DNA from: Halobaculum sp. XH14
Lineage (GTDB): Archaea > Halobacteriota > Halobacteria > Halobacteriales > Haloferacaceae
Direction of reading: 5' to 3'
Length of the DNA: 64,000 bases
Assembly (NCBI RefSeq): GCF_032116555.1
Contig: NZ_CP134949.1
Span: forward strand, 1,860,001 to 1,924,000
Notes under the pieces: model-generated
The model's input: the letters and a program-made list of their open reading frames with translations, nothing else
What the model was told of the DNA's origin: nothing
The model's database searches: none
Shown here: positions 1 through 64,000 of the stretch, piece by piece
Layout of the letters: every line of letters starts with the position of its first letter
How positions within the stretch are numbered: position 1 is the stretch's first letter
Position numbers and translations under genes: made by a program

Positions 1-713
1 AAGCTGGCGGCCTCGAAGTCGGCCGGCGACGCGCCGCGGGTCAGCCGGTTCGTGTCGGAGAGGATGCCGTACAGCAGGCCGGTGGCCGTCCGGGTCGGGA
101 GCGCCTCCCCGTCGACCTCGCTGTCGTGTCGGTCCGGCGGCACCGGCGTCGCGCCCGCGGCCCGGAGATACTCGGTCAGGATGCTCGAACACGCGCCGTA
201 CTCCGTGCGTACGTCGGTGAACTCCTGACCCGCGCCGCCGCCGGGGTGGTGGTCGATGACGCACGCCGGGAGGACGCCGTCCGCGCCGGTGAAGCCGCGC
301 GGTTCGTTGTGGTCGACGAGCACGACCGCCTCCGATTCGATCTCGGAGACGTGTTCGAGCTTCTCCATCTCGACGTCGAGCACCGTGCGGAACGCCCTAT
401 TCTCCTGTCTGCGGATCTGCCCGGGGAACTGGAGCGCCGCCTCGGTGTCGACGGTCTCGGCCATGCGAGCGACGCCGAGCGCCGAGGCCATCGCGTCGGC
501 GTCCGGGTTCGGGTGCAACAGCACGGCGACCTCCTCGTGCTCGGCGAGCACGGCCGCGAACCGTTTCCCCGCCGGCCGTTTCAGCCAGCGATAGACCAGT
601 CCGCCGGCCACGAGGAGGAGAATCCCGCCGACCACGGCAGCGACCACCTGCTGGTCGACCTGTGAAAGGCCCTCGATGCCGCGGACGAGTTGGCCCCTCA
701 CGTCCTGTATCAT
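1..713 (-). CDS. DHH-family phosphoesterase, membrane-anchored (partial)
   Basis: The frame starts at ATG 713 and runs off the left edge, leaving the first 237 residues. Residues 24-42 are one hydrophobic segment followed by RWLKR, so the catalytic part is probably cytoplasmic and tethered to the membrane. DHH-superfamily motifs follow in order: HPNPDADAM (68-76), LVDHNEP (132-138), VIDHHPG (152-158) and GILSDTN (216-222). In known members these Asp/His residues bind Mn2+ for phosphoester hydrolysis on nanoRNA, cyclic dinucleotides or pyrophosphate. The substrate cannot be chosen here because the C-terminal half, where a DHHA1 domain would lie, is outside the window. No TrkA-N domain precedes the DHH part, unlike many archaeal relatives. 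Confidence 0.85.
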   Translation of the reverse strand, partial: MIQDVRGQLVRGIEGLSQVDQQVVAAVVGGILLLVAGGLVYRWLKRPAGKRFAAVLAEHEEVAVLLHPNPDADAMASALGVARMAETVDTEAALQFPGQIRRQENRAFRTVLDVEMEKLEHVSEIESEAVVLVDHNEPRGFTGADGVLPACVIDHHPGGGAGQEFTDVRTEYGACSSILTEYLRAAGATPVPPDRHDSEVDGEALPTRTATGLLYGILSDTNRLTRGASPADFEAAS

Positions 714-774
714 GTTCGGGGGCTGGAACTGGGATACCAAGAAAGTACTAGACGGTTTCCGCGTGCAACGGACG

Positions 775-1674
775 TTAGTCGGACGACGTCTCGGAGGTTG
801 CTTCGACGGCGCTCCGGTACCCCTCCCGGTAGGTCGGGTACGTCAGGTCGTAGCCCAGGTCGTGCAGCTTCGCGTTCCGACAGCGTTTGCTCGTCCGAAC
901 GCGTCGTTCGGCGGCCGGCGAGAGGTCGCCCGCCTCGATTCGCTCCGCCTTCGCCCGTTTTTCCGGACGGGCCACGCGGGCTTCGTCCGCGAGCCAGTCC
1001 GCGAAGGCCCACTTGTCGGCGGGTTCGTCGTCCGCGACGAGCACGACTTCCCCGCGGGCCCCGTCAGTTTCGATGAGATGCGCGACGGCCCCGGCCGCGT
1101 CCTCGCGGTGGATCATGTTCAGGTAGCCGGCAGTTACCGGGCCCTCGAGATACCGATCGAGCCGGAAGCGGTCGGGGCCGTACAGTCCCGCGAACCGGAC
1201 GACCGTCCCGTCGATTCCGTGGTCTGCCGCCGACTCCAGTACTAGCCGCTCGGCCTCGACCAGCACCTCGGTCTTTTCGGTCGTCGGGTCCAGCGGCGTC
1301 TCCTCGTCGACCCAGTCGCCGCCGTGGTCGCCGTACACGCCGGTACTCGACGTGTAGATCACGCGCTCGGGCGGATCGGTCCGTGAGCCGTACTCCGCGA
1401 GCACGTTCGAGAGCCCCTCGACGTACACCTCCCGTGCCGCGTCCGCCCCGCGACCGCCCGTGCTCGCTGCGAACACGAGGACGTCCCCGTCGGGGAGCGA
1501 TCCGAGCGACGCCGGTTCGGTGACGTCCGCCTCGACGGCGTCCGCTCCGGCTTCGCTGACTGCAGCCAGGCCGGCCGCCGACCTTCGGACGCCCGTCACG
1601 TCGTGTCCGTCGGCCAGCAACTGTCGCGCGAGTTCGAGCCCCACGTAGCCACACCCCAGGACGACGACACGCAT
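775..1674 (-). CDS. NAD(P)-dependent epimerase/dehydratase (SDR family)
   Basis: 299 residues beginning with a Rossmann nucleotide-binding loop, VVVLGCGYVG (residues 3-12). The middle carries YTSSTGVYGDHGG, the SSxxVYG signature of extended SDR proteins, but the following Lys of the classical YxxxK pair is absent, as in YeeZ-like members. The fold predicts a cytoplasmic oxidoreductase or epimerase acting on a sugar nucleotide or similar compound; the substrate is unknown. The stop codon of the gene at 1676-2101 lies one base away from this start, so the two are probably co-transcribed, with the DUF5791-like gene upstream. Confidence 0.85.
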   Translation of the reverse strand: MRVVVLGCGYVGLELARQLLADGHDVTGVRRSAAGLAAVSEAGADAVEADVTEPASLGSLPDGDVLVFAASTGGRGADAAREVYVEGLSNVLAEYGSRTDPPERVIYTSSTGVYGDHGGDWVDEETPLDPTTEKTEVLVEAERLVLESAADHGIDGTVVRFAGLYGPDRFRLDRYLEGPVTAGYLNMIHREDAAGAVAHLIETDGARGEVVLVADDEPADKWAFADWLADEARVARPEKRAKAERIEAGDLSPAAERRVRTSKRCRNAKLHDLGYDLTYPTYREGYRSAVEATSETSSD

Positions 1675-1675
1675 C

Positions 1676-2101
1676 TCAGCGCTTGCGCTCGAGGACGAGC
1701 GCGTGGATCGACGCCAGTTCGGCGAGCGTGAGTCGCGCTCTGCCTTCCAGCGCCTGCTGGACCTCCTGACCCGTGAGATCCTGGTCGATGTTCGCCGCGA
1801 TGGTGTCGACGTCGAGGATGGCGGTCACCATCTCCATCATCAGGTGATCGCGCACCTCGAACGCGAGGTCCTCGGCGGGTGCATCCTCCAGGAGCGCCAG
1901 CAGCGTCGCAGCCTCGGCGAGTCTGATATCGGCGACGTCGCCGGCCGCGACGGCTTCGACGGTCGCCTCGTCGAGCCCGGTCGCCTCGGCGGTTTCGTCG
2001 GGGCCGTACTCCGCCACGACGGCGGCCAGTTCCTCGGCGTAGGCCGCGAGGAGTTCCGCCTCGGTCGCCCCCTCGGGTTCGCCGTGGGCGTCATAGAGCA
2101 T
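1676..2101 (-). CDS. DUF5791-like haloarchaeal protein
   Basis: 141 residues, acidic and almost entirely helical, with no membrane segment. The frame stays open upstream to 2485, but that part overlaps the 3' end of the neighbouring gene and has shadow-type composition. I start at ATG 2101 (MLYDAHGEPEG), where normal haloarchaeal composition begins. The region around residues 30-65 reads like a small helix-turn-helix or sensor domain (TGLDEATVEAVAAGD, then LAEAATLLALLED). I recall relatives annotated as DUF5791 in haloarchaea; function unknown. It directly precedes the SDR gene at 775-1674, suggesting an operon. Confidence 0.7.
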   Translation of the reverse strand: MLYDAHGEPEGATEAELLAAYAEELAAVVAEYGPDETAEATGLDEATVEAVAAGDVADIRLAEAATLLALLEDAPAEDLAFEVRDHLMMEMVTAILDVDTIAANIDQDLTGQEVQQALEGRARLTLAELASIHALVLERKR

Positions 2102-2189
2102 ACCGACCTCTCCCCGCCGCGCGGCCAAAACGGTTGTCACTACGAGGGACATCGTCATGGCGGTCGAGCGGGAACGCGAAGGGAGGCCG

Positions 2190-5100
2190 TCACGTTGCCA
2201 CATCGCACCCGGAAACGCCGTCATCCGGGCACGGCCAACCGGCCGAGCGTTCGTCCGCGTTGCCATCGACGTCGCCGACGCCGCCCGCACCGGTCGGAAC
2301 GGCGACCAGAACGACGGTCTCGGTTCGGAACGAGACCCGCTCGTTTCGTCCGACCAGTTCGGGTTCCCCGTCGCCGTCGGCGTCGAACCGGACGGCGTCG
2401 CCGTCACGGACGTATCGGAGAACCGAGCCCGTCCCGTCGGGCGGACCCGTTCGCGCCTCGACGGTGAACCGGGGGTAGTAGCCACGGACTTCGACGCCCC
2501 AGACGTTCACGGTCGCGTACCAGTAGCCGGGGACGGGTGCGACCGGCAGTCCTGCCACCACCGGCCCGACCGTCTCGTTCGCGTAGCGATCCCGAATCCG
2601 CCGTGCGGCACGGTCCGTCCCGGCCGCGACCGCCTCCCGGACGAGTTCCCTGGCCACCCGTCGTTCCGTCCCGACGGTTTCGTTCGTGAGACTCCGATCC
2701 ACCGCCACGTTCGAGCTTTTCGCTACGTTCGTCGTGGCGATCCGGAGGCGGAGCGCGAGCCGGTCCCGTTCGTTCGGCGTCATCCGGCTCCGTCGACCGG
2801 CCGCGCGTGCGACGGCGTCCGCGTACGTCCCGTTCGTCGCCGCGACCGCTCTCGCCCCGGTCCCGGCGAACTCCGCGTCGGCTTCCCGGAGAACCATTCC
2901 CCGGTCACTGGCAGACAGACGTCCCCCGCCTTCGGCTTCGAGCACCTGATTCGCCCGCGCCCGGACCCGTGACATCGACCCGGCCACGGCCGTCGCCAGT
3001 TCGTCGCGCTGCCGACGCAACGTTCGGTTCTGCCGCGCGTCCAGCGTGCGATTGGCCCTGATGAGCGCGAGCCCGCCAGTCCGAAGCGACGCGGTCTCTC
3101 CCTCGGAAAAGACCGTCTCGGTCACCGCGTCCGCGGCGTCGCCGCTCGGAACGGTGAAGACGTTCGTGTTCCGCGCCGCGAGCGGGTAGACACGGCTCCC
3201 GTCCTCGACCCCGTCCAGTCGACTCCCCTCCACCGCGGTCACCGTGAGATAGCTGGGCTCCGTATCGGGCGTCAGGACGACCGGCCCCGCGAGCCGTCCG
3301 CCGACCGGTCGGGGCTCCGGCGTGAGGCGATCGGCCGTGACCGAGGCTACGTCGTCGAGGTTCCCGGCGAGTGGGACGCCGCTACCATCGAGCACCTGCC
3401 GGAACTCGTCGTTTCTATCGCTCACCCCACCGGCACGCTGGTCGAGTCGAGCGAGCACCCGGTCGACGTACGCCGCCCGTGCCGCGACACGTGCGTTGTC
3501 GGCGACGCCGTCGTAGCTGGATGGTGGGGAAACGAGCGACGAACGTCGCTCCCGAATCTCCGCGACGAGTGCGGCAGGGGCGTTGGCGTCGCCGGCCGCG
3601 ACCGCCTCCCGGTCGACCGTGACCGTCACGTTTCGGATCTCCTCCCGGAGGAAGGCGACGTCGGCGTACACCCACTCGTCCAGTTCGGCCGGTCGGTCCC
3701 CCGACAGCGTCACGGTCGTCGTGTCGTCGCGCCCGTGAACGGCCGACCGTGCAAGTTGCTCGATGGTGTTAGAGCCCGCAAGCCGGCCGAGTGCCTCGCC
3801 CCTGACGTCCGCGAGGTTCGGCCCGTCGAGCGCACCACCGCGGACGAACGCGGGCGACACGTTCCGGTCCGGCGCGGCGGCCGGCGGGAGATGAGCCGCC
3901 TCGATCCGGATTCTGACCTCGTGATCGTCGCGCCAGTGAACGCGGGTCGTCTCGATCCCGGCCGGAGTCCGCCAGGTTCGGACGGCCGTGTGTGTCACCT
4001 GGACGGCCACCGTCGTGTCGAGATACTCCCGTGGCGCCTTCGTGGCCGCCCCAGTTCTACCGAGCACCGTCGTCATCGAGTCCCGCCGCTCGTCGAGCAG
4101 CGTCACGTTCGGCCCCGGCGGTGACGGCGGCGGCCGGCGACCACGATCCGACGACGTGACGCGTGCCGTTCTGGTGACCTCCGCACGGTAGGCTCGGTCG
4201 ATCTGGCGACCCATCTTCGAATCGATGAACCCCGCGAAGGCGACGTCTGCGGTGTGGTTCACCCCGACGGCGATCTGAGCATCCGTCGACGAGTTCGCGG
4301 GGTGTGGAATCCCGTCGTCCGATCCGCTCCCGCCGGCCGACGCCGCCGACAGCACCGTCTCCGTCCACACGGGCCCCTGTCGTGTGGCGGGGCCGACGAG
4401 GTCGGTCATCCCGACCCTGGCGGTCGCTCCGAGGACGCCAGCGCGACCTTCCGGGTCCGCTCGGCCGAACGCCGCACGCTGTTCGCGGAGCGCCGCGGCG
4501 TTGGTCGACAGTTCCACGTGCCTGTTTGCGAGCACGTTCTGCACCGGAGCGCCGCCGTACTGTGCAAGCCCTCTCGCCTGCGCGACCGCCGTGAGTCGCC
4601 ACGTCAACTGTCTCCCGAGCCCCGGACCCTCCAGCGGACTCGCGTTCAGCCGTCGTTCGTACCGCCGTGTCCGTTCGTGCATCGCAAGCACCGGCACCGC
4701 GACCGTGACGACGTACGAGGTCCGCTCCGTCGCGACGACCCCGCCGTCGTTGCGGGCGGTCAACGTCACGTTTCGCACCGTGACGGTCATCGCGGTGCCG
4801 TCGTCGACGGACCGAACCCGGATGCGGCGTTTCGCCTCGTGGAGGTCCGCAGTCGAGTCGACTGCCGGGAGGCTCGCGGTGGCGACCGTCCGCCCGTCGT
4901 CGACCCGCGTCGTGGAGAGCGCTCGGGCGACCGACCCGTGGATCCGGAGTTTCAGGGCGTCCCGAAACGGGTCAGTTCGGTTGAGCGACCGGCCTACTGG
5001 GGTATCAGCAGGTTCGATCACCGGGTTCATCGCGGCCTCCCGTGCGGCGGCCGTCGCCGCCGCGCGGACGGCGGGTCGTGCCGAGGACTCGGCCCGCTCC

Positions 5101-5240
5101 AGCGTCTCGCTCGCCGCCGCGGTGCCGCCGACCGGCCCCGAGAGCGCGAGCGTGTTCGCGTAGGCGACGCTCCCGAGGAGGAGCACGACGCCGACCAGCG
5201 CGAACGGGACCCGCGCGCGATCGCTCGACCCAGCCGTCAT
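2190..5240 (-). CDS. Large exported protein of pilus-like operon (DUF7286-like)
   Basis: 1016 residues, last gene of the pilus-like operon. An N-terminal hydrophobic segment (residues 11-30, VPFALVGVVLLLGSVAYAN) probably anchors it, with the remaining ~980 residues outside the cell. The ectodomain is rich in Asn-X-Ser/Thr sequons (NRT, NVT, NGT), fitting N-glycosylated haloarchaeal surface proteins. ATG 5240 overlaps the upstream stop as ATGA, which decides the start over an in-frame ATG at 5249. I recall this size and context as DUF7286. The molecular role is unknown; co-transcription with the ATPase and platform genes suggests a structural, adhesive or assembly component of the filament or secretion machine. 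Confidence 0.8.
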   Translation of the reverse strand: MTAGSSDRARVPFALVGVVLLLGSVAYANTLALSGPVGGTAAASETLERAESSARPAVRAAATAAAREAAMNPVIEPADTPVGRSLNRTDPFRDALKLRIHGSVARALSTTRVDDGRTVATASLPAVDSTADLHEAKRRIRVRSVDDGTAMTVTVRNVTLTARNDGGVVATERTSYVVTVAVPVLAMHERTRRYERRLNASPLEGPGLGRQLTWRLTAVAQARGLAQYGGAPVQNVLANRHVELSTNAAALREQRAAFGRADPEGRAGVLGATARVGMTDLVGPATRQGPVWTETVLSAASAGGSGSDDGIPHPANSSTDAQIAVGVNHTADVAFAGFIDSKMGRQIDRAYRAEVTRTARVTSSDRGRRPPPSPPGPNVTLLDERRDSMTTVLGRTGAATKAPREYLDTTVAVQVTHTAVRTWRTPAGIETTRVHWRDDHEVRIRIEAAHLPPAAAPDRNVSPAFVRGGALDGPNLADVRGEALGRLAGSNTIEQLARSAVHGRDDTTTVTLSGDRPAELDEWVYADVAFLREEIRNVTVTVDREAVAAGDANAPAALVAEIRERRSSLVSPPSSYDGVADNARVAARAAYVDRVLARLDQRAGGVSDRNDEFRQVLDGSGVPLAGNLDDVASVTADRLTPEPRPVGGRLAGPVVLTPDTEPSYLTVTAVEGSRLDGVEDGSRVYPLAARNTNVFTVPSGDAADAVTETVFSEGETASLRTGGLALIRANRTLDARQNRTLRRQRDELATAVAGSMSRVRARANQVLEAEGGGRLSASDRGMVLREADAEFAGTGARAVAATNGTYADAVARAAGRRSRMTPNERDRLALRLRIATTNVAKSSNVAVDRSLTNETVGTERRVARELVREAVAAGTDRAARRIRDRYANETVGPVVAGLPVAPVPGYWYATVNVWGVEVRGYYPRFTVEARTGPPDGTGSVLRYVRDGDAVRFDADGDGEPELVGRNERVSFRTETVVLVAVPTGAGGVGDVDGNADERSAGWPCPDDGVSGCDVAT

Positions 5241-6085
5241 GGAGCCCACGTCCTGACGACGATGACGACGCGACGGGACCGCTCGATCGACGTCGCGGAT
5301 CGACCATCACTGGAACCCTCCCGACGGTCGGCATGGATCCGGTCGGCGACGGCCGGCCGGAGTCGGTCGTTCGCGGCGGCCGGACCGCCCGCTCGAAGGG
5401 CGTCGAGGGTGTCGATTCCGTAGAGCCGTCCCGCCCGACGATACCGGTGCTCGACGAGCCCCGGAAGGGGCGAGTCGTCCTGCAGAGCGAATCGCAGCTG
5501 TTCGGGCGGAAAGAGCGCCCGAACGAGAAACCCCGCGAGCCGGTCCTCCCGATCCGTCGCGCCGACGGTGTCGGTCGTCGTTCCGCCGGCGGCGGACGGC
5601 TGCACGCGGACGGGGACGGTCAATCGCGCCGCGTCTACCGCGCGGTCGCCAGGGGGTGCGGGGCCGACGGCGACCCCGCCGTGAACGTGTGACCCGGGGT
5701 ACGGTTCCCACCTCGCGTCCACGCGCGTCCGAGCCGGCAGCGAGTTCAGCACGGCGCGGTGAACCGCGCGCCGGAACCCGCCGGACGCGTTCGTCAACGA
5801 CTCACCGTCGATTCGAACGGACCGGAACGCCGCACGAGCGAGCAGTTCCGCGAGCGTCCCGTGGGCGACGCGGTCGAGTTCCCCGCTCGCGGCCGACGAC
5901 GATGCCGTGTCCCCCGACCCGGGCTGGAGGGTGTAGGAGACGTTCGCGGTGGTCACCGAGAGCGTCTCCGCCGCGGCATCGGCACGGCCCTCCGGTACCG
6001 GCGGGTCACGAGCACCGACGACCGTGAGCGCGGCCGCGCTCACGAGGAGGAGACACAGCCCCGCGTCGAGCGCTGTCGCCGTCAC
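5237..6085 (-). CDS. Single-TM exported protein of pilus-like operon (DUF7284-like)
   Basis: 282 residues when started at GTG 6085, which overlaps the upstream TGA (6084-6082) as GTGA. The frame is open further upstream, but that part lies inside the preceding gene and lacks normal composition. Residues 4-24 (ALDAGLCLLLVSAAALTVVGA) form a signal anchor; sequons such as NVS follow in the ectodomain. The 3' end overlaps the next gene by four bases. Resembles the haloarchaeal DUF7284 family as I recall it. Function unknown; position suggests a minor pilin-like or accessory exported subunit. Confidence 0.75.
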   Translation of the reverse strand: MTATALDAGLCLLLVSAAALTVVGARDPPVPEGRADAAAETLSVTTANVSYTLQPGSGDTASSSAASGELDRVAHGTLAELLARAAFRSVRIDGESLTNASGGFRRAVHRAVLNSLPARTRVDARWEPYPGSHVHGGVAVGPAPPGDRAVDAARLTVPVRVQPSAAGGTTTDTVGATDREDRLAGFLVRALFPPEQLRFALQDDSPLPGLVEHRYRRAGRLYGIDTLDALRAGGPAAANDRLRPAVADRIHADRREGSSDGRSATSIERSRRVVIVVRTWAP

Positions 6086-6474
6086 GGCCACACCCCCACC
6101 TGCAACGTGGCCGATCGGACGGTTCCGGGACGGAGTCGTACGCCGACGGACGTCGAATCCGTGTCCGCGGTTCGTGGCGGTTCGGGCCCGGCCGTCCACC
6201 GGTGGTCATCGGACGTGAGCGTCACGTTCACCGAACGTCCGGACGGACCGGCCGTCGGTGCTCGTTCCACTCTCGACGGCTCCGCGATTCCGCCGGTCGT
6301 GAGGTGGTCCTCGACGCGCTCCAGCGTCGGCCCCGCGAGGTCGCGGTCGCCGTTCGGGACCGAGTCAGCGAGCACCAGCGCGTAGGCCGTCAGGCCGAAC
6401 ACGATGGCGAGTACGGCGGCCAGCGTCACCGTCGGCTCGGCCTGAGCCCTACCGGACGAGCACGAGCGTCGCAT
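6082..6474 (-). CDS. Small pilin-like protein (DUF7285-like)
   Basis: 130 residues from ATG 6474. The N-terminus has a short charged stretch, then RAQAEPTVTL running into a hydrophobic segment (about residues 16-35, LAAVLAIVFGLTAYALVLA). This layout (basic residues, small-residue-Gln, Glu near the start of the hydrophobic stretch) resembles archaeal prepilin-peptidase substrates, so it is a candidate pilin or pseudopilin of the system. Its start lies inside the 3' end of the upstream gene (26-nt overlap) and its stop overlaps the next start as GTGA. I recall the family as DUF7285. Whether it is cleaved by a prepilin peptidase cannot be told from sequence. Confidence 0.72.
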   Translation of the reverse strand: MRRSCSSGRAQAEPTVTLAAVLAIVFGLTAYALVLADSVPNGDRDLAGPTLERVEDHLTTGGIAEPSRVERAPTAGPSGRSVNVTLTSDDHRWTAGPEPPRTADTDSTSVGVRLRPGTVRSATLQVGVWP

Positions 6475-6919
6475 CCTCACCTCCCCAAGCGACGCGTCGA
6501 ACGATCAGTCGCTTGGCTCCCCGCCAGCCCGGCGGGTCCGTCCGCTCCCCGTCGAGCGCCCGCTCGAACGAGGCCCGGTCGGCGAACACCGCGCTCGGCT
6601 CGGACCCGGTGGCGACGGCAGCCAGCGCGCTTCCGGGTGGAGTCGGGACGACCGGACCGAACGCGAACCCTGCGTGGGCGACGCCGGCGTCCGACCGGAG
6701 CGTGAGGCCGGTGGACTCGACCATGACCGCGTCCGCGGCGAGCCGGTACTCGACGCTCGCGGGCGGGTCGTGTGCGGCGACCGAATCCACGGCGTTGGCC
6801 GCGGCGGTCGCGTCCGGCGGCGGTGCCGTCGGAAGACCGAAGGCCGTGCCGAGGACCGTCGTGGCCACGGCCGCGGTGCCGAGCCAGGCGTACCAGGCGT
6901 CCAGCGGGACGTCGAACAT
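6449..6919 (-). CDS. Small membrane-anchored protein of pilus-like operon (DUF7283-like)
   Basis: 156 residues from ATG 6919. The N-terminus MFDVPLDAWYAWLG runs into a hydrophobic segment (about residues 9-28) followed by a Pro-rich linker and a compact ectodomain. This opening is characteristic of the haloarchaeal DUF7283 family as I recall it. It lies 31 nt downstream of the PilC-type gene and overlaps the start of the next gene. Role unknown; by position an accessory exported subunit of the machine. Confidence 0.75.
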   Translation of the reverse strand: MFDVPLDAWYAWLGTAAVATTVLGTAFGLPTAPPPDATAAANAVDSVAAHDPPASVEYRLAADAVMVESTGLTLRSDAGVAHAGFAFGPVVPTPPGSALAAVATGSEPSAVFADRASFERALDGERTDPPGWRGAKRLIVRRVAWGGEDATLVLVR

Positions 6920-6950
6920 GGGGGTGCTGGCCGCGCTTTCGGTGATAAAG

Positions 6951-8648
6951 TTACAGCAGGAGGCCGGCACCGACGACGCCCGCGAGAAACGAGCCAACGG
7001 CCGTCAGCAGCGCGATCCCCGTCCGGTACGCGACGAGCCACCCGTCGAGTCCTCGCTCCAGCCCCGTGGCGAGCGACGTGAGGATGACGGCCAGCAGGAG
7101 CACGTACCAGCCGACCGCGGTCCCGACGAGATCCGGAGGTAGCATCGTGCCCGCTTGCCCCGCCGTGAGTCGAGCGTCAGCCTCCGCCAGGCGACGGGCG
7201 AGTGCCACGGTCGCACCGCCGACGAGCGGACCGAACAGCGCGGCGGTGTGTGAGAGCGTCCGCGTGACCGTGGCCAGCGCCCGCCGCCCCGTCCGTTCGT
7301 GTTCGAGGAGTTCGTCGAGCCTGTCCGCGTAGGTGCGGAGCGCATCCCCGGCCGGCCTCCCCTCGCGGGCCGCAGCGACCAGAAGCGCGACCGCGCCGCG
7401 CGAGCGGGTTCCGCCCCGAGTCGCCATCGGACCGTGCGTTCCCAGAAACGCCCTCCCGAGCCGGACGCCGAGCAGTTCACGACGGCGTGCCGCCCCCTCG
7501 AACGCCTCGCTCACGGGTCCCGACGTTATCGCTCCGGCGCGTTCCACCGCGTTCTCCACCGCAGTGCCCTCGCTGACGGCCCTCCCGACGACCGAGAGCG
7601 CGTCGGAGAGGCCGCGTTCGAGTTCACGGACCCGTCGCCGTTCCCGCACGATCGGTCGGGAGACGACGACCAGCACGGCACCGGACCCGGCCCCCACCGC
7701 GGCGATGTGACCGGCCCACCCACCGACCAGGGTCGTTCCGACGACCCATCCGACGCCGACCCCGCCGAACCCTGCGGCGACGCCGAGAACGATCCGTCGT
7801 CGCCGTTTCGCACCCGACGGGCTCACCGTCGGAGGCGGGAACGCGACGGGGCGCGCGGCCAGCAGCTTCACGCCCGCGACGGCGACGGAGCCGGGAAGCA
7901 GCACGTCGTAGCCGAGCACGAACACGGCTGGCGTGATCGGGATCCCGGCAGCCGTCGCCGCCGGGAGCGTCCCGACGAGCGCGAGCGGCAGGAGGACGCC
8001 GAACGCGTAGAGGCCGGTCACGGGCCCGTGGAGTTCGTTCGCGAACGCCTGGACGCGCTCGGAGAGCGCCCTGTCGACGGTGTCGACCGCGCGGTCGAGG
8101 ACCCGGTCGCGGCGATCCGGATCGGCCTCGGCCGCGGCTTCCAGGTTCGAAACCGCCCGTGCCAGCGCGGGGAACCACGGTTCCCACTCCCGGCCGAACC
8201 CCTGGAGTCCCGTCCGCGGCGTCCCGACGCTGCGTCCGACCCAGTCTCGGAGGCTCCTCGCGAGCAGCCCGTCCCCGGTCCGCGCCGTGAACCGCGCGGC
8301 GCGCTCGGGAACCGGCGTCAACCGAAGCTGCAACGCCAGCAGTCCCACCAGTTCGACCGCGTCGCCGAGCGCGCGGGTCCGTCTGAACGTGGCGAGCACC
8401 CGCGGCAGCCTCGGGACGGCAGAGACGAGTCCGAGTCCGCACGCCGCCCCGAGCAGGACGGCCGGGAGGACGCCGCCGATCAGGGTGGCGGCTCCCGCCA
8501 CCCCGAGGCCAGCCCCGGTCGAAAGCACGTAGCCGGCTTCGAGGACCTGTTCCGCGTCGCGGTCGACGCCAAGGAGCCCGAGCGACTGCCGAAACTCTCG
8601 TCCCGGGCGGACGGAAATCGGCCACAGGCCCGCGAGTTCGCTCAGCAT
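6951..8648 (-). CDS. pilC: PilC/TadC-type membrane platform protein (T2SS F family)
   Basis: 565 residues with two repeats of a cytoplasmic helical region followed by hydrophobic segments (pairs near residues 45-85, 215-265, 290-330, and the last three near 470-565). This is the layout of archaeal PilC/TadC platform proteins, which sit in the membrane and couple the PilB ATPase to pilin insertion or extraction. The start ATG 8648 overlaps the upstream ATPase stop in ATGCTGA, so translation is coupled. Downstream are exported single-TM proteins instead of a flagellin cluster, which argues for a pilus-like or secretion system and against the archaellum. Confidence 0.88.
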   Translation of the reverse strand: MLSELAGLWPISVRPGREFRQSLGLLGVDRDAEQVLEAGYVLSTGAGLGVAGAATLIGGVLPAVLLGAACGLGLVSAVPRLPRVLATFRRTRALGDAVELVGLLALQLRLTPVPERAARFTARTGDGLLARSLRDWVGRSVGTPRTGLQGFGREWEPWFPALARAVSNLEAAAEADPDRRDRVLDRAVDTVDRALSERVQAFANELHGPVTGLYAFGVLLPLALVGTLPAATAAGIPITPAVFVLGYDVLLPGSVAVAGVKLLAARPVAFPPPTVSPSGAKRRRRIVLGVAAGFGGVGVGWVVGTTLVGGWAGHIAAVGAGSGAVLVVVSRPIVRERRRVRELERGLSDALSVVGRAVSEGTAVENAVERAGAITSGPVSEAFEGAARRRELLGVRLGRAFLGTHGPMATRGGTRSRGAVALLVAAAREGRPAGDALRTYADRLDELLEHERTGRRALATVTRTLSHTAALFGPLVGGATVALARRLAEADARLTAGQAGTMLPPDLVGTAVGWYVLLLAVILTSLATGLERGLDGWLVAYRTGIALLTAVGSFLAGVVGAGLLL

Positions 8649-10537
8649 TTCGACGGGCTGGCGGCCTCGGATCGCTCCGTCGTCCCCGATCGGACGGTCG
8701 CGCTCGAGGCGATTCGACCGTCCGCCACGAGGTCGGAGACGACGTCCGCCCGCGAGTCGACCGCCGCCAGAACGTCACCGTACGACTCCGCGGGCGCGGC
8801 GATCGAGTTCACCGCGCGGCTCCCTCCCCGGTCGATGATGCCGGTGGGGGTCGAGCCACTGCCGTCCCGTTCGAACAGCGGGACGAACCTCGTTCCGTCG
8901 GTCGTGCGACGGAGTTCCTCGATCGCGTTCAGTCGCCTGTCCGGGCCGAGCGAGACGACCAGATCCGTCGCGGCGAACGACGATTCGGGGACCCCCAGGT
9001 CGGAGACGACGCGTTCGCGGACCGCGGCCCCGTCGGAGCCGTGAATGGTTCCAAGCACCGCGTCGGCCGCCGCGCCGACGCGCATGGCCTCGTACAGCGC
9101 CGTCGCCTCCGTCCCGCGAACCTCGCCCACGACGAGTGCGCCATCGCCGAGGCGGAGCGCGCTCCTGACGGCTTCCGTCGGTGTGAGCGCGGCGTCGGCG
9201 TCGGTCCCGACGCGGAGCGCTTGCACGTCGCGATCGGCGTCCCGGAGCGACGCGACGGGGAGTTCCGGTGTGTCCTCCACGAGAACCGTCCGGACGGCCG
9301 CCGGAAGCTCCCAGAGCAACGCGCCGAGCAGCGTGGTCTTGCCAGCACCTCTCGGTCCCGCAATCAGTCCCGTGACGCCGCGTTCGACCGCCAGCGAGAG
9401 GAACCCGGCCGCCCGAGGCGGAAGCGACCCGGCCGCGACGAGTCGCGCGAGCGTCCAGGACTCGTCGTCCTGCCGGCGGAAGGCGAACGCCGGTCCGTCG
9501 CTGGCCGGGTCGGTGACGCCGGCGACGCGGACGCCGGCGAGCGACGCGTCCACGATCGGCGAGGCGCGCGAGAACGCCCGGCCGCCGGCGGCGCGGACCC
9601 GCGAGGCGAACGCCGCGACGTCCTCGCGGGAGAATCGGACGTTCGTGCGGACTGGATCGCCGTCCACGACGGCCCGAACTGGCGTCTTCGCCGCGGGGGC
9701 GGTCAGGAAGGCGTCCGAGAGTCGCGGGTCGGCGAACAGATCGTCGAGTAACCCGTTTCCCCGCGTGTGCTTCTCGAGGATCGCGGCGAGCAGCTCGACC
9801 GGATCGTCCTCGCCCGCGACCCGCCGCACCGCGCGTCCCGCCGCCCGCTCGCCGCCGCGGACGGTCCCGTCCGCGAGGGCGGTCGCCGCGGCGGCGAGCG
9901 TATCGAACGCCCCGGGATCGAGCGTCTCGCTCGGTGGCGTGAGCCGGTACTCGTCGCGCGGCCCGTCGGTCTCGTACCGTCTGACCACGGCCCCAGTGTC
10001 GAGTTCGTGCGCGTTCAGGAGTACCGCATCGTCCGGGGGGCCGGCAGTGGTCCGCCCCCGTGCGACGGCCGGGGCCACCGTCGGCGCGAGGACTTCGTCG
10101 TACTCGGCCACGCCCTCCGCACACGCGGCGAGGCCGGTTTCGGCAGCGACCCTGGCGACCGGCCCGGCGCGTCCGGTCGCAGTTCGTGCGGCGGCGAGCG
10201 GGTCCGTCCGGGCGCGAACGGCGAGCTCCGCGTCGTGGTGGGCGACCCGTTCGACGAACCGGCCGGCGGCGACCAGGAACGCCGACGCTCGGCCGTCGTA
10301 CGTCCGTTCGATTCCCCCGGCGGTCGTCCGGACCGGTTTCGCGTCACGTTCCGAGAGCGCGTCGACGACCGTGGCCCGACAGCCCGGGGACCCGGCCAGA
10401 ACGCCGTCCTCGGGACAGTCGTCGCTGTCGACGTCGAGGCTCACTCGAGCGTCGCTCGAACCGGCCGGGGTCCGGACGGACGGTCGACACTGGCAGGTCC
10501 GTGCGTCGCCCGGTCGGAGTCGGTCGAGGAGTCGCAT
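8642..10537 (-). CDS. pilB: Type II/IV secretion or pilus assembly ATPase (PilB/VirB11-like)
   Basis: 631 residues. The C-terminal ATPase domain has Walker A GPRGAGKT (394-401), an Asp box EDTPEL (421-426), Walker B ALVVGEVRG (about 467-475) and a His box GTIHG (496-500). It is predicted to hydrolyse ATP on the cytoplasmic face to drive assembly or retraction. The N-terminus contains C15, C17, C41 and C53, a spacing that could bind zinc. The start at 10537 makes a 97-nt overlap with the upstream gene; the Cys-containing N-terminus looks like real protein and supports it. Residues 100-330 are divergent from bacterial PilB, as usual for archaeal members. Confidence 0.9.
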   Translation of the reverse strand: MRLLDRLRPGDARTCQCRPSVRTPAGSSDARVSLDVDSDDCPEDGVLAGSPGCRATVVDALSERDAKPVRTTAGGIERTYDGRASAFLVAAGRFVERVAHHDAELAVRARTDPLAAARTATGRAGPVARVAAETGLAACAEGVAEYDEVLAPTVAPAVARGRTTAGPPDDAVLLNAHELDTGAVVRRYETDGPRDEYRLTPPSETLDPGAFDTLAAAATALADGTVRGGERAAGRAVRRVAGEDDPVELLAAILEKHTRGNGLLDDLFADPRLSDAFLTAPAAKTPVRAVVDGDPVRTNVRFSREDVAAFASRVRAAGGRAFSRASPIVDASLAGVRVAGVTDPASDGPAFAFRRQDDESWTLARLVAAGSLPPRAAGFLSLAVERGVTGLIAGPRGAGKTTLLGALLWELPAAVRTVLVEDTPELPVASLRDADRDVQALRVGTDADAALTPTEAVRSALRLGDGALVVGEVRGTEATALYEAMRVGAAADAVLGTIHGSDGAAVRERVVSDLGVPESSFAATDLVVSLGPDRRLNAIEELRRTTDGTRFVPLFERDGSGSTPTGIIDRGGSRAVNSIAAPAESYGDVLAAVDSRADVVSDLVADGRIASSATVRSGTTERSEAASPSKC

Positions 10538-11016
10538 GCGGCCGTTGGTTCCGTTCCGGTATTTGAACTCTCGGGGGTCGTCGCCGCGACGACCGGGACG
10601 CCCTCAAGCCTCGTGAACCGCAGTTCGACGCGGTGGGCACCGGCTTCGACGAACCGGATCGGACCGTCCGGGAGCCGGAGACCGGCATCGAGCCACCGCG
10701 TCACTACCGAGCCGCTTCCGACGCCGTACCTGAGCGCAGTCCGGCCGTCCGCGAGCGTGCAGAGTTCGACGAAGCGAACCGGGGCCGCCGTGAGCGATGC
10801 ACGCGGCAGCGAGAGCTCCACGACCTCGCGTCCGCCCGGGAGCGTCGCGCCGACGGGATCGGACTCGGATCGCAGCTCGGCGGCCGCGCGGTCGAGCCGT
10901 TCCCCGAACCGGTCGAGGGTGCTCGCGGTCCGCTCCGCGCCCGCCGCCTGTATCGGTGGGAGCGAGACGCCGAGGAGCGCGACGGCCAGGACCGTCGCGA
11001 GCACGTACCGGATCAC
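10441..11016 (-). CDS. Secreted or anchored protein of pilus-like operon (DUF7311-like)
   Basis: 191 residues from GTG 11016, which overlaps the upstream stop as GTGA. An N-terminal hydrophobic segment (residues 3-22, ending PPIQAAG) looks like a cleavable or anchoring signal. A helical stretch (about 26-50) and a small beta-rich domain follow. The last ~32 codons overlap the start of the ATPase gene in another frame, and this tail (rich in Thr, Ser, Asp, Pro) is poor in structure. I recall DUF7311 proteins directly upstream of such ATPases in haloarchaea. Function unknown. Confidence 0.72.
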   Translation of the reverse strand: MIRYVLATVLAVALLGVSLPPIQAAGAERTASTLDRFGERLDRAAAELRSESDPVGATLPGGREVVELSLPRASLTAAPVRFVELCTLADGRTALRYGVGSGSVVTRWLDAGLRLPDGPIRFVEAGAHRVELRFTRLEGVPVVAATTPESSNTGTEPTAACDSSTDSDRATHGPASVDRPSGPRPVRATLE

Positions 11017-11540
11017 AGCGCGTCCCTGAGCCGTGCCGCGATGCCGTCCGAACGCGTCGGCTCCGTACCCTCCTCCGGAGCGTCTTGGTCGGGACTCCGG
11101 GTCGGAGTTCGGGCCGAACCGTCGGCGTCGCCCCGGAGAGTCTCCTCGTGCGTCGGCGGACGGTCAGTCCGCCGAGGTTCCGCCTCGCAGTCGAGGGTGG
11201 AAGCGACCCGCTCCGCGGTCGCCAGCGCCGCGTCGGCGCGCCGCTCGACGTCCCTGTTCACGGCGCGGACGCCGCCGACGTACCCGCGGAGCGCCTGCGT
11301 CGCGGCCTCGATCTCGCCGACCCGTTCGTCCAGGTCGGCGAGCCCGTCCTCGACCGCAGTCACCCGGTCGGCGAGTCGTGCGCGTTCGGTGGCGGTGTCG
11401 GCCTGGAGCGGGTCGTCGCGCTCGCCGAGGGCGCGCTCGACCGCGGCGAGTCGAGCCGAGAGGGAGTCGCGGTCGACTCCCTCGCCGGCGGATGGACGTC
11501 GGTCGCTCCGCTTTGCCGCCTCGTCCGGTGGTTCGGTCAC
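11013..11540 (-). CDS. Coiled-coil protein, first gene of pilus-like operon (DUF7310-like)
   Basis: 175 residues from GTG 11540. The frame is open much further upstream (to 11798) but that part lies antisense to the divergent CetZ gene; GTG 11540 sits about 27 nt downstream of a TATA-like box, which fixes the start. Residues 28-125 are heptad-rich (SARLAAVERALGERD, then LADRVTAVEDGLADLDERV), predicting a long coiled coil; the tail is acidic and unstructured with no membrane segment. Likely cytoplasmic; as a coiled coil it may scaffold or regulate the ATPase encoded two genes later. Confidence 0.75.
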   Translation of the reverse strand: MTEPPDEAAKRSDRRPSAGEGVDRDSLSARLAAVERALGERDDPLQADTATERARLADRVTAVEDGLADLDERVGEIEAATQALRGYVGGVRAVNRDVERRADAALATAERVASTLDCEAEPRRTDRPPTHEETLRGDADGSARTPTRSPDQDAPEEGTEPTRSDGIAARLRDAL

Positions 11541-11563
11541 AGGGCGGGTGGTTCCCCTCTCGC

Positions 11564-11570
11564 ATTTGAA
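11564..11570 (-). promoter_or_regulatory. Predicted TATA box for the pilus-like operon
   Basis: On the minus strand the bases read ttcaaat, centred about 27 nt upstream of GTG 11540, the usual distance from box A to the transcription start of a leaderless haloarchaeal gene. It lies in the 72-nt divergent spacer shared with the CetZ gene. Confidence 0.5.
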
Positions 11571-11612
11571 CTTGTGGGAAGATTCAAGCGGGCGGGCTGA
11601 CTGGCTTGTGTC

Positions 11613-12701
11613 ATGAAGACGGTCCTCATCGGGGTCGGACAGGCCGGCGGGAAGGTGGCGTCGGCGCTCGTCGACTTCGACCACGAAATGGGGTTCGACT
11701 CTGTGATCGGCGCACTGGGCGTCAACACGGCGAAGGCGGACCTCCAGTCCCTCCAGTTCGACACCGTGCTCATCGGGCAAGACCGCGTCCGCGGGCACGG
11801 CGTCGGCGGCGACAACGAGCTCGGTGCCGAAGTGATGCAGAGCGACGTGCGCGAGGTCATGGGCGAACTGGACGGCCGCATCACGGCGGAGGCCGAGGCG
11901 ATCATGGTCGTCGCCGGCCTCGGCGGCGGAACCGGGTCGGGCGGCGCGCCCGTCCTCACGAAGCGACTGAAGCGGGTGTACGACGTGCCGGTGTACGGGC
12001 TCGGCGTCCTACCGGGACGTGGCGAGGGCGCGATGTACCAGGTGAACGCCGGGCGGTCGCTCAAGACGCTCGCTCGCGAGGCCGACTCGGTGCTGCTCAT
12101 CGACAACGACGCCTGGCACAGCTCCGGCGAGAGCATGGAGGAGGGGTTCGACTCCATCAACGCGAACATCGCTCGCCGGGTCGGCCTGCTGCTCGCGGCC
12201 GGCGAGGCGGTCGAGGGGGTCGGCGAGAGCGTCGTCGACACCAGCGAGGTGATCAACACGCTCCGCTCGGGTGGCATCTCGGCGCTCGGCTACGCGAGCG
12301 CCGAGGCGAGCGAGAGCGCGGACGAGAACATCAACGTCGTGACGAGCGTGACGCGGAACGCGCTCCTCACCGGGACGAGCCTCCCGAACGCGGTCGACGC
12401 CGATTCGGCGCTGCTCGTGGTCGCCGGCAACCCCGAGCACATCTCACGGAAGGGCGTCGAACGCGCCCGAAAGTGGCTCGAGGAGGAGACCGGGAGCATG
12501 CAGGTCCGCGGCGGCGACTTCCCGCTCGAATCCGAACGGCTCGCGTCGCTGGTGCTGCTCGGCGGCGTCGAGCGGAGCGGGCGCGTCCAGGAGTTCATGG
12601 AGCGTGCCGCCGCGGCCGTCGAGGAGGCGGAAGCGCGGGAGGAAGAGGCGAACCCCGAGGAGAAGCTGTTCCAGAACGAGGACCTGGACAGCCTCATCTG
12701 A
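11613..12701 (+). CDS. cetZ: CetZ-family tubulin/FtsZ-like GTPase
   Basis: 362 residues. The N-terminus MKTVLIGVGQAGGKV and the tubulin signature GGGTGSG (residues 104-110) form the GTP-binding site. The segment VLIGQDRVRGHGVGGDNELG (53-72) and PVYGLGVLP are typical of CetZ and differ from FtsZ1/FtsZ2. CetZ proteins polymerise at or near the haloarchaeal envelope and control cell shape and motility. The C-terminus is an acidic Glu-rich tail (about 330-362). The gene is divergent from the pilus-like operon with a 72-nt spacer. Which CetZ subgroup it belongs to needs a tree; it seems distinct from CetZ1 because several loops are shortened. Confidence 0.9.
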   Translation: MKTVLIGVGQAGGKVASALVDFDHEMGFDSVIGALGVNTAKADLQSLQFDTVLIGQDRVRGHGVGGDNELGAEVMQSDVREVMGELDGRITAEAEAIMVVAGLGGGTGSGGAPVLTKRLKRVYDVPVYGLGVLPGRGEGAMYQVNAGRSLKTLAREADSVLLIDNDAWHSSGESMEEGFDSINANIARRVGLLLAAGEAVEGVGESVVDTSEVINTLRSGGISALGYASAEASESADENINVVTSVTRNALLTGTSLPNAVDADSALLVVAGNPEHISRKGVERARKWLEEETGSMQVRGGDFPLESERLASLVLLGGVERSGRVQEFMERAAAAVEEAEAREEEANPEEKLFQNEDLDSLI

Positions 12702-12803
12702 GCCGACGGTTTCGAGGGCACGTCCCGACTGACCGTGCTCCAGTTGGAACTGGGACCGGCCGAGGTGGACACCGATAAGTAGCGTCGCCGTCGACATCCA
12801 CCG

Positions 12804-13691
12804 ATGACTCGCGTCCCTGCCTGGCTCACCTTCCGGCGGTACGCAGCGTTCGTCACCGGCATGACGCTCACGCTCGTCATGCTCGGCATCTACACGGCCG
12901 CGTCCGGTTCCGGGCTCGCGTGCGCCCAGCAGTGGCCGCTGTGTGACGGCGGCGTCCTCCCCCGGACGATCCCCTCGTTCATCGAGTGGTTCCACCGGCT
13001 CTGGGCGATGATCACGGGGTTCCTCATCCTCGGCGTCGCCGCCTGGGCGTGGCGCGCCGGGCAGTCCCCGCGGACGAGGTGGGCCGCGACGGTCGCGACC
13101 GTGCTCACGCCGATGCAGGCCGTTCTCGGCGCCGTCACGGTGACGTTCAACGGCCGGCTTCCGGGCGGCTACTCCGCGCCGGTCCACGCGGCGCACTTTC
13201 TCGTCGGGTTCGCCATCTTCGTCGGCCTGGCCGACGCGACGCTGACGGCGTACGAGGGACGCTACCGCCGGAACAGGGTCGAGCGGACGCGGCTCGCCCT
13301 GGACGTCGCGCTCGGCGGCCTGCTCGCCGGCACCGTGCTCTCTCGGCTCCCGCCGCTGCTCGCGTACGATCCGTGGGCGCAGGCGCTGTTCTACGGAGTG
13401 TCGCTCGCGGCGTTCGGGGCGCTGCTGGGCGCGGTCAGGTGGCTCGGCGGTCGGGATGGTGGCGGACCGGGACGGGCGGGCCGGGGCCGGCTCCGATGGG
13501 CCGTCGGCGTCGCCGCGGGGCTCCTCTTCGTGGCGATGGTGCTCGGGCGTGACCTCGTCTTCTACACGGCGACCGTGGGGCTCGTGAACGCGGCCGTCGT
13601 CGTCGCGGCGCTCGCGCTCGTCGCCGGCGCACGGTGGCGGCTTCGGGACGACGGCGCGGCGTCCGATTCGACCGCCAGCGTCTCTGATTGA
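12804..13691 (+). CDS. ctaA: Haem A synthase, CtaA/COX15 family
   Basis: 295 residues with about seven to eight hydrophobic segments. Features of CtaA are visible: a Cys pair in the first outer loop (C40 and C47 in LACAQQWPLCDGG), a conserved acidic-His motif EWFHR (61-65) and a second His pair in VHAAHF (about 127-132). The enzyme converts haem O to haem A in the membrane for the aa3-type terminal oxidase. A TATA-like gataagt is centred about 27 nt upstream of ATG 12804, indicating its own promoter. No cytochrome oxidase or ctaB gene is adjacent. Confidence 0.9.
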   Translation: MTRVPAWLTFRRYAAFVTGMTLTLVMLGIYTAASGSGLACAQQWPLCDGGVLPRTIPSFIEWFHRLWAMITGFLILGVAAWAWRAGQSPRTRWAATVATVLTPMQAVLGAVTVTFNGRLPGGYSAPVHAAHFLVGFAIFVGLADATLTAYEGRYRRNRVERTRLALDVALGGLLAGTVLSRLPPLLAYDPWAQALFYGVSLAAFGALLGAVRWLGGRDGGGPGRAGRGRLRWAVGVAAGLLFVAMVLGRDLVFYTATVGLVNAAVVVAALALVAGARWRLRDDGAASDSTASVSD

Positions 13692-13747
13692 CACGTCCGC
13701 CGGGGATCGACGGGACCACTACCGGGGACGCCGGTGACCGAAGCTGC

Positions 13748-13755
13748 CTTATATA
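13748..13755 (+). promoter_or_regulatory. TATA box of amino-acid ABC operon
   Basis: The bases cttatata lie centred 27 nt upstream of ATG 13779, predicting transcription to begin at or within a few bases of the start codon (leaderless mRNA). This also decides the start: an in-frame upstream start at 13734 would precede the promoter. Confidence 0.7.
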
Positions 13756-13778
13756 CTCCCGAACAATCAGTTCACGTC

Positions 13779-14594
13779 ATGCAGAGACGAACTTACCTGA
13801 AGTCGACCGGAGCCGCGGCCGCGGGCCTCTCGATGGCCGGCTGTCTCGGGTTCGGCGGCGGCGGTTCCGAAACGGTCACGATCGGCTCCGACATCCCGTA
13901 CCGACCGTTCGAGTACGAGACGACCGAGGGGGAGCTGACCGGCTTCGACGTCGACATCGCGGAGGCGATCTTCGTGGGCCAGCTCGACATGGAGTACGAG
14001 TTCATCCAGACCTCCTTCGACACGATCATCCCGTCGCTGAACAACGGGAACTTCCGCGTCGTCATGTCCGCGATGACGATCAACGACGAGCGGGCCGAAC
14101 AGGTCGACTTCTCGGACCCGTACTTCACCGCCTACCAGACCATCGTCGTCCGGCAGGACTCCGACATCAGTTCGACCGAGGACATGCAGGGCGTCCGCGT
14201 GGGCGTCCAGCGCGGGACGACCGGCGAGGGCGCGGCCGTGGAGCTCCAGGAGGAACTGGACGGCGACCTCGAGATCAACCGCTACGACCAGATTCCCGAC
14301 GCGTTCAGCGCGCTGTTGAACGGGCAGGTCGACGCCGTCATCAACGACAACACCGTCAGCGCGGAGTTCGTCAACGGCGAGGGCGAGGGCGAGGTTCGCT
14401 TCGTCGAGGGCGAGGGCGCGGCCGCGGAATCGGGCGAGAACGCCCCGCCGTACCTCACGCTCACCGTCGAGAACTACGGGATCGCCTTCCGGCAGGACGA
14501 CGACGAGTTCCGCGAGGAGGTCAACGGCGCGCTCGCCGCGATCCGCGAGGACGGGACGTACGACGAGATCTACAGCGAGTACTTCGCCGGGTAA
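13779..14594 (+). CDS. Amino-acid-type ABC transporter substrate-binding lipoprotein
   Basis: 271 residues. RRTYLKSTG (3-11) is a Tat signal and MAGC (19-22) a lipobox, so the protein is exported folded and attached by lipid at C22. The rest is a family 3 solute-binding protein: IPYRPFEYE and LTGFDVDIAEAIF near the start, then GVQRGTTGE and a second lobe. Family 3 proteins bind polar amino acids, or opines, with the ligand carboxylate held by Arg and Asp side chains. It is followed by the permease 6 nt downstream and the ATPase, forming a compact importer. The exact amino acid cannot be read. Confidence 0.9.
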   Translation: MQRRTYLKSTGAAAAGLSMAGCLGFGGGGSETVTIGSDIPYRPFEYETTEGELTGFDVDIAEAIFVGQLDMEYEFIQTSFDTIIPSLNNGNFRVVMSAMTINDERAEQVDFSDPYFTAYQTIVVRQDSDISSTEDMQGVRVGVQRGTTGEGAAVELQEELDGDLEINRYDQIPDAFSALLNGQVDAVINDNTVSAEFVNGEGEGEVRFVEGEGAAAESGENAPPYLTLTVENYGIAFRQDDDEFREEVNGALAAIREDGTYDEIYSEYFAG

Positions 14595-14600
14595 CCGTCG

Positions 14601-15437
14601 ATGGCGACCGACACCGAGCGCGCGGCCGAGCGGGACCGCGGCTTCCTCGAACAGCTGAACGACCGAACCTTCCGTCGGCTCGGCGTCGTCGGGACGACGG
14701 TGTTCGCGCTCGGCGTCGCGGCGTTCATCGGCTACATCCTGCTCGTGCGGGTCGACTACTCGCTCCTCGTCGAGATCATCTACCCGCAGTTCACGTTCGC
14801 GTTCCTCCGGGTGATCGGGCTCGTCGTGATCTCCAGCGTGCTCTCGGTCATCGCGGGGGTGCTGGTCGGGCTGGCCCGGGTGTCGCGGACGGGCGTGACG
14901 AGTTCGATCGCCAAGAGCTACATCGAGTTCTTCCGCGGGACGCCGCTGCTGTTCCAGCTGTTCGTCATCTACCTCGGCGTGCCACAGCTGTGGCCGCCCG
15001 GACAGTTCCCCGTCGACCAGTTCAACTACTACGCCGCGGTCATCGGCCTGACGCTGAACCACGCGGCCTACGTCGGCGAGGCGATCCGGGGCGGCATTGA
15101 GTCGATCCCCGACGGGCAGATGGAGGCCGCGCGCTCGCTCGGCATGTCGTACATCCAGTCGATGCGGGAGGTCGTCCTCCCGCAGGCGTGGCGAAACTCG
15201 CTGGCCGCCATCGGCAACGACCAGGTGATCCTCGTGAAGGACACCTCGCTGCTGACGGTTCTCGCCATCCCGGAACTGCTGAGCGCGTTTCGCCAGATCA
15301 ACTCCGCGACGTTCGACGCGTGGACGCCCATCGTGCTCGTCGCGGTCGCGTACCTCATGATCACCATCCCGCTCGGGAAGGTGATCCGGACCCTGGAGGA
15401 GCGTGCCGATCCGGCAGCCGCCGGGGGTGATCACTGA
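14601..15437 (+). CDS. Amino-acid ABC transporter permease (HisM/GlnP type)
   Basis: 278 residues with an N-terminal cytoplasmic stretch (1-30), a first hydrophobic segment (about 33-52), and a core of five more. YIEFFRGTPLLFQLF and EAARSLGMSYIQSMREVVLP are the family signature and the EAA loop that docks the ATPase. As only one permease gene is present, it probably acts as a homodimer. The start lies 6 nt after the binding-protein stop, and its TGA overlaps the next ATG (TGATG), so the three genes are translationally linked. Confidence 0.92.
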   Translation: MATDTERAAERDRGFLEQLNDRTFRRLGVVGTTVFALGVAAFIGYILLVRVDYSLLVEIIYPQFTFAFLRVIGLVVISSVLSVIAGVLVGLARVSRTGVTSSIAKSYIEFFRGTPLLFQLFVIYLGVPQLWPPGQFPVDQFNYYAAVIGLTLNHAAYVGEAIRGGIESIPDGQMEAARSLGMSYIQSMREVVLPQAWRNSLAAIGNDQVILVKDTSLLTVLAIPELLSAFRQINSATFDAWTPIVLVAVAYLMITIPLGKVIRTLEERADPAAAGGDH

Positions 15438-16165
15438 TGTCGCTGCTCGAGTTCGAGCAGGTGAACAAGTACTTCGGCGACGCGCACGTCCTGAAGGACA
15501 TCGACCTCGAGGTGGACGAACGGGAGGTCGCCGTCGTCATCGGCCCCTCCGGCTCCGGGAAATCGACGCTGCTCCGGTGTACGAACCGCCTCGAGGAGAT
15601 CCAGTCGGGCGAGATTCGGCTGGACGGCGTCCCGTTGACCGACCCGGACGCGGACATCAACCGCCTCCGGCAACGCATCGGGATGGTGTTCCAGTCGTTC
15701 AACCTGTTCCCGCACAAGACGGCCCTGGAGAACGTCGCGCTCGCGCCGATCAAGGTTCGGGGGCTCCGGGAGGGGGAGGCCCACGAACGGGCCAACCAGC
15801 TTCTCGAGCGCGTCGGGCTGGGGAACCAGACGGCGTCGTACCCGTCACAGCTCTCGGGCGGCCAGCAGCAGCGGGTCGCCATCGCCCGCGCGCTGGCGAT
15901 GGACCCCGAGGTGATGCTGTTCGACGAGGTGACGAGCGCGCTCGACCCGGAACTCGTCGGCGAGGTGCTGGAGGTGATGCGGGATCTCGCGGACGAGGGC
16001 ATGACGATGATGGTCGTCACCCACGAGATGGGCTTCGCCCGCGAGGTGGCCGACAGCATCACGCTGATGGCCGAGGGCGAGATCGTCGAGCGCACGCCGC
16101 CCGAGCAGTTCTTCGACGAGCCGACGACCGACCGCGGTCGGCAGTTCCTCTCGAAGCTGTTGTAG
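15437..16165 (+). CDS. Amino-acid ABC transporter ATP-binding protein (GlnQ type)
   Basis: 242 residues, standard length. Walker A GPSGSGKST (36-44), Q-loop around VFQSFNLFPHKT, signature LSGGQQQRVAIARAL, Walker B VMLFDEVTSALD and the switch His in VVTHEMGFA are all intact. It powers the importer formed with the two preceding genes. The 3' end faces the convergent alcohol dehydrogenase gene across 47 nt containing short A and T runs that could serve as terminators in both directions. Confidence 0.94.
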   Translation: MSLLEFEQVNKYFGDAHVLKDIDLEVDEREVAVVIGPSGSGKSTLLRCTNRLEEIQSGEIRLDGVPLTDPDADINRLRQRIGMVFQSFNLFPHKTALENVALAPIKVRGLREGEAHERANQLLERVGLGNQTASYPSQLSGGQQQRVAIARALAMDPEVMLFDEVTSALDPELVGEVLEVMRDLADEGMTMMVVTHEMGFAREVADSITLMAEGEIVERTPPEQFFDEPTTDRGRQFLSKLL

Positions 16166-16212
16166 GCTGGCGCTGGGCCGAAAACCACTTTTCGAGCGTC
16201 CGAGTCGGCGAG

Positions 16213-17268
16213 TCAGAACGTCAATACCTCCACGCCGTCAGTCTCGTACTCCGTCATCGCCGCCAGCCTGTCCGGGACCTCCGAAAGCGACACTTCGCGC
16301 CCGACTAAACTGCCCGGGTCCAGATCCCCCGCGTCCAGCAGGCCGAGCAGTTCGTCGTACCGGGTCGGCGGCATGCCCCGCGAGCCGTGGAAGTCGACCT
16401 CCCAGCGCGTCATCTCGTCGGTCGGCAGCGACACCTCGCCCTTCTCGGCCTCGGTGGTCAGCCCCACCTGGACGTGACGGCCCCGCTGCCGGAGACAGCC
16501 GACCGAGTTGCGGCACGTCTCCGCGCGACCCAGCGCGTCCATCGACACGTCCGCGCCGCCGTCCGTGAGCGCCTCGATCCCGACGACCGGGTCGTTCTCC
16601 ATCCCGTCGACGACCGCGTCCGCCCCGGCCTCGCGTGCGCGATCGAGTTTGTCGTCGGCCACGTCGACCGCGACGACCCGCGCGCCGAGCGCGTCGGCGA
16701 CGTGGACTGCCGAGAGGCCGACGCCGCCACAGCCGTGGACGGCGACCCACTCGCCGGCCTCGAGGTCCGCGCGGTGGGCGAGCGCGTGGAACGCCGTCAT
16801 GAACCGACAGCCGAGCGCCGCGACGTCGCGCGGGGCGACGCCCTCGGGCAGCGGCATGGCGTTGTAGTCGGCGTGGGGGACGTGCACCCGTTCGGCGAAC
16901 GCGCCTGGCGCAGCGCGCTCGAACCCCAGCGCGCGGCCGTCGAGACAGGTGTTGCCGTGGCCGTTCAGACACTCGCCACAGGCGCCACAGCCGAGGTTGA
17001 ACGGGACGGCGACGCGGTCCCCCTCGGCCACCGATTCGACGCGCTCGCCCACGGCGACGACCGCGCCCGCCGGCTCGTGACCGAGCACGAAGTCGGTCGG
17101 CACCTGATCGTCGGCCCACTCGCCGTGGCCCTGCCAGGCGTGCCAGTCGGACCGGCAGATGCCGCAGGCCTCGACGGCGACGACGACGCCGTGGGGTTCG
17201 AGTTCCGGCTCCGGCACGTCGGTCACGTCGAGCGGCTCCCCGTACTCGCGGAGGACGGCTGCGTCCAT
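16213..17268 (-). CDS. Zinc-dependent alcohol dehydrogenase (MDR family)
   Basis: 351 residues. The catalytic zinc site is visible as ACGICRSD (C38) and GHEPAG (H64, E65); the structural zinc site is the four-Cys lobe C94, C97, C100, C108. The coenzyme domain has GCGGVGLSAVH near residue 180. It oxidises an alcohol or reduces an aldehyde with NAD(P); the substrate is not determinable. Some haloarchaeal relatives of this kind are annotated as zinc-dependent alcohol dehydrogenase family proteins. It is monocistronic, convergent with the ABC ATPase and 60 nt downstream of the end of the RfcL gene on the same strand. Confidence 0.9.
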   Translation of the reverse strand: MDAAVLREYGEPLDVTDVPEPELEPHGVVVAVEACGICRSDWHAWQGHGEWADDQVPTDFVLGHEPAGAVVAVGERVESVAEGDRVAVPFNLGCGACGECLNGHGNTCLDGRALGFERAAPGAFAERVHVPHADYNAMPLPEGVAPRDVAALGCRFMTAFHALAHRADLEAGEWVAVHGCGGVGLSAVHVADALGARVVAVDVADDKLDRAREAGADAVVDGMENDPVVGIEALTDGGADVSMDALGRAETCRNSVGCLRQRGRHVQVGLTTEAEKGEVSLPTDEMTRWEVDFHGSRGMPPTRYDELLGLLDAGDLDPGSLVGREVSLSEVPDRLAAMTEYETDGVEVLTF

Positions 17269-17328
17269 GGCTCCCGCTTGGGCCGAGTCCTAAAAAGCGT
17301 CCGTCTCCCCCACTGGGTGATCGAGCCG

Positions 17329-18867
17329 CTAGACGAAATCCGAGAGCCCGGACTGGTCGTCGTCCTCCTCCGGGTCGTCCTCGGCGGGCTCGTCACCGGA
17401 TTCCGGCGACCCGGCGGCCTCGTTCGAGGAACTGCCGCCCAGCGTCGTCTGTCCGTCGCCGTCGTCGGAGTTCCCGGCCGCCCCGGACGCGTCAGGCGAA
17501 TCGGCCGCTTCCTCGTCGCCGTCCCGTCCGTCCTCCCCGCCGTGGTTCGCGCTCGGCGTGCCGGCGAACGCGCCGCCCGAGTGGTCCTCCATCAGTTCCG
17601 CCCGCAGCTCCTCGGCGTCCTCGACGATCGACTGCACCTTGTTCGTCGTCTCACCGGAGCCGGTGACGAACGAGACGTGAGCCGCCTCGAAGTCGTACGC
17701 CGCGGCCATGCGGACCGTGAGGTCCCGGGGCTTGCAGTGGTGGGTCATCGCTGCCAGGAACGGCAACACGTCGCGGCGGACCGTGTTCATCGAGAAGCCG
17801 CCGTCGGTGGCGATCCGGCGAATCACGTGCTCGGCCGTGTCCGAGGACGACCGGTAGAACTGCGGTCGCCCCCAGCGCGTCCAGCCGCCCTTGGTTCCCT
17901 CGCGGGCCGCCGCGACGCCGGCCGAGAGGTTGTCGCCCGCGTAGCGCCAGTAGGAGTAGTTCTGGCTCGCGCGGACGCGACCGAGCCACACGTCGGCGTC
18001 CGCGAGGTGGTCGTACGCCCGGACCGCCTCGTCCGGGTCATACACCTTCAGCATGTTGTCCTCGATCCACCGCGTCAGGTCGTCCGGCGTCTCGTCGACG
18101 TCGTACGAGGAGCCGAGCGCCTCCCGCGCGGACTCGCCCTCCTTCAACACGAGATCGAGGAACGGGAAGATGCCCATCGAGCTGTCGCGGTCGCCGGTCA
18201 CCACGTCCTCGACGGTGAGGTGTTCCTTTCCGTCCGCGACCGCCTGGAGGTCGTTGACCGCGCCGCGCAGGTCCCCGGAGTTCCGCTCGGCGATGCGTTC
18301 GAGCGCGTCCGAGTCGAACTCGATCCCCTCCTTCCGACAGATGTCGCGCAGGACGGGGACGATCGAGCGCTTCGAGACGTCGCGGAACTCGATCTCGCGG
18401 GTGGCGTTCCGGAGCCCCCGCGACATGTCGTAGTAGTCGTTGGCGATGAGGACGATGGGCTGGCCGGCGGACTTCACGAGCTTCGTGATCGCGCCGGCGC
18501 CGCCGCGGTCGTAGTTGCCGTGGACGTTGTCCGCCTCGTCGAGGATCACGAGCTGTCGGCCCCCGGTGTCGTCGGCGCCGCTGGCGCCCGCGAGGGTCGC
18601 GTTGTTCGCCGCGCGTCCGGCGTAGCGCTCGATGACGTCGGCCGTCCGCTTGTCCGAGGCGTTGAGTTCGACCGTCTCCCACCCCATGTCCGACGCGAGC
18701 GCGTGGGCGGCCGAGGTCTTCCCGATGCCGGGCGAGCCGTGGAGGACCACCGCCTCCCCGTGGTCGTCCCACGACGTCGCCCACTCGCGGAACGCGTCGA
18801 CCGCCTTGTCGTTGCCCCGGAGCTCCGAGAGCGAGCGCGGGCGGTACGTCTCCGTCCAGTCGACCAT
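17329..18867 (-). CDS. rfcL: Replication factor C large subunit
   Basis: 512 residues. The N-terminus MVDWTETYRPRSLSELRGND is diagnostic of archaeal RFC large subunit. Walker A GSPGIGKTS (44-52) and Walker B LVILDEADNV follow, then the clamp-loader collar domain. Residues from about 420 to the end are a low-complexity acidic tail finishing in QSGLSDFV, a likely PCNA-interacting (PIP) peptide. With the small subunit (not in this window) it loads the PCNA sliding clamp at primer ends using ATP. The acidic linker length is typical of haloarchaeal proteins. Confidence 0.95.
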   Translation of the reverse strand: MVDWTETYRPRSLSELRGNDKAVDAFREWATSWDDHGEAVVLHGSPGIGKTSAAHALASDMGWETVELNASDKRTADVIERYAGRAANNATLAGASGADDTGGRQLVILDEADNVHGNYDRGGAGAITKLVKSAGQPIVLIANDYYDMSRGLRNATREIEFRDVSKRSIVPVLRDICRKEGIEFDSDALERIAERNSGDLRGAVNDLQAVADGKEHLTVEDVVTGDRDSSMGIFPFLDLVLKEGESAREALGSSYDVDETPDDLTRWIEDNMLKVYDPDEAVRAYDHLADADVWLGRVRASQNYSYWRYAGDNLSAGVAAAREGTKGGWTRWGRPQFYRSSSDTAEHVIRRIATDGGFSMNTVRRDVLPFLAAMTHHCKPRDLTVRMAAAYDFEAAHVSFVTGSGETTNKVQSIVEDAEELRAELMEDHSGGAFAGTPSANHGGEDGRDGDEEAADSPDASGAAGNSDDGDGQTTLGGSSSNEAAGSPESGDEPAEDDPEEDDDQSGLSDFV

Positions 18868-19032
18868 TCTCGGTCGAACCTCGGGGAGGTTCGCGCTTAG
18901 TGGTTGCGACTGGTCGCTCGAGGACTCGACCGAGCCGTCCGCTCGCGTTCGGCCGCAGCTCCGGTCCGCACGCGAGCCCGCACAGTCTTCCCCGCACCGT
19001 TATCACCGCGCCGGCCCTGCTGCCGACAACGG

Positions 19033-19881
19033 ATGAGCGAGGACCTCGGCACCCCGGTACTGGACGATCACATGCACCTCGACCCCGACCACGGGCGCGG
19101 GCTCGACGCGGTCCGCGACTTCGCCCGGCTCGGCGGCACCCACCTGATCGTGGTGAACAAGCCGTCCTGGCACCTCGGCGTCGAGGCCGACGCACCCCAG
19201 GAGTTCCGCCCGGTGTTCGAGCGGACCGTCGAGATCGTGCGGGAGGCGAGTGAACTGCTCGAGGGCCGCGCCTGGGCAGTCCTCGGCGTCCACCCGGGGC
19301 TCGTCTCGCGGCTCGTCGACGAGCGCGGGTTCGACGCCGACGGGGCGCGCGAACTGATGCGGGGCGGGCTCGACGTCGCCGCCGAGTTCGTCGACGACGG
19401 GCACGCGCTCGGACTCAAGTCCGGGCGTCCACACTACGAGGTCACCGACGCTGTGTGGGACGCCTCGAACGCGGTGATGCGCCACGCGTTCGCGCTCGGT
19501 GCCGACCACGACTGTCCCGTCCAGTTACACACCGAGGCCTCGGAGGACCTGACCGAAACCGCGGAGTGGGCCGAGGAAGCCGGAATGGCCCGCGAGCGAG
19601 TCGTCAAACACTACGCCGGCGGCCGCCTCGCCGGGCCGACGCCGAGCGTGATGAGCGAGCGGGACCGGCTCCGCGTCGCCGCCGAGGCGGGCGAGCCGTT
19701 CCTGATGGAGACCGACTTCGTGGACGACCCCGACAGGCCGGGCGCGGTGATGGGCCCGAAGACGGTCCCCCGGCGGGTTCGATGGATGCTGGAGGAAGGG
19801 TACGAGGACGCGGTTCGAACCGCACACGTCGGGACGCCGAGGCGGGTGTACGACGTCGACACCCTAGCGGACGTCGAGTGA
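19033..19881 (+). CDS. TatD-like metal-dependent hydrolase
   Basis: 282 residues from ATG 19033; the frame is open upstream to 18904 but that part is GC-rich shadow of the promoter region shared with rfcL. Metal ligands of the TatD/amidohydrolase barrel are seen: DDHMHLD (H13, H15), a Glu/His in GVHPGLV, then HTEAS, HYAGG and METDF. The family acts as a nuclease or hydrolase. The spacing and sequence differ from canonical TatD DNase, and related archaeal proteins are only called TatD-related. It is divergent from rfcL (165 nt spacer). Confidence 0.85.
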   Translation: MSEDLGTPVLDDHMHLDPDHGRGLDAVRDFARLGGTHLIVVNKPSWHLGVEADAPQEFRPVFERTVEIVREASELLEGRAWAVLGVHPGLVSRLVDERGFDADGARELMRGGLDVAAEFVDDGHALGLKSGRPHYEVTDAVWDASNAVMRHAFALGADHDCPVQLHTEASEDLTETAEWAEEAGMARERVVKHYAGGRLAGPTPSVMSERDRLRVAAEAGEPFLMETDFVDDPDRPGAVMGPKTVPRRVRWMLEEGYEDAVRTAHVGTPRRVYDVDTLADVE

Positions 19882-20081
19882 ACGGCGAACCGGGTCCCGG
19901 TGCCGAGCCGGTCTCGACGTCGAGCCAGTCTCTCGAGCCGAGTCGGCCTCGATGCCAGGACGGCTGCGACGTCCGGGCCGTCCTCCTCGCGGGCGCTTGC
20001 AAACGCAGGGCCGAACGGGTCGCGTGACGCGTCACCACCAGTAAAGAAAGGCATATCAACGCGGACCCGGACCGTGTGAGT

Positions 20082-20660
20082 ATGAGCGAACCCGAGGAGA
20101 CGTTCTACACCGAGGAGCGGTGGCAGAACTGGCTCGACCGCGTCGAGGAGGAGAGCCTCGACCCGGAGGACGAAGACTCCGCTCGACTACTGTTGAACCT
20201 GCAGGACGACGCCGCCATCGCGGTGGCCAAGATCGTCGCCGCCTACGACGACGACGACCTCACCCGGGAGGAGGCCGGCGAGGAGATCGCCGGCATCCGC
20301 GAGGTCGTGCTCGCTGAGGTCGACTTCGAGAGCGAGGAGAAGGCGATGTTGATCGACGGCGTCCAGACGAGCCTCGTCTGCGTGTTCTACGCCGCCGAGG
20401 AGTACGTCGTCGGCGGCGCGGCCGAGGAGGGCTCGGTCGGCGAGTACGTCGAGGCCGCGGTCGACGCCGAGGCGAACGACGACGTCGACGCCGCGCTCGG
20501 CTACCTCGTGCAGGCCGGGACGCGCATCATCGACGGCGACGAACTCCCGATGGACGTCGTCGAGGACCTGGAGTACGGGCTCGTCTCCGAGTGGGTCAAC
20601 GGGCTGGACTCGCTCCAGTCGGCGATGTCAGACCCCGAAGTGGTCGAGGAAGAGGACTGA
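20082..20660 (+). CDS. DUF2150 family protein
   Basis: 192 residues, strongly acidic and all-helical, with no membrane segment. ATG 20082 is preferred; GTG 20076 is an in-frame alternative adding two residues. A TATA-like catatc lies about 28 nt upstream of the ATG. The opening EETFYTEERWQNWLDRVEEE and the core RLLLNLQDDAAIAVAKIV match the archaeal DUF2150 family as I recall it. The function is unknown. It is flanked by the TatD-like gene and the large surface protein, each with its own promoter. Confidence 0.85.
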   Translation: MSEPEETFYTEERWQNWLDRVEEESLDPEDEDSARLLLNLQDDAAIAVAKIVAAYDDDDLTREEAGEEIAGIREVVLAEVDFESEEKAMLIDGVQTSLVCVFYAAEEYVVGGAAEEGSVGEYVEAAVDAEANDDVDAALGYLVQAGTRIIDGDELPMDVVEDLEYGLVSEWVNGLDSLQSAMSDPEVVEEED

Positions 20661-20734
20661 CGGCGAACGAACCGCGAGAACGGTCTCCGGCGGGGTCCGT
20701 CGGAACTGCCGGAACGCGTCCGACGGTGCGGCAC

Positions 20735-20742
20735 GCTTTTAG
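20735..20742 (+). promoter_or_regulatory. Predicted TATA box of the surface-protein gene
   Basis: The bases gcttttag are centred about 27 nt before ATG 20765, predicting a leaderless or nearly leaderless mRNA. Confidence 0.5.
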
Positions 20743-20764
20743 GACGGGACTCGGTTGAGGGGAT

Positions 20765-23089
20765 ATGCGACTCGGGGGGGATCGCCGCGCACAGTCCGTG
20801 CAGATCGGCGCGATCATCCTGTTCGGCTTTCTCGTCGTCGCGCTGTCGACCTACCAGGCGGCGGTCGTCCCCCAGGAGAACGCGGCCGTCGAGTTCCGAC
20901 ACAGCCAGGCGGCCCAGGACGACCTCGTCGGCCTCGGGAACAGCATCGATTCGACCGGCAGAACCGGCGAGGCCGCGCCGGCCGCGGTGAAGCTCGGGAC
21001 GCGCTACCCGACGCGTGTGTTCGCCGTGAACCCGCCGCCGGCCGCCGGCTCGCTCCGGACGGCCCCCGGCGACAACGTCACCGTCAGCGGGGTGGAGGTC
21101 GTCTCCACGTCCGGCGGGGAGGCGAACGACTACTGGTCGACCGAGCGGAACTTCTCGACGAACGCCCTCGTCTACCGGCCGGGCTATCACGAGTACGACG
21201 AGTCGCCGGTGACCCGCTACGAGGCGACCGGCCTCGTCAACGAGTTCGACGGCGGGACGCTGCTCGTGGACGAGCCGACCGTCGTCCGGGGGAACCGGAT
21301 CACGCTCGTCACCCTCCGGGGGACGCTCTCGGAGGAGGGGGTGGGGCTCGTCTCGGTCGATCCGTCCGCGGTGAGCGCCATCGACCGACGGGAGACGGTC
21401 ACGGGCGACGTCGCGCTCACCGTGCCCAGCACGCTCGGGGCTGACGCGTGGCGAACCGAGGTACTCGCCGACGAGCTCGCGGCCGGCTGGGTGAACGAGA
21501 CGACCCAGGCCGGCCCGAACCGGATCCGGATCGAGCTCAACGCGAGCCGGACCTACTCGCTTGGCCTGGCGGCGGTCGGCGTCGGGACCGACGCGTCGGC
21601 CACGTCGGAACCGGCGTACATCGACGTGGAGCGAGCGCCCGGAGCCGCGAGCACCGGCTCGGTGCGGGAGGTCGTCGTCGAGGTCCGCGACGAGTACGGC
21701 AACCCCGTCGGGAACCAGCAGGTTTCGGGTGCCACGACGGGCGGGTCCGGGTCGCTGGTCGACACGACGGTCACGACGGACGACGCCGGACGAGCCGTCT
21801 TCGAGTACCGGGCGACCGGAACCGGCACGGCGACGCTCCGAGCGAGCTACGACGGGCTCTCCGGATTCGACGCGGACGCCCCCGCAGACGCGACGACGTC
21901 GTTCCCGGTGAGCGGCGGCGGAACCGGAGTCGGAAACGGCACCTACGACCTCGTCTGGGACGTCGACCGCATCGACGACGCGACCGGGGTGGAGTACGTC
22001 GCCTCGAACGACACCGTCGTGATCGACGCCACGGTCGCCAGTTCGCCGGTTGACGTGACGGTTCGCGCATCGAACCGGGCGGGCGAGCCGATCGAGGGCG
22101 CGACGGTCGATTACGCCACGTCGAACGCGACGGTCGCACGCTTCCCCGCGGGCAGTTCGACCGGGGAGACCGGATCGGACGGCCGCGCAACCGTTCAGCT
22201 GTCGATCGGCGACGGCGACGGGGAGGTGTACGCCTCGGTCGGCGGGACGAGCGACTCCCTCGGCGTCCGCGTCGTCGGCGGGGCGGGCGGCGATCCGCTC
22301 CCGAGTGGCGCGGTGGCCTACGACGACGCGAACGGGAACGGCGCGTACGACGAGGGGGAGTTGGCGTACACGGCGTCACAGCTCCGGAGCTTCCAGCAGC
22401 CGTCGGTCGACCTCGTCGTCGAACGGGACGCGGAGGCGAACGGGTTCGACGTGACCGCCGGGTCGATCACGGTCGAACCGGGCGCGACGATGACCGTGGA
22501 GAGCTTCGGTTCGACGACGTTGCGGGCCGAGAACGGGGACGTCAGGCTCGCCGGCACGGTGGACGGCCGGAACGCCGGGGGCTCGGAGGTCAGGCTGATC
22601 GGCGACGGCGTGGACGCGAGCGGCGGCACCATCCTCGCTGCGGGGTCGGTCACGGTTACCGGCCAGACTGGTGCCGTCGCGCTCGATGCGGCGAGCATCG
22701 ATACGAGCGGGGGCAACGGCCGGAGCGTCACCGTCACTGCGGACACGGACGTCTCCGCCCGGAACGCCGCGATCGTCTCGACCGAACAGTTACGAATCGA
22801 GGCGGACGGCGGGCCCCTCGACGCGAACGGTGCGAGCCTGGACACCTCCCCGGGGAATCAGGCCGGCGTGACCCTGGGGTCCAACGGCGACATGACGCTC
22901 ACCGACGCGGAACTCGTCGGGGACGAGTTCAGCACGTTCACGGCGGATCTCACGGTCGCCTCGGCGACCCTCTTCGTCGACGGCTCGGAGATCAAACGCG
23001 GAAACGGCGACGGAAAGGAGCTGACCTACGACCCCGACGGAGCCACGGTGGGTGGGTCACCGGCGGTCGGGACGGTGTCGGCGGACTGA
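20765..23089 (+). CDS. Large surface protein with pilin-like N-terminus and Ig-like domains
   Basis: 774 residues. RRAQSVQIGA (7-16) running into a hydrophobic segment (about 14-33) resembles archaeal pilin-type signals and membrane anchors. The ectodomain contains a family-specific region (40-290), then two bacterial-Ig-like (Big1/invasin-type) modules: VVVEVRDEYGNPVGNQQVSG near residue 305 and VTVRASNRAGEPIEGATVDY near 425. After about 555 comes a repetitive region (TVTGQTGAVALDAASIDTSG and similar) suggesting a parallel beta-helix. NxS/T sequons are frequent. Probably an adhesin or S-layer-associated protein. I recall single-copy haloarchaeal homologues of the first 290 residues; the Ig and helix parts look lineage-specific. 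No function is known. Confidence 0.75.
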   Translation: MRLGGDRRAQSVQIGAIILFGFLVVALSTYQAAVVPQENAAVEFRHSQAAQDDLVGLGNSIDSTGRTGEAAPAAVKLGTRYPTRVFAVNPPPAAGSLRTAPGDNVTVSGVEVVSTSGGEANDYWSTERNFSTNALVYRPGYHEYDESPVTRYEATGLVNEFDGGTLLVDEPTVVRGNRITLVTLRGTLSEEGVGLVSVDPSAVSAIDRRETVTGDVALTVPSTLGADAWRTEVLADELAAGWVNETTQAGPNRIRIELNASRTYSLGLAAVGVGTDASATSEPAYIDVERAPGAASTGSVREVVVEVRDEYGNPVGNQQVSGATTGGSGSLVDTTVTTDDAGRAVFEYRATGTGTATLRASYDGLSGFDADAPADATTSFPVSGGGTGVGNGTYDLVWDVDRIDDATGVEYVASNDTVVIDATVASSPVDVTVRASNRAGEPIEGATVDYATSNATVARFPAGSSTGETGSDGRATVQLSIGDGDGEVYASVGGTSDSLGVRVVGGAGGDPLPSGAVAYDDANGNGAYDEGELAYTASQLRSFQQPSVDLVVERDAEANGFDVTAGSITVEPGATMTVESFGSTTLRAENGDVRLAGTVDGRNAGGSEVRLIGDGVDASGGTILAAGSVTVTGQTGAVALDAASIDTSGGNGRSVTVTADTDVSARNAAIVSTEQLRIEADGGPLDANGASLDTSPGNQAGVTLGSNGDMTLTDAELVGDEFSTFTADLTVASATLFVDGSEIKRGNGDGKELTYDPDGATVGGSPAVGTVSAD

Positions 23090-23127
23090 CCCGACGTTCG
23101 ACAGTCGACGTAATCCCCATCGACAGA

Positions 23128-23135
23128 CCAATATG
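23128..23135 (+). promoter_or_regulatory. Predicted TATA box of hmgB
   Basis: The bases ccaatatg are centred 28 nt upstream of ATG 23160. This supports ATG 23160 as the start over the in-frame ATG 23133, which would fall inside the promoter. Confidence 0.55.
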
Positions 23136-23159
23136 CCAGTTTCCCGAATCGGGGGACAC

Positions 23160-24497
23160 ATGACTGCCGTCGGCATCGACGCCATCGAGATCTGGACGGG
23201 GAAGCTTCAGCTTGACCTGCCGAACACCTTCGCGCCCGCCAAGAACGAGGACCCGGGCAAGTACACGAAGGGGCTCGGCCTGGAGACGTCGTCGTTCCCG
23301 GACACGTACGAGGACATCGTGACGATGGGCGCGAACGCCGCCAAGCGCCTGATGGACCGCAAGGACCTCGACCCCGCGGACATCGGCCGCATCGACGTCG
23401 CCACCGAGTCGGCGTTCGACAACTCCAAGCCCATCTCGACGTACATCGCGGGCTGTCTCGAACAGGTGTACGACGGCGACTTCCACCACGCGAACAAGGG
23501 CGAGCGCAAGTTCGCCTGCGTCTCGGGCACCCAGTCCATCGACGACGCCTACAACTGGATCCGCGCGGGCCGCAACCGCGGGCGCTCGGCGCTCGTCGTC
23601 GCCACCGACACGGCGCTGTACGCCCGCGGCGACCCCGGCGAGGCGACCCAGGGCGCCGGCGCGGTGGCGATGCTCATCTCCGAGGACCCGAGCGTCCTCG
23701 CGCTCTCGGACGAGCAGGGCTACGGCTCCGCGGACGAGACTGACTTTCTCAAGCCGAACCAGCAGTTCCCGAGCGTCGACGGCAAGCGCTCGATGCAGGT
23801 GTATCTCGCCCGCATGCGCGAGGCCGTGGAGGACTTCGAGTCGGTGGCGTGGGACATGCACCCCGAGGACTTCGCGTACATCCCGTTCCACACGCCGTTC
23901 CCGGGGATGGTCCGCAAGGCCGGCCTACTCGGCTACCGGCACACCATCCGCGACACGGAGATCGAGGACGAACTGGCCGGCGAGATCGGTCGCCAGCCCC
24001 GCGAGTCGGAGTACGACGACTGGGACGACTACGAGGAGGCGATCCGCGGCTACATGGACCGGCTGAAGGACACCGACGCGTACCGCGACTGGTACGGCCG
24101 CGTCATCGAGCCGGCGCTCAACATCTCACGGCGCGTCGGCAACTGGTACACCGGCTCGGTCCACGTCGCCCGCGCCTCGGCGCTCAAACACGCCGCCGAG
24201 ACCGGCCGCGACCTGGAGGGCGAGAAGCTGCTCATCGGCTCGTACGGCTCGGGCGCACAGGCCGAAATCCACGCCGAGACCGTCCGGGAGGGCTGGCTGG
24301 AGGAGATCGAGGCGCTCTCGATCGACGAACAGCTCGAGAGCCGCTACGACATCTCCTACGACGAGTACGAGACGGTCCACGACGCGCACAACCACGACAA
24401 GGAGGCCGAGGTCGAGGAGTTCACCACGCCGGAGGGCGAGTTCGTCCACGTCGGCTGGGGTCGGATGAACGAGCGCAAGTACGAGTACGTGGAGTAG
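23160..24497 (+). CDS. hmgB: Hydroxymethylglutaryl-CoA synthase
   Basis: 445 residues from ATG 23160 (MTAVGIDAIEIWTGK). Catalytic residues of the family are visible: Glu83 in ATESAFDNS, the nucleophile Cys120 in KFACVSGTQS and His244 in IPFHTPFPGM. The enzyme condenses acetyl-CoA with acetoacetyl-CoA to HMG-CoA, the committed branch of the mevalonate pathway for archaeal isoprenoid lipids, carotenoids and quinones. It is the halophilic eukaryote-type form, longer than the ~350-residue form of other archaea. A gene for an XRE-type regulator is convergent beyond the following intergenic repeat region. Confidence 0.95.
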   Translation: MTAVGIDAIEIWTGKLQLDLPNTFAPAKNEDPGKYTKGLGLETSSFPDTYEDIVTMGANAAKRLMDRKDLDPADIGRIDVATESAFDNSKPISTYIAGCLEQVYDGDFHHANKGERKFACVSGTQSIDDAYNWIRAGRNRGRSALVVATDTALYARGDPGEATQGAGAVAMLISEDPSVLALSDEQGYGSADETDFLKPNQQFPSVDGKRSMQVYLARMREAVEDFESVAWDMHPEDFAYIPFHTPFPGMVRKAGLLGYRHTIRDTEIEDELAGEIGRQPRESEYDDWDDYEEAIRGYMDRLKDTDAYRDWYGRVIEPALNISRRVGNWYTGSVHVARASALKHAAETGRDLEGEKLLIGSYGSGAQAEIHAETVREGWLEEIEALSIDEQLESRYDISYDEYETVHDAHNHDKEAEVEEFTTPEGEFVHVGWGRMNERKYEYVE

Positions 24498-24570
24498 TAG
24501 CCCGGTCGAACGTTTTCGGTCTCCGGAGTTGGTTTTCCTGATTTCGTTGACGAGGTTACGTGAGTGACTA

Positions 24571-24743
24571 CCTCGAAAGCCCCCGCGGCGCTCGGCTTGC
24601 ACATCGATCCGTTCGACGGATCGACTGCCTCGAAAGCCCCCGGCTGGCTCCGCTCCCGCGGCACGCTCTGTGCTCCTCGGCTCGCTCCGCTCGCCTGCGG
24701 TGCTTGAGGCGCCGGGGTTCGCGGAGCCAGCCGACCCCTTTCA
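24571..24743 (+). repeat. Intergenic repeat element with direct and inverted repeats
   Basis: The 465-nt gap after hmgB (24498-24962) has no gene. It contains cctcgaaagcccccg twice (24571-24585 and 24628-24642), a perfect 7-bp hairpin cgatccg/cggatcg (24604-24622) and a 13-nt perfect inverted repeat, cggctggctccgc at 24641-24653 against its complement at 24721-24733. The unit ends in cctttcaatcccaccc. I recall similar elements scattered between genes in haloarchaeal genomes. It could be a non-autonomous mobile repeat or act at the RNA level; no transposase is nearby. Confidence 0.6.
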
Positions 24744-24897
24744 ATCCCACCCGACCGCGACCGCACGGCACGGCCACACGCCTCCCTTACCTCGGAGCAC
24801 GCTCCTCGGAACTCACCCTCGCTTCGCTCGCGTGAACAGCCGATTCGCTCGGCTCGCTCCCTGCGGTCGCTCCCCTCACTCATCCCTCGCGCGATTC

Positions 24898-24918
24898 GGC
24901 CGCCCACGAGGGGCGGCC
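24898..24918. terminator. GC-rich hairpin between convergent genes
   Basis: Perfect 8-bp stem ggccgccc/gggcggcc with the 5-nt loop acgag, just beyond the 3' end of the minus-strand XRE regulator gene and facing hmgB. There is no T-tract, so termination by this hairpin is a guess; archaeal terminators usually depend on oligo-T, and T-runs are seen right after hmgB at 24512-24537. Confidence 0.3.
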
Positions 24919-24962
24919 GCCGCGCGCCGACGGCATCAGCCCGGTCCAAAGCAACTGAAAAG

Positions 24963-25685
24963 CTACAACCCCCGCAGTTCCTCCAGCGACTCCTCCAGGG
25001 GTGCGGTCGAGACGGCCAGCGAGAAGCCGTCCACGGCGGCGAGGTCGGCCGCGTGGTCCCACAGCGCCTCCTCGTCGAGGCCGTGGAGCACCACCGCGTT
25101 CGGCGTCGGGGTGACGACCCGGAGCGCCACGAGCGGCGACTCGCCGCGCGTGACGCCGGTGAACACGAGCGCGCGGTCGGTCGACTGGCCGTACAGCCGG
25201 TAGAACTCCTCGCTGGAGAGCGACGTGATCGCCTGGATGCTGTTGATGACCGTGTGGCCGTTGACGGTGTCGCGCTCGCCGGCGACGATCTCGGTCGCGT
25301 CGAGCGCGTCGTACACCCGCCCCGTCGGGAGCGCGGTCGGGTACTCCCGGATGTCGCGCACGATGTCGGACTCGAAGCCGGCAGAGACCACCCGGGCGTA
25401 CTGGCGGATGCGGCTCCCGCCGCGGCCCTCGTCGATGTCCAGCAGCGCGTTGACGACCCGGGAGACGAGGCCGATGCCGGGCGATTCCCGGCGGCCGCTC
25501 TCGTAGTCCGAGACGACCGACGAGGAGACGTCCATCGCGTCCGCGAGCGCCGTCTGTGAGACGTCGAAGTCGGTCCGCCACTTGCGAAGCGTCGCGCCCG
25601 GATCCGACGAGAGCGCGATCTCGCCGGCGATGCGGCGGGCGAGTTCGGCCCGCGGGCCGTCGCCATCGCCGGCTCCCGGATTCAT
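24963..25685 (-). CDS. XRE-type helix-turn-helix regulator
   Basis: 240 residues from ATG 25685; a longer frame to 25922 is open but a TATA-like cttatc about 27 nt upstream of 25685 and the loss of normal composition fix the start. The helix-turn-helix covers about residues 33-68 (FDVSQTALADAMDVSSSVVS), with a recognition helix of Cro type. A ~170-residue C-terminal domain containing SIQAITSLSSEEFYRLYG probably senses a ligand or dimerises. It is convergent with hmgB, a neighbourhood I recall in other haloarchaea, so regulation of the mevalonate pathway is possible but not shown. Confidence 0.85.
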   Translation of the reverse strand: MNPGAGDGDGPRAELARRIAGEIALSSDPGATLRKWRTDFDVSQTALADAMDVSSSVVSDYESGRRESPGIGLVSRVVNALLDIDEGRGGSRIRQYARVVSAGFESDIVRDIREYPTALPTGRVYDALDATEIVAGERDTVNGHTVINSIQAITSLSSEEFYRLYGQSTDRALVFTGVTRGESPLVALRVVTPTPNAVVLHGLDEEALWDHAADLAAVDGFSLAVSTAPLEESLEELRGL

Positions 25686-25765
25686 GCTCCCCCGTCCGGT
25701 CACCTGCCCGATAAGCGTGTCGGAGGCGGGGAAAACGCCTTGCCCGACGGGAACCAAGATGGGGT

Positions 25766-26410
25766 GTGCCGTCCACGCTCGTCCACGTCGCGCTCGCCGG
25801 CCTCCTCGCCGCGGCGCTGCTGCCAGACCGGTACGCGACGCGCGGCGCGATGCTCGCCGTCCTGCTCGCCGCCGCGCTGCCGGACCTCGACTCGCTCGTC
25901 TCGCCGGTGCTCGCGGGCGCACACCGATCGCTCGGGCACAACGTCCTCCTGCCGGCCCTCGTCACCGTCGCGCTCGGATACGACCTCCGCGTCCGGGACT
26001 CCTCGCGGCTCCGCGACCGGTTCGGGACCGCCGCGAGTCCCGTCGCCTGGACCTGCCTCGCCGCGTTCCTGCTCGCGGGCGTCGGCCTCGATTACGTGAG
26101 TAACGGCGTGAACCTGTTCTGGCCGGTCCACGATCGGTTCTACTCGCTGAACGGCGACCTGCTCCTGTCCAGTCGGCGCGGCGTCGTCCAGAGCTTCGTG
26201 GACCTCTCGCCCCCGACCGAGTCCGAACCGGTACGGACGACCGAGAACCTCCACTACAGCACGGGCGTCGACCCGTCCCCGGGGGTCGAATCCGGCACCG
26301 TCGACCGCGTGTTTCCGGTCGTGAGCGCCGGCTGGCAGCTCCTGCTGGTCGCGGTCGGAGCCCTCGCCGTCGCGCTCAAACTCCGACGGGGGCCCACGGT
26401 TCGTGACTGA
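25766..26410 (+). CDS. Membrane-bound metal-dependent hydrolase, YdjM-like
   Basis: 214 residues from GTG 25766 (no in-frame ATG nearby). Hydrophobic segments lie at about 8-22, 28-45, 60-75, 92-112 and 180-198. The short motifs HVALAG, LPDLDSL and HRSLGHN resemble the His/Asp pattern of the YdjM/LexA-regulated inner-membrane hydrolase family (DUF457-like). The catalytic role of the family is poorly defined. It is divergent from the XRE regulator and followed by a GNAT gene 78 nt downstream. Confidence 0.72.
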   Translation: MPSTLVHVALAGLLAAALLPDRYATRGAMLAVLLAAALPDLDSLVSPVLAGAHRSLGHNVLLPALVTVALGYDLRVRDSSRLRDRFGTAASPVAWTCLAAFLLAGVGLDYVSNGVNLFWPVHDRFYSLNGDLLLSSRRGVVQSFVDLSPPTESEPVRTTENLHYSTGVDPSPGVESGTVDRVFPVVSAGWQLLLVAVGALAVALKLRRGPTVRD

Positions 26411-26488
26411 CCGACGGCTCCGTCGCTCCCGACGGTCGCGGCCCGCCGACACCGGCGGATTGAACCCGGGCCACCTCGACCGTCCCGC

Positions 26489-26980
26489 ATGGACGTGCGA
26501 CCGTTCGAGGACGGCGACGGCGACGCGCTCTGGGAACTGAAGCGCGGGTTCGAGACCGGCCTCGGCGAGGGCACCGGCGGCCCCGACAAGGCGGCGACAT
26601 ACGAGGAAAAGCTGACCGACGAGTACCGGGTTCGCTGGCTCTCGTGGGTGAAACGCTGCGTCGCCGAGGACGCCCGGACGGTGTCGGTGGCCGCGGCCGG
26701 GGACGGGGCGGAACTTGTCGGGTACGCGTTCCTGCTCCCGGAGTCGCTCGCGTTCGTCTGGGACGCCGCGGTGCTGAACGAGATCTACGTGCTCCCCGAA
26801 CACCGCGGGACGGGCGTCGCGGACGACCTGATGGACGCAGCGCTCGACGCCGCGAGCGCCCAGGACCTGCCGCTCGACCGGCTAGTGCTCGACGTGGATC
26901 GGACGAACGAACGGGCGCGGGCGTTCTACGAGCGGTACGGCTTCACCCACTGGGGCGAGATAGTCGCCCGCGACCTCTGA
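26489..26980 (+). CDS. GNAT-family N-acetyltransferase
   Basis: 163 residues. The acetyl-CoA motif A is VLPEHRGTGVADDLMD (about 108-123) and motif B is LVLDVDRTNERARAFYERYG near the C-terminus. The length fits a single GNAT domain. The acceptor (amine, peptide N-terminus or small molecule) cannot be inferred. Convergent with the following membrane protein gene, with only 7 nt between stops. Confidence 0.88.
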   Translation: MDVRPFEDGDGDALWELKRGFETGLGEGTGGPDKAATYEEKLTDEYRVRWLSWVKRCVAEDARTVSVAAAGDGAELVGYAFLLPESLAFVWDAAVLNEIYVLPEHRGTGVADDLMDAALDAASAQDLPLDRLVLDVDRTNERARAFYERYGFTHWGEIVARDL

Positions 26981-26987
26981 ACCGCGG

Positions 26988-27563
26988 CTACTCCAGCAAC
27001 GAACCGATCGCCCCGCCGGCGGCCCCGAACACCGCGGGGTAGACGATCCCCGCGAGCAGGACCCCCGTAACGTAGTCGGGGTGGACGCTGCTTCCGTCGC
27101 CCGTCCCGTACGCGAAGAGGAACGTCCCGACGAGCGCGAGCAGCGCGTACGCCGGGACGACCGCGAGCCCGGCAACCGCGCCCCCGCCCGCGTCGCCCGC
27201 GTTCGCGTACGCCGAGGCCGCGAACCCCGCGAGCAGCAGTGCGAGCGGCGGCAGCACGTACAGCAGCGTGAGCGACCCGCCGTCGGCGCTGGCGATGAAG
27301 TTCTCCGCCCGCCGGCCGCCAAAGCCCGGGATCAACACGTCGACGAAGTGGGCGTTGTAGAAGTACCAGCCTACCCCGGTCCAGACCGGGATCGGATCGC
27401 CCCCGAACAGGTCCACCAGCGCGTTGATCCCGCTCAGTCGCTCCCTGACCGACCCGGACTGCCAGACGTACGTGACCAGGTAGCCGAGGACGTACGCCCC
27501 CAGGCCGGCCGCCGTGCCTATCGCAAACGGTACGCGATCGCTAATCCCCCCTGAACGTGCCAT
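26988..27563 (-). CDS. Five- or six-TM membrane protein (DUF7978-like)
   Basis: 191 residues from ATG 27563. Hydrophobic segments lie at about 11-33, 57-75, 97-117, 128-148 and 166-188. GWYFYNAHFVDVLIPG is a conserved central motif of a haloarchaeal family I recall as DUF7978, sometimes labelled transporter without evidence. No binding or catalytic motif is seen. Divergent from the amidohydrolase gene with a 100-nt spacer. Confidence 0.72.
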   Translation of the reverse strand: MARSGGISDRVPFAIGTAAGLGAYVLGYLVTYVWQSGSVRERLSGINALVDLFGGDPIPVWTGVGWYFYNAHFVDVLIPGFGGRRAENFIASADGGSLTLLYVLPPLALLLAGFAASAYANAGDAGGGAVAGLAVVPAYALLALVGTFLFAYGTGDGSSVHPDYVTGVLLAGIVYPAVFGAAGGAIGSLLE

Positions 27564-27663
27564 GCCACCTCCTGGTCGGCACCGGGACAAATTCTTTCTG
27601 GCAGCTGTCACTGAATGATAACGAGTCGCAACCGTCTTGGTGGCCACGCCCACAGCATCGGGT

Positions 27664-28896
27664 ATGCTCCTCCGGGAACTCACGCTGGTCGACGGAGACG
27701 GCAGCAGACGGGGGGACCTCCGGGTCGCGGACGGCGAACTCGTCGCCGTCGGCGACCTCGAAGCGCGTGACGACGAGAGCGTCGTCGACCTTCCCGACGT
27801 CGTCGCCCTGCCGGGGCTCGTGGACGCACACGTCCACTTTTCCCTGTCGGGCGAACGGACCGTGGACGAGGTCGCGGCGATGGGCGACGCCGAACTCGCG
27901 CTGGTCGAGGCCCGAAACGCGCGGGCGACGCTCGAATCCGGCGTCACGGGCGTCCGAGCGATGGGCGCGCGGGACGTGGACGTCCGGGTGCGCGACCGCA
28001 TCGACGACGGCGACGTGCCGGGCCCACGCACGGTCGCCAACTGCCGCTCGATCACCGCCACGGGCGGTCACGGCCACCACCTCGGGCGGGAGATCACCGG
28101 CCCGACCGACGCCCGCCGCGCGGTCCGCGAGCAGTCGAAGCTCGGCGCGGAGTTCATCAAGTTCATGGTCACCGGTGGGGTGACGACCCCCGGAACGGAT
28201 CCGGACGCCGTCGCGCTCACCGACGCCGAACTCGACGCGCTCGTCGACGAGGCGAACCGGCACGGGATGCACACCGCGACCCACGCTCACGGCGCCGCCG
28301 GCGTGAAAGCCGCGGTGGGGGCGGGGGTCGACACGGTCGAACACGGGACGTTCCTCGACGGGGAGGCGATCGACCTCATGCTGGCCGGGGACGTGACGCT
28401 CGTCCCGACGCTTTCGGCACCGTATCACATCGTCCGGAACGTCGAGGCCGCGACCGAGGACGTCCGGCGAAAGACCGAGCACGTGTACGAGCGCCACATC
28501 GACTCGTTCCGCCGGGCCGTGGAGGCCGGCGTCCGAATCGCGGGCGGGACCGACGCGGGGACGCCGTTCAACATGCACGGCGGCAACGCGGCGGAGGTCG
28601 CGTTCATGAGCGAGTACGGAATGACGACGTCGGAGGCCATCGAGGCGATGACGGCCACGGCCGCCGACGTGATCGGTCTCGACGGACAGGGGACGCTCGA
28701 ACCGGGAACGGACGCGGACCTCCTGCTCTGTTCGACCGATCCCGTCGAGGACCCGACGGCGCTCAACGACCCGAGCGTCGTCATACAGGGCGGGGAAGTC
28801 GTCGCCGGCGGCGACCCGGAACTGCGTCGCGCCGTCGCCGACGCAGTCCGGGGCGAGGCCGACTCGGACCGGGAGCCCGTGACGACGCGACCCTAG
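27664..28896 (+). CDS. Metal-dependent amidohydrolase (imidazolonepropionase-like)
   Basis: 410 residues from ATG 27664. Amidohydrolase metal ligands are in order: DAHVHFS (H56, H58), a likely carbamylated Lys in FIKFMVTGG, HTATHAHG, DTVEHGTF and GGTDAGTPF. The C-terminal half closes the small beta-sandwich with GTLEPGTDADLLLC. This is the HutI/prolidase-type subfamily, which hydrolyses cyclic amides or dipeptides with two Zn ions; the actual substrate is unknown. The gene stands alone, without amino-acid degradation genes nearby. Confidence 0.88.
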   Translation: MLLRELTLVDGDGSRRGDLRVADGELVAVGDLEARDDESVVDLPDVVALPGLVDAHVHFSLSGERTVDEVAAMGDAELALVEARNARATLESGVTGVRAMGARDVDVRVRDRIDDGDVPGPRTVANCRSITATGGHGHHLGREITGPTDARRAVREQSKLGAEFIKFMVTGGVTTPGTDPDAVALTDAELDALVDEANRHGMHTATHAHGAAGVKAAVGAGVDTVEHGTFLDGEAIDLMLAGDVTLVPTLSAPYHIVRNVEAATEDVRRKTEHVYERHIDSFRRAVEAGVRIAGGTDAGTPFNMHGGNAAEVAFMSEYGMTTSEAIEAMTATAADVIGLDGQGTLEPGTDADLLLCSTDPVEDPTALNDPSVVIQGGEVVAGGDPELRRAVADAVRGEADSDREPVTTRP

Positions 28897-29288
28897 TCGG
28901 GCACGGCGGTCCCGCCGTCGGTGGCGTCGAGCCATTCGTCCCGCAAGGGGAGCATCCTTCCTCCTCCGAAACCGACCCGTCTTCCTCCGTGAGCCGGTTC
29001 CGGTAGCGGCTCTCGCGTACGCCGCCGAGTCGCTCGAGTAGTTCGTGATCGCCCGTTCGCTCCTTCCGTTCTCGGGGTCGTGGCCGACGGTGACGACGTC
29101 GGGGGCGAGCCGGTCGAACTCGCTGTTCGACCAGGGCGGTCGCACGTTCGCCGGGGGAGCCCCGGCTTCCGAACCGCTTCCTGAGCCAGCGGTCCAAACA
29201 GACACGGTACGGTGCGGCGAGGTCGACGGAGTCGGGCGACCGGTGCTCGGACCTGAGCCGCTCCGTCTCGATGGCCGCCGGGAACGGG
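28897..29288 (-). pseudogene. Gap with possible acetyltransferase remnant
   Basis: No intact gene is found in this 392-nt stretch. On the minus strand, directly after the stop of the GNAT gene at 29289, one frame (29284-29198) reads FPAAIETERLR followed by SPDSVDLAAPYRVC, which resembles the opening of the neighbouring GNAT protein (MFPERILTDRLRLD...NPLAFYEHA). An ATG is missing (CCG in its place), and the frame then shifts. Further along, another frame reads SDSAAYARA, like ESAAYAVF of the intact copy. This suggests a decayed tandem duplicate, but similarity is short and judged by eye. Confidence 0.35.
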
Positions 29289-29924
29289 CTACTCGTCGAG
29301 GTTCTCGACGAACCGCGCGACCGCCCCGTCGCCGACGGAATCGCGCCACTCTGCCTGCGACACCGAAAAGCGGAGGACGTCGCGAGGGTCCTCGCCGTCC
29401 GGGACGATCTCGTTCCGGAGGCGCCCCTCGCGGCGACCGCCCATCCGGTCGACGTACTTCTCGATGGCCCTCACCGACTGCTCGTTCTCCGGGAACACCG
29501 AGACGGCGAGCAGTTCGAGGTCGAGTCGGGCGAACGCGAGTTCGGCCAGCGCGAGCGCCCGTTCGCCCGAGTAGCCCCGACCCCAGAACGGCTTGCGGAG
29601 CCAGATGCCGAGCGTCCCGGTTCGTTTCTCCCAGTCGAGGTGGAGCCCGGTGTTGCCCGCGTACTCGCCCGCGCCGGCCTCGCCCTCGCGCGGGAACACG
29701 GCGTAGGCCGCGCTCTCGCGCTCCTCCCAGCCCTCCCGGAACCCCTCGAGCACGTCGTGTGACTCCTTCGGGTGCCGATGTGGCTGCCACGAGAGGAACT
29801 CGCACTCCTCGGCGACGGTGCCGCTCCGTCCCGCTCCGGCGTGTTCGTAGAACGCCAGCGGGTTGACGGCGGCGTCGTGGCGGTCGAGGCGGAGGCGATC
29901 GGTGAGGATGCGCTCGGGGAACAT
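29289..29924 (-). CDS. GNAT-family N-acetyltransferase, RimJ/RimL type
   Basis: 211 residues. The opening LTDRLRLDRHD and the core GTLGIWLRKPFWGRGYSGER carry the RimJ/L acetyl-CoA loop (GRGYSGE); SVFPENEQSVRAIEKYVDRM is motif B. Such enzymes acetylate ribosomal-protein N-termini or small amines; the acceptor is unknown. Upstream spacer of 158 nt is shared with the divergent glutaredoxin gene. A possible degenerate paralogue follows it. Confidence 0.88.
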   Translation of the reverse strand: MFPERILTDRLRLDRHDAAVNPLAFYEHAGAGRSGTVAEECEFLSWQPHRHPKESHDVLEGFREGWEERESAAYAVFPREGEAGAGEYAGNTGLHLDWEKRTGTLGIWLRKPFWGRGYSGERALALAELAFARLDLELLAVSVFPENEQSVRAIEKYVDRMGGRREGRLRNEIVPDGEDPRDVLRFSVSQAEWRDSVGDGAVARFVENLDE

Positions 29925-30046
29925 ACCGGGGTGGTCACGTCCGGGGACAAAAGACCTTCCTCGGGTGTGTCACGACGGGGCGCGGCGGGGGAGCAGTTAT
30001 CCGACGCCGCGTCGCCTCGGCGGTCCCGACACACGACCGCTCCGAG

Positions 30047-30053
30047 GTTTAAG
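30047..30053 (+). promoter_or_regulatory. TATA box of glutaredoxin gene
   Basis: The bases gtttaag are centred about 33 nt upstream of ATG 30083, so the transcript would have a very short leader. Confidence 0.5.
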
Positions 30054-30082
30054 TGTCATCACCCCCTACGCGACGGTGACGC

Positions 30083-30340
30083 ATGTCCGACATCACGCTG
30101 TACGAACTCGAAGGGTGCCCGTACTGTGCGAAGGTGAAGAACAAGCTCGCCGAACTCGACATCGACTACGACTCCGAGATGGTCCCCCGTTCACACGCCG
30201 AACGGACTGAAGTGGAGGAGGTGAGCGGGCAGACCGGCGTGCCCGTCATCGTCGACGAGGAACACGACGTGGACGGGATGGCCGAATCGGACGACATCGT
30301 CCGGTACCTCGAGGAGACATACGGGTCGGGTGCGGCGTAG
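30083..30340 (+). CDS. Glutaredoxin-family thiol oxidoreductase
   Basis: 85 residues, one thioredoxin-fold domain. The redox motif CPYC is at residues 12-15, the cis-Pro is in TGVPVIVDE and the C-terminal helix contains SDDIVRYLEE. Reduces disulfides in the cytoplasm; haloarchaea use gamma-glutamylcysteine instead of glutathione, so that thiol is the likely partner. Similar short proteins are labelled glutathione S-transferase N-terminal domain or glutaredoxin. Convergent with the regulator at 30363. Confidence 0.9.
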   Translation: MSDITLYELEGCPYCAKVKNKLAELDIDYDSEMVPRSHAERTEVEEVSGQTGVPVIVDEEHDVDGMAESDDIVRYLEETYGSGAA

Positions 30341-30362
30341 CGCGGAAACCGAAACCCGGGGC

Positions 30363-31349
30363 TCAGGCTTCCTGCGGTTCCTCTGAGCGCTCCCGGATGA
30401 GTTCGCGGACGCGCTCGGGGTCGTCCGTCTCGGCGAGTTCCTCGACGGAAACGATCGCGGTGCCGTCGAGCGACTCCCGCTTCGAGCGTTCCTCGGTGAA
30501 GTAGACCGCCCGCGTGCGGGTGACCCGCCCGAGCGAGGCCATCAGCCTGGCGCGCTTGGCGGCCGTCTTGGTGAACGACGAGTGGCCGGTGAGCAGCGTG
30601 AACGGGACCTCCGGCCGGTCGTCCTCCTCGGCGTTTTCGCTCACCGCCTTGAACGGCGCGCGCTGGGTGGGGTGGACGACGAAGCCCGCGCGCGAGAGCA
30701 CGGCGTGGACGTGTTCGTCGTCGGGGTCGACCGCCGGCGGCTCCGGGGTCGGGTCCGCCTCGCGGACCTCCTCTGCGCCCTCCATGACGTTCACCGGGTC
30801 CGAGAACGGGCGGTCGAACAGCTCCTCAAGCTGGACTGCGACCTCGACGGAGGCGTTCATCCCGTCCTCGTACTTGGCGACCGTGCGCCGGGAGACGCCG
30901 AGTTCGTCGGCCAGGCGGCCGAGGCTCCAGTCGCGCTCCTTTCGCTCGTCCGCGACGAGGCTGCCGTCGATGTTGACGTAGAGGCCCCCTGGCGCGGCGT
31001 AGATGAGCGGCGGCACCTCCTCGACGAGCAGGTCGTACAGCGTGTCGGGGTGGATGGCCGGCACGCCGTGTCGGAAGTACACGACGCCCGGATTGATGTC
31101 CTCGTCGCGGGTCCGGAGCCCGACCACCATCGGCGTCGCCGAGAGGTAGCTGCCGAGCCGACGCATCTCCGCGCCGGTCGGGCCGTCGAAGGCGTCGACG
31201 TTGCCGAGCACTTTCAGGAGGAGCAGGTCCTCGCCGCGACGGGCCGCCAGGTCGAAGCTCTTGGGTCGAACCGAACAGCGCTCGCTGACGAGGAACCCAG
31301 CGTCGCTGAGCATGGCCGTGACGTTGCCGACCACCGCCGTTCGGGACAT
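30363..31349 (-). CDS. Archaeal HTH-type transcriptional regulator (XRE helix-turn-helix, conserved family)
   Basis: 328 residues. A central Cro-type helix-turn-helix (about 140-175, [20 protein letters not shown]) is flanked by an N-terminal nuclease-like alpha/beta domain ([20 protein letters not shown], about 30-49) and a C-terminal domain. This three-part layout matches the conserved archaeal putative HTH-type regulatory protein family; targets are unknown. A palindromic catatatg sits about 27 nt upstream of its ATG, so its mRNA is probably leaderless and the site may also be an operator. Confidence 0.88.
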
Positions 31350-31372
31350 GATGTATGGTAAGTCAACGCGCC

Positions 31373-31380
31373 CATATATG
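31373..31380 (-). promoter_or_regulatory. TATA box of HTH regulator gene
   Basis: The 8-bp palindrome catatatg is centred 27 nt upstream of ATG 31349 on the minus strand, the standard distance for a leaderless haloarchaeal mRNA. Confidence 0.6.
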
Positions 31381-31450
31381 CGTTGTGCCGCGCTGGTCCC
31401 ACCTGTTCCCGACGCCGTCCTGCCTTCGCGGCGTTCCGTCGGCGGTACGA

Positions 31451-31458
31451 CTAAATAC
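31451..31458 (+). promoter_or_regulatory. TATA box of tiaS
   Basis: The bases ctaaatac are centred about 27 nt upstream of ATG 31481. This argues for ATG 31481 over the longer open frame that begins at 31355. Confidence 0.6.
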
Positions 31459-31480
31459 GAGTAATCGACGCGAAAGCCCC

Positions 31481-32836
31481 ATGCCCGACCGCCGTCTCAC
31501 TCCGTCCGTGACGGTCATCGGCCTCGACGACACGGACTCCCGTACGGCGGGGATGTGCACCACGTACCTCGCCGCGCTCGTCGCCGAAGCCATCGCTGAC
31601 GCGGGCGGCGCAGTCGAGCGCCGCGTCCTCGTCCGCCTGAACCCCGCCGTCGAGCACAAGACCCGCGGCAACGCCGCCCTCGCGGTTCACGCCGACGTCG
31701 CCGCCGACCGCGCGTTCGAGATCGCGGCCGACCTCGTCGACGAGTACGCCGTCGCCGAGGACGCACGGACCAGTCCGGGTCTCGTCGTCGCCGACGCGGA
31801 CCCCGAGTCGATCCCCGACCGAGTCGCCGAGTTCTCGCGGGCGGCGGTTCGGCGACGTCACGACCTGCCCGACGCGCTCGAACTGGCTGACGACGCCGGC
31901 TTCCGCCACCGCGGCTGGGGAGCGAAGACCGGAGACGGGACGCCGGGGCGCGGCCGGATCGGCGCCCTCGCGGCCGTCGGTGCCTGGCCGGCCATCGCCG
32001 ACCGAACGGTCGAGCACATCAGCTACCGCGAGTTCGACCGCTGCGGGACGCCACGCGACGTCGACGTCGATTCCGCGTTCGCGGCCGCCGACCGGGAGTA
32101 TCCGGACGCCTGGGACACCGTGGACCGCGGGACCGACGAAGCCGTCTGCGTGCCGAACGCGCCCGGCCCGATCCTCTTCGGCGTCCGCGGGGACGACGAC
32201 GACGCTGTACGACGGGTCGCGGACGGCATCGACGCCGAACCCGTCGAGCGGACCGCGCTGTTCCACACGAACCAGGGAACCGACGCCCACCTCGCCGACG
32301 CCGGCCTCCACGAGGTCCGGGACGGACGGGGCTACCGAGTGACGGGCGAGGTCGTCGAGGCGCCGGAGACGCGACGGGGCGGCCACGTGTTTCTCACGCT
32401 CGGCAGCGGCCGTCCCGCCGGCGCGTCCGACGGCGATGACGGGGGGGACACCGTCGAACTCGACTGCGTCGCGTTCGCGCCGACCGGTCGGTTCCGCTGG
32501 CACGTTCGGAAGCTGATCGAGGGCGATCGCGTCACCGCCTGCGGGGAGGTCGACGAGGGGACGCTGAAACTGGAGAAGTTCGCGGTCCGCTCGCTCGTCG
32601 AAACGGAGCGGGTCGTCCCGTCGTGTCCCGACTGCGACCTCTCGATGGAGTCAGCGGGCGCGGACCAGGGCTACCGATGTCAGGACTGCGGGACGGCGCG
32701 CGCGGGGAAGGTGGAACGGGACCGGCCCCGCGAACTCGAACTCGGCTGGTACGAGGTCCCGCCGACCGCACGACGACACGTTTCGAAACCCCTGATCCGC
32801 GGCGGCTTCGACGCGCCGACCCACCCCGAGCGATGA
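31481..32836 (+). CDS. tiaS: tRNA(Ile2) 2-agmatinylcytidine synthetase TiaS
   Basis: 451 residues. The N-terminus carries [17 protein letters not shown] (14-30), the hallmark of TiaS, followed by a domain with [14 protein letters not shown] central OB-fold-like region (about 285-380) and a C-terminal zinc ribbon (CPDC then CQDC) complete the standard order. The enzyme uses ATP and agmatine to modify C34 of tRNA-Ile(CAU) so it reads AUA, an essential archaeal decoding step. Length and domains are complete. Convergent with the Nudix gene (21 nt between stops). Confidence 0.93.
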
Positions 32837-32857
32837 CGGCACCGCCGCCGGCGAGCG

Positions 32858-33379
32858 TCAGTCGAAGTGGCCGCTCGCCTCCCACAGCAGGTCGCCGTCG
32901 AGCGGGGCGACGCCACTCTCCGTCCCGACGAACCAGTCCGGTACGGCAAAGCGCGCGTCGCTCACTTCCCGGCCGGCGGTCGGGTCGCCCTCCGTGTCCG
33001 ACCGGCGGACGACGTACCTGATCGCCACGACGCCCGTGCCGCCGCGTTCGACGTGGTCGGTGCGGAGCAGTTCCAGGTCCTCGACGTCGACGCTGACGCC
33101 CGTCTCCTCCCGGAGTTCCCGGGCCGCGCCGACGGCCGGCGGCTCGTCGTACTCAATGTTGCCGCCCGGGATCCCCCAGGTCCCGAAGTCGGGCTCGGTC
33201 GCGCGCTCGACGAGGAGCACGCGCTCGCCGTCGGCGACCGCGACGCCGGCGACGGGCTTGCTGTTCTGCCAGACGACGCGGTCGCAGTCGGGACAGTGCC
33301 GGCGGTCGCGGTTCTCGACGCGCACCCGGTCGAGTTCCGTCCCGCAGACCGGACAGTGGTCCCCGGGGACCGTGATCAC
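32858..33379 (-). CDS. Nudix hydrolase with zinc ribbon
   Basis: 173 residues from GTG 33379. An N-terminal zinc ribbon has C9, C12, C29 and C32. The Nudix box fits GX5EX7REUXEEXGU: GNIEYDE, seven residues, then RELREETGV (about 73-95). The combination resembles NudC/NADH pyrophosphatase-like or ADP-ribose-type Nudix proteins and predicts hydrolysis of a nucleoside diphosphate linked to another group, with Mg2+. Substrate unknown. It lies 92 nt downstream of the threonine synthase gene end on the same strand... reading order threonine synthase then Nudix. Confidence 0.88.
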   Translation of the reverse strand: MITVPGDHCPVCGTELDRVRVENRDRRHCPDCDRVVWQNSKPVAGVAVADGERVLLVERATEPDFGTWGIPGGNIEYDEPPAVGAARELREETGVSVDVEDLELLRTDHVERGGTGVVAIRYVVRRSDTEGDPTAGREVSDARFAVPDWFVGTESGVAPLDGDLLWEASGHFD

Positions 33380-33471
33380 GAGTCGTCACCCGAGGCCCGG
33401 CGCATACCATCCCCTGACGGTCGGAGCGAGCGGCTCATCAGCGGTCCCGTCGGGTGCCGCCGCCGAAAAGG

Positions 33472-34557
33472 CTACTTCTTCAGGCCGCTCCCGGTGAGCG
33501 GCACGACCACGTCGTCCCCGCGGTCGAGGACCCCGCGGTCGCGGTACTCGGCCAGGGCCGCGGGCGCGACCGCCGACGTCGGCTCCACGTAGAAGCCCGC
33601 CGAACGCAACCGGTCGAGTTCGCGTTCGACGGGGCCGGAACCGAGCGCGATGGCGTCGCCGTCGGTGTCCTCGATGGCGTCCAGGATCTGCCCCTTCCGA
33701 ACCGGGTCGTCGATCCGGATGCCGTCGGCCGCGTCGTTCTCGCCGGCGACCGCGTCGGTCCCGTGGAGTTCCGCCGCGATGGGTGCGTGACCCGCCGCCT
33801 GCGCGCCGAACAGCCGCGGCATCGAGTCGGTCCAGCCGGCGTCCCGCAGCGCCCGGAACCCGCGATACGCGCCGAGGAACAGCGTGCCGTGCCCGAGCGG
33901 GAGCACCACGGCGTCGGGGACTGCCCAGTCGCGCTGGAGCGCCGTCTCGTATGCGAACGTCGCGGTACCCGCGAAGAACGCGGGGTTCCAGGCGTGGCTG
34001 GCGTACCAGCCGTCGCCCGCTTCCACCGCCTCGATGCAGGCCTCGGTCGTCGCCCGCCGCGGCCCCTCGGTCTTCACCGGCCTCGCGCCCGCACGGCGGA
34101 TGGCGCGCAGTTTCGCGTCGGTCACCGACGCCGGGACGTAGATGTCGGCGTCGATTCCGGCCCTCGCCGCGTAGGTGGCGATGGCGGCACCGGCGTTCCC
34201 CGAGGAGTCCTCGACGAGCGTGTCGACCCCGAGCGCGGCCGCGCGCGAGACGGTCACGGTCGCGCCGCGGTCCTTGAACGACCCCGACGGGAACACGTAC
34301 TCCAGCTTGAATCCCGCGTCCCAGTCCGTGGCGTCGACGAGGGGGGTCATCCCTTCACCCAGCGTCGCCGCCGGCGACTCGGGGATGAACGCCGAGAAGG
34401 ACCAGAGCCCGTCGCGGGCGTCGAACGACGCCGGGTCCGGCGCGGGGCCGTCGGGGAGCGGTCGGTCGGCGTACTCCAGCGGCTGGCCGCACTCGCAGCG
34501 CCAGCGGTCGGCGTACTCGGTGCCGCAGGCGGGACAGCGGAGCGGCGGAGCGGTCAT
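33472..34557 (-). CDS. thrC: Threonine synthase-like PLP enzyme
   Basis: 361 residues. An N-terminal zinc ribbon (C8, C11, C21, C23) is followed by a fold-type II PLP domain: the cofactor Lys is K95 in SGSFKDRGA and the phosphate/substrate loop is SSGNAGAA (about 119-126). GEGMTPLV precedes it. Threonine synthase converts O-phosphohomoserine to threonine. The ribbon and SGSFKDRG motif support this, but haloarchaea commonly carry several paralogues, so the physiological substrate is not certain. No homoserine kinase or dehydrogenase gene is nearby. Confidence 0.82.
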   Translation of the reverse strand: MTAPPLRCPACGTEYADRWRCECGQPLEYADRPLPDGPAPDPASFDARDGLWSFSAFIPESPAATLGEGMTPLVDATDWDAGFKLEYVFPSGSFKDRGATVTVSRAAALGVDTLVEDSSGNAGAAIATYAARAGIDADIYVPASVTDAKLRAIRRAGARPVKTEGPRRATTEACIEAVEAGDGWYASHAWNPAFFAGTATFAYETALQRDWAVPDAVVLPLGHGTLFLGAYRGFRALRDAGWTDSMPRLFGAQAAGHAPIAAELHGTDAVAGENDAADGIRIDDPVRKGQILDAIEDTDGDAIALGSGPVERELDRLRSAGFYVEPTSAVAPAALAEYRDRGVLDRGDDVVVPLTGSGLKK

Positions 34558-34628
34558 GGCGGTGGCTCGTGTCGGAGCGAACCAGTAGGTGACGGTTCAG
34601 GCTCGGGCAGCCGAATCCGGCATTCGAC

Positions 34629-34687
34629 GAGCGACCGAGTCGGTTCTCCGTGAACGAGGCGTGGCGAAGCCACGCCGAGCGACCGAG
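34629..34687. repeat. Hairpin flanked by direct repeats
   Basis: In the 234-nt gap between two minus-strand genes, an 8-bp perfect stem ggcgtggc/gccacgcc with loop gaa (34658-34676) is flanked by the 11-nt direct repeat gagcgaccgag (34629-34639 and 34677-34687), followed by cattttgc. It resembles dispersed haloarchaeal intergenic repeats and might act as a terminator or RNA processing site. Confidence 0.5.
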
Positions 34688-34791
34688 CGGCATTTTGCAC
34701 GGACGGTGGTTGGGGGGTCCGGCCGCAGCGCGTCGACTCCGCCGACGCGCGAGGAGATGGCCCCGAAAGGAGGTTCCCGCGAGCGGTCCGT

Positions 34792-35751
34792 TCAGAACTG
34801 GTCGACGTCGGTCCCGACCGAGCAGACGTACTCGCCGGTCGCGACCTGGGGCAGGCGACGCGTCCGCCAGAACACGCCGTCGCTGTCGGCGGTGACGCGA
34901 CCCTTGACGGTGCCGAACGGGTCGCTCACCTCGAACAGGCTGTCGCCCGACTCGACGCGCTCGCCCAGTTCCGCCTCGAAGGTGACCAGTCCCCCGGAGG
35001 GCGACCCGTACTGGTCGAAGCCGTGTGCGCGGGTCTGCTTCGAGAGGGACACGTCGCCGTCGAGGAAGCCGTAGAACCGGAGGACGCGGAACATCCCCTC
35101 GACGCCGCGCTGGATGCTGGACTCGTCCCAGCCGACCGCGCCGCCGAGTTCGGGGTCGATGGTGGGAATGCCCTCGTCGGGAGCGACGCGGGCGAGCTGG
35201 CCGTCCGGGCCCTTCTGGTCGAGGACGTGGCCGACGCCGAACGCCTTGGCGAGTTCGAGACACTCGCGGTGGAGGCCGTGGCGGGGGCCACACCGGACCC
35301 TGACCTCGTCGATCATCCGGCTGGTCGACCCCTGGTGGAGGTCGACGACGAGGTCCGCGCGCCCTGCGACCTCGAACGTCGCGGCGGCGATGCGCTCGGA
35401 GGAGGTCCCGTTCGCGTCGCCGGGGTACGCCCGGTTCATCTTCGTGTCGTCGATGGGGTTGCGGTGCTCGGCGACCTGGAACGCGTGGTAGTTGACGATG
35501 CCGACGACGAGGATCTCGCCCGCGAGTTCCGTCGGGTCGACCCCCGGCACGAACCGGTTGAGGACGCCGAGGCCGTTGAGTTCGTCGCCGTCGCTGACCG
35601 CCTGCACGTACAGCGTCTTGCCGTCCGCGGCGCCGTTGAGCACCGCGACGGGGAGCCCGACCGTCGAGCCGTCCCGGGTCTCGCCGACCTCGAGCCGGCC
35701 CGTGTCGAACTCCCCGGGGGCCGCGCTCGCGGTCCCGAGCGTGGTTGCCAT
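34792..35751 (-). CDS. Succinylglutamate desuccinylase/aspartoacylase-family zinc carboxypeptidase
   Basis: 319 residues from ATG 35751 (MATTLGTASAAPG); the open frame further upstream is outside normal composition. The metal site of the family is seen as EHRNPIDDTKMNRAYPG (a Glu/His and Asn-Arg pair) and VDLHQGS with a second His. A C-terminal beta barrel (GLVTFEAELGERVESGDSL) is of the lipoyl-like type found in these proteins. It hydrolyses an N-acyl amino acid; the acyl and amino-acid groups are unknown. It is divergent from the M24 gene with a 161-nt spacer. Confidence 0.85.
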   Translation of the reverse strand: MATTLGTASAAPGEFDTGRLEVGETRDGSTVGLPVAVLNGAADGKTLYVQAVSDGDELNGLGVLNRFVPGVDPTELAGEILVVGIVNYHAFQVAEHRNPIDDTKMNRAYPGDANGTSSERIAAATFEVAGRADLVVDLHQGSTSRMIDEVRVRCGPRHGLHRECLELAKAFGVGHVLDQKGPDGQLARVAPDEGIPTIDPELGGAVGWDESSIQRGVEGMFRVLRFYGFLDGDVSLSKQTRAHGFDQYGSPSGGLVTFEAELGERVESGDSLFEVSDPFGTVKGRVTADSDGVFWRTRRLPQVATGEYVCSVGTDVDQF

Positions 35752-35912
35752 TACACGCGTTCTCACACCGGCCCGCCTTGAGGGGTTCGGTCCGCGAACG
35801 GGGTCGCCCGAGGGAAGCCCACTCCGCGGGTCAGCCGCCCGCGTGATCCTGGCGTCGGGCAGTCCCGATCGACCGCCGGGATTCAAGCCGACGGCGACGC
35901 CAGTTCGACCCG

Positions 35913-37007
35913 ATGGTCGACATCGACGACCGCGAGATGCGGCTCGACCGGTACCTCGAATCCGACGGCTACGACGCGGTCTGGTTCGCGCGCCCGAACG
36001 CGTTCGCCTGGGCGACCGGCGGGCGTAACTGGGTCGACGCGGCGGCGGACGTGGGCGACGCGGCGGTCGGCTACCTCGGTGACGGCGAGTGGACGGTCGT
36101 CACGAACAACATCGAGGCCGAACGCATCGCCGCCGAGGAGCTCCCCGCGGAGCTGTCGATGAGCGTCGCGGCCGACGACTGGTACGAGGCGGGGCTGGCC
36201 GACTCCGTCGCCGCCCGCTCGCCGACGCCCGCGGCCGCCGACTTCGACGTGCCCGGCCTCGACACGGTGAACTCCATGCGCCTTCGGCTCCGCCTCGCCG
36301 CGGAGGACCTCCGCCGGTACCGGGAACTCGGACGCGAGGCCGCGCTCGCGCTGGAAACCGTCTGCCGGGAACTCGAACCGGGAGACACCGAGCACGAGGT
36401 GGCCGCGGGGCTCCGCATCTCGCTCGCGTCACGGAACATCGACGCGCCGGTCGTCCTCGTCGGCGGCGGCGAGCGCGCACCCGAGTACCGGCACCCGACG
36501 CCGACCGACGCCGCGCTCGGCGACTACGCGGTCGTCATCGTCACCGCCCGGCGCGCGGGGCTCCACGCGTCGCTGACCCGGACGGTCGCGTTCGATCCGC
36601 CCGAGTGGTTGGCCGAGCGCCACGTCGCCGCCCAGCGCGTCGAGGCGAGTGCGCTGGCTGCGACCCGGGCGGCCGCACGGAGGGGGGGAACCGCCGGCGA
36701 CGTGTTCGCGGAGATCCGGGACGCCTACGCCGACGAGGGGTTCGAGGGCGAGTGGCGGCGCCACCATCAGGGCGGCGCGACCGGCTACGCGGGGCGCGAG
36801 TGGTTCGCGTCCCCCGGAAGCGACGCGCCGGTCGTCCCCGGGGCGGCCTACGCCTGGAACCCCACGGTACGGGGGGCAAAGAGCGAGGACACCGCGTACG
36901 TGACCGCCGACGAAGTCGAGGTGCTGACCGACACGGGGCGCTGGCCCACGGACACGGTCGAGGTCGACGGCCTGACGCTCGAACGGCCCTCGGTGCTTGA
37001 ACCGTAG
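35913..37007 (+). CDS. M24 peptidase-fold protein, probably without the full metal site
   Basis: 364 residues with a creatinase-type N-terminal domain (1-120) and a pita-bread C-terminal domain (125-364). The two metal-binding Asp residues expected in the DxG...D-x-TRT motif are Thr211 and Ser220 (VVIVTARRAGLHASLTRTV). A His remains in HHQGGATGYAGRE (284-296) and a Glu in KSEDT (323-327). Active prolidases and aminopeptidase P need all five ligands, so this protein may use another chemistry, be inactive or be a binding protein. Related M24-like proteins with the same changes exist, as I recall, so it is probably a stable subfamily and no simple decay. Confidence 0.82.
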   Translation: MVDIDDREMRLDRYLESDGYDAVWFARPNAFAWATGGRNWVDAAADVGDAAVGYLGDGEWTVVTNNIEAERIAAEELPAELSMSVAADDWYEAGLADSVAARSPTPAAADFDVPGLDTVNSMRLRLRLAAEDLRRYRELGREAALALETVCRELEPGDTEHEVAAGLRISLASRNIDAPVVLVGGGERAPEYRHPTPTDAALGDYAVVIVTARRAGLHASLTRTVAFDPPEWLAERHVAAQRVEASALAATRAAARRGGTAGDVFAEIRDAYADEGFEGEWRRHHQGGATGYAGREWFASPGSDAPVVPGAAYAWNPTVRGAKSEDTAYVTADEVEVLTDTGRWPTDTVEVDGLTLERPSVLEP

Positions 37008-37116
37008 CCGGACCGCGAGCGGCGTGGCAGCGTTCGAAGGGGTCCGTTTCGACCGGGAATCGCGTCCCCACGGCGCGAGGGGAAGCTTCATTGTGCCGTG
37101 GTGAACGTCTGTAAAC

Positions 37117-38391
37117 ATGTCGTGGTACGCAATCGACGCCATCGACGACTCCCTGGACGCCACGCGGGCGTTCCTGTTCCCGTTCTCGCTCGGGCGCTGG
37201 GCCCGGCTCGCCCTCATCACGCTGCTGATCGGCGGCGGCGGAGCAGGGGTACAGAACGTGTCCCAATCCGCGAACTCCGTCGGCCAGTTCGCCGGCTCCG
37301 GCACCGGGCCGGGAGGCCCGGGCGGCAGTTCCTTCGCGCTCGCGACGCTGTTCGGCGGCGCATCGCCGGGCGGCGGCCCGCTCGGAGCGAACGCGCTCGC
37401 GCAGGTCGGCCAGCCCGTCTCCGGCGCGTTACCGGCCGCGGTCGGCATCGTCGGACTGCTCGTCATCGCGGCGGTCGTGTTGCTGGCGATACTCGTCGCG
37501 ATCGCCTCGCCGGTGCTCGAGTTCGTGTTCGTCCACGCCATCGCGCGGGACGAGGTGCGGATCCGCGGCCCGTTCAAGCGGCACTTCTGGAAGGGGATCC
37601 GGCTGCTGTTGTTCCGAATCGGACTCACGATCCTGTTCGCGCTCCCGTTCGTCATCGCGGGCGCGGTGTACTACTTCGGGTTCCACGGGACGCCCCCGCT
37701 CGGGCTCGGCCCGATCCTCGGCATCGTCTTCCTGGTAGTCCTCTGGTTCCTGCTGTTCGCGCTCGTGATGGGGTTCACGACCCAGTTCGTCGTCCCGGTC
37801 ATGTACGTCGACGACTCGGGCGTGCTGGCAGGCTGGTCGGAGGTCTGGTCGCTGCTGGGCGGCGAGAAGGTCCAGACGGTCGTCTACCTGTTCATGCACC
37901 TGCTGGTGGGAATCGGCGTCGCGATCGTCCGCGGTCTGCTCACGCTGCTCGGACTGATCCCCGTCGGCATCATCTCGGTGATCGTCGGACTCGCTGCGGG
38001 GACGGTTGTCGGCGGGACGGTCGCGCCGGACCTCGGCATCGGCATCGGGTTCCTGGCGGGACTGGCCGTCGGGGTCCCGCTGTACTTCGTGTTCGTCTTC
38101 CTCCCGCTGAACGTGTTGACCCAGACGTACATCCGCACGTTCGAGCTAGCCTCCCTCGCCGGCTTCTCGTCCCGATACGACACGCTGGGTCGGTACCGGG
38201 ACGGCTCGAGCGACGACGAAGGCGGATCGAACGACGACGGTGACGGGTCCGACGGCGACGGCGGAACCGCCGCCACCGGTCGGCCCGACGACGAGGACGA
38301 CTTCGACGAGTTCGTCGCCGCCGAGGACCTCGTGGACGACGAGGGGGAGTCCGACGGCGTGCGGGATAGTGGAACGACCCCCGCTGCGTGA
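37117..38391 (+). CDS. Multi-spanning membrane protein (DUF7544-like)
   Basis: 424 residues. Glycine-rich N-terminal region (about 42-105), then six hydrophobic segments (about 107-135, 160-185, 193-215, 250-285, 290-325), ending in a long acidic tail (about 355-424, Asp/Gly/Ser) that faces the cytoplasm. The opening MSWYAIDAIDDSLDATRAFL and the motif YVDDSGVLAGWSEVWSL match a haloarchaeal DUF7544 family as I recall it. No enzymatic motif. A TATA-like cttcattg lies at about -27. Followed by malic enzyme on the same strand, 45 nt away, with its own T-rich promoter. Confidence 0.72.
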   Translation: MSWYAIDAIDDSLDATRAFLFPFSLGRWARLALITLLIGGGGAGVQNVSQSANSVGQFAGSGTGPGGPGGSSFALATLFGGASPGGGPLGANALAQVGQPVSGALPAAVGIVGLLVIAAVVLLAILVAIASPVLEFVFVHAIARDEVRIRGPFKRHFWKGIRLLLFRIGLTILFALPFVIAGAVYYFGFHGTPPLGLGPILGIVFLVVLWFLLFALVMGFTTQFVVPVMYVDDSGVLAGWSEVWSLLGGEKVQTVVYLFMHLLVGIGVAIVRGLLTLLGLIPVGIISVIVGLAAGTVVGGTVAPDLGIGIGFLAGLAVGVPLYFVFVFLPLNVLTQTYIRTFELASLAGFSSRYDTLGRYRDGSSDDEGGSNDDGDGSDGDGGTAATGRPDDEDDFDEFVAAEDLVDDEGESDGVRDSGTTPAA

Positions 38392-38436
38392 AGTCCGCTC
38401 GGTAGCTTTTTCCGCGGTCCGGCGGTCCCTCGACCC

Positions 38437-40689
38437 ATGGGACTGGACGACGACGCACGGGAGTACCATCGCGAGGACCCGCCGGGGAAGATAGAGATCT
38501 CGACGACGAAACCGACGAACACGCAGCGTGACCTCTCACTGGCCTACTCGCCCGGCGTCGCCGCGCCGTGTCTCGACATCGCCGAGGATCCCGAGGCGGC
38601 CTACGAGTACACCGCCAAGGGGAACCTCGTCGGCGTCGTCTCCAACGGTTCTGCGGTGCTCGGCCTCGGCGACATCGGCGCGCAGGCCTCGAAACCCGTC
38701 ATGGAGGGGAAGGGCGTCCTGTTCAAGCGCTTCGCCGACATCGACGTGTTCGACATCGAACTCGACCAGCAGGACCCCGAGGACATCATCACCTCCGTCG
38801 CGGCGATGGAGCCGACGTTCGGCGGCATCAACCTCGAAGACATCACCGCGCCCGAGTGCTTCGAGATCGAATCGCGCCTGCGCGAGGAGATGGACGTGCC
38901 CGTGTTCCACGACGACCAGCACGGCACCGCGATCATCTCCGGTGCCGCGCTCATCAACGCCGCCGACATCGCGGACAAGGCGCTCTCGGAGCTGAAGATC
39001 GTCTTCTCGGGCGCCGGCGCGTCGGCGATCGCGACCGCGCGGTTCTACGTCTCGCTCGGGGCCGACCCGGACAACGTCCTCATGTGTGACTCCTCGGGCA
39101 TCATCACCGAGTCGCGCGCCGATGAGGTCAACGAGTTCAAGCGGGAGTTCGCCCGCGACGTCCCGGAGGGCGACCTCGCCACGGCGATGGAGGGCGCGGA
39201 CGTGTTCGTCGGGCTCTCGGTGGGTGGCATCGTGGACGGGGAGATGGTGCGTTCGATGGCCGCGGACCCGATCATCTTCGCCATGGCGAACCCAGACCCG
39301 GAGATCGCCTACGAGGACGCGAAGGACGCACGCGAGGACACGGTCATCATGGCGACCGGCCGCTCGGACTACCCCAATCAGGTGAACAACGTGCTCGGCT
39401 TCCCGTTCATCTTCCGGGGCGCGCTCGACGCGCGGGCGACCGACATCAACGAGGAGATGAAACGCGCGGCCGCCGAGGCGCTCGCCGACCTCGCCCGACA
39501 GGACGTCCCCGACGCGGTCGTGAAGGCCTACGGCGACCAGCCGCTCCAGTTCGGCGCGGACTACGTCATCCCGAAGCCGCTCGACCCGCGCGTGCTGTTC
39601 CAGGTCGCCCCCGCCGTCGCGGAGGCGGCGATGGACTCGGGCGTCGCGCGGAGCGAACTCGACGCCGACGAGTACGCCGAGCGGCTCGAAGCGCGGCTGG
39701 GCAAGAGCCGCGAGATGATGCGCGTCGTGCTCAACAAGGCCCGGTCGGAGCCGAAACGCGTCGCGCTCGCGGAGGGGACCGACGAGAAGATGATCCGTGC
39801 GGCCTACCAGCTACGAGAGCAGGGCATCGCGGAGCCGGTGCTGCTCGGCGATCAGGATAGCATCGAGGCGACGACCGAGGAACTGGGGCTCGGGTTCGAC
39901 CCCGAGGTCGTCGACCCCGACGCGGACGGGATGGCCGACCGCTACGCGGACCGCCTGCACGAACTCCGCAAGCGGAAGGGCATCACCCGAACCGAGGCGG
40001 GCGAACTCGTCCGCCGTGACACTAACTACTTCGGGAGCGTCATGGTCGAGGAGGGCGACGCGGACGCGCTCCTGACGGGGCTCACCCACCATTACCCGTC
40101 GGCGCTCCGCCCGCCGCTGCAGGTCATCGGCACCGCCGAGGACGCCGACTACGCGGCCGGCGTGTACATGCTGACGTTCAAGAACCGGGTCGTGTTCTGT
40201 GCGGACGCGACGGTGAACCAGGAGCCCGACGAGGAGGTACTCGCCGAGGTGACCAAACACACGGCCGAACTCGCGCGGAGCTTCAACGTGGAGCCGCGCG
40301 CGGCGATGCTCTCGTACTCGAACTTCGGCTCCGTCGAGAACGAGGGGACGGCGAAGCCGCGCCGCGCGGTCGATCTGCTCCACGGCGACGCCGCCGTCGA
40401 CTTCCCCGTCGACGGCGAGATGCAGGCCGACACGGCAGTCGTCGAGGACATCCTCGAGGAGACGTACGACTTCTCGGAGCTCGACGGGCCGGCGAACGTG
40501 CTGGTGTTCCCGAACCTCGAAGCCGGGAACATCGGCTACAAGCTGCTCCAGCGGCTCGGCGGCGCGGAGGCGATCGGCCCGATGCTCGTCGGCATGGACA
40601 AGCCGGTCCACGTCCTCCAGCGCGGCGACGAAGTGAAGGACATCGTCAACCTCGCCGGCGTCGCCGTCGTCGACGCACAGAACGAGTAG
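38437..40689 (+). CDS. maeB: NADP-dependent malic enzyme with phosphotransacetylase-like domain
   Basis: 750 residues. The malic-enzyme part (1-420) contains YSPGVAAPC (37-45), [14 protein letters not shown] (90-103) with the catalytic Lys, metal-binding HDDQHGTA (158-165) and the coenzyme loop SGAGASA (191-197). The C-terminal part (about 430-750) is phosphotransacetylase-like, as in bacterial MaeB, where it is regulatory (acetyl-CoA sensing) and inactive. The enzyme decarboxylates malate to pyruvate with NADP reduction, giving NADPH for lipid synthesis. A ctttttcc box about 27 nt upstream suggests a separate promoter. Confidence 0.93.
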
Positions 40690-40826
40690 GCCGGGCGTCG
40701 AACGCTCGGCCGGGCGGCCCCGGAAATTTATTTCATGATTTTTCGTTCTGAATCAGCAAGCGGCTGCCACGACGCCGGGAGAACCCCCTCACTGGTGGCC
40801 GATATCGGCGGACGAACATACCCAAG

Positions 40827-40834
40827 TATATAAG
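40827..40834 (+). promoter_or_regulatory. TATA box of the peptide-type ABC operon
   Basis: The bases tatataag are centred about 28 nt upstream of ATG 40859, a strong box A that predicts a leaderless mRNA. It rules out the in-frame TTG 40850 as start. Confidence 0.75.
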
Positions 40835-40858
40835 TCACCGTCCCACTACTTGCCACCC

Positions 40859-42505
40859 ATGTCCGACAGTGACACGACGAGGCGACGGTTCCTGACCGCT
40901 GCGGGTTCGGCTGCCGCGGCAGTATCGCTCGCCGGCTGTTCCGAGGGCGGCGACACGACGCCGACGCCGGGCGACGACGGGACGCCCGAGCCGACCGCGA
41001 CCGACTCGCCGGAGGGGACGCCGACCGAGCGCCCGGAGCCCGAGACCCGCGAGGGCTACCTCCAGCGGGCGAACCGACTGATCCACGACGAGGCACCGTG
41101 GGTGTTCCTCAACCGCCAGTACTCGGTGTACGGCCAGTCCACGGACATCGAGTGGTCGCCCCGGCGCGACGAGCGCGTGGCGGCGTACGCCATCTCGCCC
41201 GCGAACGACGATGGGGAGGACGTCGTGATGACCCAGTCCCAGATGGACTCGGGAGTCGACCCGCAGGATCACCGCGAGACGCCGACCGACAACATCGTCC
41301 TGCAGGCCTACGAGGGGCTCCTGGAGCGTGACGCCGAGGGTGCCATCGTCCAGAAGCTCGCGACCGACTACACCCGACTCGACGAGACGACCGTCCAGTT
41401 CACGGTTCGGGACGACGTCTCGTTCCACAGCGGCGACTCGCTGACGCCCGAGGACGTCTCGTTCTCGATCAACCGCATCGTCGACGACGAGGTCGGCATC
41501 GTCAGCCCCCAGTCCGACCAGCTCATCGGCGTCACCGGCGCCGAGGTCTCGAGCGAGAGCGACCGCACCGTCGACGTCTCGCTCAGCGGACTGAACCCGA
41601 TCGTCTTCCAGTCGTTCGCCACGTACTGTGACGTCATGAACAGGTCGTGGGTCGAGGAGAACGAGAACGCCTACGTGAACCAGAACATGGACGGGACCGG
41701 CCCGTTCGCCATGACCAACTACGAGCAGGGCGTCGAGGTCTCCTTCGAGCGCTACGAGGACTACTGGGACGAGCCGGCGGCCATCTCGACGTTCACGATC
41801 AACTCCGCGGGCGAGTCGTCGACGCGCGTCAACCGGCTCATCAGCGGCGAGAGCGACATCGCGGTGAACGTCCCGCCCCAGGAGGTCTCCCGCGTCGACG
41901 GCAACGACGGCACGGCCGTCTCGGCGGTGCCGTCCACCCGCGTGCTGTTCAACGGGATGCGCTACGACCTGGAGCCGTTCAGCTCCCCCGAGTTCCGGCA
42001 GGCGATCAACTACGCGATCGACCTCGACTCGATCATCCAGAACGTCCTGCAGACGTTCGGCGACCCGACCGGTCAGCCGACCCTCGAGGGGTTCTTCGGC
42101 TACAACGGCGATCTGGACCCGTACCCACAGGACCAGGAGATGGCCGAACAGCTCATCGAGGAGTCCGGTCACGCCGGCGCGGAGATCGAACTCGTGACGC
42201 CCATCGGCCGCTACCTCCGCGACGTCGAGATCGCACAGGCCGTCGGCGGGCAGGTCGACGAGCTCTCGAACGTCAGCGCAACCGTGCGGCAGGTGGAGTT
42301 CTCCACGCTCGTCAGCCAGGTGACCACGGGCAACATCGAGGACAAGCCCCCGTGGTACCTGCTCGGCTGGGGGAACGCGACGTTCGACGCGATCCAGACG
42401 ATCCAGCCGCTCCTCGCGTCCGACGGCTCGCTGACCTCATACAGCAACGAGGAACTCGACCGGCTCCTTGAGGAAGCACAGAGCCTCCCGAGCGAGAGCA
42501 ACTGA
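40859..42505 (+). CDS. Peptide-type ABC substrate-binding lipoprotein, apparently circularly permuted
   Basis: 548 residues. TRRRFLTAAG (7-16) is a Tat signal and SLAGC (23-27) the lipobox; a Thr/Pro/Glu linker runs to about 63. Residues 64-112 (REGYLQRANRLIHDEAPWVF, then a YSVYG motif) are homologous to the segment that in DppA/OppA proteins lies near the C-terminus. The expected mature N-terminus follows (MTQSQMDSGVDPQDHRE, 124-140), then the family 5 core (FTVRDDVSFHSGDSLTPEDV). The protein ends LLEEAQSLPSESN, exactly where REGYLQRAN would normally continue. The operon downstream has two permeases and two ATPases. Substrate likely a peptide or related compound; tight binding in this order is inferred only. 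Confidence 0.85.
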   Translation: MSDSDTTRRRFLTAAGSAAAAVSLAGCSEGGDTTPTPGDDGTPEPTATDSPEGTPTERPEPETREGYLQRANRLIHDEAPWVFLNRQYSVYGQSTDIEWSPRRDERVAAYAISPANDDGEDVVMTQSQMDSGVDPQDHRETPTDNIVLQAYEGLLERDAEGAIVQKLATDYTRLDETTVQFTVRDDVSFHSGDSLTPEDVSFSINRIVDDEVGIVSPQSDQLIGVTGAEVSSESDRTVDVSLSGLNPIVFQSFATYCDVMNRSWVEENENAYVNQNMDGTGPFAMTNYEQGVEVSFERYEDYWDEPAAISTFTINSAGESSTRVNRLISGESDIAVNVPPQEVSRVDGNDGTAVSAVPSTRVLFNGMRYDLEPFSSPEFRQAINYAIDLDSIIQNVLQTFGDPTGQPTLEGFFGYNGDLDPYPQDQEMAEQLIEESGHAGAEIELVTPIGRYLRDVEIAQAVGGQVDELSNVSATVRQVEFSTLVSQVTTGNIEDKPPWYLLGWGNATFDAIQTIQPLLASDGSLTSYSNEELDRLLEEAQSLPSESN

Positions 42506-42512
42506 GTTGGCC

Positions 42513-43502
42513 ATGGCGTACGGCCGATTTTTACTGAAACGCGGACTGCAGGGTATCGGCGTCGTCTGGGGAGTCGTGACCGTCGTGTTCATGCTGCGGT
42601 TCATCACGCCGGGGAGCCCGGTGGACACGGTCGCGCCGCTGGACGCCGACCAGGAGACCCGACGGCGGATCGCGGAGGATCTCGGGCTGAACGAGCCGCT
42701 GTACGTCCAGTACGGCAACTACATCTGGGACCTGCTGCACGGCGACATGGGCTACTCGTACATCTCGAGCATCCCCGCGAGCGCCCAGGTGTTCAGTAAG
42801 CTCCCGGCCACGATCGAGCTCGCGGTCGCGGCGAGCGTCGTCGCCATCGTCATCTCGATCCCGCTGGGCGTCGTCAGCGCGACCCGCCGGCACCAGCCCG
42901 CCGACTACGGCGCGACGACGTTCTCGCTCGTCGGCATCTCGACGCCGAACTTCTGGCTCGGCATCATGCTCGTGCTGGTGTTCGCGGTCGAGTTGAACGT
43001 GTTCCCGACCAGCGGACGGGCCTACGGGTTCGCCGACTCGGTCGCCGCGATCTACGGCCCCGCGCCGTTCTTCGAGGTGGCCACGGCGTGGCTCGCGTCG
43101 CTGTTCCTCCCGGCGATCACCCTCGGGACGTACTTCACCGCGCTCATCACGCGGCTCACCCGCTCGGGGATGCTCGACGAGCTCGGGAAGGGCTACGTCA
43201 CGGCCACCCGGGCGAAGGGGCTGCCCGAGTCGCTCGTCAAGTACAAACACGTGCTTCGGAACACGCTCGTGCCCGTCATCACGGTGCTCGGGCTCCAGCT
43301 TGGCACCCTCATCGGCGGGGCAGTCATCACGGAGGCCGTGTTCGCGTGGCCCGGACTCGGCACGGAGATCATCCAGGCCATCAACGCGCGTGACTGGCCG
43401 ATCCTCCAGGGGAGCCTCATCGTCATCGGCACGGCGTTTGTCGTGGTGAACATCGCGGTCGACGCGCTGTACGCGTACCTCGACCCGCGGGTGGTCGCAT
43501 AA
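42513..43502 (+). CDS. Peptide-type ABC transporter permease, DppB/OppB type
   Basis: 329 residues from ATG 42513, 7 nt after the binding-protein stop. The N-terminal segment (9-30) is followed by a periplasmic-facing loop and five more hydrophobic segments. GYVTATRAKGLPESLVKYKH is the EAA-like coupling loop and GTLIGGAVITEAVFAWPGLG is the OppB signature. It pairs with the next gene to form the pore. Its stop overlaps the next ATG as TAATG. Confidence 0.92.
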   Translation: MAYGRFLLKRGLQGIGVVWGVVTVVFMLRFITPGSPVDTVAPLDADQETRRRIAEDLGLNEPLYVQYGNYIWDLLHGDMGYSYISSIPASAQVFSKLPATIELAVAASVVAIVISIPLGVVSATRRHQPADYGATTFSLVGISTPNFWLGIMLVLVFAVELNVFPTSGRAYGFADSVAAIYGPAPFFEVATAWLASLFLPAITLGTYFTALITRLTRSGMLDELGKGYVTATRAKGLPESLVKYKHVLRNTLVPVITVLGLQLGTLIGGAVITEAVFAWPGLGTEIIQAINARDWPILQGSLIVIGTAFVVVNIAVDALYAYLDPRVVA

Positions 43503-44575
43503 TGAAGCTCGGACCGCTCTCGATCTCGCCGCGGACGATCCGGAACCTTCGCGGTGAACTGCGATCGAGCGCGCTGGCGAAGGTGGGGATCGTCCTCATC
43601 GTCGGCATCATCCTCGTCGCCGCGCTCGCGCCGTTCGTCGCGCCACACAACCCCCGAACACAGGACCTTGAGAACGCAAGCACGCCGCCGCTCGGCTTCA
43701 CGTCGACCGAACAGCGGACGACCTCACAGATGGTGAACGGAAGCGTGGAGATCGTCAACGAGTCGGTGACCGTCAACGCGACCGCCGAGCACCCGCTGGG
43801 GACGAACTCGCTCGGACAGGACATCCTCTCGCGTGCCATCTACGGCGCGCGGACCTCGCTGCTCGTGGGGCTGCTCGGGACGATTCTGGCCAGCGTGCTC
43901 GGGGTCACCGTCGGGCTGACCGCGGGCTACTACCGCGGACGGACCGACGACCTGCTGATGCGGCTCGCCGACGTCTCGCTCGCGTTCCCGTCGCTCGTGC
44001 TCGCCATCGCGCTCATCGGACTGTTCAGCCGGTTCCAGGCGGCGGTGGCCGTGAGCTTGGGTGATCCGTTCGTGACCTCCGGGCTCGCCGCGTCGTTCCG
44101 CGAGGCGGTCGGCTTGCCGACGCCGATGCCCGGCAGCGTGACGCTCCCGACGGTCGTCATCCTCGTCGTCGGCTTCGTCAGCTGGGTGTGGTTCGCACGG
44201 ATCGCGCGGGGGGAGGCGCTCTCCATCCGCGAGGAGGAGTACGTGAAGGCCGCACGCGCGCTCGGTGCCAGCGACGCGCGAATCGTCTTCCGGCACGTCC
44301 TCCCGAACGCGATCACGCCCATTTTGGTGCTGGCGACGATCCAGATCGCGTCGATCATCCTGCTGGAGTCGTCGCTCTCGTTCCTCGGCTTCTCGGGAAC
44401 GACGCTCTCGTGGGGCTTCGACATCGCGCAGGGGCGCGACTACCTCTCGTCCTCGTGGTGGATCGCAACCGTCCCCGGCGTGGCCATCGTGCTGGCCGTG
44501 GTCGGCATCAACCTCGTCGGCGACTGGCTCCGCGATGCGCTCGACCCCGGCATCGAGGGCGAGGGGGGGATGTAG
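43502..44575 (+). CDS. Peptide-type ABC transporter permease, DppC/OppC type
   Basis: 357 residues. Hydrophobic segment at 26-46, then a long outer loop containing sequons (NGS, NES, NAT) before the core starting at LGTNSLGQDILSRAIYGART, the OppC signature. Coupling loop: EYVKAARALGASDARIVFRH. Partner of the previous permease. The ATPase gene begins on the base after its stop codon. Confidence 0.92.
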   Translation: MKLGPLSISPRTIRNLRGELRSSALAKVGIVLIVGIILVAALAPFVAPHNPRTQDLENASTPPLGFTSTEQRTTSQMVNGSVEIVNESVTVNATAEHPLGTNSLGQDILSRAIYGARTSLLVGLLGTILASVLGVTVGLTAGYYRGRTDDLLMRLADVSLAFPSLVLAIALIGLFSRFQAAVAVSLGDPFVTSGLAASFREAVGLPTPMPGSVTLPTVVILVVGFVSWVWFARIARGEALSIREEEYVKAARALGASDARIVFRHVLPNAITPILVLATIQIASIILLESSLSFLGFSGTTLSWGFDIAQGRDYLSSSWWIATVPGVAIVLAVVGINLVGDWLRDALDPGIEGEGGM

Positions 44576-45868
44576 ATGTCCGCCGATCGAAACCACGGCG
44601 GACACGTCGACGGTCACCCGGACGACGTGCTCCGCGTCAGGAACCTCTCGACCCGATTTTTCACCAGCGACGGGCAGGTGAACGCGGTCGAGTCCGTCGA
44701 CTTCGACGTCCGCGACGGCGAGGTGTTCGGCATCGTCGGCGAGTCCGGCTCGGGCAAGTCCGTCACCGCGCTCTCGGTCGTCGACCTCGTCGACTCGCCC
44801 GGGCGGATCACCCAGGGCGAGGTGTGGTACCGCGACGCCGACCTCGCGGCGGCGTTCGAGGACGACCGGTCCGAAGCGGTCGACGGCGAGTTCGTCGACG
44901 TCCGGCGGCTGCCCGAGGGCGCGCGTCGCTCCCTGCGGGGGCCGTCGTTCTCGATGATCTTCCAGGACCCGATGTCGTCGCTGAACCCGTCGCTGACCGT
45001 CGGCGAGCAGATCGCCGAGGCGGTCGAGGTCCAGCGCCGGGCGAACGCGAACCCCCGGCGCACCCGGTCGCGCACCCAGGGGTACGGCATGGCCCGGTTC
45101 CTCACCGACGCGCTGCTCCCGAGCCGGAGCTACGCGAGCACGGCGAGCCACGAGCGAGCCGTCGAACTGCTCGACCAGGTCGGCATTCCCGACCCCGCGG
45201 AGCGAGCCGAGGAGTACCCGCACCAGTTCTCCGGCGGGATGCTCCAGCGTGCGATGATCGCGCAGGCGCTCGCCGGCGAGCCGGACGTGCTCGTCGCCGA
45301 CGAGCCGACGACCGCCCTCGACGTCACCATCCAGGCGCAGATCCTCGACCTGCTCCGCGAGCTTCAGGAGGAAGAGGACATGTCCGTCGTGCTCATCACG
45401 CACGATCTCGGCGTCATCGCGCGGATGTGCAACCGCGTCGGCGTGATGTACGCCGGCGAGATCGTCGAGCGCGGCACGCTCTCGGACGTGTTCGAGTCGC
45501 CGATCCACCCGTACACGCGGGGGCTGCTGGGTTCCATCCCGGACCTCGAGGACCCCGCGCCGCGGCTCCAGCCCATCGAGGGGAACGTCCCCTCGCTGCT
45601 GGATTCCGAGATGGGAGAGCGGTGTTACTTCGCGGACCGCTGTCCGAAGGCCATGTACGACTGCCTCGACCCGGTTCCCGAGTACGACGTCGACCGCGGG
45701 AGCGACGAACACGCCGCTCGCTGTGTCCTCGCCGAGCGCGAGTTCGACGAGGCGGACGCGCTGCCCGCGGACCACTTCGCCGCGGCAGGCAGCGTCGCGG
45801 AGACGGAGGAAAGCCCGGCCGACGGGTCCGCCGGCGCGGCCGAGGAGGGGGTGTCCGTCGATGACTGA
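44576..45868 (+). CDS. Peptide-type ABC transporter ATPase, OppD/DppD type
   Basis: 430 residues. Walker [10 protein letters not shown] (55-63), signature [15 protein letters not shown], Walker [13 protein letters not shown] and switch His in ITHDLGVIA. The C-terminal Cys-rich region ([14 protein letters not shown], later ARCVLAE) is the oligopeptide-transporter extension that may hold an Fe-S cluster. An acidic tail of about 45 residues follows. A segment of about 60 residues around 95-150 is longer than in bacterial OppD. Overlaps the next gene by 8 nt. Confidence 0.93.
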
Positions 45869-47306
45869 GCCCGATCCGCTGCTTCGGGTCCGGGGCCTCC
45901 GGAAGTACTACTTCGAGGACGACACGCTGCTCGACCGGCTGATGGGCCGGGATCCGACCAGCGTGAAGGCCGTCGACGGCGTCGACCTCACGGTCGAGAA
46001 GGGCGAGACGCTCGGGCTGGTCGGCGAGTCCGGCTGCGGTAAATCGACCACGGGCGAGACGCTGTTGCGCCTGCGCGATGCGACCGAGGGTGAGATCGAG
46101 TTCGACGGCGAGGACGTGCTCGGGATGTCCAGCGGCGAACTCCGCGAGTTCCGACAGCGCGCCCAGATCGTCTTCCAGGACCCGTTCTCCAGTCTCGACC
46201 CGCGGCTGACGGTCGGACAGATCATCTCGGAGGGGCTCTCGATCCACGGGCTACCCGAGGAGTCGCCCGACGACGGCCGCTCCAAGCGGGAGTGGCGGCG
46301 CGACCGGGCGACCGAACTGCTCGAGCGGGTCGGCCTCTCCGCCGGGCAGATCGACCGCTACCCGCACGAGTTCTCGGGCGGGCAGCGCCAGCGGGTCGGC
46401 ATCGCCCGCGCGCTCGCGCTCGACCCCGAGTTCGTCGTGCTCGACGAACCGGTCTCGGCACTGGACGTGAGCGTCCAGGCGCAGATCCTCAACCTGCTCG
46501 ACGACCTGCAGGAGGAGTACGGGCTGACGTACCTGTTCATCGCCCACGACCTCTCGGTGGTGCGTCACATCTGCGACCGCGTCGCGGTGATGTATCTGGG
46601 CGAGGTCGTCGAGAGCGGCCCGACCGACTCCATCTTCGAGGAGCCGAAACACCCGTACACGAACGCGCTGCTGGAGTCGGTCCCGCGCGCGGACGTGAGC
46701 GAGCAGGGCCGGCGCGTCGACCCGCTCTCGGGCGACGTCCCGTCGCCGCGCGACCCGCCCTCCGGCTGTCATTTCCGGACGCGCTGTCCGGAGATCATTC
46801 CCCCGGCTGGCGTCGAAATCGACCAGTCGGACTACCGGAGCGTGATGGACCTGCGTGAGCGCCTCGAACGCGGCGACTACGATGCCGAGACCGTCCGGGA
46901 GCGGATGGACGACCCGGACGCGAACGCCGCGGCGTTCAAGGAGGCGGTCCGGGCGGAGTTCGGGCTCGACTCGATCTCCGGCGCGAACATGGACACCGTC
47001 GAGGACGCACTGGAGATCCTGGCGAACGACCGGGCCGAGGAGGCCGCCGACCGCCTCCGCGACCGGTTCGAATCGGTCTGCGAGACGCAGGCGCCAACCC
47101 TCCCCGACGGGGAACACCCGGCTGCCTGCCATCGGTTCCGCGAGGGGGTCGCCGATCACCTCGACGACGGGGACGATGCCGACGACGGCCCGGTGACCGA
47201 GCCGGACATCGGCGGGCCGGCCGGGATGGCGATGGGTCCGACCGGCGCCGACGACGCGGCGGTCGACATCGATCGGGCCGAAGAGTCCGCCGACCGGGGA
47301 CGCTGA
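45861..47306 (+). CDS. Peptide-type ABC transporter ATPase, OppF/DppF type, with long C-terminal insert
   Basis: 481 residues; bacterial OppF is about 330. Walker [10 protein letters not shown] (55-63), signature [15 protein letters not shown], Walker [12 protein letters not shown] and switch FIAHDLSVV are intact. The C-terminal Cys motif is split: [13 protein letters not shown] near residue 305 and [13 protein letters not shown] near 410, with about 95 helical, acidic residues between. It ends in an acidic tail with [11 protein letters not shown]. Last gene of the operon; ATG 45861 overlaps the previous stop. Confidence 0.92.
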
Positions 47307-47388
47307 GCGGATCAGTACGGCCGCGCAGTCGTCCACCTCCGGTGACCGGAACCGTAACCCTCACCGTCGCCGGCGGGTACCTCACGAC

Positions 47389-48339
47389 GTGACCCGCCAT
47401 CGAACCCTCCCGCTGTTCCTGTTTCTCGCCGCCATCTGGGGCTCGGCGTTCATGGCCATCAAGGCCGGCCTGGGCACCCCGAGCGCTCCCGGCGGCTTCT
47501 TCGAGACGCCGGTCCTCTTCGCGGCGATCCGCTACGACGTCGCGGGGGTCCTAATGTTCGGGTACGCAGCCTACGCCCTCGAGGATCCCGTCCCTCGGGG
47601 TCGCGCGGAGTGGGCGACCGTCGGCGTGGGAGCGACGCTGCTCATCGCGGCGTATCACGCCTTCCTCTTCGTCGGCGAGACCGACCCGGCGGTCACGAGC
47701 GCAGCGGCCGCAGTCATCGTCTCGTTATCGCCCGCGCTCACGACGGGGTTCGCGCGGGCGATGCTCCCCGACGAATCGCTCACCGCGGTCGGACTCGCGG
47801 GACTGGTCCTCGGGCTCGTCGGCGTCGTGGTCCTCACGGATCCCGATCCCGCGAACCTGCTCTCCGGGGGCGCGCTCGCGAAGTCGTTCGTGTTCCTCGC
47901 GGCCGCGTCGTTCGCGCTGGGCTCGGTTCTCACCCGTCGCATCGACGCCGGCATGCCGGTCGAATCGATGGAGGCGTGGTCGATGCTCGGCGGCGCACTC
48001 CTCATGCACGGCGTCGCCGTCGGCCGCGGCGAGCGGCTCGCACAGGTCGCGTGGACGACAGACGCGCTGGTCGCGCTCGCGTACCTCTCGGTCGTCGCCT
48101 CGGCGCTGGGGTTTCTCGTCTACTTCGACCTGCTGGACCGGCTCGGCGCGGTCGAGATCAACCTCGTCTCCTACGTCGCCCCGCTGTTCGCGGCGCTGTC
48201 CGGCTGGGCGTTCCTCTCGGAGACGCCGACGTCGACGACCGGCCTCGGCTTCCTGCTCGTCTTCGCCGGCTTCCTCCTGCTGAAGCGGAAGGCCGTCCGG
48301 GCGAAACTCTCGCGGGTACGTGGAGCACCTGGCGGGTAG
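47389..48339 (+). CDS. EamA/DMT-family transporter
   Basis: 316 residues from GTG 47389. Ten hydrophobic segments in two repeats of five, the EamA layout; FLAAIWGSAFMAIKAGL opens the first repeat and LVFAGFLLLKRKAVRAKLS closes the protein with a basic inner tail. Drug/metabolite exporters of this family move amino acids, nucleosides or other metabolites; the substrate is unknown. Its own promoter lies in the 82-nt spacer. Convergent with the asparaginase gene. Confidence 0.9.
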   Translation: MTRHRTLPLFLFLAAIWGSAFMAIKAGLGTPSAPGGFFETPVLFAAIRYDVAGVLMFGYAAYALEDPVPRGRAEWATVGVGATLLIAAYHAFLFVGETDPAVTSAAAAVIVSLSPALTTGFARAMLPDESLTAVGLAGLVLGLVGVVVLTDPDPANLLSGGALAKSFVFLAAASFALGSVLTRRIDAGMPVESMEAWSMLGGALLMHGVAVGRGERLAQVAWTTDALVALAYLSVVASALGFLVYFDLLDRLGAVEINLVSYVAPLFAALSGWAFLSETPTSTTGLGFLLVFAGFLLLKRKAVRAKLSRVRGAPGG

Positions 48340-48382
48340 GTAACCCCGGGCAGTTAATCGGACCCCGGTCCCGGCGCCCCCA

Positions 48383-49366
48383 TCAGTGGTCGAGCGGGGC
48401 GGGCGAGTCGAACACGTCGTCCGGATCGACCCCGCCCGCGAGCGCGAGACGGAGCGCGACTCTGGCTTTCGAGACCGACAGGTCGCCCGCGAAGCGGACG
48501 CCTGCCTCGGCGAGCGTGACCGCGCCGCCGGCGGTCCCGTACACCGGTTCGGTCGGACCCGCGTGACAGCGCGTCCCGACCACCACCGGGACCCGGCTCG
48601 TTGCCTCGGCCAGCGCCCCACCGAGCGCCCCGGTGACGTTTCCGAGTCCGGTGCCCTCGACGACGATGCCGTCCGCGTCGGTCGCGAGGGCCCGTTCGAC
48701 CGGTTCCGAGCCCACGCCGGTCCCGGAGTGCACGACCGGCACGGAGACGTCGTCGGCAGCCGCGGACAGCGGCAGGGACACGGCGGACTCGCGCGGCTCG
48801 CGGTGGATGGCGATGCCGCCGCGGGTGACCGTCGCCGTCGGTCCCTTTCCGGGCGATCCGAACGTCGAGAGCGCGTTCGTGTGGCGCTTGACCGCGTCCC
48901 GTGCGGGGTGCAGTTCGTCGTCGAACGCGACGTGAACTCCCGGCTCGAACCGGTCGTCGGTGGCCGCCCTGACCGCTGTCAGGAGGTTGGCGGGCGCGTC
49001 GGTCCCGGGCTCGTCGAACCGCCGCTGGGAGCCGGTCACGACGAGCGGGACCTCGAGGTCACAGCCGAGCGAGAGCGCGAACGCCGTGTCCGCCAGCGTG
49101 TCCGTGCCGTGTGTCACGACGAGTCCGTCCGCGCCGTCCGCGACCGCTCGCTCGGCGGCCTCCGCCAGGTCGGTGACGCTGGCAAAGTCCATGTCGAACC
49201 CCGGCCGCGACGCGACGTTTTCGGCCGAGACGTCCGCGTAGGGGGCGAGTTCGGGGACGCGCTCGACCAGTTCGTCCCCCGCCTTGGCCGGTGTGGCCCC
49301 ACCCTCGCCCGGCTCGGACGCGATGGTTCCGCCGGCCGCGAGGACGCGAACTCGGAAGTCGGCCAC
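48383..49366 (-). CDS. ansA: L-asparaginase, type I/II family
   Basis: 327 residues from GTG 49366. The two catalytic Thr motifs are present: AGGTIASE (T14) and VTHGTDTLADT (T85, D89), with the catalytic Lys region DAVKRHTNALSTFGSPGKG near 158-176. Cleaves asparagine to aspartate and ammonia. No N-terminal GatD-type domain precedes it, so a role in tRNA amidation is unlikely. No export signal; cytoplasmic. Confidence 0.88.
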   Translation of the reverse strand: MADFRVRVLAAGGTIASEPGEGGATPAKAGDELVERVPELAPYADVSAENVASRPGFDMDFASVTDLAEAAERAVADGADGLVVTHGTDTLADTAFALSLGCDLEVPLVVTGSQRRFDEPGTDAPANLLTAVRAATDDRFEPGVHVAFDDELHPARDAVKRHTNALSTFGSPGKGPTATVTRGGIAIHREPRESAVSLPLSAAADDVSVPVVHSGTGVGSEPVERALATDADGIVVEGTGLGNVTGALGGALAEATSRVPVVVGTRCHAGPTEPVYGTAGGAVTLAEAGVRFAGDLSVSKARVALRLALAGGVDPDDVFDSPAPLDH

Positions 49367-49744
49367 TACCGACCACGCTCCAGGCGGAGGTCCTCACACA
49401 TGTTCGCCGTTAGCTTCCGGTCGGATCCGTCGGGTCGCCCCCTAACTCGAGTCATGGATCCGATATCGAGACGGCGAACGAAAGCCCTTCGCTCGGCTGT
49501 GACCGCCATCCGAGTCGCGGGTCACTGCTGAACGGGACGAAATCGGCTAACTACCGGAGAATTATACCACGGATGGAATCGGGAGAAGAAGAGTTAACTC
49601 TCGGCATGAACGGTATCGGAGGCTCTCGTGCCGTCGTGAAACGAGATATGAACACGGTATCGACCGTGAAACGTCCGAAACGTGGCGAACGCTCAACCCC
49701 CTATATGCCCCCGGCAGCCCTTGGGGGGAACAGATACCCGGCCA
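49367..49744. other. 378-nt intergenic region with palindromes, no gene seen
   Basis: Slightly lower GC than its surroundings. It holds a 12-bp perfect palindrome agagttaactct (49590-49601), a small hairpin cacggt/accgtg around 49653-49668, and a TATA-like gaattata (49558-49565). No frame in it has normal protein composition. It may carry a regulated promoter for the small gene at 49745 or an unrecognised small RNA. Confidence 0.4.
49701..49707 (+). promoter_or_regulatory. TATA box upstream of small membrane protein
   Basis: The bases ctatatg lie about 41 nt upstream of ATG 49745, predicting a leader of about 15 nt. The in-frame upstream start at 49682 would precede this box. Confidence 0.5.
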
Positions 49745-49978
49745 ATGACGCCCTCCACTCCACTCCGCGAGTTCGTTCGGCTTACCAGAACCGTGCAGGA
49801 CCGGAACGCGGTCGCATCGATCCGTGCCGTCGCGTTCTACTCGGCCATCGCGCTCCCGCTGCTCTATCTCCCGTTGCTCGTCGACGGACTCAGCGTTCAG
49901 GAAGGCCCGCTGTTCGCGGCGCTGGTCTGTGCCAACTTCGGCGCGCTGCTTGCCGGCCACGGCTACCAGGAACGGTAG
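49745..49978 (+). CDS. Small two-TM membrane protein
   Basis: 77 residues: an amphipathic N-terminus (REFVRLTRTVQDRNAVASIR), a hydrophobic segment (about 26-46, AVAFYSAIALPLLYLPLLV), a short turn and a second segment (about 53-70). The normal codon composition and upstream TATA box support it as real. No family recognised with certainty; function unknown. Confidence 0.6.
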   Translation: MTPSTPLREFVRLTRTVQDRNAVASIRAVAFYSAIALPLLYLPLLVDGLSVQEGPLFAALVCANFGALLAGHGYQER

Positions 49979-50087
49979 GGCCGGCGTTCTCGGGACGAGA
50001 TCGGATCCGCCAGCGAGGGTTCTCGACGGTCACGGCCGTCGTCGGGTTTCGGTTCTGTCCCACCGGCCTCGCACCTGGCACCAGCAA

Positions 50088-50225
50088 CTAGTCGCTGAAC
50101 CGGTACACGTCGACCTGGATTCGACCGTGTTCGGAGCAGGTGACCCTCGTCCGGTACGGTTCCGCCTGCTCGTCCAGCTCGCTCCCACAGAGCGGACAGT
50201 GCGTCGCGTACGTTGTTTCGCCCAT
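50088..50225 (-). CDS. Very small zinc-finger protein
   Basis: 45 residues from ATG 50225. It contains CPLCGSELDEQ and, 16 residues after the second Cys, CSEHGRIQV, so C9, C12, C28 and H31 could bind one zinc. This is a CPxCG-type microprotein of the kind common in haloarchaea. The upstream open frame lacks coding character. An A-rich gaaaaatgaat about 27 nt upstream on the minus strand could be its TATA box. Its size explains why such genes are often unannotated. Confidence 0.6.
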   Translation of the reverse strand: MGETTYATHCPLCGSELDEQAEPYRTRVTCSEHGRIQVDVYRFSD

Positions 50226-50464
50226 CCACGCGTCCCCTCGTGGTACTCGGTATTCATTTTTCCCCCGCGACCCCGATCGACCGCCATGGAAACCGACCGA
50301 CGACGAGACCCCCAACGCGGTCTTCGCCCCGGATGGGCCTGTTCGACGGGCGGTCCCGACCACGCGGAGTTGAGGCGCCCGAGCAGTCGGCTGATCGGGA
50401 TCGGTAGCACCGCTCCGCCGAGGCGGGGAACTGCGTCGGACGTCGATTTCGCCGAAAACGCGAG

Positions 50465-50539
50465 TGGGTTGGGGCAGATTTGAACTGCCGGCCTCCTCCA
50501 TGTCAAGGAGGTGTCATAACCAGACTAGACCACCAACCC
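50465..50539 (-). tRNA. tRNA-Val (anticodon GAC)
   Basis: Minus strand, 75 nt, no encoded CCA and no intron. The acceptor stem pairs gggttgg with ccaaccc, the anticodon stem is cctcc/ggagg around loop TTGACAT (anticodon GAC), and the T arm is ggcag-TTCAAAT-ctgcc. The discriminator base is A at 50465. It reads GTC/GTT valine codons, the favoured Val codon family in this GC-rich genome. Confidence 0.95.
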
Positions 50540-50624
50540 GTCCGGCTTTCCTTCGCGTCCCAACGTATCGCAGGTACGTAATTGAACCTTTCGACTCGGC
50601 ACTCGACCGCCACGCCGTCCCACA

Positions 50625-50897
50625 CTATCCGCCGCTGACGGGGGGAAACAGCGCGAGTTCGTCGCCGGAGGCCACGGGCGTCTCGAGGCCCGTCTCACGC
50701 ACCGGTTCGCCGTTCCGCAGGACGTTCACGTGGTCACGGAGTTCGCCCTCCTCGTCGAGCACTCTGTCGGCGAGCGCGGGATGGGTATCGAGCAGCACGT
50801 CGAGCGCCCCGGCGAGCGTCTCGGCGTCGCCGAGGTCGACGTCGGGTTCGCGCGTCCCGGCCGCCTCGGCGAGGTCGGCGAACAGCTTCCAGCCCAT
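50625..50897 (-). CDS. samp1: Ubiquitin-like small archaeal modifier protein SAMP1
   Basis: 90 residues from ATG 50897. MGWKLFADLAEAAG opens a MoaD/ThiS-type beta-grasp fold and the protein ends in DELALFPPVSGG, the di-glycine tail that is adenylated by the E1-like UbaA and joined to target lysines or turned into a thiocarboxylate for molybdopterin synthesis. The tail and opening match Haloferax SAMP1 as I recall it. Next to, but not in an operon with, tRNA-Val; the TrkA-like gene lies 23 nt downstream of its start region, on the same strand and upstream of it. Confidence 0.93.
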   Translation of the reverse strand: MGWKLFADLAEAAGTREPDVDLGDAETLAGALDVLLDTHPALADRVLDEEGELRDHVNVLRNGEPVRETGLETPVASGDELALFPPVSGG

Positions 50898-50920
50898 GCC
50901 GACTACTCCAGACCCGCCGG

Positions 50921-52117
50921 TCAAGAGCGTTCCGCCCCGACGGGGTCCGTCTCCGCCCCGGCCCGGTTCGCCCGCCGCTCTATCGCGCGGAGTTCCTCCG
51001 GTCGGGCGAGCACGTAGAGCGTCTCGCCGGCGGCGAGTCGACGCGAGTGCCCCGGAATCGTCTCAACTGGGCCTTCGACCGGCCGGACCGCGACGACGGT
51101 GCTCCCGACGGCTTCGATCGTGCCGCCGGCCAGTTCGCTCCCCTCGTCGAGGGCCACGACGTTCATCGTCTCGTCCGCGGCCCGCAGGAGGGACGCGAAC
51201 TCGCGGTCCGCCCGCGGGTCCGCCGGCAACGTGACGAGCCGGTAGGACCGGGCCGGGTCGAACGACCCCGCCTCCGACTCGTCGACGGCCAGCGTCACCA
51301 CGTCGCCGGCGGTCCCGCGGAGTTCGGCGCTGCCGACGCGTTCCGGCTCCGGGCCCTCCGTCCAGACCTGGACGCTCTCGCCGGGCGTCGCGCCGTTGGG
51401 CGGGTCGGCCCGCACGGCCACGGCGCACGTTCCGGGGCCCAGCGTCGGCCCGAGTCCCGCGACGCGTGCGCCGACGGCGAGCCTCGTGACGGTCTCGCCG
51501 TCCATCTCCACGTCGACGTGGCCGACGCCGTACTCCTCCTTGAGCCGATCGAGGAGGCGGTCACGGAGCGTCCCCGCTCCCCCGCGACGGGGGAACAGCA
51601 GCGTCGTCCCGGCGAAGCGGTCGACGGTCGCGGCCGGGACCGGGTCGTAGCCGTCGATGGTCCCGACGTCCTCGGGCAGTTCGACCGCCGTGACCCGGCC
51701 CAGGATCCGGACGACGCGGCCGACCTCGCCCTCGACCCGCTCTGCACCCGCGACCGCCACCGTGTCGGTGATCGCCCGGTCGGTGATCCGACGGCCGACG
51801 GGCGCGGCCAGCACCGCCGCGAAGAGGCTCACCACGTTCACGAGCACCGTCCGCGTGGCGAACGGGTCCGTCCCGCTCGTCCCGCCGATGACTTCGCCGA
51901 ACAGCCCGACCGTGTTGAGATAGAACGCGACGACGGCGACGCCGACCAGCGTCGCCAGCCCCCGCGGGATGGGCTCGCGGACGTACCACCGATAGACGAC
52001 CGAGACGACGGACGCGGCGAGCAACGAGACCGCCGCGAAGCCGACGATCCGGCCGAGTTCGACCGCTGTGAGTGCGGCCGGCGCGCCGGCAGCTTGCAGG
52101 GGAAGGAGGACGCTCAT
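50921..52117 (-). CDS. Membrane protein with RCK/TrkA-C-like domains (partner B)
   Basis: 398 residues from ATG 52117. Three hydrophobic segments (about 23-42, 55-70, 87-107), then a soluble region with PEDVGTIDGYDP, a middle module and a C-terminal TrkA-C/RCK-C-like unit (GTIEAVGSTVVAVRPVEG, and ETLYVLARPEEL). ATG 52117 overlaps the upstream stop as ATGA. RCK-C domains bind ligands such as nucleotides or ions and gate K+ channels or transporters. Together with its partner and the divergent K+ channel it may regulate potassium flux, central to a salt-in lifestyle; no experiment is implied. Confidence 0.75.
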   Translation of the reverse strand: MSVLLPLQAAGAPAALTAVELGRIVGFAAVSLLAASVVSVVYRWYVREPIPRGLATLVGVAVVAFYLNTVGLFGEVIGGTSGTDPFATRTVLVNVVSLFAAVLAAPVGRRITDRAITDTVAVAGAERVEGEVGRVVRILGRVTAVELPEDVGTIDGYDPVPAATVDRFAGTTLLFPRRGGAGTLRDRLLDRLKEEYGVGHVDVEMDGETVTRLAVGARVAGLGPTLGPGTCAVAVRADPPNGATPGESVQVWTEGPEPERVGSAELRGTAGDVVTLAVDESEAGSFDPARSYRLVTLPADPRADREFASLLRAADETMNVVALDEGSELAGGTIEAVGSTVVAVRPVEGPVETIPGHSRRLAAGETLYVLARPEELRAIERRANRAGAETDPVGAERS

Positions 52118-53409
52118 CCCGCCACCTCCGTCGTGAACTCCGCGAGTCGGGCGGGCGGGCCGACGACGATGAGGTCGCTGCCCGCGTCGAGTCGGGCGTC
52201 GCCGTCGGGCGCGACGGTCCACCCCCCGTTCCGCCGGGTCGCAAGGACCGCGACGCCGTACGTGTCTCGCACCGAGGCCTCCCCGAGCGAGCTGCCGTCG
52301 AGCACGCTCCCCTCGCCGACGGTGAGGCGGCGGAACTGATCGCCGGCCCGCCGGAGCACCGAGACGAGTTCGAACTCCCGCCGCGTCCCCCGTGACCTGA
52401 CGATCAACCGTCTCGGCTCGGAACGGAGCACTGCGGTCGCGGACTGTCGGTCGAGCGCGACCGTCACCCGGCCGACCCCGCCGGTCGTCGTCGGCGATGC
52501 GGGAGGGGAACCCGACGGGGCCGTCCCGGTTTCTCCGTCGTCGGTGCCGCCGTCGGTCGCAGGAGTCCCGTCCCCGACCCCGTCGCTCCTGCTCCCGTTC
52601 ACCCGATGGCCGGCGGCGGCGCTCGTGTCGCCCTCGGGCGAGGAGCGGGCGGCGACGACGGAGCCCCGGTACTCGCCGCCGTCGGTCACGACCGTGACGG
52701 CCTCGCCCCGGGCCATCCCGGTCGGCACGAGTCCCGAGAACGACACGGCCCGTTTCCCCGGGGGGACGCGCTTCGAGACGCTCCCGACCGGCGGGGCGGC
52801 GGCGACGGTCGCGCGACCCCGCTCGTCGAGGCGAACGGTCGCGTCCGCGAGGTCGAACTCGGTGCGGAGTCGCGCGGTCACCCTCGATTCGAGTTCGACT
52901 ACCGGCAGTTCCGCCGGGAACGTGTCGGCGAACTCGCCGATCGACGCCCGGAGATCGGTCGGAAGCGAAGGGTAGCCCTCCATGTCGGCCACCTCGCCCG
53001 CGACGGTGACGCGAACCTGCCCGCGACCGCCGACCAGTTCGACGACGTCCGTGGAGATGGTCCGCTCGGTGAGCGCTCGCAAGGAGAGCCGCTTTGGCAC
53101 CGACGCGCCCATCGCGTCGCCCTTCGCGTGGGCGTACAGCGACAGCATCAGGATGACGACGATGCCGACCAGCAGCGCCGTCTCGTTCGCTGAACTGGCG
53201 ACGCTCTCGTCGGTGAGCGCGAGCAACCCGCCGTTGACCCCGGCGATGGCGAGCGCGAGGACCACCACGCCAAACCCCGGGATCGTCACCCCGGTGAAGT
53301 ACTTGAACGTGAACCCGAGCCCCCACGCGACGAGCGCCGGGATGATCCCCGTGAGCAGGCCGAGATAGACGCCCAGAAGGACCTGCACGGGGAACGATGG
53401 TGCCGGCAT
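52114..53409 (-). CDS. Membrane protein with RCK/TrkA-C-like domains (partner A)
   Basis: 431 residues. Hydrophobic segments at about 8-31, 43-62 and 75-93, followed by a soluble region (100-250), a low-complexity Asp/Gly/Thr linker (about 255-305) and a C-terminal TrkA-C-like unit (SVLDGSSLGEASVRDTYGVA, then GSDLIVVGP). It shares the layout of the next gene, so the two probably arose by duplication and form one complex. It is divergent from the K+ channel gene across 134 nt. Confidence 0.78.
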   Translation of the reverse strand: MPAPSFPVQVLLGVYLGLLTGIIPALVAWGLGFTFKYFTGVTIPGFGVVVLALAIAGVNGGLLALTDESVASSANETALLVGIVVILMLSLYAHAKGDAMGASVPKRLSLRALTERTISTDVVELVGGRGQVRVTVAGEVADMEGYPSLPTDLRASIGEFADTFPAELPVVELESRVTARLRTEFDLADATVRLDERGRATVAAAPPVGSVSKRVPPGKRAVSFSGLVPTGMARGEAVTVVTDGGEYRGSVVAARSSPEGDTSAAAGHRVNGSRSDGVGDGTPATDGGTDDGETGTAPSGSPPASPTTTGGVGRVTVALDRQSATAVLRSEPRRLIVRSRGTRREFELVSVLRRAGDQFRRLTVGEGSVLDGSSLGEASVRDTYGVAVLATRRNGGWTVAPDGDARLDAGSDLIVVGPPARLAEFTTEVAG

Positions 53410-53513
53410 ACTCGGGGGTGTTCGCGGGGGACCAAATCCCTACCGACACTCCGATCGCCTCCCGACCGGGGAGGCGGTGTCGCCGCCGGCCCCGCCGTTC
53501 CGAAGGGGCGAGG

Positions 53514-53520
53514 TTTAAAG
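53514..53520 (+). promoter_or_regulatory. TATA box of K+ channel gene
   Basis: The bases tttaaag are centred 27 nt upstream of ATG 53544, supporting that start and a leaderless mRNA. Confidence 0.65.
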
Positions 53521-53543
53521 CGTCGGCACCGGTCCATCGGGAC

Positions 53544-54743
53544 ATGGCGGAGTGGCGGGACCGGCTCGGCGGGCACGTGACGGTGATGCTCACCGGCGTG
53601 ACGGCGCTGCTGTCGGTCGGCATCGGCATCCTGAACATCACGACCCAGCCGAGCGGACCGCTCGTGGACGTGCTCCCGCCGACGGTCGTCCAGACGGCCG
53701 GCTTCACCGGCGCGCTGACCGGCTTTCTCCTGCTCGGGTCGGCGTACGGACTCCGTCGGGGCTACCGCGGCGCGTGGTACTCGACGATCCTGCTGTTGCC
53801 GCTCTCGGCGGCCCAGGGACTCTTGCAGGCGAGCGCGTACTCGTACCCGCTCGTCGGCCTCTCGCTGCTTTCGCTTCCGATCGTCGGGCTCAACCGTCGA
53901 CTGTTCGAGCGGGACGTCGACCTGAGCCTCACCCAGTGGGCGTCGCTCTCGGCGCTCGTCGGCGCGCTGGGCTACAGCACCGCCGGGACGTTCGCGCTAC
54001 GCGAGCAGTTCAACGGCGTGGACACGCTCCTCGACGCGCTGTACTTCTCCATCGTGACGGCGACGACGGTCGGCTACGGCGACGTGACCCCGGCCTCGGG
54101 GGCGGAGGGGCAACTCGCGAAGTGGTTCGCGCTCTCGGCGCTCGTGCTCAACGTCGCCGCCTTCGCCGTCGCGCTGGGGGTCCTCATCACGCCGGCCATC
54201 GAGGCACGACTCGCGACCGCACTCGGACGCATGACAGAGACAGACATCGACATCCTCGAACGGCACGTCCTCGTGCTCGGCCACGGGGAACTGACGGAAC
54301 CGATCGTCGAAGAACTCACCGAGGCGAACGTCGACTTCCTCGTCATCACGCCCGACGAGGACGTCGCGCGCGGCCTCCGCGAGCGCGAGTTGAACGTGTT
54401 GACCGCCGACCCCTCAGACGAGGGGACGCTCGAACGCGCGAAGGTCGGGGAGGCCCGCGCCGTGGTGACCGCGACGAACAACGACGCCGAGGACGCGCTC
54501 TCGATCCTGACGGCTCGACAGCTCAACCCCGAAGTCGCCATCGTCGCCGCCGCGAGCGACCGGGAGAACGTCAACAAGCTGAAGCGGGCCGGCGCGAACA
54601 CGGTCATCTCGCCCGCGAGCATCGGGGGACACCTGCTCGTCGAGTCGGCGCTCCAGCGCGGCGACTCGGAGGCGCTGGCGCGTGAACTCCTGGACCAACC
54701 GGACGAAGCGACCGAGGGTCCGGGCGGCGACGACGGGGAGTAG
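53544..54743 (+). CDS. Potassium channel with TrkA-N (RCK) domain
   Basis: 399 residues. Several hydrophobic segments (about 12-30, 50-70, 78-92, 100-116, 134-150) precede the pore: selectivity filter TVGYGD (175-180) and an inner helix (about 193-215). The cytoplasmic part begins at HVLVLGHGELTEPIV (241-255), a Rossmann RCK/TrkA-N domain with a GxGxxx loop, predicted to bind NAD(H) or another nucleotide and gate the pore. Extra N-terminal membrane segments before the pore distinguish it from a minimal two-TM MthK-like channel. The C-terminal tail is acidic. Confidence 0.9.
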   Translation: MAEWRDRLGGHVTVMLTGVTALLSVGIGILNITTQPSGPLVDVLPPTVVQTAGFTGALTGFLLLGSAYGLRRGYRGAWYSTILLLPLSAAQGLLQASAYSYPLVGLSLLSLPIVGLNRRLFERDVDLSLTQWASLSALVGALGYSTAGTFALREQFNGVDTLLDALYFSIVTATTVGYGDVTPASGAEGQLAKWFALSALVLNVAAFAVALGVLITPAIEARLATALGRMTETDIDILERHVLVLGHGELTEPIVEELTEANVDFLVITPDEDVARGLRERELNVLTADPSDEGTLERAKVGEARAVVTATNNDAEDALSILTARQLNPEVAIVAAASDRENVNKLKRAGANTVISPASIGGHLLVESALQRGDSEALARELLDQPDEATEGPGGDDGE

Positions 54744-54778
54744 GACGACCGCGGTGAGCGGGACGGCGGAACCGACTG

Positions 54779-55504
54779 CTACAGGCTAGCGACTGCCTCC
54801 AGCGTGAGCGCGATGGCGCGGCCCACGTTGTTCCTCGCCTTCTCCGGGAGTTCCTCGTCCGAGTCGGCCCCCTTCTGGGTGCCGGCGACGAGGTTGCCGT
54901 CCGCGGTACAGATCGCGCCGGCGTCCATCCCGCGGCGGCGTGCGAGCGAGAAGACCGCCGCCGCCTCCATCTCGATGGCGAGCAGGCCGGCCGCCTCCCA
55001 GTCCTCGACGTACTCGTCGGACTCGTTGTAGAACGCGTCGTCGGAGACGATCGGGCCGACGTGTACCTCCTCGCCGCTGGCCTCCGCGGCGTCGACGAGC
55101 GCGGTCAGCGTGTCGTAATCGGGGACGGCCGGGTAGGTCGCGGACTCGTAGCGCTTGCTCGTTCCCTCCTCCTTTGCCGCGCCGGTGGCGACGACCATGT
55201 CGCCGACCTCGACGTCCGTCTGGAGGCCGCCGCAGGTGCCGACGCGAATGACCGTCTCGACGCCGACGTTGGCGAGTTCCTCGATGGCGATCGCGGCGGA
55301 CGGACAGCCGATGCCGGTCGAGCAGATCGTGAGCGGCCGGCCGTCGTACTCGGCGTTGACGATGCGGTACTCGCGGTTCTCCGAGACGAGCTCCGCGTTC
55401 TCACACTGGTCCGCGATGCGGTCGACGCGGTCGGGGTTCCCCGGGATGAGCGCGACGTCGTGGACGTCGCCCTCCTCGACGAGGAGATGGGGCTGTTTTG
55501 CCAT
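54779..55504 (-). CDS. udp: Nucleoside phosphorylase, uridine phosphorylase type
   Basis: 241 residues. Family motifs: LIPGNPDRVDRI, CSTGIGCPSAAIAIEELA (phosphate site), IRVGTCGGLQ and AIEMEAAAVFSLA near the C-terminus. Cleaves a nucleoside with phosphate to base and sugar-1-phosphate for salvage. Whether uridine or a purine nucleoside is preferred cannot be decided by eye. A T-rich ctttttg box about 27 nt upstream on the minus strand fits a separate promoter. Confidence 0.9.
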   Translation of the reverse strand: MAKQPHLLVEEGDVHDVALIPGNPDRVDRIADQCENAELVSENREYRIVNAEYDGRPLTICSTGIGCPSAAIAIEELANVGVETVIRVGTCGGLQTDVEVGDMVVATGAAKEEGTSKRYESATYPAVPDYDTLTALVDAAEASGEEVHVGPIVSDDAFYNESDEYVEDWEAAGLLAIEMEAAAVFSLARRRGMDAGAICTADGNLVAGTQKGADSDEELPEKARNNVGRAIALTLEAVASL

Positions 55505-55595
55505 ACCGACAGGTCCGGCGGTCGGGGCAAAAAGACCGCGGATGGCCGGCGAGTGACGCGAGCAAACTCGGAAATCGGCAGGAGGGAGCAGCTCG

Positions 55596-58157
55596 TTACA
55601 GGTCGCCCGGCTCGGTGAACACGTCGTCCAGGTCGACCTGCGGGTCGCGGCGTCCGTCGGCCTTCGCCGGCTGGGAGTCGGGCTCGGGGGCTGCCGCCCG
55701 TGCCCGTTCCTTCAGCCGCTCGTGGGTGTCGACCGTCGGAGCGTCCGCGCGCGGCTCGATCTGGACGTAGCTCCCGTCGGGACACATCGCCCAGCGCCGG
55801 CGGTTGTCGCCGAGCATCGTGCCGAGGACGGTCGCCAGTTCGGCCCGGACCTCGTGATCCTCGACGGGGACGACCGCCTCGACGCGCCGGTCGAGGTTCC
55901 GGGTCATCGCGTCGGCCGAGCCGAGGAAGTACGCCGGCTCGCCCTCCCCGTCGCCGTTGGCGAAGTAGAGGATCCGCGAGTGTTCGAGGAACCGGCCGAC
56001 GACGCTGTGGACGCGGACCGTCTCCGAGAGGCCCTCGACGCCCGGCCGGAGCCGACAGATGCCCCGGACGATCAGGTCGATTTCGACCCCGGCGCGCGAG
56101 GCCTCGTACAGTTCGCGGACGATTCCGGGGTCCTCGAGCGCGTTCATCTTCATGACGATCCGTGCGTCGCCGCCCTCGGCCGCGACGGCGGCTTCGGTCC
56201 TGATCAGGTCCGTCAGACCGTCACGGAGGTTCTCGGGCGCGACCAGCAGCCGGTCGTACTCGCGTTGCCGCGCGTGGCTGGTGAAGGAGTTGAACAGCTT
56301 GACGAGGTCGCCGCCGATCTGCTCGTCGGCGGTCAACAGCCCGAGATCGACGTACTCCTTGGCCGTCTCGGAGTGGTAGTTACCCGTGCCGACGTGCGAG
56401 TACGTCTCCACCTCGCCCGACTCCTCCCGCACGACGAGCGCGACCTTCGAGTGGGTCTTCAGTCCGATCGTGCCGTACGCGACGTGGATGCCCTCCTCCT
56501 CGAGGCGCTTGACCCAGCGGAGGTTGTTCTCCTCGTCGAAGCGCGCCTTCAGTTCGACCATCACCGCGACCTGCTTGCCGTTCTTGGCCGCGTCGATGAG
56601 GCTCGCCACGACCTTCGAGTCCGGCGCGGTGCGATAGATCGCGGCCTTGATCGCGAGCACGCTCGGGTCGTGGGCGGCGGCGTCGAGGAACGTCTGGACC
56701 GTGCCCGAGAACGAGTGGTACGGGTGGTGGACGAGGATGTCGTCGTCGGTCACGGTCCGGAACAGGTCCTCCGGGTGGTCGGCGTCGATGCCCTCGAACC
56801 GGGGATGTCGCTGGGGCGTCCAGGGGTCACGCTTCAGCGCCGACCGATCGAGGTCCTGGAGCGCGCCGAACCCGTCCAGCGCGAACGGTTCCGGGCGCTC
56901 GAACGTCTCCCGCTCGCCCACGTCGAGATGCTCCACCAGGAGCTCCCGGACCGTCTCGGGCGTGTCCGCCGCGACCTCGACCCTGACCACCGTCGCGAAC
57001 CGGCGCTGGCGGAGCACGTCCTCGATCATCTCGATGAGCCCCTCCGCGACCTCCTCGTTCCGGCGGACCTCGGCGTTTCGCGTGACGCGGAACGTGGAGC
57101 TGTGGAGGACTTCCACCTCGGGGAACAGCGTGTCGAGGTTCGCCTCGATCAGCCGCTCCAGCGGGAGGAACCGTGCCGTCCCGTCGTCGACGGCGGACTC
57201 GTCGCTGGTGGTCGAGGACCCGTCTGTGTCGCCCCCGTCGCTCGCGCCCACGGTGACCTGATCCACGCGGATCAGCCGCGGCCGGTTCTGGGGCACCTTG
57301 ATCCGTGAGAACCGCTCCTCGCCCTCCTCGTCCCTGGTTACCACGGCCACGGACAGCGAGAGGTTCGAGATGAACGGGAACGGGTGTGCCGGATCGAACG
57401 TCAGCGGCGTCAGCGTCGGCATCACCTGTCGCTCGAAGTGGTCCCGGAGTGCCCCGCGCTCGTCGTCGGTCAGGTCCGCCCAGGACTCGATCTCGATGCC
57501 CGCCTCGCGCAGCGCCGGCCCGACCTGGTTTTGGTAGCAGCGCGACTGCCGCTCGAAGATGTCGCGCGCGTGTTCGAGCACCGCCTCCCACTGCTCCCGG
57601 GGGGTCCGACCGTCGGGGGTCGACTCGGTGACGCCGGCGGCGAGTTGCTGTTTCAGCCCGCCGACCCGCTTCATGAAGAACTCGTCCAGGTTCCGGGTCG
57701 TGATCCCGAGAAAGCGCATCCGATCGAGCAGCGGGGTTCGCTCGTCCTCGGCCTCGTGGAGGACGCGCCGCTGGAAGGAGAGCTCGCTCAGTTCGCGGCT
57801 CAACTGGAACGCCGGATCGGTCGGGTCAGGCTCGGCCTCCCCAGCGCCGTCGACGATGATCGGCGGGGTCTCCGCGCCGAACCGCCCCCAGAGGACGGAT
57901 GGCTCCCCCGGCGACGACGGCGCCGGTACCCAGGGTCTCGGCGGGCCGTTTCCGTCGGGTTCCGGGTCGAACGACTCGACCGACTCCGACCGCCCGGCCG
58001 ACGAACGGTCCTCTCGGCCCTCGCCGTCGCCATCCCGATCGACGCCGTCGTCGCCATGCCCGGGCGGCGCATCGGCCGCCCCCGACGAACGATCGGCCGC
58101 CGCGGTGGACTCGTGGGGCGCCTCCTCGGCCACGACGGTCTCGTCACCGTCCGTCAT
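55596..58157 (-). CDS. ppk1: Polyphosphate kinase 1 with acidic N-terminal extension
   Basis: 853 residues; bacterial Ppk1 is about 690. The core starts near residue 115 (FQLSRELSELSFQRRVL). The two catalytic-His regions are present: KTHSKVALVVREE and VVGRFLEHSRILYF, with SHVGTGNYHSETAKEY between them. The enzyme makes inorganic polyphosphate from ATP, reversibly. The first ~110 residues and a short inner stretch (about 300-320) are Asp/Ser/Gly-rich and probably disordered. The start overlaps the phosphatase gene by 14 nt, so the two are co-translated. Ppk1 is uncommon in archaea. Confidence 0.93.
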   Translation of the reverse strand: MTDGDETVVAEEAPHESTAAADRSSGAADAPPGHGDDGVDRDGDGEGREDRSSAGRSESVESFDPEPDGNGPPRPWVPAPSSPGEPSVLWGRFGAETPPIIVDGAGEAEPDPTDPAFQLSRELSELSFQRRVLHEAEDERTPLLDRMRFLGITTRNLDEFFMKRVGGLKQQLAAGVTESTPDGRTPREQWEAVLEHARDIFERQSRCYQNQVGPALREAGIEIESWADLTDDERGALRDHFERQVMPTLTPLTFDPAHPFPFISNLSLSVAVVTRDEEGEERFSRIKVPQNRPRLIRVDQVTVGASDGGDTDGSSTTSDESAVDDGTARFLPLERLIEANLDTLFPEVEVLHSSTFRVTRNAEVRRNEEVAEGLIEMIEDVLRQRRFATVVRVEVAADTPETVRELLVEHLDVGERETFERPEPFALDGFGALQDLDRSALKRDPWTPQRHPRFEGIDADHPEDLFRTVTDDDILVHHPYHSFSGTVQTFLDAAAHDPSVLAIKAAIYRTAPDSKVVASLIDAAKNGKQVAVMVELKARFDEENNLRWVKRLEEEGIHVAYGTIGLKTHSKVALVVREESGEVETYSHVGTGNYHSETAKEYVDLGLLTADEQIGGDLVKLFNSFTSHARQREYDRLLVAPENLRDGLTDLIRTEAAVAAEGGDARIVMKMNALEDPGIVRELYEASRAGVEIDLIVRGICRLRPGVEGLSETVRVHSVVGRFLEHSRILYFANGDGEGEPAYFLGSADAMTRNLDRRVEAVVPVEDHEVRAELATVLGTMLGDNRRRWAMCPDGSYVQIEPRADAPTVDTHERLKERARAAAPEPDSQPAKADGRRDPQVDLDDVFTEPGDL

Positions 58158-58926
58158 CGTGGGTCACCGCCCGGCTCAGTCCGCATGCGTTCTCCGGGCC
58201 GGCGGCCCCGGGGTCGTCGACGGGCGGTGAGAGCACCTTCGCGTCGGCGCGCGCCCGGGCTGGCTCGTCCGAGTCGACCGAGACGAAGCGGTCGCGCCGG
58301 AGGTCGTAGGCGGTCAGCTCCCCGCCGTAGACGCAGCCGGTGTCGAGCCCCACGGCGTGCTCGCGGACGACGGGTCGATCCAGGACGGTGTGACCGAAGA
58401 AGACGCGCCGGGGGCCCTCGTACCGTTCCCACCAGTAGGGGCGGTCGCCGTAGCTCCCGTCCGGGACGAGCGAGCGGGTCGTCTGGAGAGTCTCGACGGC
58501 GTGCTCGGCGAGCGTGATCCGGGGGTCGACGCCGCCGTGAACGACGAGGCCGGCCCGGACCTCCCCGGTCGCTTCCCACGAGATCGCGACCGGGAGGGAG
58601 GCGAGCCAGTCGAGGTCGTCGTCCGCGAGGTCCGGGAGCGATTCCTCGCCCCGCACCAGCTTCTCCTCGTTGTTGCCCCGGACCGACAGCACGTTGTCGG
58701 CCGCGCGGACCCGATCGACCACGCCTTCGCTGTCGGGACCCTTGCGGACGAGGTCGCCGACGACGATGACGAGGTCGTCGTCGGTGACACCCAACTCGGC
58801 GAGCAGCCGGTCGAACGCCCCGGGACAGCCGTGGACGTCGCCGACGACGTACACGCCGGCCCAGTCGTCGAGCGCCACGCGGCGATGCGGCGGGTCGAGT
58901 TCGGACCCCGGCGTCGGCGCTGTCAT
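58144..58926 (-). CDS. Metallophosphoesterase, PrpE/ApaH-like
   Basis: 260 residues from ATG 58926 (the TTG at 58938 is less likely). Metallophosphatase motifs: VGDVHGCPGAF (D34, H36), VVGDLVRKGPDS (D62), VRGNNEEKL (N89) and VVHGGVDPR. The family includes symmetrical Ap4A hydrolases and protein Ser/Thr phosphatases. It is upstream of and overlaps ppk1, which suggests a role in polyphosphate or nucleotide-polyphosphate balance, an inference from context only. Confidence 0.87.
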   Translation of the reverse strand: MTAPTPGSELDPPHRRVALDDWAGVYVVGDVHGCPGAFDRLLAELGVTDDDLVIVVGDLVRKGPDSEGVVDRVRAADNVLSVRGNNEEKLVRGEESLPDLADDDLDWLASLPVAISWEATGEVRAGLVVHGGVDPRITLAEHAVETLQTTRSLVPDGSYGDRPYWWERYEGPRRVFFGHTVLDRPVVREHAVGLDTGCVYGGELTAYDLRRDRFVSVDSDEPARARADAKVLSPPVDDPGAAGPENACGLSRAVTHDDGR

Positions 58927-59079
58927 CGGAGGGAGCAAGACCCTACCGCCGGAAAAGGGGTGCTATGGGGACTATTGTGTGATCGATTGACATGGCTTCG
59001 GGGCTATGACCCGAGCGGTTCCCCCGACGGGCGGGCCACGAGCGCAACCCCTTTGCCGAGGTCGGCCGAACGCGCCGAC

Positions 59080-59973
59080 ATGAGCGCGCTGGCCGACGAC
59101 GAACTCGAGAAGTACCGCGAGGCGGGCGAGATACTCACGACGGTGATGACCGAAACGAGGGAGCTGGTCGAACCCGGCGCGACCCACCTCGAGGTGGCCG
59201 AGTACGCGGAAGAGCGCATCCGGGAGGAGGGCGCGGGCATCGCCTTCCCGGTCAACATCTCCGTGAACGAGGAGGCCAGCCACGCGACGCCGAGCCGCGA
59301 CGACGGGACGGAGTTCGGCGAGGACGTCGTCTGTCTCGACGTCGGCGTCCACGTCGACGGTTACATCGCCGATTCGGCGGTGACGGTGGACCTCGCGGGC
59401 GAGGTCGAGTTGGTCGAGGCCGCCGAGGAGGCGCTCGCGGCCGCAGTCGAGGCCGCCGGGCCGGGCGTTCCGGTCGGCGAGATCGGCGAGGAGATCGAAT
59501 CCGTGATCGACGCGTACGGCTACACGCCGGTCTACAACCTGTCCGGCCACGGCGTCCAGCGGTTCGACGCACACACCGGCCCGAACGTTCCGAACCGGGG
59601 CGTCGACCGCTCCGTGGAACTCGAACCCGGACAGGTCGTCGCCATCGAGCCGTTCGCCACGGACGGCCGCGGGAAGGTCGGCGAGGGCAACGAGGAGGAA
59701 ATCTTCGAGCTGACGAACGACCGGTCCGTGCGGAACCGCGCCGCGCGGCAGACGCTGGAGGAGGTCCGCGAGTTCGACGGCCTCCCCTTCGCCGCGCGCT
59801 GGCTGGAGTCCTCGCGCTCGGAGATGGCGCTTCGCCGCCTGAAGACGAACGGCGTCGTGAAGGGGTACCCGGTGCTGAAAGAGGAGGACGGAAAGCTCGT
59901 CAGCCAGGCCGAACACACCCTCGTCGTCACCGAGGACGGCATCGAGGTCACGACCGCTGGGCTGTTCGAGTAG
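59080..59973 (+). CDS. map: Methionine aminopeptidase, type II
   Basis: 297 residues from ATG 59080. The five-ligand dinuclear metal site is visible: D87 in CLDVGVHVDG, D98 in IADSAVTVDL, H157 in LSGHGVQR, E190 in VAIEPFATDG and a Glu in SQAEHTLVV. H68 in EEASHATP is the substrate His. The insertion of about 60 residues between the fourth and fifth ligands marks the type II (archaeal/eukaryotic) enzyme. Removes the initiator Met from nascent proteins. Divergent from the phosphatase gene by 153 nt. Confidence 0.95.
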   Translation: MSALADDELEKYREAGEILTTVMTETRELVEPGATHLEVAEYAEERIREEGAGIAFPVNISVNEEASHATPSRDDGTEFGEDVVCLDVGVHVDGYIADSAVTVDLAGEVELVEAAEEALAAAVEAAGPGVPVGEIGEEIESVIDAYGYTPVYNLSGHGVQRFDAHTGPNVPNRGVDRSVELEPGQVVAIEPFATDGRGKVGEGNEEEIFELTNDRSVRNRAARQTLEEVREFDGLPFAARWLESSRSEMALRRLKTNGVVKGYPVLKEEDGKLVSQAEHTLVVTEDGIEVTTAGLFE

Positions 59974-60086
59974 CCCGGCCGTTCGACCGATACCCGGATC
60001 CCTCGATCCGACCCGAGGTGGCGGAAAACGGGTACCTCGTCACCGGAGCGCGGGGGTTGAAGACCCGCGCTCCCCTCGCCGGTCGT

Positions 60087-60632
60087 ATGGATCAGGTGTT
60101 CGCCCCCTGGCGCATCGACTGGGTCGAACGCGAGGACCGCGACGGCGGCATCGACGGCTGCCCGTTCTGCGTGCTGCCCGAGCGGGACGCGGACCGGGAG
60201 TCGCGCATCGTCGCCCGCTCGTCCCGGTCGTTCGTCATCCTCAACAACTACCCGTACAACCCCGGCCACGCGATGGTCATCCCGTACGACCACGAGGGCG
60301 ACTACGCCGGACTCGGCGAGGCCGACCTGCTCGATCACGCCTGCATGAAACAGCGGACGTTCGAGGCGCTCCGCGTCGCGCTCGGTCCGGACGGCTTCAA
60401 CGCCGGGATGAACCACGGCGGCGCGGCCGCGGGCGGGTCCATCGACGACCACGTCCACACCCACGTCGTCCCGCGCTGGGGCGGCGACACGAACTTCATG
60501 CCGGTCGTCTCGGACACGAAGGTGATCGTCGAGGCGCTCGATGACACCTGGGAGCGCGTGCACGACGCCTTCGCGGAACTCGAGGGGGCGACCGTCGAGG
60601 GCGAGGACGACGCGGTTCGCTTCGCCGACTGA
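60087..60632 (+). CDS. HIT-family protein
   Basis: 181 residues from ATG 60087. The histidine triad is H122-x-H124-x-H126 in DDHVHTHVVPRW, with a CPFC zinc-like motif at 25-28 and the strand LNNYPYNPGHAMVIPY. Such proteins hydrolyse or transfer nucleotidyl groups, often Ap4A or adenosine phosphoramidates. Length and the CPFC motif resemble Ap4A phosphorylase-like archaeal HIT proteins. Downstream of map, 113 nt apart, same strand. Confidence 0.9.
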   Translation: MDQVFAPWRIDWVEREDRDGGIDGCPFCVLPERDADRESRIVARSSRSFVILNNYPYNPGHAMVIPYDHEGDYAGLGEADLLDHACMKQRTFEALRVALGPDGFNAGMNHGGAAAGGSIDDHVHTHVVPRWGGDTNFMPVVSDTKVIVEALDDTWERVHDAFAELEGATVEGEDDAVRFAD

Positions 60633-60691
60633 GCCCGGCACGCCCGTCTCGGACGCCGAGCCGCTGGGATCCGGGGCCGGGGAGCCCAACG

Positions 60692-60698
60692 ATTTTAC
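60692..60698 (+). promoter_or_regulatory. Predicted TATA box of the winged-helix gene
   Basis: The bases attttac are centred 27 nt upstream of ATG 60722. Confidence 0.5.
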
Positions 60699-60721
60699 CG
60701 TCCGACGAGAAAGCCCCGCCC

Positions 60722-61654
60722 ATGAGCACTCCCGCCGAGGACGCCCCCGATGCCGTCGAGGAGGCCGGCCTCACCCCCGCCGAGGCGTTCGCCCTGCTCG
60801 GAAACGAGACGCGCATCGACATCCTCCAGGCGCTCCACGAGGCGACGGTCGAATCCGGCCACGAGGCCGTCCCGTTCTCGGAACTGTACGAGCGCATCGA
60901 CCTCGAGGACAGCGCCCACTTCAACTACCACCTGAAGCAACTGCTCGAACACTTCGTCCGCAAGACCGACGACGGCTACGCGTTCCGGACGGCGGGCTGG
61001 AAGGTGGTCCGCTCCGTCTTCGCCGGGACGTTCACTGGTCGGGCCGAGGTCGGGCCGTTCGACGCGCCGGGCGACTGCTACGCCTGCGGCGGCGACCTCT
61101 CGGCGAGGTACGGCAACGAGGTGCTGACCATCACCTGCGACGACTGCGGCCGGACGGCGGTCGACTACCCGTTCCCGCCGGGCGGCCTCGACGACCGCAC
61201 GGCCGAGGAGTTCCTCGACGCCTTCCACCACCACGTTCGTCACCACTACTGTCTGGCCGCCGACGGCGTCTGCCCCGAGTGCATGGGTCGGATGGAGACG
61301 ACGCTCGACGCCGAGACGAACGTGCCGGGCCGCGAGCTCGAAGTCCACCACGTCTGCGAGCGCTGTGACAACCGGCTCAACTCCGCGGTCGGCCTGAACC
61401 TGCTGGATACCGCGCCGGTGTTGAACTTCTTCTCCGAGCGCGGCCACGACCTGACGACCGAGCCGTTCTGGACGTTCGACTGGTGTGTGAGCGACGCCCG
61501 CACGACGGTGCTCGCCGAGGACCCGCTCCGCATCCGGCTGGACCTGCCGGCCGACTGTGACACGCTCTCGGTGACGCTCGACGGGACGCTCTCGGTGCTG
61601 GACGTCTGCAAGCAGGAAGCGGGGGCGGACGTGGAAGCGGAGGCCGGCACCTGA
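60722..61654 (+). CDS. Winged-helix regulator with C-terminal zinc-binding region (ArsR-like, DUF7351-like)
   Basis: 310 residues. N-terminal ArsR-like winged helix (about 18-95): TPAEAFALLGNETRIDILQA and AHFNYHLKQLLEHFV. The rest carries several Cys pairs: CYACGG with CDDCGR (about 120-141), CPECMGR and VCERC (about 181-220), which could bind two zinc ions or sense redox. I recall haloarchaeal proteins with this layout as DUF7351. Targets are unknown. Convergent with the YtcJ-like gene, 19 nt apart. Confidence 0.82.
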   Translation: MSTPAEDAPDAVEEAGLTPAEAFALLGNETRIDILQALHEATVESGHEAVPFSELYERIDLEDSAHFNYHLKQLLEHFVRKTDDGYAFRTAGWKVVRSVFAGTFTGRAEVGPFDAPGDCYACGGDLSARYGNEVLTITCDDCGRTAVDYPFPPGGLDDRTAEEFLDAFHHHVRHHYCLAADGVCPECMGRMETTLDAETNVPGRELEVHHVCERCDNRLNSAVGLNLLDTAPVLNFFSERGHDLTTEPFWTFDWCVSDARTTVLAEDPLRIRLDLPADCDTLSVTLDGTLSVLDVCKQEAGADVEAEAGT

Positions 61655-61673
61655 CGGGACGGGGCTCCGACAC

Positions 61674-63260
61674 CTACCGGCCGTCGTACACCAGTTCCCC
61701 GCCGACCGCCGTGAACGCGACGTCGATGTCCTCGATCCCGTCCTCGTTCTCCCAGGGCGACGAGCCGAGCGCGACGAAGTCGGCCCGCTTTCCGGGTTCC
61801 AGCGTTCCCAGCCGGTGCTCGTCGAAGCCGGCGTAGGCGGCCCCGCTCGTGTAGGCCCGGAGCGCGTCAGTGACGCCGACCGCCTGCCCGTCGCTCGGCG
61901 CGTTGACCGCCTGGTGGACGCCGAGCAGCGGGTCGAGCGGCATGCAGTCCGAGCCGAAGGCGAGCGGCGCGCCCGCGTCGAGATACGCCGGAAGCCGGTT
62001 CGCGTCGGTCCGCCGGTCGCCGAGTCTGGCGTCGTACAGCCCTCCCTCGTGGCCCCACTTGTGGAAGTTCGGCTGCATCGACGCGACGACGCCGAGGTCG
62101 GCGAACCGCCGGACGGCATCCTCGCCGGCGAGTTCACAGTGCTCGACGCGGTGGCGCATTCCGCCGGGGTCCTCGGTCTCGGCGTAGGCGTCGAGCGCGA
62201 GGTCGACCGCCTCGTCGCCGATGGCGTGCAGCGTCACCTGGAAGCCGGCGTCGTCGGCGCGGGAGACCAGGTCGTGGACCTCCTCCGGCGGGACGACCCA
62301 CTGGCCCGTCTCCCCCTCGTCGGTGCCGTCCGCGGCGTCGGTGCCGTCCGCGGCGTCGGCATAGGGCGAGGAGAGCTTCGCCGTCCGTCCGCCGAGGCTG
62401 CCGTCGGTGAACGACTTCACCGCCCCCACCCGTACCATCTCGCTCCCGTGGTTCGTGCGCAGGCCGAGATCGATCAGTTCCGCAAGGTGGTCCGACCAGT
62501 AGTTGAGTCGCACCCGGAGCGTGAGCTCGCCCGCGAGGTCCAGTTCCCGGTACACTTCCGGTGCCTTCGACTGCCGGACCATGTCGTGGACCATCGTCAC
62601 CCCGCGCGCGTTCGCCTCGCGCTGGGCGGCCTCGGCGAGTTCCCGCGCCTCGGCCGCGTCCGGCTCGATCGCGTCGTACACCGGATCGACGGCCGTCTCG
62701 ACGAGCACGCCGGTCGGCTCGCCGCCGTCGGTCGCGTTCCCCGTGTCGGTCCGGACGTCCTCGTCGGGCATGGCGTCGCGGTAGCGGTCGAGCACGACCC
62801 GATTCACCGAGGCGACGTGCATGTCCTCGCGGAACGCGGCGACCGGTGCGGTCTCCGAGACGGCGGCGAGGTCCGCCGCGGTCAGGTAGCGCGACTCGGC
62901 CCAGGTCGACTCGTCGTAGCCGAACCCCAGCACCCACTCGCCGTCCTCGACCGCGGCGGCGCGCTCGCGGAGCAGCGAGACGGCCTCGTCGGGTCCATCG
63001 GCGGCCGAGAGGTCGGCGTGGACCAGCGACCGGCCGACCGCGAGCAGGTGGGTGTGGGCGTCGATGAACCCGGGAAGGACGACGCGGCCGCCGGCGTCGA
63101 CGACGTCGGTGTCCGCGCCGGCCAGGAACTCCACGTCGTAGGCCGCGCCGGTGCGGACCACGTCGCCGTCGCGCACCGCGACCGCCTCGACCGTCTCGTC
63201 GGGGTCGGCGAGCGTGTGGACCTCGGCGTTCGTGACGACCAGGTCGGCGGCTTCGGTCAT
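61674..63260 (-). CDS. Amidohydrolase, YtcJ-like
   Basis: 528 residues. Metal ligands: IDAHTHLLA (H69, H71) and later VTLHAIGDEAVDLAL and MRHRVEHCELAG; the last ligand is Asp in LAFGSDCMPLDPL. The C-terminal closing motif is GTLEPGKRADFVALG. YtcJ-like enzymes (exoenzyme-regulatory family) hydrolyse varied amides; the substrate is unknown. An 18-bp tandem duplication in the surface loop near residues 303-314 gives DAADGTDAADGT. No transcription partner is evident. Confidence 0.88.
   Translation of the reverse strand: MTEAADLVVTNAEVHTLADPDETVEAVAVRDGDVVRTGAAYDVEFLAGADTDVVDAGGRVVLPGFIDAHTHLLAVGRSLVHADLSAADGPDEAVSLLRERAAAVEDGEWVLGFGYDESTWAESRYLTAADLAAVSETAPVAAFREDMHVASVNRVVLDRYRDAMPDEDVRTDTGNATDGGEPTGVLVETAVDPVYDAIEPDAAEARELAEAAQREANARGVTMVHDMVRQSKAPEVYRELDLAGELTLRVRLNYWSDHLAELIDLGLRTNHGSEMVRVGAVKSFTDGSLGGRTAKLSSPYADAADGTDAADGTDEGETGQWVVPPEEVHDLVSRADDAGFQVTLHAIGDEAVDLALDAYAETEDPGGMRHRVEHCELAGEDAVRRFADLGVVASMQPNFHKWGHEGGLYDARLGDRRTDANRLPAYLDAGAPLAFGSDCMPLDPLLGVHQAVNAPSDGQAVGVTDALRAYTSGAAYAGFDEHRLGTLEPGKRADFVALGSSPWENEDGIEDIDVAFTAVGGELVYDGR
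62323..62358. repeat. 18-bp tandem duplication inside amidohydrolase gene
   Basis: The unit gtgccgtccgcggcgtcg occurs twice, back to back, and in frame; on the coding strand it adds six residues (DAADGT) to an acidic loop. It is probably a recent slippage event. Confidence 0.8.
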
Positions 63261-63421
63261 GCGTTCGACGGGGTGTGGGAGGGGGAAAACGGTTCGGGAA
63301 GCCGAACGAGGTCGGGGGCGACGCCGGGAACGAACCGAACCCCGGGAGGCGGCGAACGGTCGGTGAAATCGACGCTACCGTTTCGCCAAGGTACTTGCCG
63401 GCCCCTCCGGAACGCCCCACC

Positions 63422-63900
63422 ATGGTCCCCGAACGCACGACGCGACGAGCGGCGCTCGCGCTCGCCGGCGGTGGAAGACCGAGTGGCCCGGCAACGCCGT
63501 CGTCCGGCCGCCGGTCGCCGACGGGGTCGCGTACGTCGCGGGACTCACCGGCCACGTCGCCGCCTTCGACCTCGCGGACGGCGGCGAGCGGCTGTGGCAC
63601 GAACGCCTCACACCGGAACGGTACGCGCAGGGGACCGTAGCCACCGTGACCGAGCGGGCCGTCCACGTCCTCCGCGTCGACGCCGACGCCCGCGAGGTCC
63701 GGGCCGTCGCGCTCGACCGGGCGGACGGGGCGATACTGTGGGATCTCCAAACGGCCGGCACGCGTGCACGCGGCGTCGTCCCCGCCGGGGGAACGTACCT
63801 GTTCACGTCTGAGTCAACGCCCGAGGAGCAGCGCCGGGAGTCGACGCTGGGTGCGGGACAGGACACGACCGCGACGCTGTGGGCGTACGAACCCCGGTGA
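63422..63900 (+). pseudogene. Truncated, frameshifted PQQ-like beta-propeller protein
   Basis: ATG 63422 opens MVPERTTRRAALALAGG, a Tat-type signal start. From 63472 the coding sense continues in another frame: WKTEWPGNAVVRPPVADG, AYVAGLTGHVAAFDLADG, then to the stop at 63898-63900 with RAVHVLRVDADAR. These are two or three blades of a PQQ-type beta-propeller repeat. Intact haloarchaeal relatives have about 350-400 residues, so most of the middle is missing and the junction changes frame. A short gene start at 63646 is in the same frame but lacks a propeller closure. Probably dead. Confidence 0.7.
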
Positions 63901-63991
63901 CGCCCGACCCGGACGCCGATCGCCCGGGATCCGTCCGGAACGGACCGTCCGAACCGACACGACTTAGCGGACGCCACCACCAGGTCGACCC

Positions 63992-64000
63992 ATGACCGAC
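63992..64000 (+). CDS. Possible gene start at right edge (partial)
   Basis: Only ATG ACC GAC (MTD) is visible before the window ends. The bases gacttag about 28 nt upstream are a weak TATA-like box. Nothing can be said of the product. Confidence 0.3.

Follow-up and report, generated by a model that had tools for sequence, protein, structure and literature searches.

The gene at positions 40859–42505 of the window (the whole stretch of Halobaculum sp. XH14 DNA analysed, 64,000 nucleotides) encodes, with a probability that we put at about 0.88, a functional substrate-binding protein (SBP) of a Dpp/Opp-type ABC importer that is a natural circular permutant. We propose that the chain would have been opened in the loop that connects the two final helices of lobe 2, with the freed C-terminal ~55 residues – the last lobe-2 helix and the strand returning to lobe 1 – being placed behind the Tat signal, the lipobox and the linker. 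The old C-terminus would then be tied by a short linker to the old mature N-terminus, the two being neighbours on the lobe-1 sheet. The folded product would be essentially the same Venus flytrap, with the lipid tether entering via lobe 2 and not via lobe 1.

Translation of 40859–42502 yields a protein of 548 amino acids, followed by the stop codon at 42503–42505; the coordinates of the initial annotation are right, and the host genome comprises 3.68 Mb in three contigs. The protein belongs to the SBP_bac_5 family, as judged by a match of PF00496 to residues 163–523 (E 4.9e-62, 210.6 bits against the curated Pfam cut-off of 32.4). None of the NCBIfam equivalog profiles, DppA and OppA among them, scored above its cut-off: the DppA equivalog NF043070 reached 57.4 bits, the cut-off being 1005. 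Domain models of both collections score permuted proteins without flagging the rearrangement. The N-terminus has the twin-arginine motif and the lipobox of a Tat-exported lipoprotein (RRRFL at residues 8–12; LAGC with Cys27), and on the strength of these motifs Cys27 is expected to be lipidated. Behind the linker follow residues 61–115, PETREGYLQRANRLIHDEAPWVFLNRQYSVYG...DERVAAYAISPA, and only from residue 122 onwards does one read the usual mature start, VVMTQSQMDSG (VVMTQSQMDSGVDP). The features of the gene and its surroundings are collected in Table 1.

Table 1. Features of the permuted SBP gene and neighbouring genes (window positions; residues are those of the full-length protein).
Feature	Position	Strand	Basis
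Circularly permuted SBP_bac_5 lipoprotein, 548 aa	40859..42505	+	ORF translation; Pfam PF00496
Tat-type signal and lipobox LAGC	40859..40939	+	Sequence; weak Pfam TAT_signal match, below cut-off
Linker, residues 28–60, low-complexity Pro/Thr/Asp	40940..41038	+	Sequence; length as in canonical relatives
Moved block, residues 61–115, equivalent to the canonical C-terminal ~55 residues	41039..41203	+	Aligned to 38 canonical C-termini
Predicted helix, residues 64–78	41048..41092	+	AF2 H39–53 (model numbering, offset +25), counterpart of control H429–446
APWVFLNRQYSVYG motif, residues 79–92, with predicted strand from lobe 2 to lobe 1	41093..41134	+	AF2 E63–69; SapA domain limits (PMC8519434)
Joint NDDGED, residues 116–121, old C-terminus to old mature N-terminus	41204..41221	+	Sequence, alignment
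Core, residues 122–548, canonical order	41222..42502	+	Model residues 93–522 aligned to 1uqw 3–435
New C-terminus LLEEAQSLPSESN, right after the penultimate lobe-2 helix	42464..42502	+	Sequence, alignment, AF2
DppB-type permease	42513..43502	+	ORF list, profile search
DppC-type permease	43502..44575	+	ORF list, profile search
DppD-type ATPase	44576..45868	+	Walker and signature motifs by sequence
DppF-type ATPase	45861..47306	+	Walker and signature motifs by sequence
Malic enzyme / phosphate acetyltransferase-like gene, upstream flank marker	38437..40689	+	Named by resemblance

The swapped order is seen directly in alignments to canonical homologues, which supports the circular permutation of a DppA/OppA-type SBP that the initial annotation had proposed: two homologous segments have changed places, the old termini are joined and the new termini lie elsewhere. 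Haloarchaeal and bacterial relatives carry the block at the C-terminus, so that it is indeed normally C-terminal in family 5, and the alternative that an N-terminal block is the norm fails. The protein does end, at LLEEAQSLPSESN, where the moved segment would begin. The placement of that segment after the lipobox linker also stands; the limits first given for it, residues 64–112, were slightly short, the piece spanning about 61–115.

Over its ~55 residues, the block matches the C-termini of ~60%-identical canonical homologues with E-values of about 1e-14 to 1e-21 (phmmer), which excludes chance, and it aligns essentially without internal gaps. The same columns are strong in both topologies (APW.FL..QYSVYG.S...W..R.DE), and the column entropies of the permuted and canonical blocks are correlated (rho 0.79, p 2e-12). 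The largest differences fall on the first helix, with Y/H/F and R in the permuted form versus L/T and E in the canonical one, as expected if this helix now opens the domain; lesser shifts are found near the joint. Among Halobaculum-type sequences the dN/dS ratio is 0.20–0.52 for the block and 0.24–0.32 for the core, and both are thus under purifying selection.

The permuted order is conserved. Residues 1–548 are matched in full by proteins of Halobaculum litoreum, H. saliterrae and H. gomorrense (77–80% identity). Within the same GTDB family, the permuted form is present in 31 of the 103 genomes that have a close relative, the remainder having canonical forms only. An order-wide search with a junction query made of the block plus the mature start added 19 genomes and five further families, bringing the total to about 50 haloarchaeal genomes, some of them complete, in six GTDB families, with 44–89% identity over the block-plus-start region. 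Outside Halobacteria, a thin sample of 295 genomes of the phylum yielded no permuted form at E ≤ 1e-30, the junction search being confined to archaea. Classification of the fetched ORFs gave 89 permuted entries and 92 canonical ones, the latter both haloarchaeal and bacterial, and none of either class carried the block in mid-chain; removal of duplicates left 50 distinct permuted cores. One genome (G023) carries both forms. Four permuted proteins (L122 and L126–L128; f4, g85) have a low-complexity Gly/Ser/Asn tail of about 20–28 residues past the new C-terminus. A canonical orthologue from a MAG (L180) that appeared to be block-less has a frameshift before its C-terminal block, which is readable in another frame.

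The permuted SBP gene heads a dppBCDF-type operon, with dppB starting 7 bases past the SBP stop; no leftover of the block was seen in this 7-base gap. The malic-enzyme-like flank gene is common to many permuted and canonical loci, and in another genome of the same genus (G001) the matching locus encodes a canonical SBP (L158). There, the order is membrane protein, malic-enzyme-like gene, SBP, dppBCDF and EamA-like transporter. Identity between the two loci is 63–91% for the flanks and 85–87% for DppD/F, and 61%, 73% and 65% for the SBP, DppB and DppC, respectively; the G001 SBP-dppB-dppC segment lies near the canonical group (88–90% to G021). As judged by these identities, SBP-dppB-dppC (40859–44575 of the window versus the L158 locus) looks to have been exchanged as one cassette between species of the genus. 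The permuted protein stands, ahead of orthologous permeases, where the corresponding locus of the other genome has the canonical one, and sharing of a locus in this manner indicates that permuted and canonical proteins fill the same role. In genome G023, a diverged canonical SBP (L173, 51%) lies at the malic-enzyme/EamA locus without a close dppBCDF alongside.

No shift in anchor-linker length between the topologies was found (median 37 for permuted proteins versus 37.5 for canonical relatives), and none of the permease columns cleanly tells the partners of permuted SBPs from those of canonical ones. Taken together with the conservation of the block, this suggests that the permuted form is an interchangeable, functional variant. 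Ligand would then still be caught and passed to DppBC, and the change of anchor would be tolerated.

How many times the permutation arose is a separate matter. The outside family-5 proteins examined that have a locatable block are all canonical, and we therefore take the canonical order as ancestral. The topology label changes at least five times on the tree of the SBP core, and likewise on the DppB+C tree. The order would have changed more than once in the history of the operon, or changed and then reverted: either one permutation was followed by returns to the canonical order, or there were at least two permutations in the same loop. Several independent events at this loop, a reading compatible with the permutation proposed here, are in our estimate slightly less probable than not. 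A single permuted clade is rejected on the combined SBP core, DppB and DppC tree (AU p 0.0002), and a deep clade (f4/f15) bears a different helix signature, LQHAN rather than LQRAN; however, one clade is not rejected with the SBP core alone (p 0.105) or when the deep clade is removed from the concatenation (p 0.09), and the pattern would look no different if the canonical order had later been restored or gene ends had been exchanged. The deep diverged permuted clade (L143, L144, L146 and L147), with SIYG as well as LQHAN in its block, perhaps represents an independent permutation. Permutation by duplication, a described mechanism (PMC3320104), is a possible origin here; the intermediates expected from it, which would carry a copy of the block at either end, were absent among the ORFs examined.

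The predicted structure bears on where the block packs. AF2 modelled the mature permuted protein with pLDDT 80.3 and pTM 0.72 (28-row alignment) and the canonical control L021 with 88.9 and 0.87. The lower confidence of the permuted model, to which the disordered linker perhaps contributes in part, counts against our reading. In both models, the block is predicted to consist of a helix, a strand and a short helix. Residues 64–78 are predicted to be the canonical last lobe-2 helix, here the first element of the fold. With VIA-align 2, a sequential aligner that matches the core up to the point where the block would begin, residues 93–522 of the model (full-length 118–547) align to residues 3–435 of the 487 of 1uqw with Z 33.0 and rmsd 2.0 over 422 aligned residues; the control aligns to 1uqw 3–489 with Z 40.0. 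The permuted alignment thus ends about 53–54 residues short of the 1uqw C-terminus, a length that matches the moved block. Comparison of the model with 1uqw identifies a cluster C (Type II) SBP, with two lobes and an extra domain in lobe 1; the C-terminal strand that returns to lobe 1 in the canonical cluster C order is missing from its usual place in the chain, this piece being at residues 61–115.

In SapA, domain II spans residues 313–531, and the chain re-enters domain Ia with residues 532–561 (PMC8519434). Since the alignment of the permuted model with SapA (7og0) ends at residue 506, inside domain II, the block corresponds to the end of lobe 2 plus the strand back to lobe 1, which places the new termini in lobe 2. 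With the break lying within lobe 2 by these boundaries, the lipid anchor should join lobe 2 instead of lobe 1. The initial annotation had argued from N- and C-termini that lie in one lobe: this holds for the canonical pair, which are together in lobe 1 and can therefore be joined, and is refined for the new pair. The ligand and scoop-loop residues R383 and D436 of Escherichia coli DppA (PMC12136057) would stay in the core, since the alignment with 1dpe extends to residue 453, provided that the numbering of both papers agrees.

On our reading, the block would pack at the canonical position of its own molecule. It could instead fold into the usual site of a neighbouring molecule, with the permutation driving oligomerisation through a domain-swapped dimer: AliC, a family-5 relative, forms such a dimer (PMC11192437), and the joint NDDGED is short. 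However, the two canonical termini are neighbours (PMC10924461), so that a short joint can close one chain, and AF2, run on the monomer, gives the block pLDDT values of mostly 72–86; we consider the dimer improbable. A shade less probable still is that the block represents a new extension of the N-terminus with a role of its own, the core having simply lost its last helix and strand. Packing of the block at the canonical position is a prediction, which leaves this reading some room. Against it, homology to the missing piece runs through the whole block, with the same end point and the same column constraints, and without the block the lobe-1 sheet of every permuted protein would miss its C-terminal strand. 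Assembly or annotation error, the mis-assembly that the initial annotation had itself raised, is excluded by the identical order in ~50 independent genomes, some complete, at 44–89% identity (block-plus-start).

The closest precedent for the circular permutation proposed here that we found is TpMglB-2 (Tp0684), a 'Type Ic / Cluster Bc' glucose-binding lipoprotein of Treponema pallidum and a natural circular permutant, which was shown to keep its fold and its ligand binding despite the permutation and which is present in this form in many species (PMC4990184). Both are natural circular permutations of a membrane-tethered substrate-binding lipoprotein. TpMglB-2, however, belongs to an unrelated family of cluster B, and has the first three N-lobe strands at its C-terminus and an added hinge crossing, whereas in the present cluster C protein the last helix and strand have moved to the N-terminus and the number of lobe crossings is predicted to be unchanged. 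With its cluster C fold and transfer in the opposite direction, the protein falls outside Type Ic / Cluster Bc. Our literature search, with most subscription journals outside its coverage, found nothing relevant on permuted proteins of the DppA/OppA/NikA family or on circularly permuted haloarchaeal transport proteins, and we regard the cluster C case as a variant for which we found no report. E. coli YliB (1uqw), the Bacillus anthracis protein 5u4o and E. coli DppA (1dpe/8z1z) share the core fold (Z 28–33) but have the canonical chain order. The canonical haloarchaeal family-5 SBPs (Salinigranum salinum L021, L158 of G001, Haloarchaeobius and Halorubellus) are ~60% identical in the core and head the same type of operon, in several genomes at the same locus, but differ by their C-terminal block. 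Tentatively, and at slightly less than even odds, we suggest that this cluster C SBP has gone back and forth between chain orders several times in nature, with orthologous permeases as its partners throughout, so that the tether has shifted from one lobe to the other. Nature would thereby have run an experiment whose outcome is that docking either does not depend on which lobe is tethered or has had that lobe tuned by selection. Whether it matters which lobe bears the lipid anchor is a question that was raised, and left open, for TpMglB-2 (PMC4990184); since permuted and canonical orthologues share a locus ahead of orthologous permeases, the effect of the anchored lobe is directly testable here.

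Follow-up and report, generated by a model that had tools for sequence, protein, structure and literature searches.

Two paralogous membrane proteins encoded side by side in Halobaculum sp. XH14, here called A and B, are probably regulators of the K+ channel encoded next to them or of related K+ transport. The arrangement, found in the window (the 64,000-nucleotide stretch of DNA analysed here; Table 1), recurs throughout the class Halobacteria, a recurrence that excludes chance. Its two sides are complementary, in that the channels hold an RCK_N (TrkA_N) domain without RCK_C (TrkA_C) and A and B hold RCK_C without RCK_N. The class-wide pair has no specific Pfam or NCBIfam family. The open-licence literature yielded no paper about these proteins; the only match there for ‘TrkA C-terminal domain’ together with haloarchaea, PMC1906763, concerns a transcription regulator.

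Table 1 Features of the A/B locus in the window.
Feature	Position	Strand	Basis
Gene for SAMP1 (ubiquitin-like small modifier), next after B	50625..50897	-	NCBIfam
Gene B: 398 aa, 3 TM + soluble region + RCK_C	50921..52117	-	AlphaFold model, fold comparison, hydrophobicity
B RCK_C fold, residues 314-386, pocket segment shortened	50960..51178	-	VIA-align; deletion in A/B alignment
B beta-barrel domain, about residues 230-296	51230..51430	-	AlphaFold model
B alpha/beta domain, about residues 142-216	51470..51694	-	AlphaFold model; aligns with A counterpart
B hydrophobic N-terminal part, residues 14-109	51791..52078	-	
ATGA shared by the A stop codon and the B start codon (translational coupling)	52114..52117	-	
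Gene A: 431 aa, 3 TM + soluble region + RCK_C	52114..53409	-	Pfam, AlphaFold model, hydrophobicity
A RCK_C (TrkA_C) domain, residues 356-431	52117..52344	-	Pfam + VIA-align
A RCK_C segment, residues 375-388, matching the KtrA/BusR c-di-AMP pocket stretch	52246..52287	-	Alignment
A beta-barrel domain, about residues 219-337; disordered insert about 257-306	52399..52755	-	AlphaFold model
A alpha/beta domain, about residues 131-205	52795..53019	-	AlphaFold model
A hydrophobic N-terminal part, residues 5-98, with conserved KYFTGVTIPG and AIAGVNGGLL	53116..53397	-	
Intergenic A-channel region; TTTAAA at 53514-53519, TATA-like on visual inspection, ~27 bases ahead of the channel ATG	53410..53543	.	
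Divergent Kch-like K+ channel: 6 TM, TVGYGD filter, TrkA_N (RCK_N), without RCK_C	53544..54743	+	
Channel TrkA_N domain	54267..54614	+	Pfam

A paralogous pair ending in RCK_C

An initial sequence-only reading described two coupled genes sharing one layout of three transmembrane segments, a soluble region and a TrkA-C-like end, and this description holds. A and B are paralogous over their full length (hhalign 99.9%, E 1.5e-35), which accounts for the common layout, and each has three hydrophobic segments (residues 5-36, 35-67 and 69-98 in A; 14-46, 49-78 and 85-109 in B) with which the N-terminal helices of the AlphaFold models agree. The charge distribution predicts that the N termini lie outside and the C termini inside. 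The two genes stand together, with A upstream, at all 80 loci compared (the window and L092-L170, one of them cut by a contig edge) and likewise at 80 of 80 in the named-locus set, where A is split in L235; with start codons chosen by rule, the 4-base overlap is present at 51 of the 80 named loci.

The TrkA-C-like ends proved real in both proteins. The profile search that the sequence-only reading had proposed for TrkA_C and pore domains places A well over the Pfam cut-off (E 2.3e-12) and B under it (19.4 bits, cut-off 27), and returns no pore domain. Comparison of the AlphaFold models by VIA-align identifies the RCK_C fold in residues 356-431 of A (Z 14.4 to 2bko and 7ahm, rmsd 1.1) and 314-386 of B (Z 11.7 to 2bko, rmsd 1.8; Z 11.4 to 7ahm), and TrkA_C is matched at E up to 0.1 in 56 of 57 B orthologues. 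Matches to RCK_C dominated the fold searches of A and B, whose results bear on that domain and on a small part of the barrel. Profile matches to the barrel are weak, namely RcpC/CpaB in 21 of 63 A orthologues (best E 0.0031), RcpC in 5 of 57 B orthologues (best E 0.00075) and SMUBP-2 1B-like in 25 of 57 B orthologues; residues 221-302 of B align with RcpC 9gzr at Z 8.1, a score level rated common by VIA-align.

Neither protein appeared at the outset to have a filter or transporter core of its own, and the searches agree. Pfam and NCBIfam profiles matched no Ion_trans, pore or transporter family in A, B or their orthologues, and no K+ filter-like motif occurs in the A or B sequences, which rules out that either protein is itself a K+ channel or belongs to a named transporter type. 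TrkA_N was not matched in A or B and is absent among the families listed for the orthologues.

The divergent channel and its surroundings

The facing gene (P0003) had been read as a channel with a TVGYGD filter and a TrkA-N domain, an identification confirmed by Pfam (Ion_trans_2 and TrkA_N) and by the filter in its sequence. Its start is most likely 53544, not 53397. The best NCBIfam model, PRK10537 (voltage-gated K+ channel), scores 163 bits against a curated cut-off of 425, so the Kch-type name is given by likeness only. Searches for RCK_C in the channel orthologues gave nothing significant, the 2 hits among 152 sequences being other TrkA-type proteins. On the other side of the pair, the small modifier gene is assigned by profile (NCBIfam SAMP1, 116.9 bits, cut-off 60) and has a homologue at 110 of 140 loci; it disappears more often than the channel, and is probably a conserved neighbour outside the mechanism.

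Distribution and gene order across Halobacteria

Conservation of the neighbourhood, on which the sequence-only reading depended, is extensive. The channel adjoins the B gene in 101 of the 119 genomes with a B match (99 of 114 after removal of 2 genomes with remnants only and 3 with the diverged clade only), the pair standing apart from it in the other 18. Across the same flanks of 80 named loci, the channel is found at 76, SAMP1 at 66 and a nucleoside phosphorylase at 35, which makes the channel the most stable neighbour of the pair. The reading had also named in advance two kinds of result that would count against it, homology to a known transporter or to proteins unrelated to RCK domains, and a neighbourhood without conservation; with RCK_C real, no known transporter matched and gene order conserved, neither was found.

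Phylogenetic co-occurrence, also proposed as a check, says little, because every genome sampled has the channel (145 of 145), and we dropped it as proof of a link. About 26 of the 145 genomes keep the channel without the pair, which has been lost many times (a quickly built tree of the channel forces at least 10 label changes); the channel thus works without the pair. Pair-less channels match the others in length (median 392 aa against 391 aa) and likewise lack RCK_C, so there is no obvious compensation for the loss; gain of RCK_C as compensation is ruled out, RCK_C profiles having found none. A mirror-tree test, weak because it was limited to the 29 loci, out of 74 usable, at which both control genes are also present, gave an A-channel distance correlation of partial r 0.51 (29 taxa), with shared phylogeny controlled only through those two genes.

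Among the matches listed from 392 genomes of the phylum, full-length relatives are confined to Halobacteria, and the best B match outside the class (E 1.1e-8) covers positions 285-383 only. Relatives 39-40% identical to A lie on 4 haloarchaeal plasmids under the RefSeq name ‘TrkA C-terminal domain-containing protein’, which describes one domain and captures neither the pairing, the transmembrane part, the barrel nor the context. An independent connection to K+ comes from 4 genomes, belonging to two families, where genes for CPA2 antiporters and for KhtT-like TrkA_C proteins adjoin the pair; two of these genomes have KhtT immediately upstream of A, in the same orientation, and the channel in the same block. 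One monophyletic, diverged clade of the pair has moved to a separate, non-K+ neighbourhood, a HerA/type-IV-pilus-like locus with genes for HerA-like, type II/IV secretion ATPase (T2SSE-like), DUF7382, DUF7311 and MinD-like proteins, which indicates that the module is not tied to K+.

A candidate ligand pocket

Haloferax volcanii makes c-di-AMP, which is linked to osmoregulation, and the targets of c-di-AMP in Haloferax were called unknown in 2019 (PMC6741144). The Halobaculum sp. XH14 genome encodes a DAC domain (diadenylate cyclase gene). In the PDB, the sequence closest to the A profile is that of a KtrA RCK_C solved with c-di-AMP (E 1.5e-7). With the BusR c-di-AMP pocket residues as given in a passage of PMC8517857, 55 of 63 close A orthologues retain the signature of this pocket, which in receptors of the RCK_C type lies at the dimer interface. 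It is absent from all 10 channel-linked family-f4 sequences examined, from both f9 sequences and from the whole diverged clade (0 of 14), and the pocket segment is missing from B in the A/B alignment. In alignment with A, GsuK, which is not known to bind c-di-AMP, carries the same signature. Because GsuK has the signature and it has disappeared from entire groups of A, we do not treat it as decisive for c-di-AMP.

Models for the function of the pair

We tentatively favour a model in which K+ flux is regulated by a membrane-embedded complex, with A and B as its two subunits, that acts on the channel and, in some lineages, on KhtTU-like antiporters. Each protein would be anchored by three transmembrane helices, with the alpha/beta, beta-barrel and RCK_C domains in the cytoplasm, and A would most likely pair with B because RCK_C is a dimer-forming sensor domain in known relatives. 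The two would probably act on the Kch-like channel, holder of the RCK_N half without the RCK_C half, and in some lineages probably on K+/H+ antiporters of the KhtTU type. Repeated loss of the pair from genomes that retain the channel, and the relocated clade, speak against a role dedicated strictly to the channel. The RCK_C domain of A may bind a small cytoplasmic ligand, for which c-di-AMP is the foremost candidate; binding would change the arrangement of A and B and so alter transporter opening. A more specific proposal is that a gating ring is split between the channel, which has its RCK_N part, and A and B, which would contribute the RCK_C part in trans from the membrane, with the RCK_C domain of A as a c-di-AMP receptor; this strikes us as very doubtful.

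Known systems offer partial parallels. Like A and B, KhtT, the RCK_C subunit of the KhtTU K+/H+ antiporter, has RCK_C at the C terminus of a chain of its own that lacks RCK_N, and its fold (7ahm) is among the best matches for both; however, KhtT is soluble and about 170 aa long, whereas A and B are membrane-anchored, about twice that length, paralogous and usually beside a channel. KhtT binds and activates a CPA2 antiporter, and A and B may act in a similar way. The gating rings of KtrA, MthK and GsuK share RCK_C and a role beside K+ channels, but combine RCK_N and RCK_C in one chain, the two halves being divided here between channel and pair. The E. coli Kch-type channel resembles the neighbouring channel in its 6 TM and TrkA_N; what is new here is the pair of accessory genes.

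It is also conceivable, although on balance unlikely, that A and B form a membrane sensor pair for other K+ transport, such as KhtTU-like CPA2 antiporters, with the channel co-regulated and untouched. The KhtT and CPA2 genes beside the pair in two families, the genomes in which the pair lies away from the channel and the persistence of the channel without the pair would all fit; against this, antiporters adjoin the pair in those 4 genomes only, and its neighbour in the large majority is the channel. The secretion-type surroundings of the diverged clade, the weak similarity of the barrel to RcpC/CpaB of the Tad pilus and the conservation of SAMP1 and nucleoside phosphorylase in the same block point instead to a general membrane scaffold or signalling module, related to the cell surface or to secretion, whose link to the channel is inherited gene order. 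We consider this improbable, as adjacency to the channel outlasts that to the other neighbours and the pocket segment of RCK_C is gone from the diverged clade, as if that clade had departed from the ancestral role.

The Gly/Pro-rich conserved transmembrane stretches of A (KYFTGVTIPG and AIAGVNGGLL), and the fact that transport proteins are the usual carriers of RCK_C, could suggest that A and B together make a novel six-TM transporter or channel gated by its own RCK_C. The failure of A and B to match any transporter or pore family, their lack of a filter-like motif and the lower conservation of the transmembrane part of B make this highly improbable.

Implications for K+ control in haloarchaea

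Haloarchaea hold molar internal K+ against outside salt, and little is known of how their K+ channels are controlled. The pair illustrates clearly how an RCK_C module was taken up into membrane-embedded subunits that are paralogous, and afterwards relocated to another locus. If the trans-ring proposal were true, with A as c-di-AMP receptor, A would be the missing target through which c-di-AMP is tied to the osmoregulation of salt-in archaea. A class-wide pair with a sensor domain absent from the adjacent channel is a direct, deletable candidate for K+ channel control.

RCK_N and RCK_C on separate proteins at a K+ channel locus

The divergent channel P0003 contains Ion_trans_2 and TrkA_N domains and a TVGYGD motif, and its top NCBIfam model, the Kch-type PRK10537, scores below the cut-off. 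It faces genes A and B, which overlap by four bases (ATGA, 52114-52117) in a window of ~0.70 GC. The sequence-only reading had described paired TrkA-C-like membrane proteins beside a divergent K+ channel, and this description stands. TrkA_C is the sole Pfam match of A (E 2.3e-12) and a sub-threshold match of B; an NCBIfam search matched neither protein. AlphaFold models (pLDDT 80.1 for A and 84.9 for B) predict for both proteins three helices (or groups of helices) in the membrane, followed by an alpha/beta domain, a beta-barrel and RCK_C at the C terminus. The way these domains are placed relative to one another is unreliable, given the low overall pTM (0.38 for A, 0.40 for B). In these models the RCK_C end is clear, residues 356-431 of A and 314-386 of B matching RCK_C structures (Z 14.4, rmsd 1.1 over 76 residues, and Z 11.7, rmsd 1.8 over 72 residues, respectively). 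Since their profiles align over 341 columns at 99.9% (E 1.5e-35), A and B are paralogues.

Features of the locus (window coordinates)
Feature	Position	Strand	Length	Remark
SAMP1	50625-50897	-		directly 3' of B, on its strand
Gene B	50921-52117	-	398 aa	
Gene A	52114-53409	-	431 aa	
Channel gene P0003	53544-54743			divergent from A/B
PNP_UDP_1 phosphorylase gene	54779-55504			

Run against 152 channel-like sequences, the RCK_C profiles of A and B found nothing significant in channel orthologues, the only two significant matches (L136, L115) being other, non-orthologous TrkA-type proteins. The channel thus carries RCK_N but lacks RCK_C, and the pair, conversely, carries RCK_C but lacks RCK_N.

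The barrel weakly resembles RcpC/CpaB in 21/63 A and 5/57 B orthologues, and that of B (51230-51430) weakly resembles the SMUBP-2 1B domain in Pfam (25/57 orthologues); PDB profiles point to the same 1B domain of this helicase (SMUBP-2/IGHMBP2) with E 2.6e-6. At some loci (L122, L123, L125, L143 and named Haloarcula loci L250, L257 and L258) B has a ~200-aa acidic C-terminal tail, probably disordered.

Distribution and loss of the pair

Among 145 genomes of the class Halobacteria, the channel was matched in 145, A in 134 (many matches weak) and B in 119. In 101 of these 119 the start of the channel gene is no more than 3.7 kb from B, or in 99/114 once remnant-only (G122, G071) and diverged-clade-only genomes (G051, G118, G119) are removed. 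Of the 80 loci in a named set, all haloarchaeal by record title, 76 have the divergent channel, 66 have SAMP1 and 35 have the phosphorylase; being the best-scoring 80 of 192 relatives, this set is biased to close kin. Across 392 phylum genomes, full-length B was observed only within the class, and the matches listed outside it covered only the RCK_C end. A quick channel tree (74 sequences) requires 13 changes in pair presence, and supported branches force at least 10 of them. Pair remnants beside the channel in three genomes (G134, G122, G071), with leftovers of A or B next to an intact channel at loci L175, L171 and L191, indicate recent loss.

Other neighbours recur. SAMP1 is conserved after B, in 110/140 loci. 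An HPP-type membrane protein lies beside several channels (L131 2308-3813, L135 6832-8391 and others), with a Usp-like part in L131; in L135 its gene immediately precedes A and shares its strand.

A candidate ligand pocket in A

The top PDB profile match of A is the KtrA RCK_C solved with c-di-AMP (E 1.5e-7). The BusR c-di-AMP pocket (PMC8517857) maps to L375, G376, S379, V380, D382, V386, A387, V388 and P401 of A. These positions plus R381, our pocket signature, are found in 55/63 close orthologues, 35/56 of a broader channel-type set, 6/7 of an intermediate clade and 0/14 of a diverged clade, where the pocket segment is lost. In one family (f4) the signature is gone from the 10 channel-linked sequences and retained in three of intermediate type; in another (f9), where KhtT lies beside A, both sequences lack it. 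B has a deletion in the pocket stretch. The genome encodes one DAC domain. Because GsuK has the same signature, it is no proof of c-di-AMP binding by A.

Proposed roles of the pair

Some pairs do not adjoin the channel. In two genomes (G032, G140) the pair faces a CPA2 antiporter accompanied by a gene for a KhtT-like TrkA_C protein; in two others (G133, G059) KhtT-like, A and B are consecutive genes of a single strand, CPA2 antiporter genes diverge from them, and the channel closes the same block. These neighbours, present in two families (L152 4377-13075, L153, L136, L277), are a second, independent tie to K+ transport; L152 has KhtT-like, A and B in series with antiporters and channel opposite. 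No K+ gene was recognised near the pair in the other non-adjacent loci examined. Regulation of K+ transport other than the channel seems rather unlikely.

The diverged, secondary pairs (L155-L170), monophyletic in the A tree (100/100) and the quick B tree (100), lie near HerA-like DUF87 ATPases, T2SSE-type ATPases, DUF7382, DUF7311 and MinD-like proteins, and the module can therefore be used away from K+ channels. That the pair is a general module is quite unlikely, and that it is a transporter of its own is improbable. The sequence-only proposal of a ligand-sensing complex controlling K+ flux is plausible and has gained support, chiefly from the RCK_N/RCK_C split, class-wide adjacency and the antiporter loci; A and B may form such a complex, bind a ligand and control K+ flux. 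We tentatively favour, at somewhat below even chances, a pair that would regulate K+ in contact with the channel.
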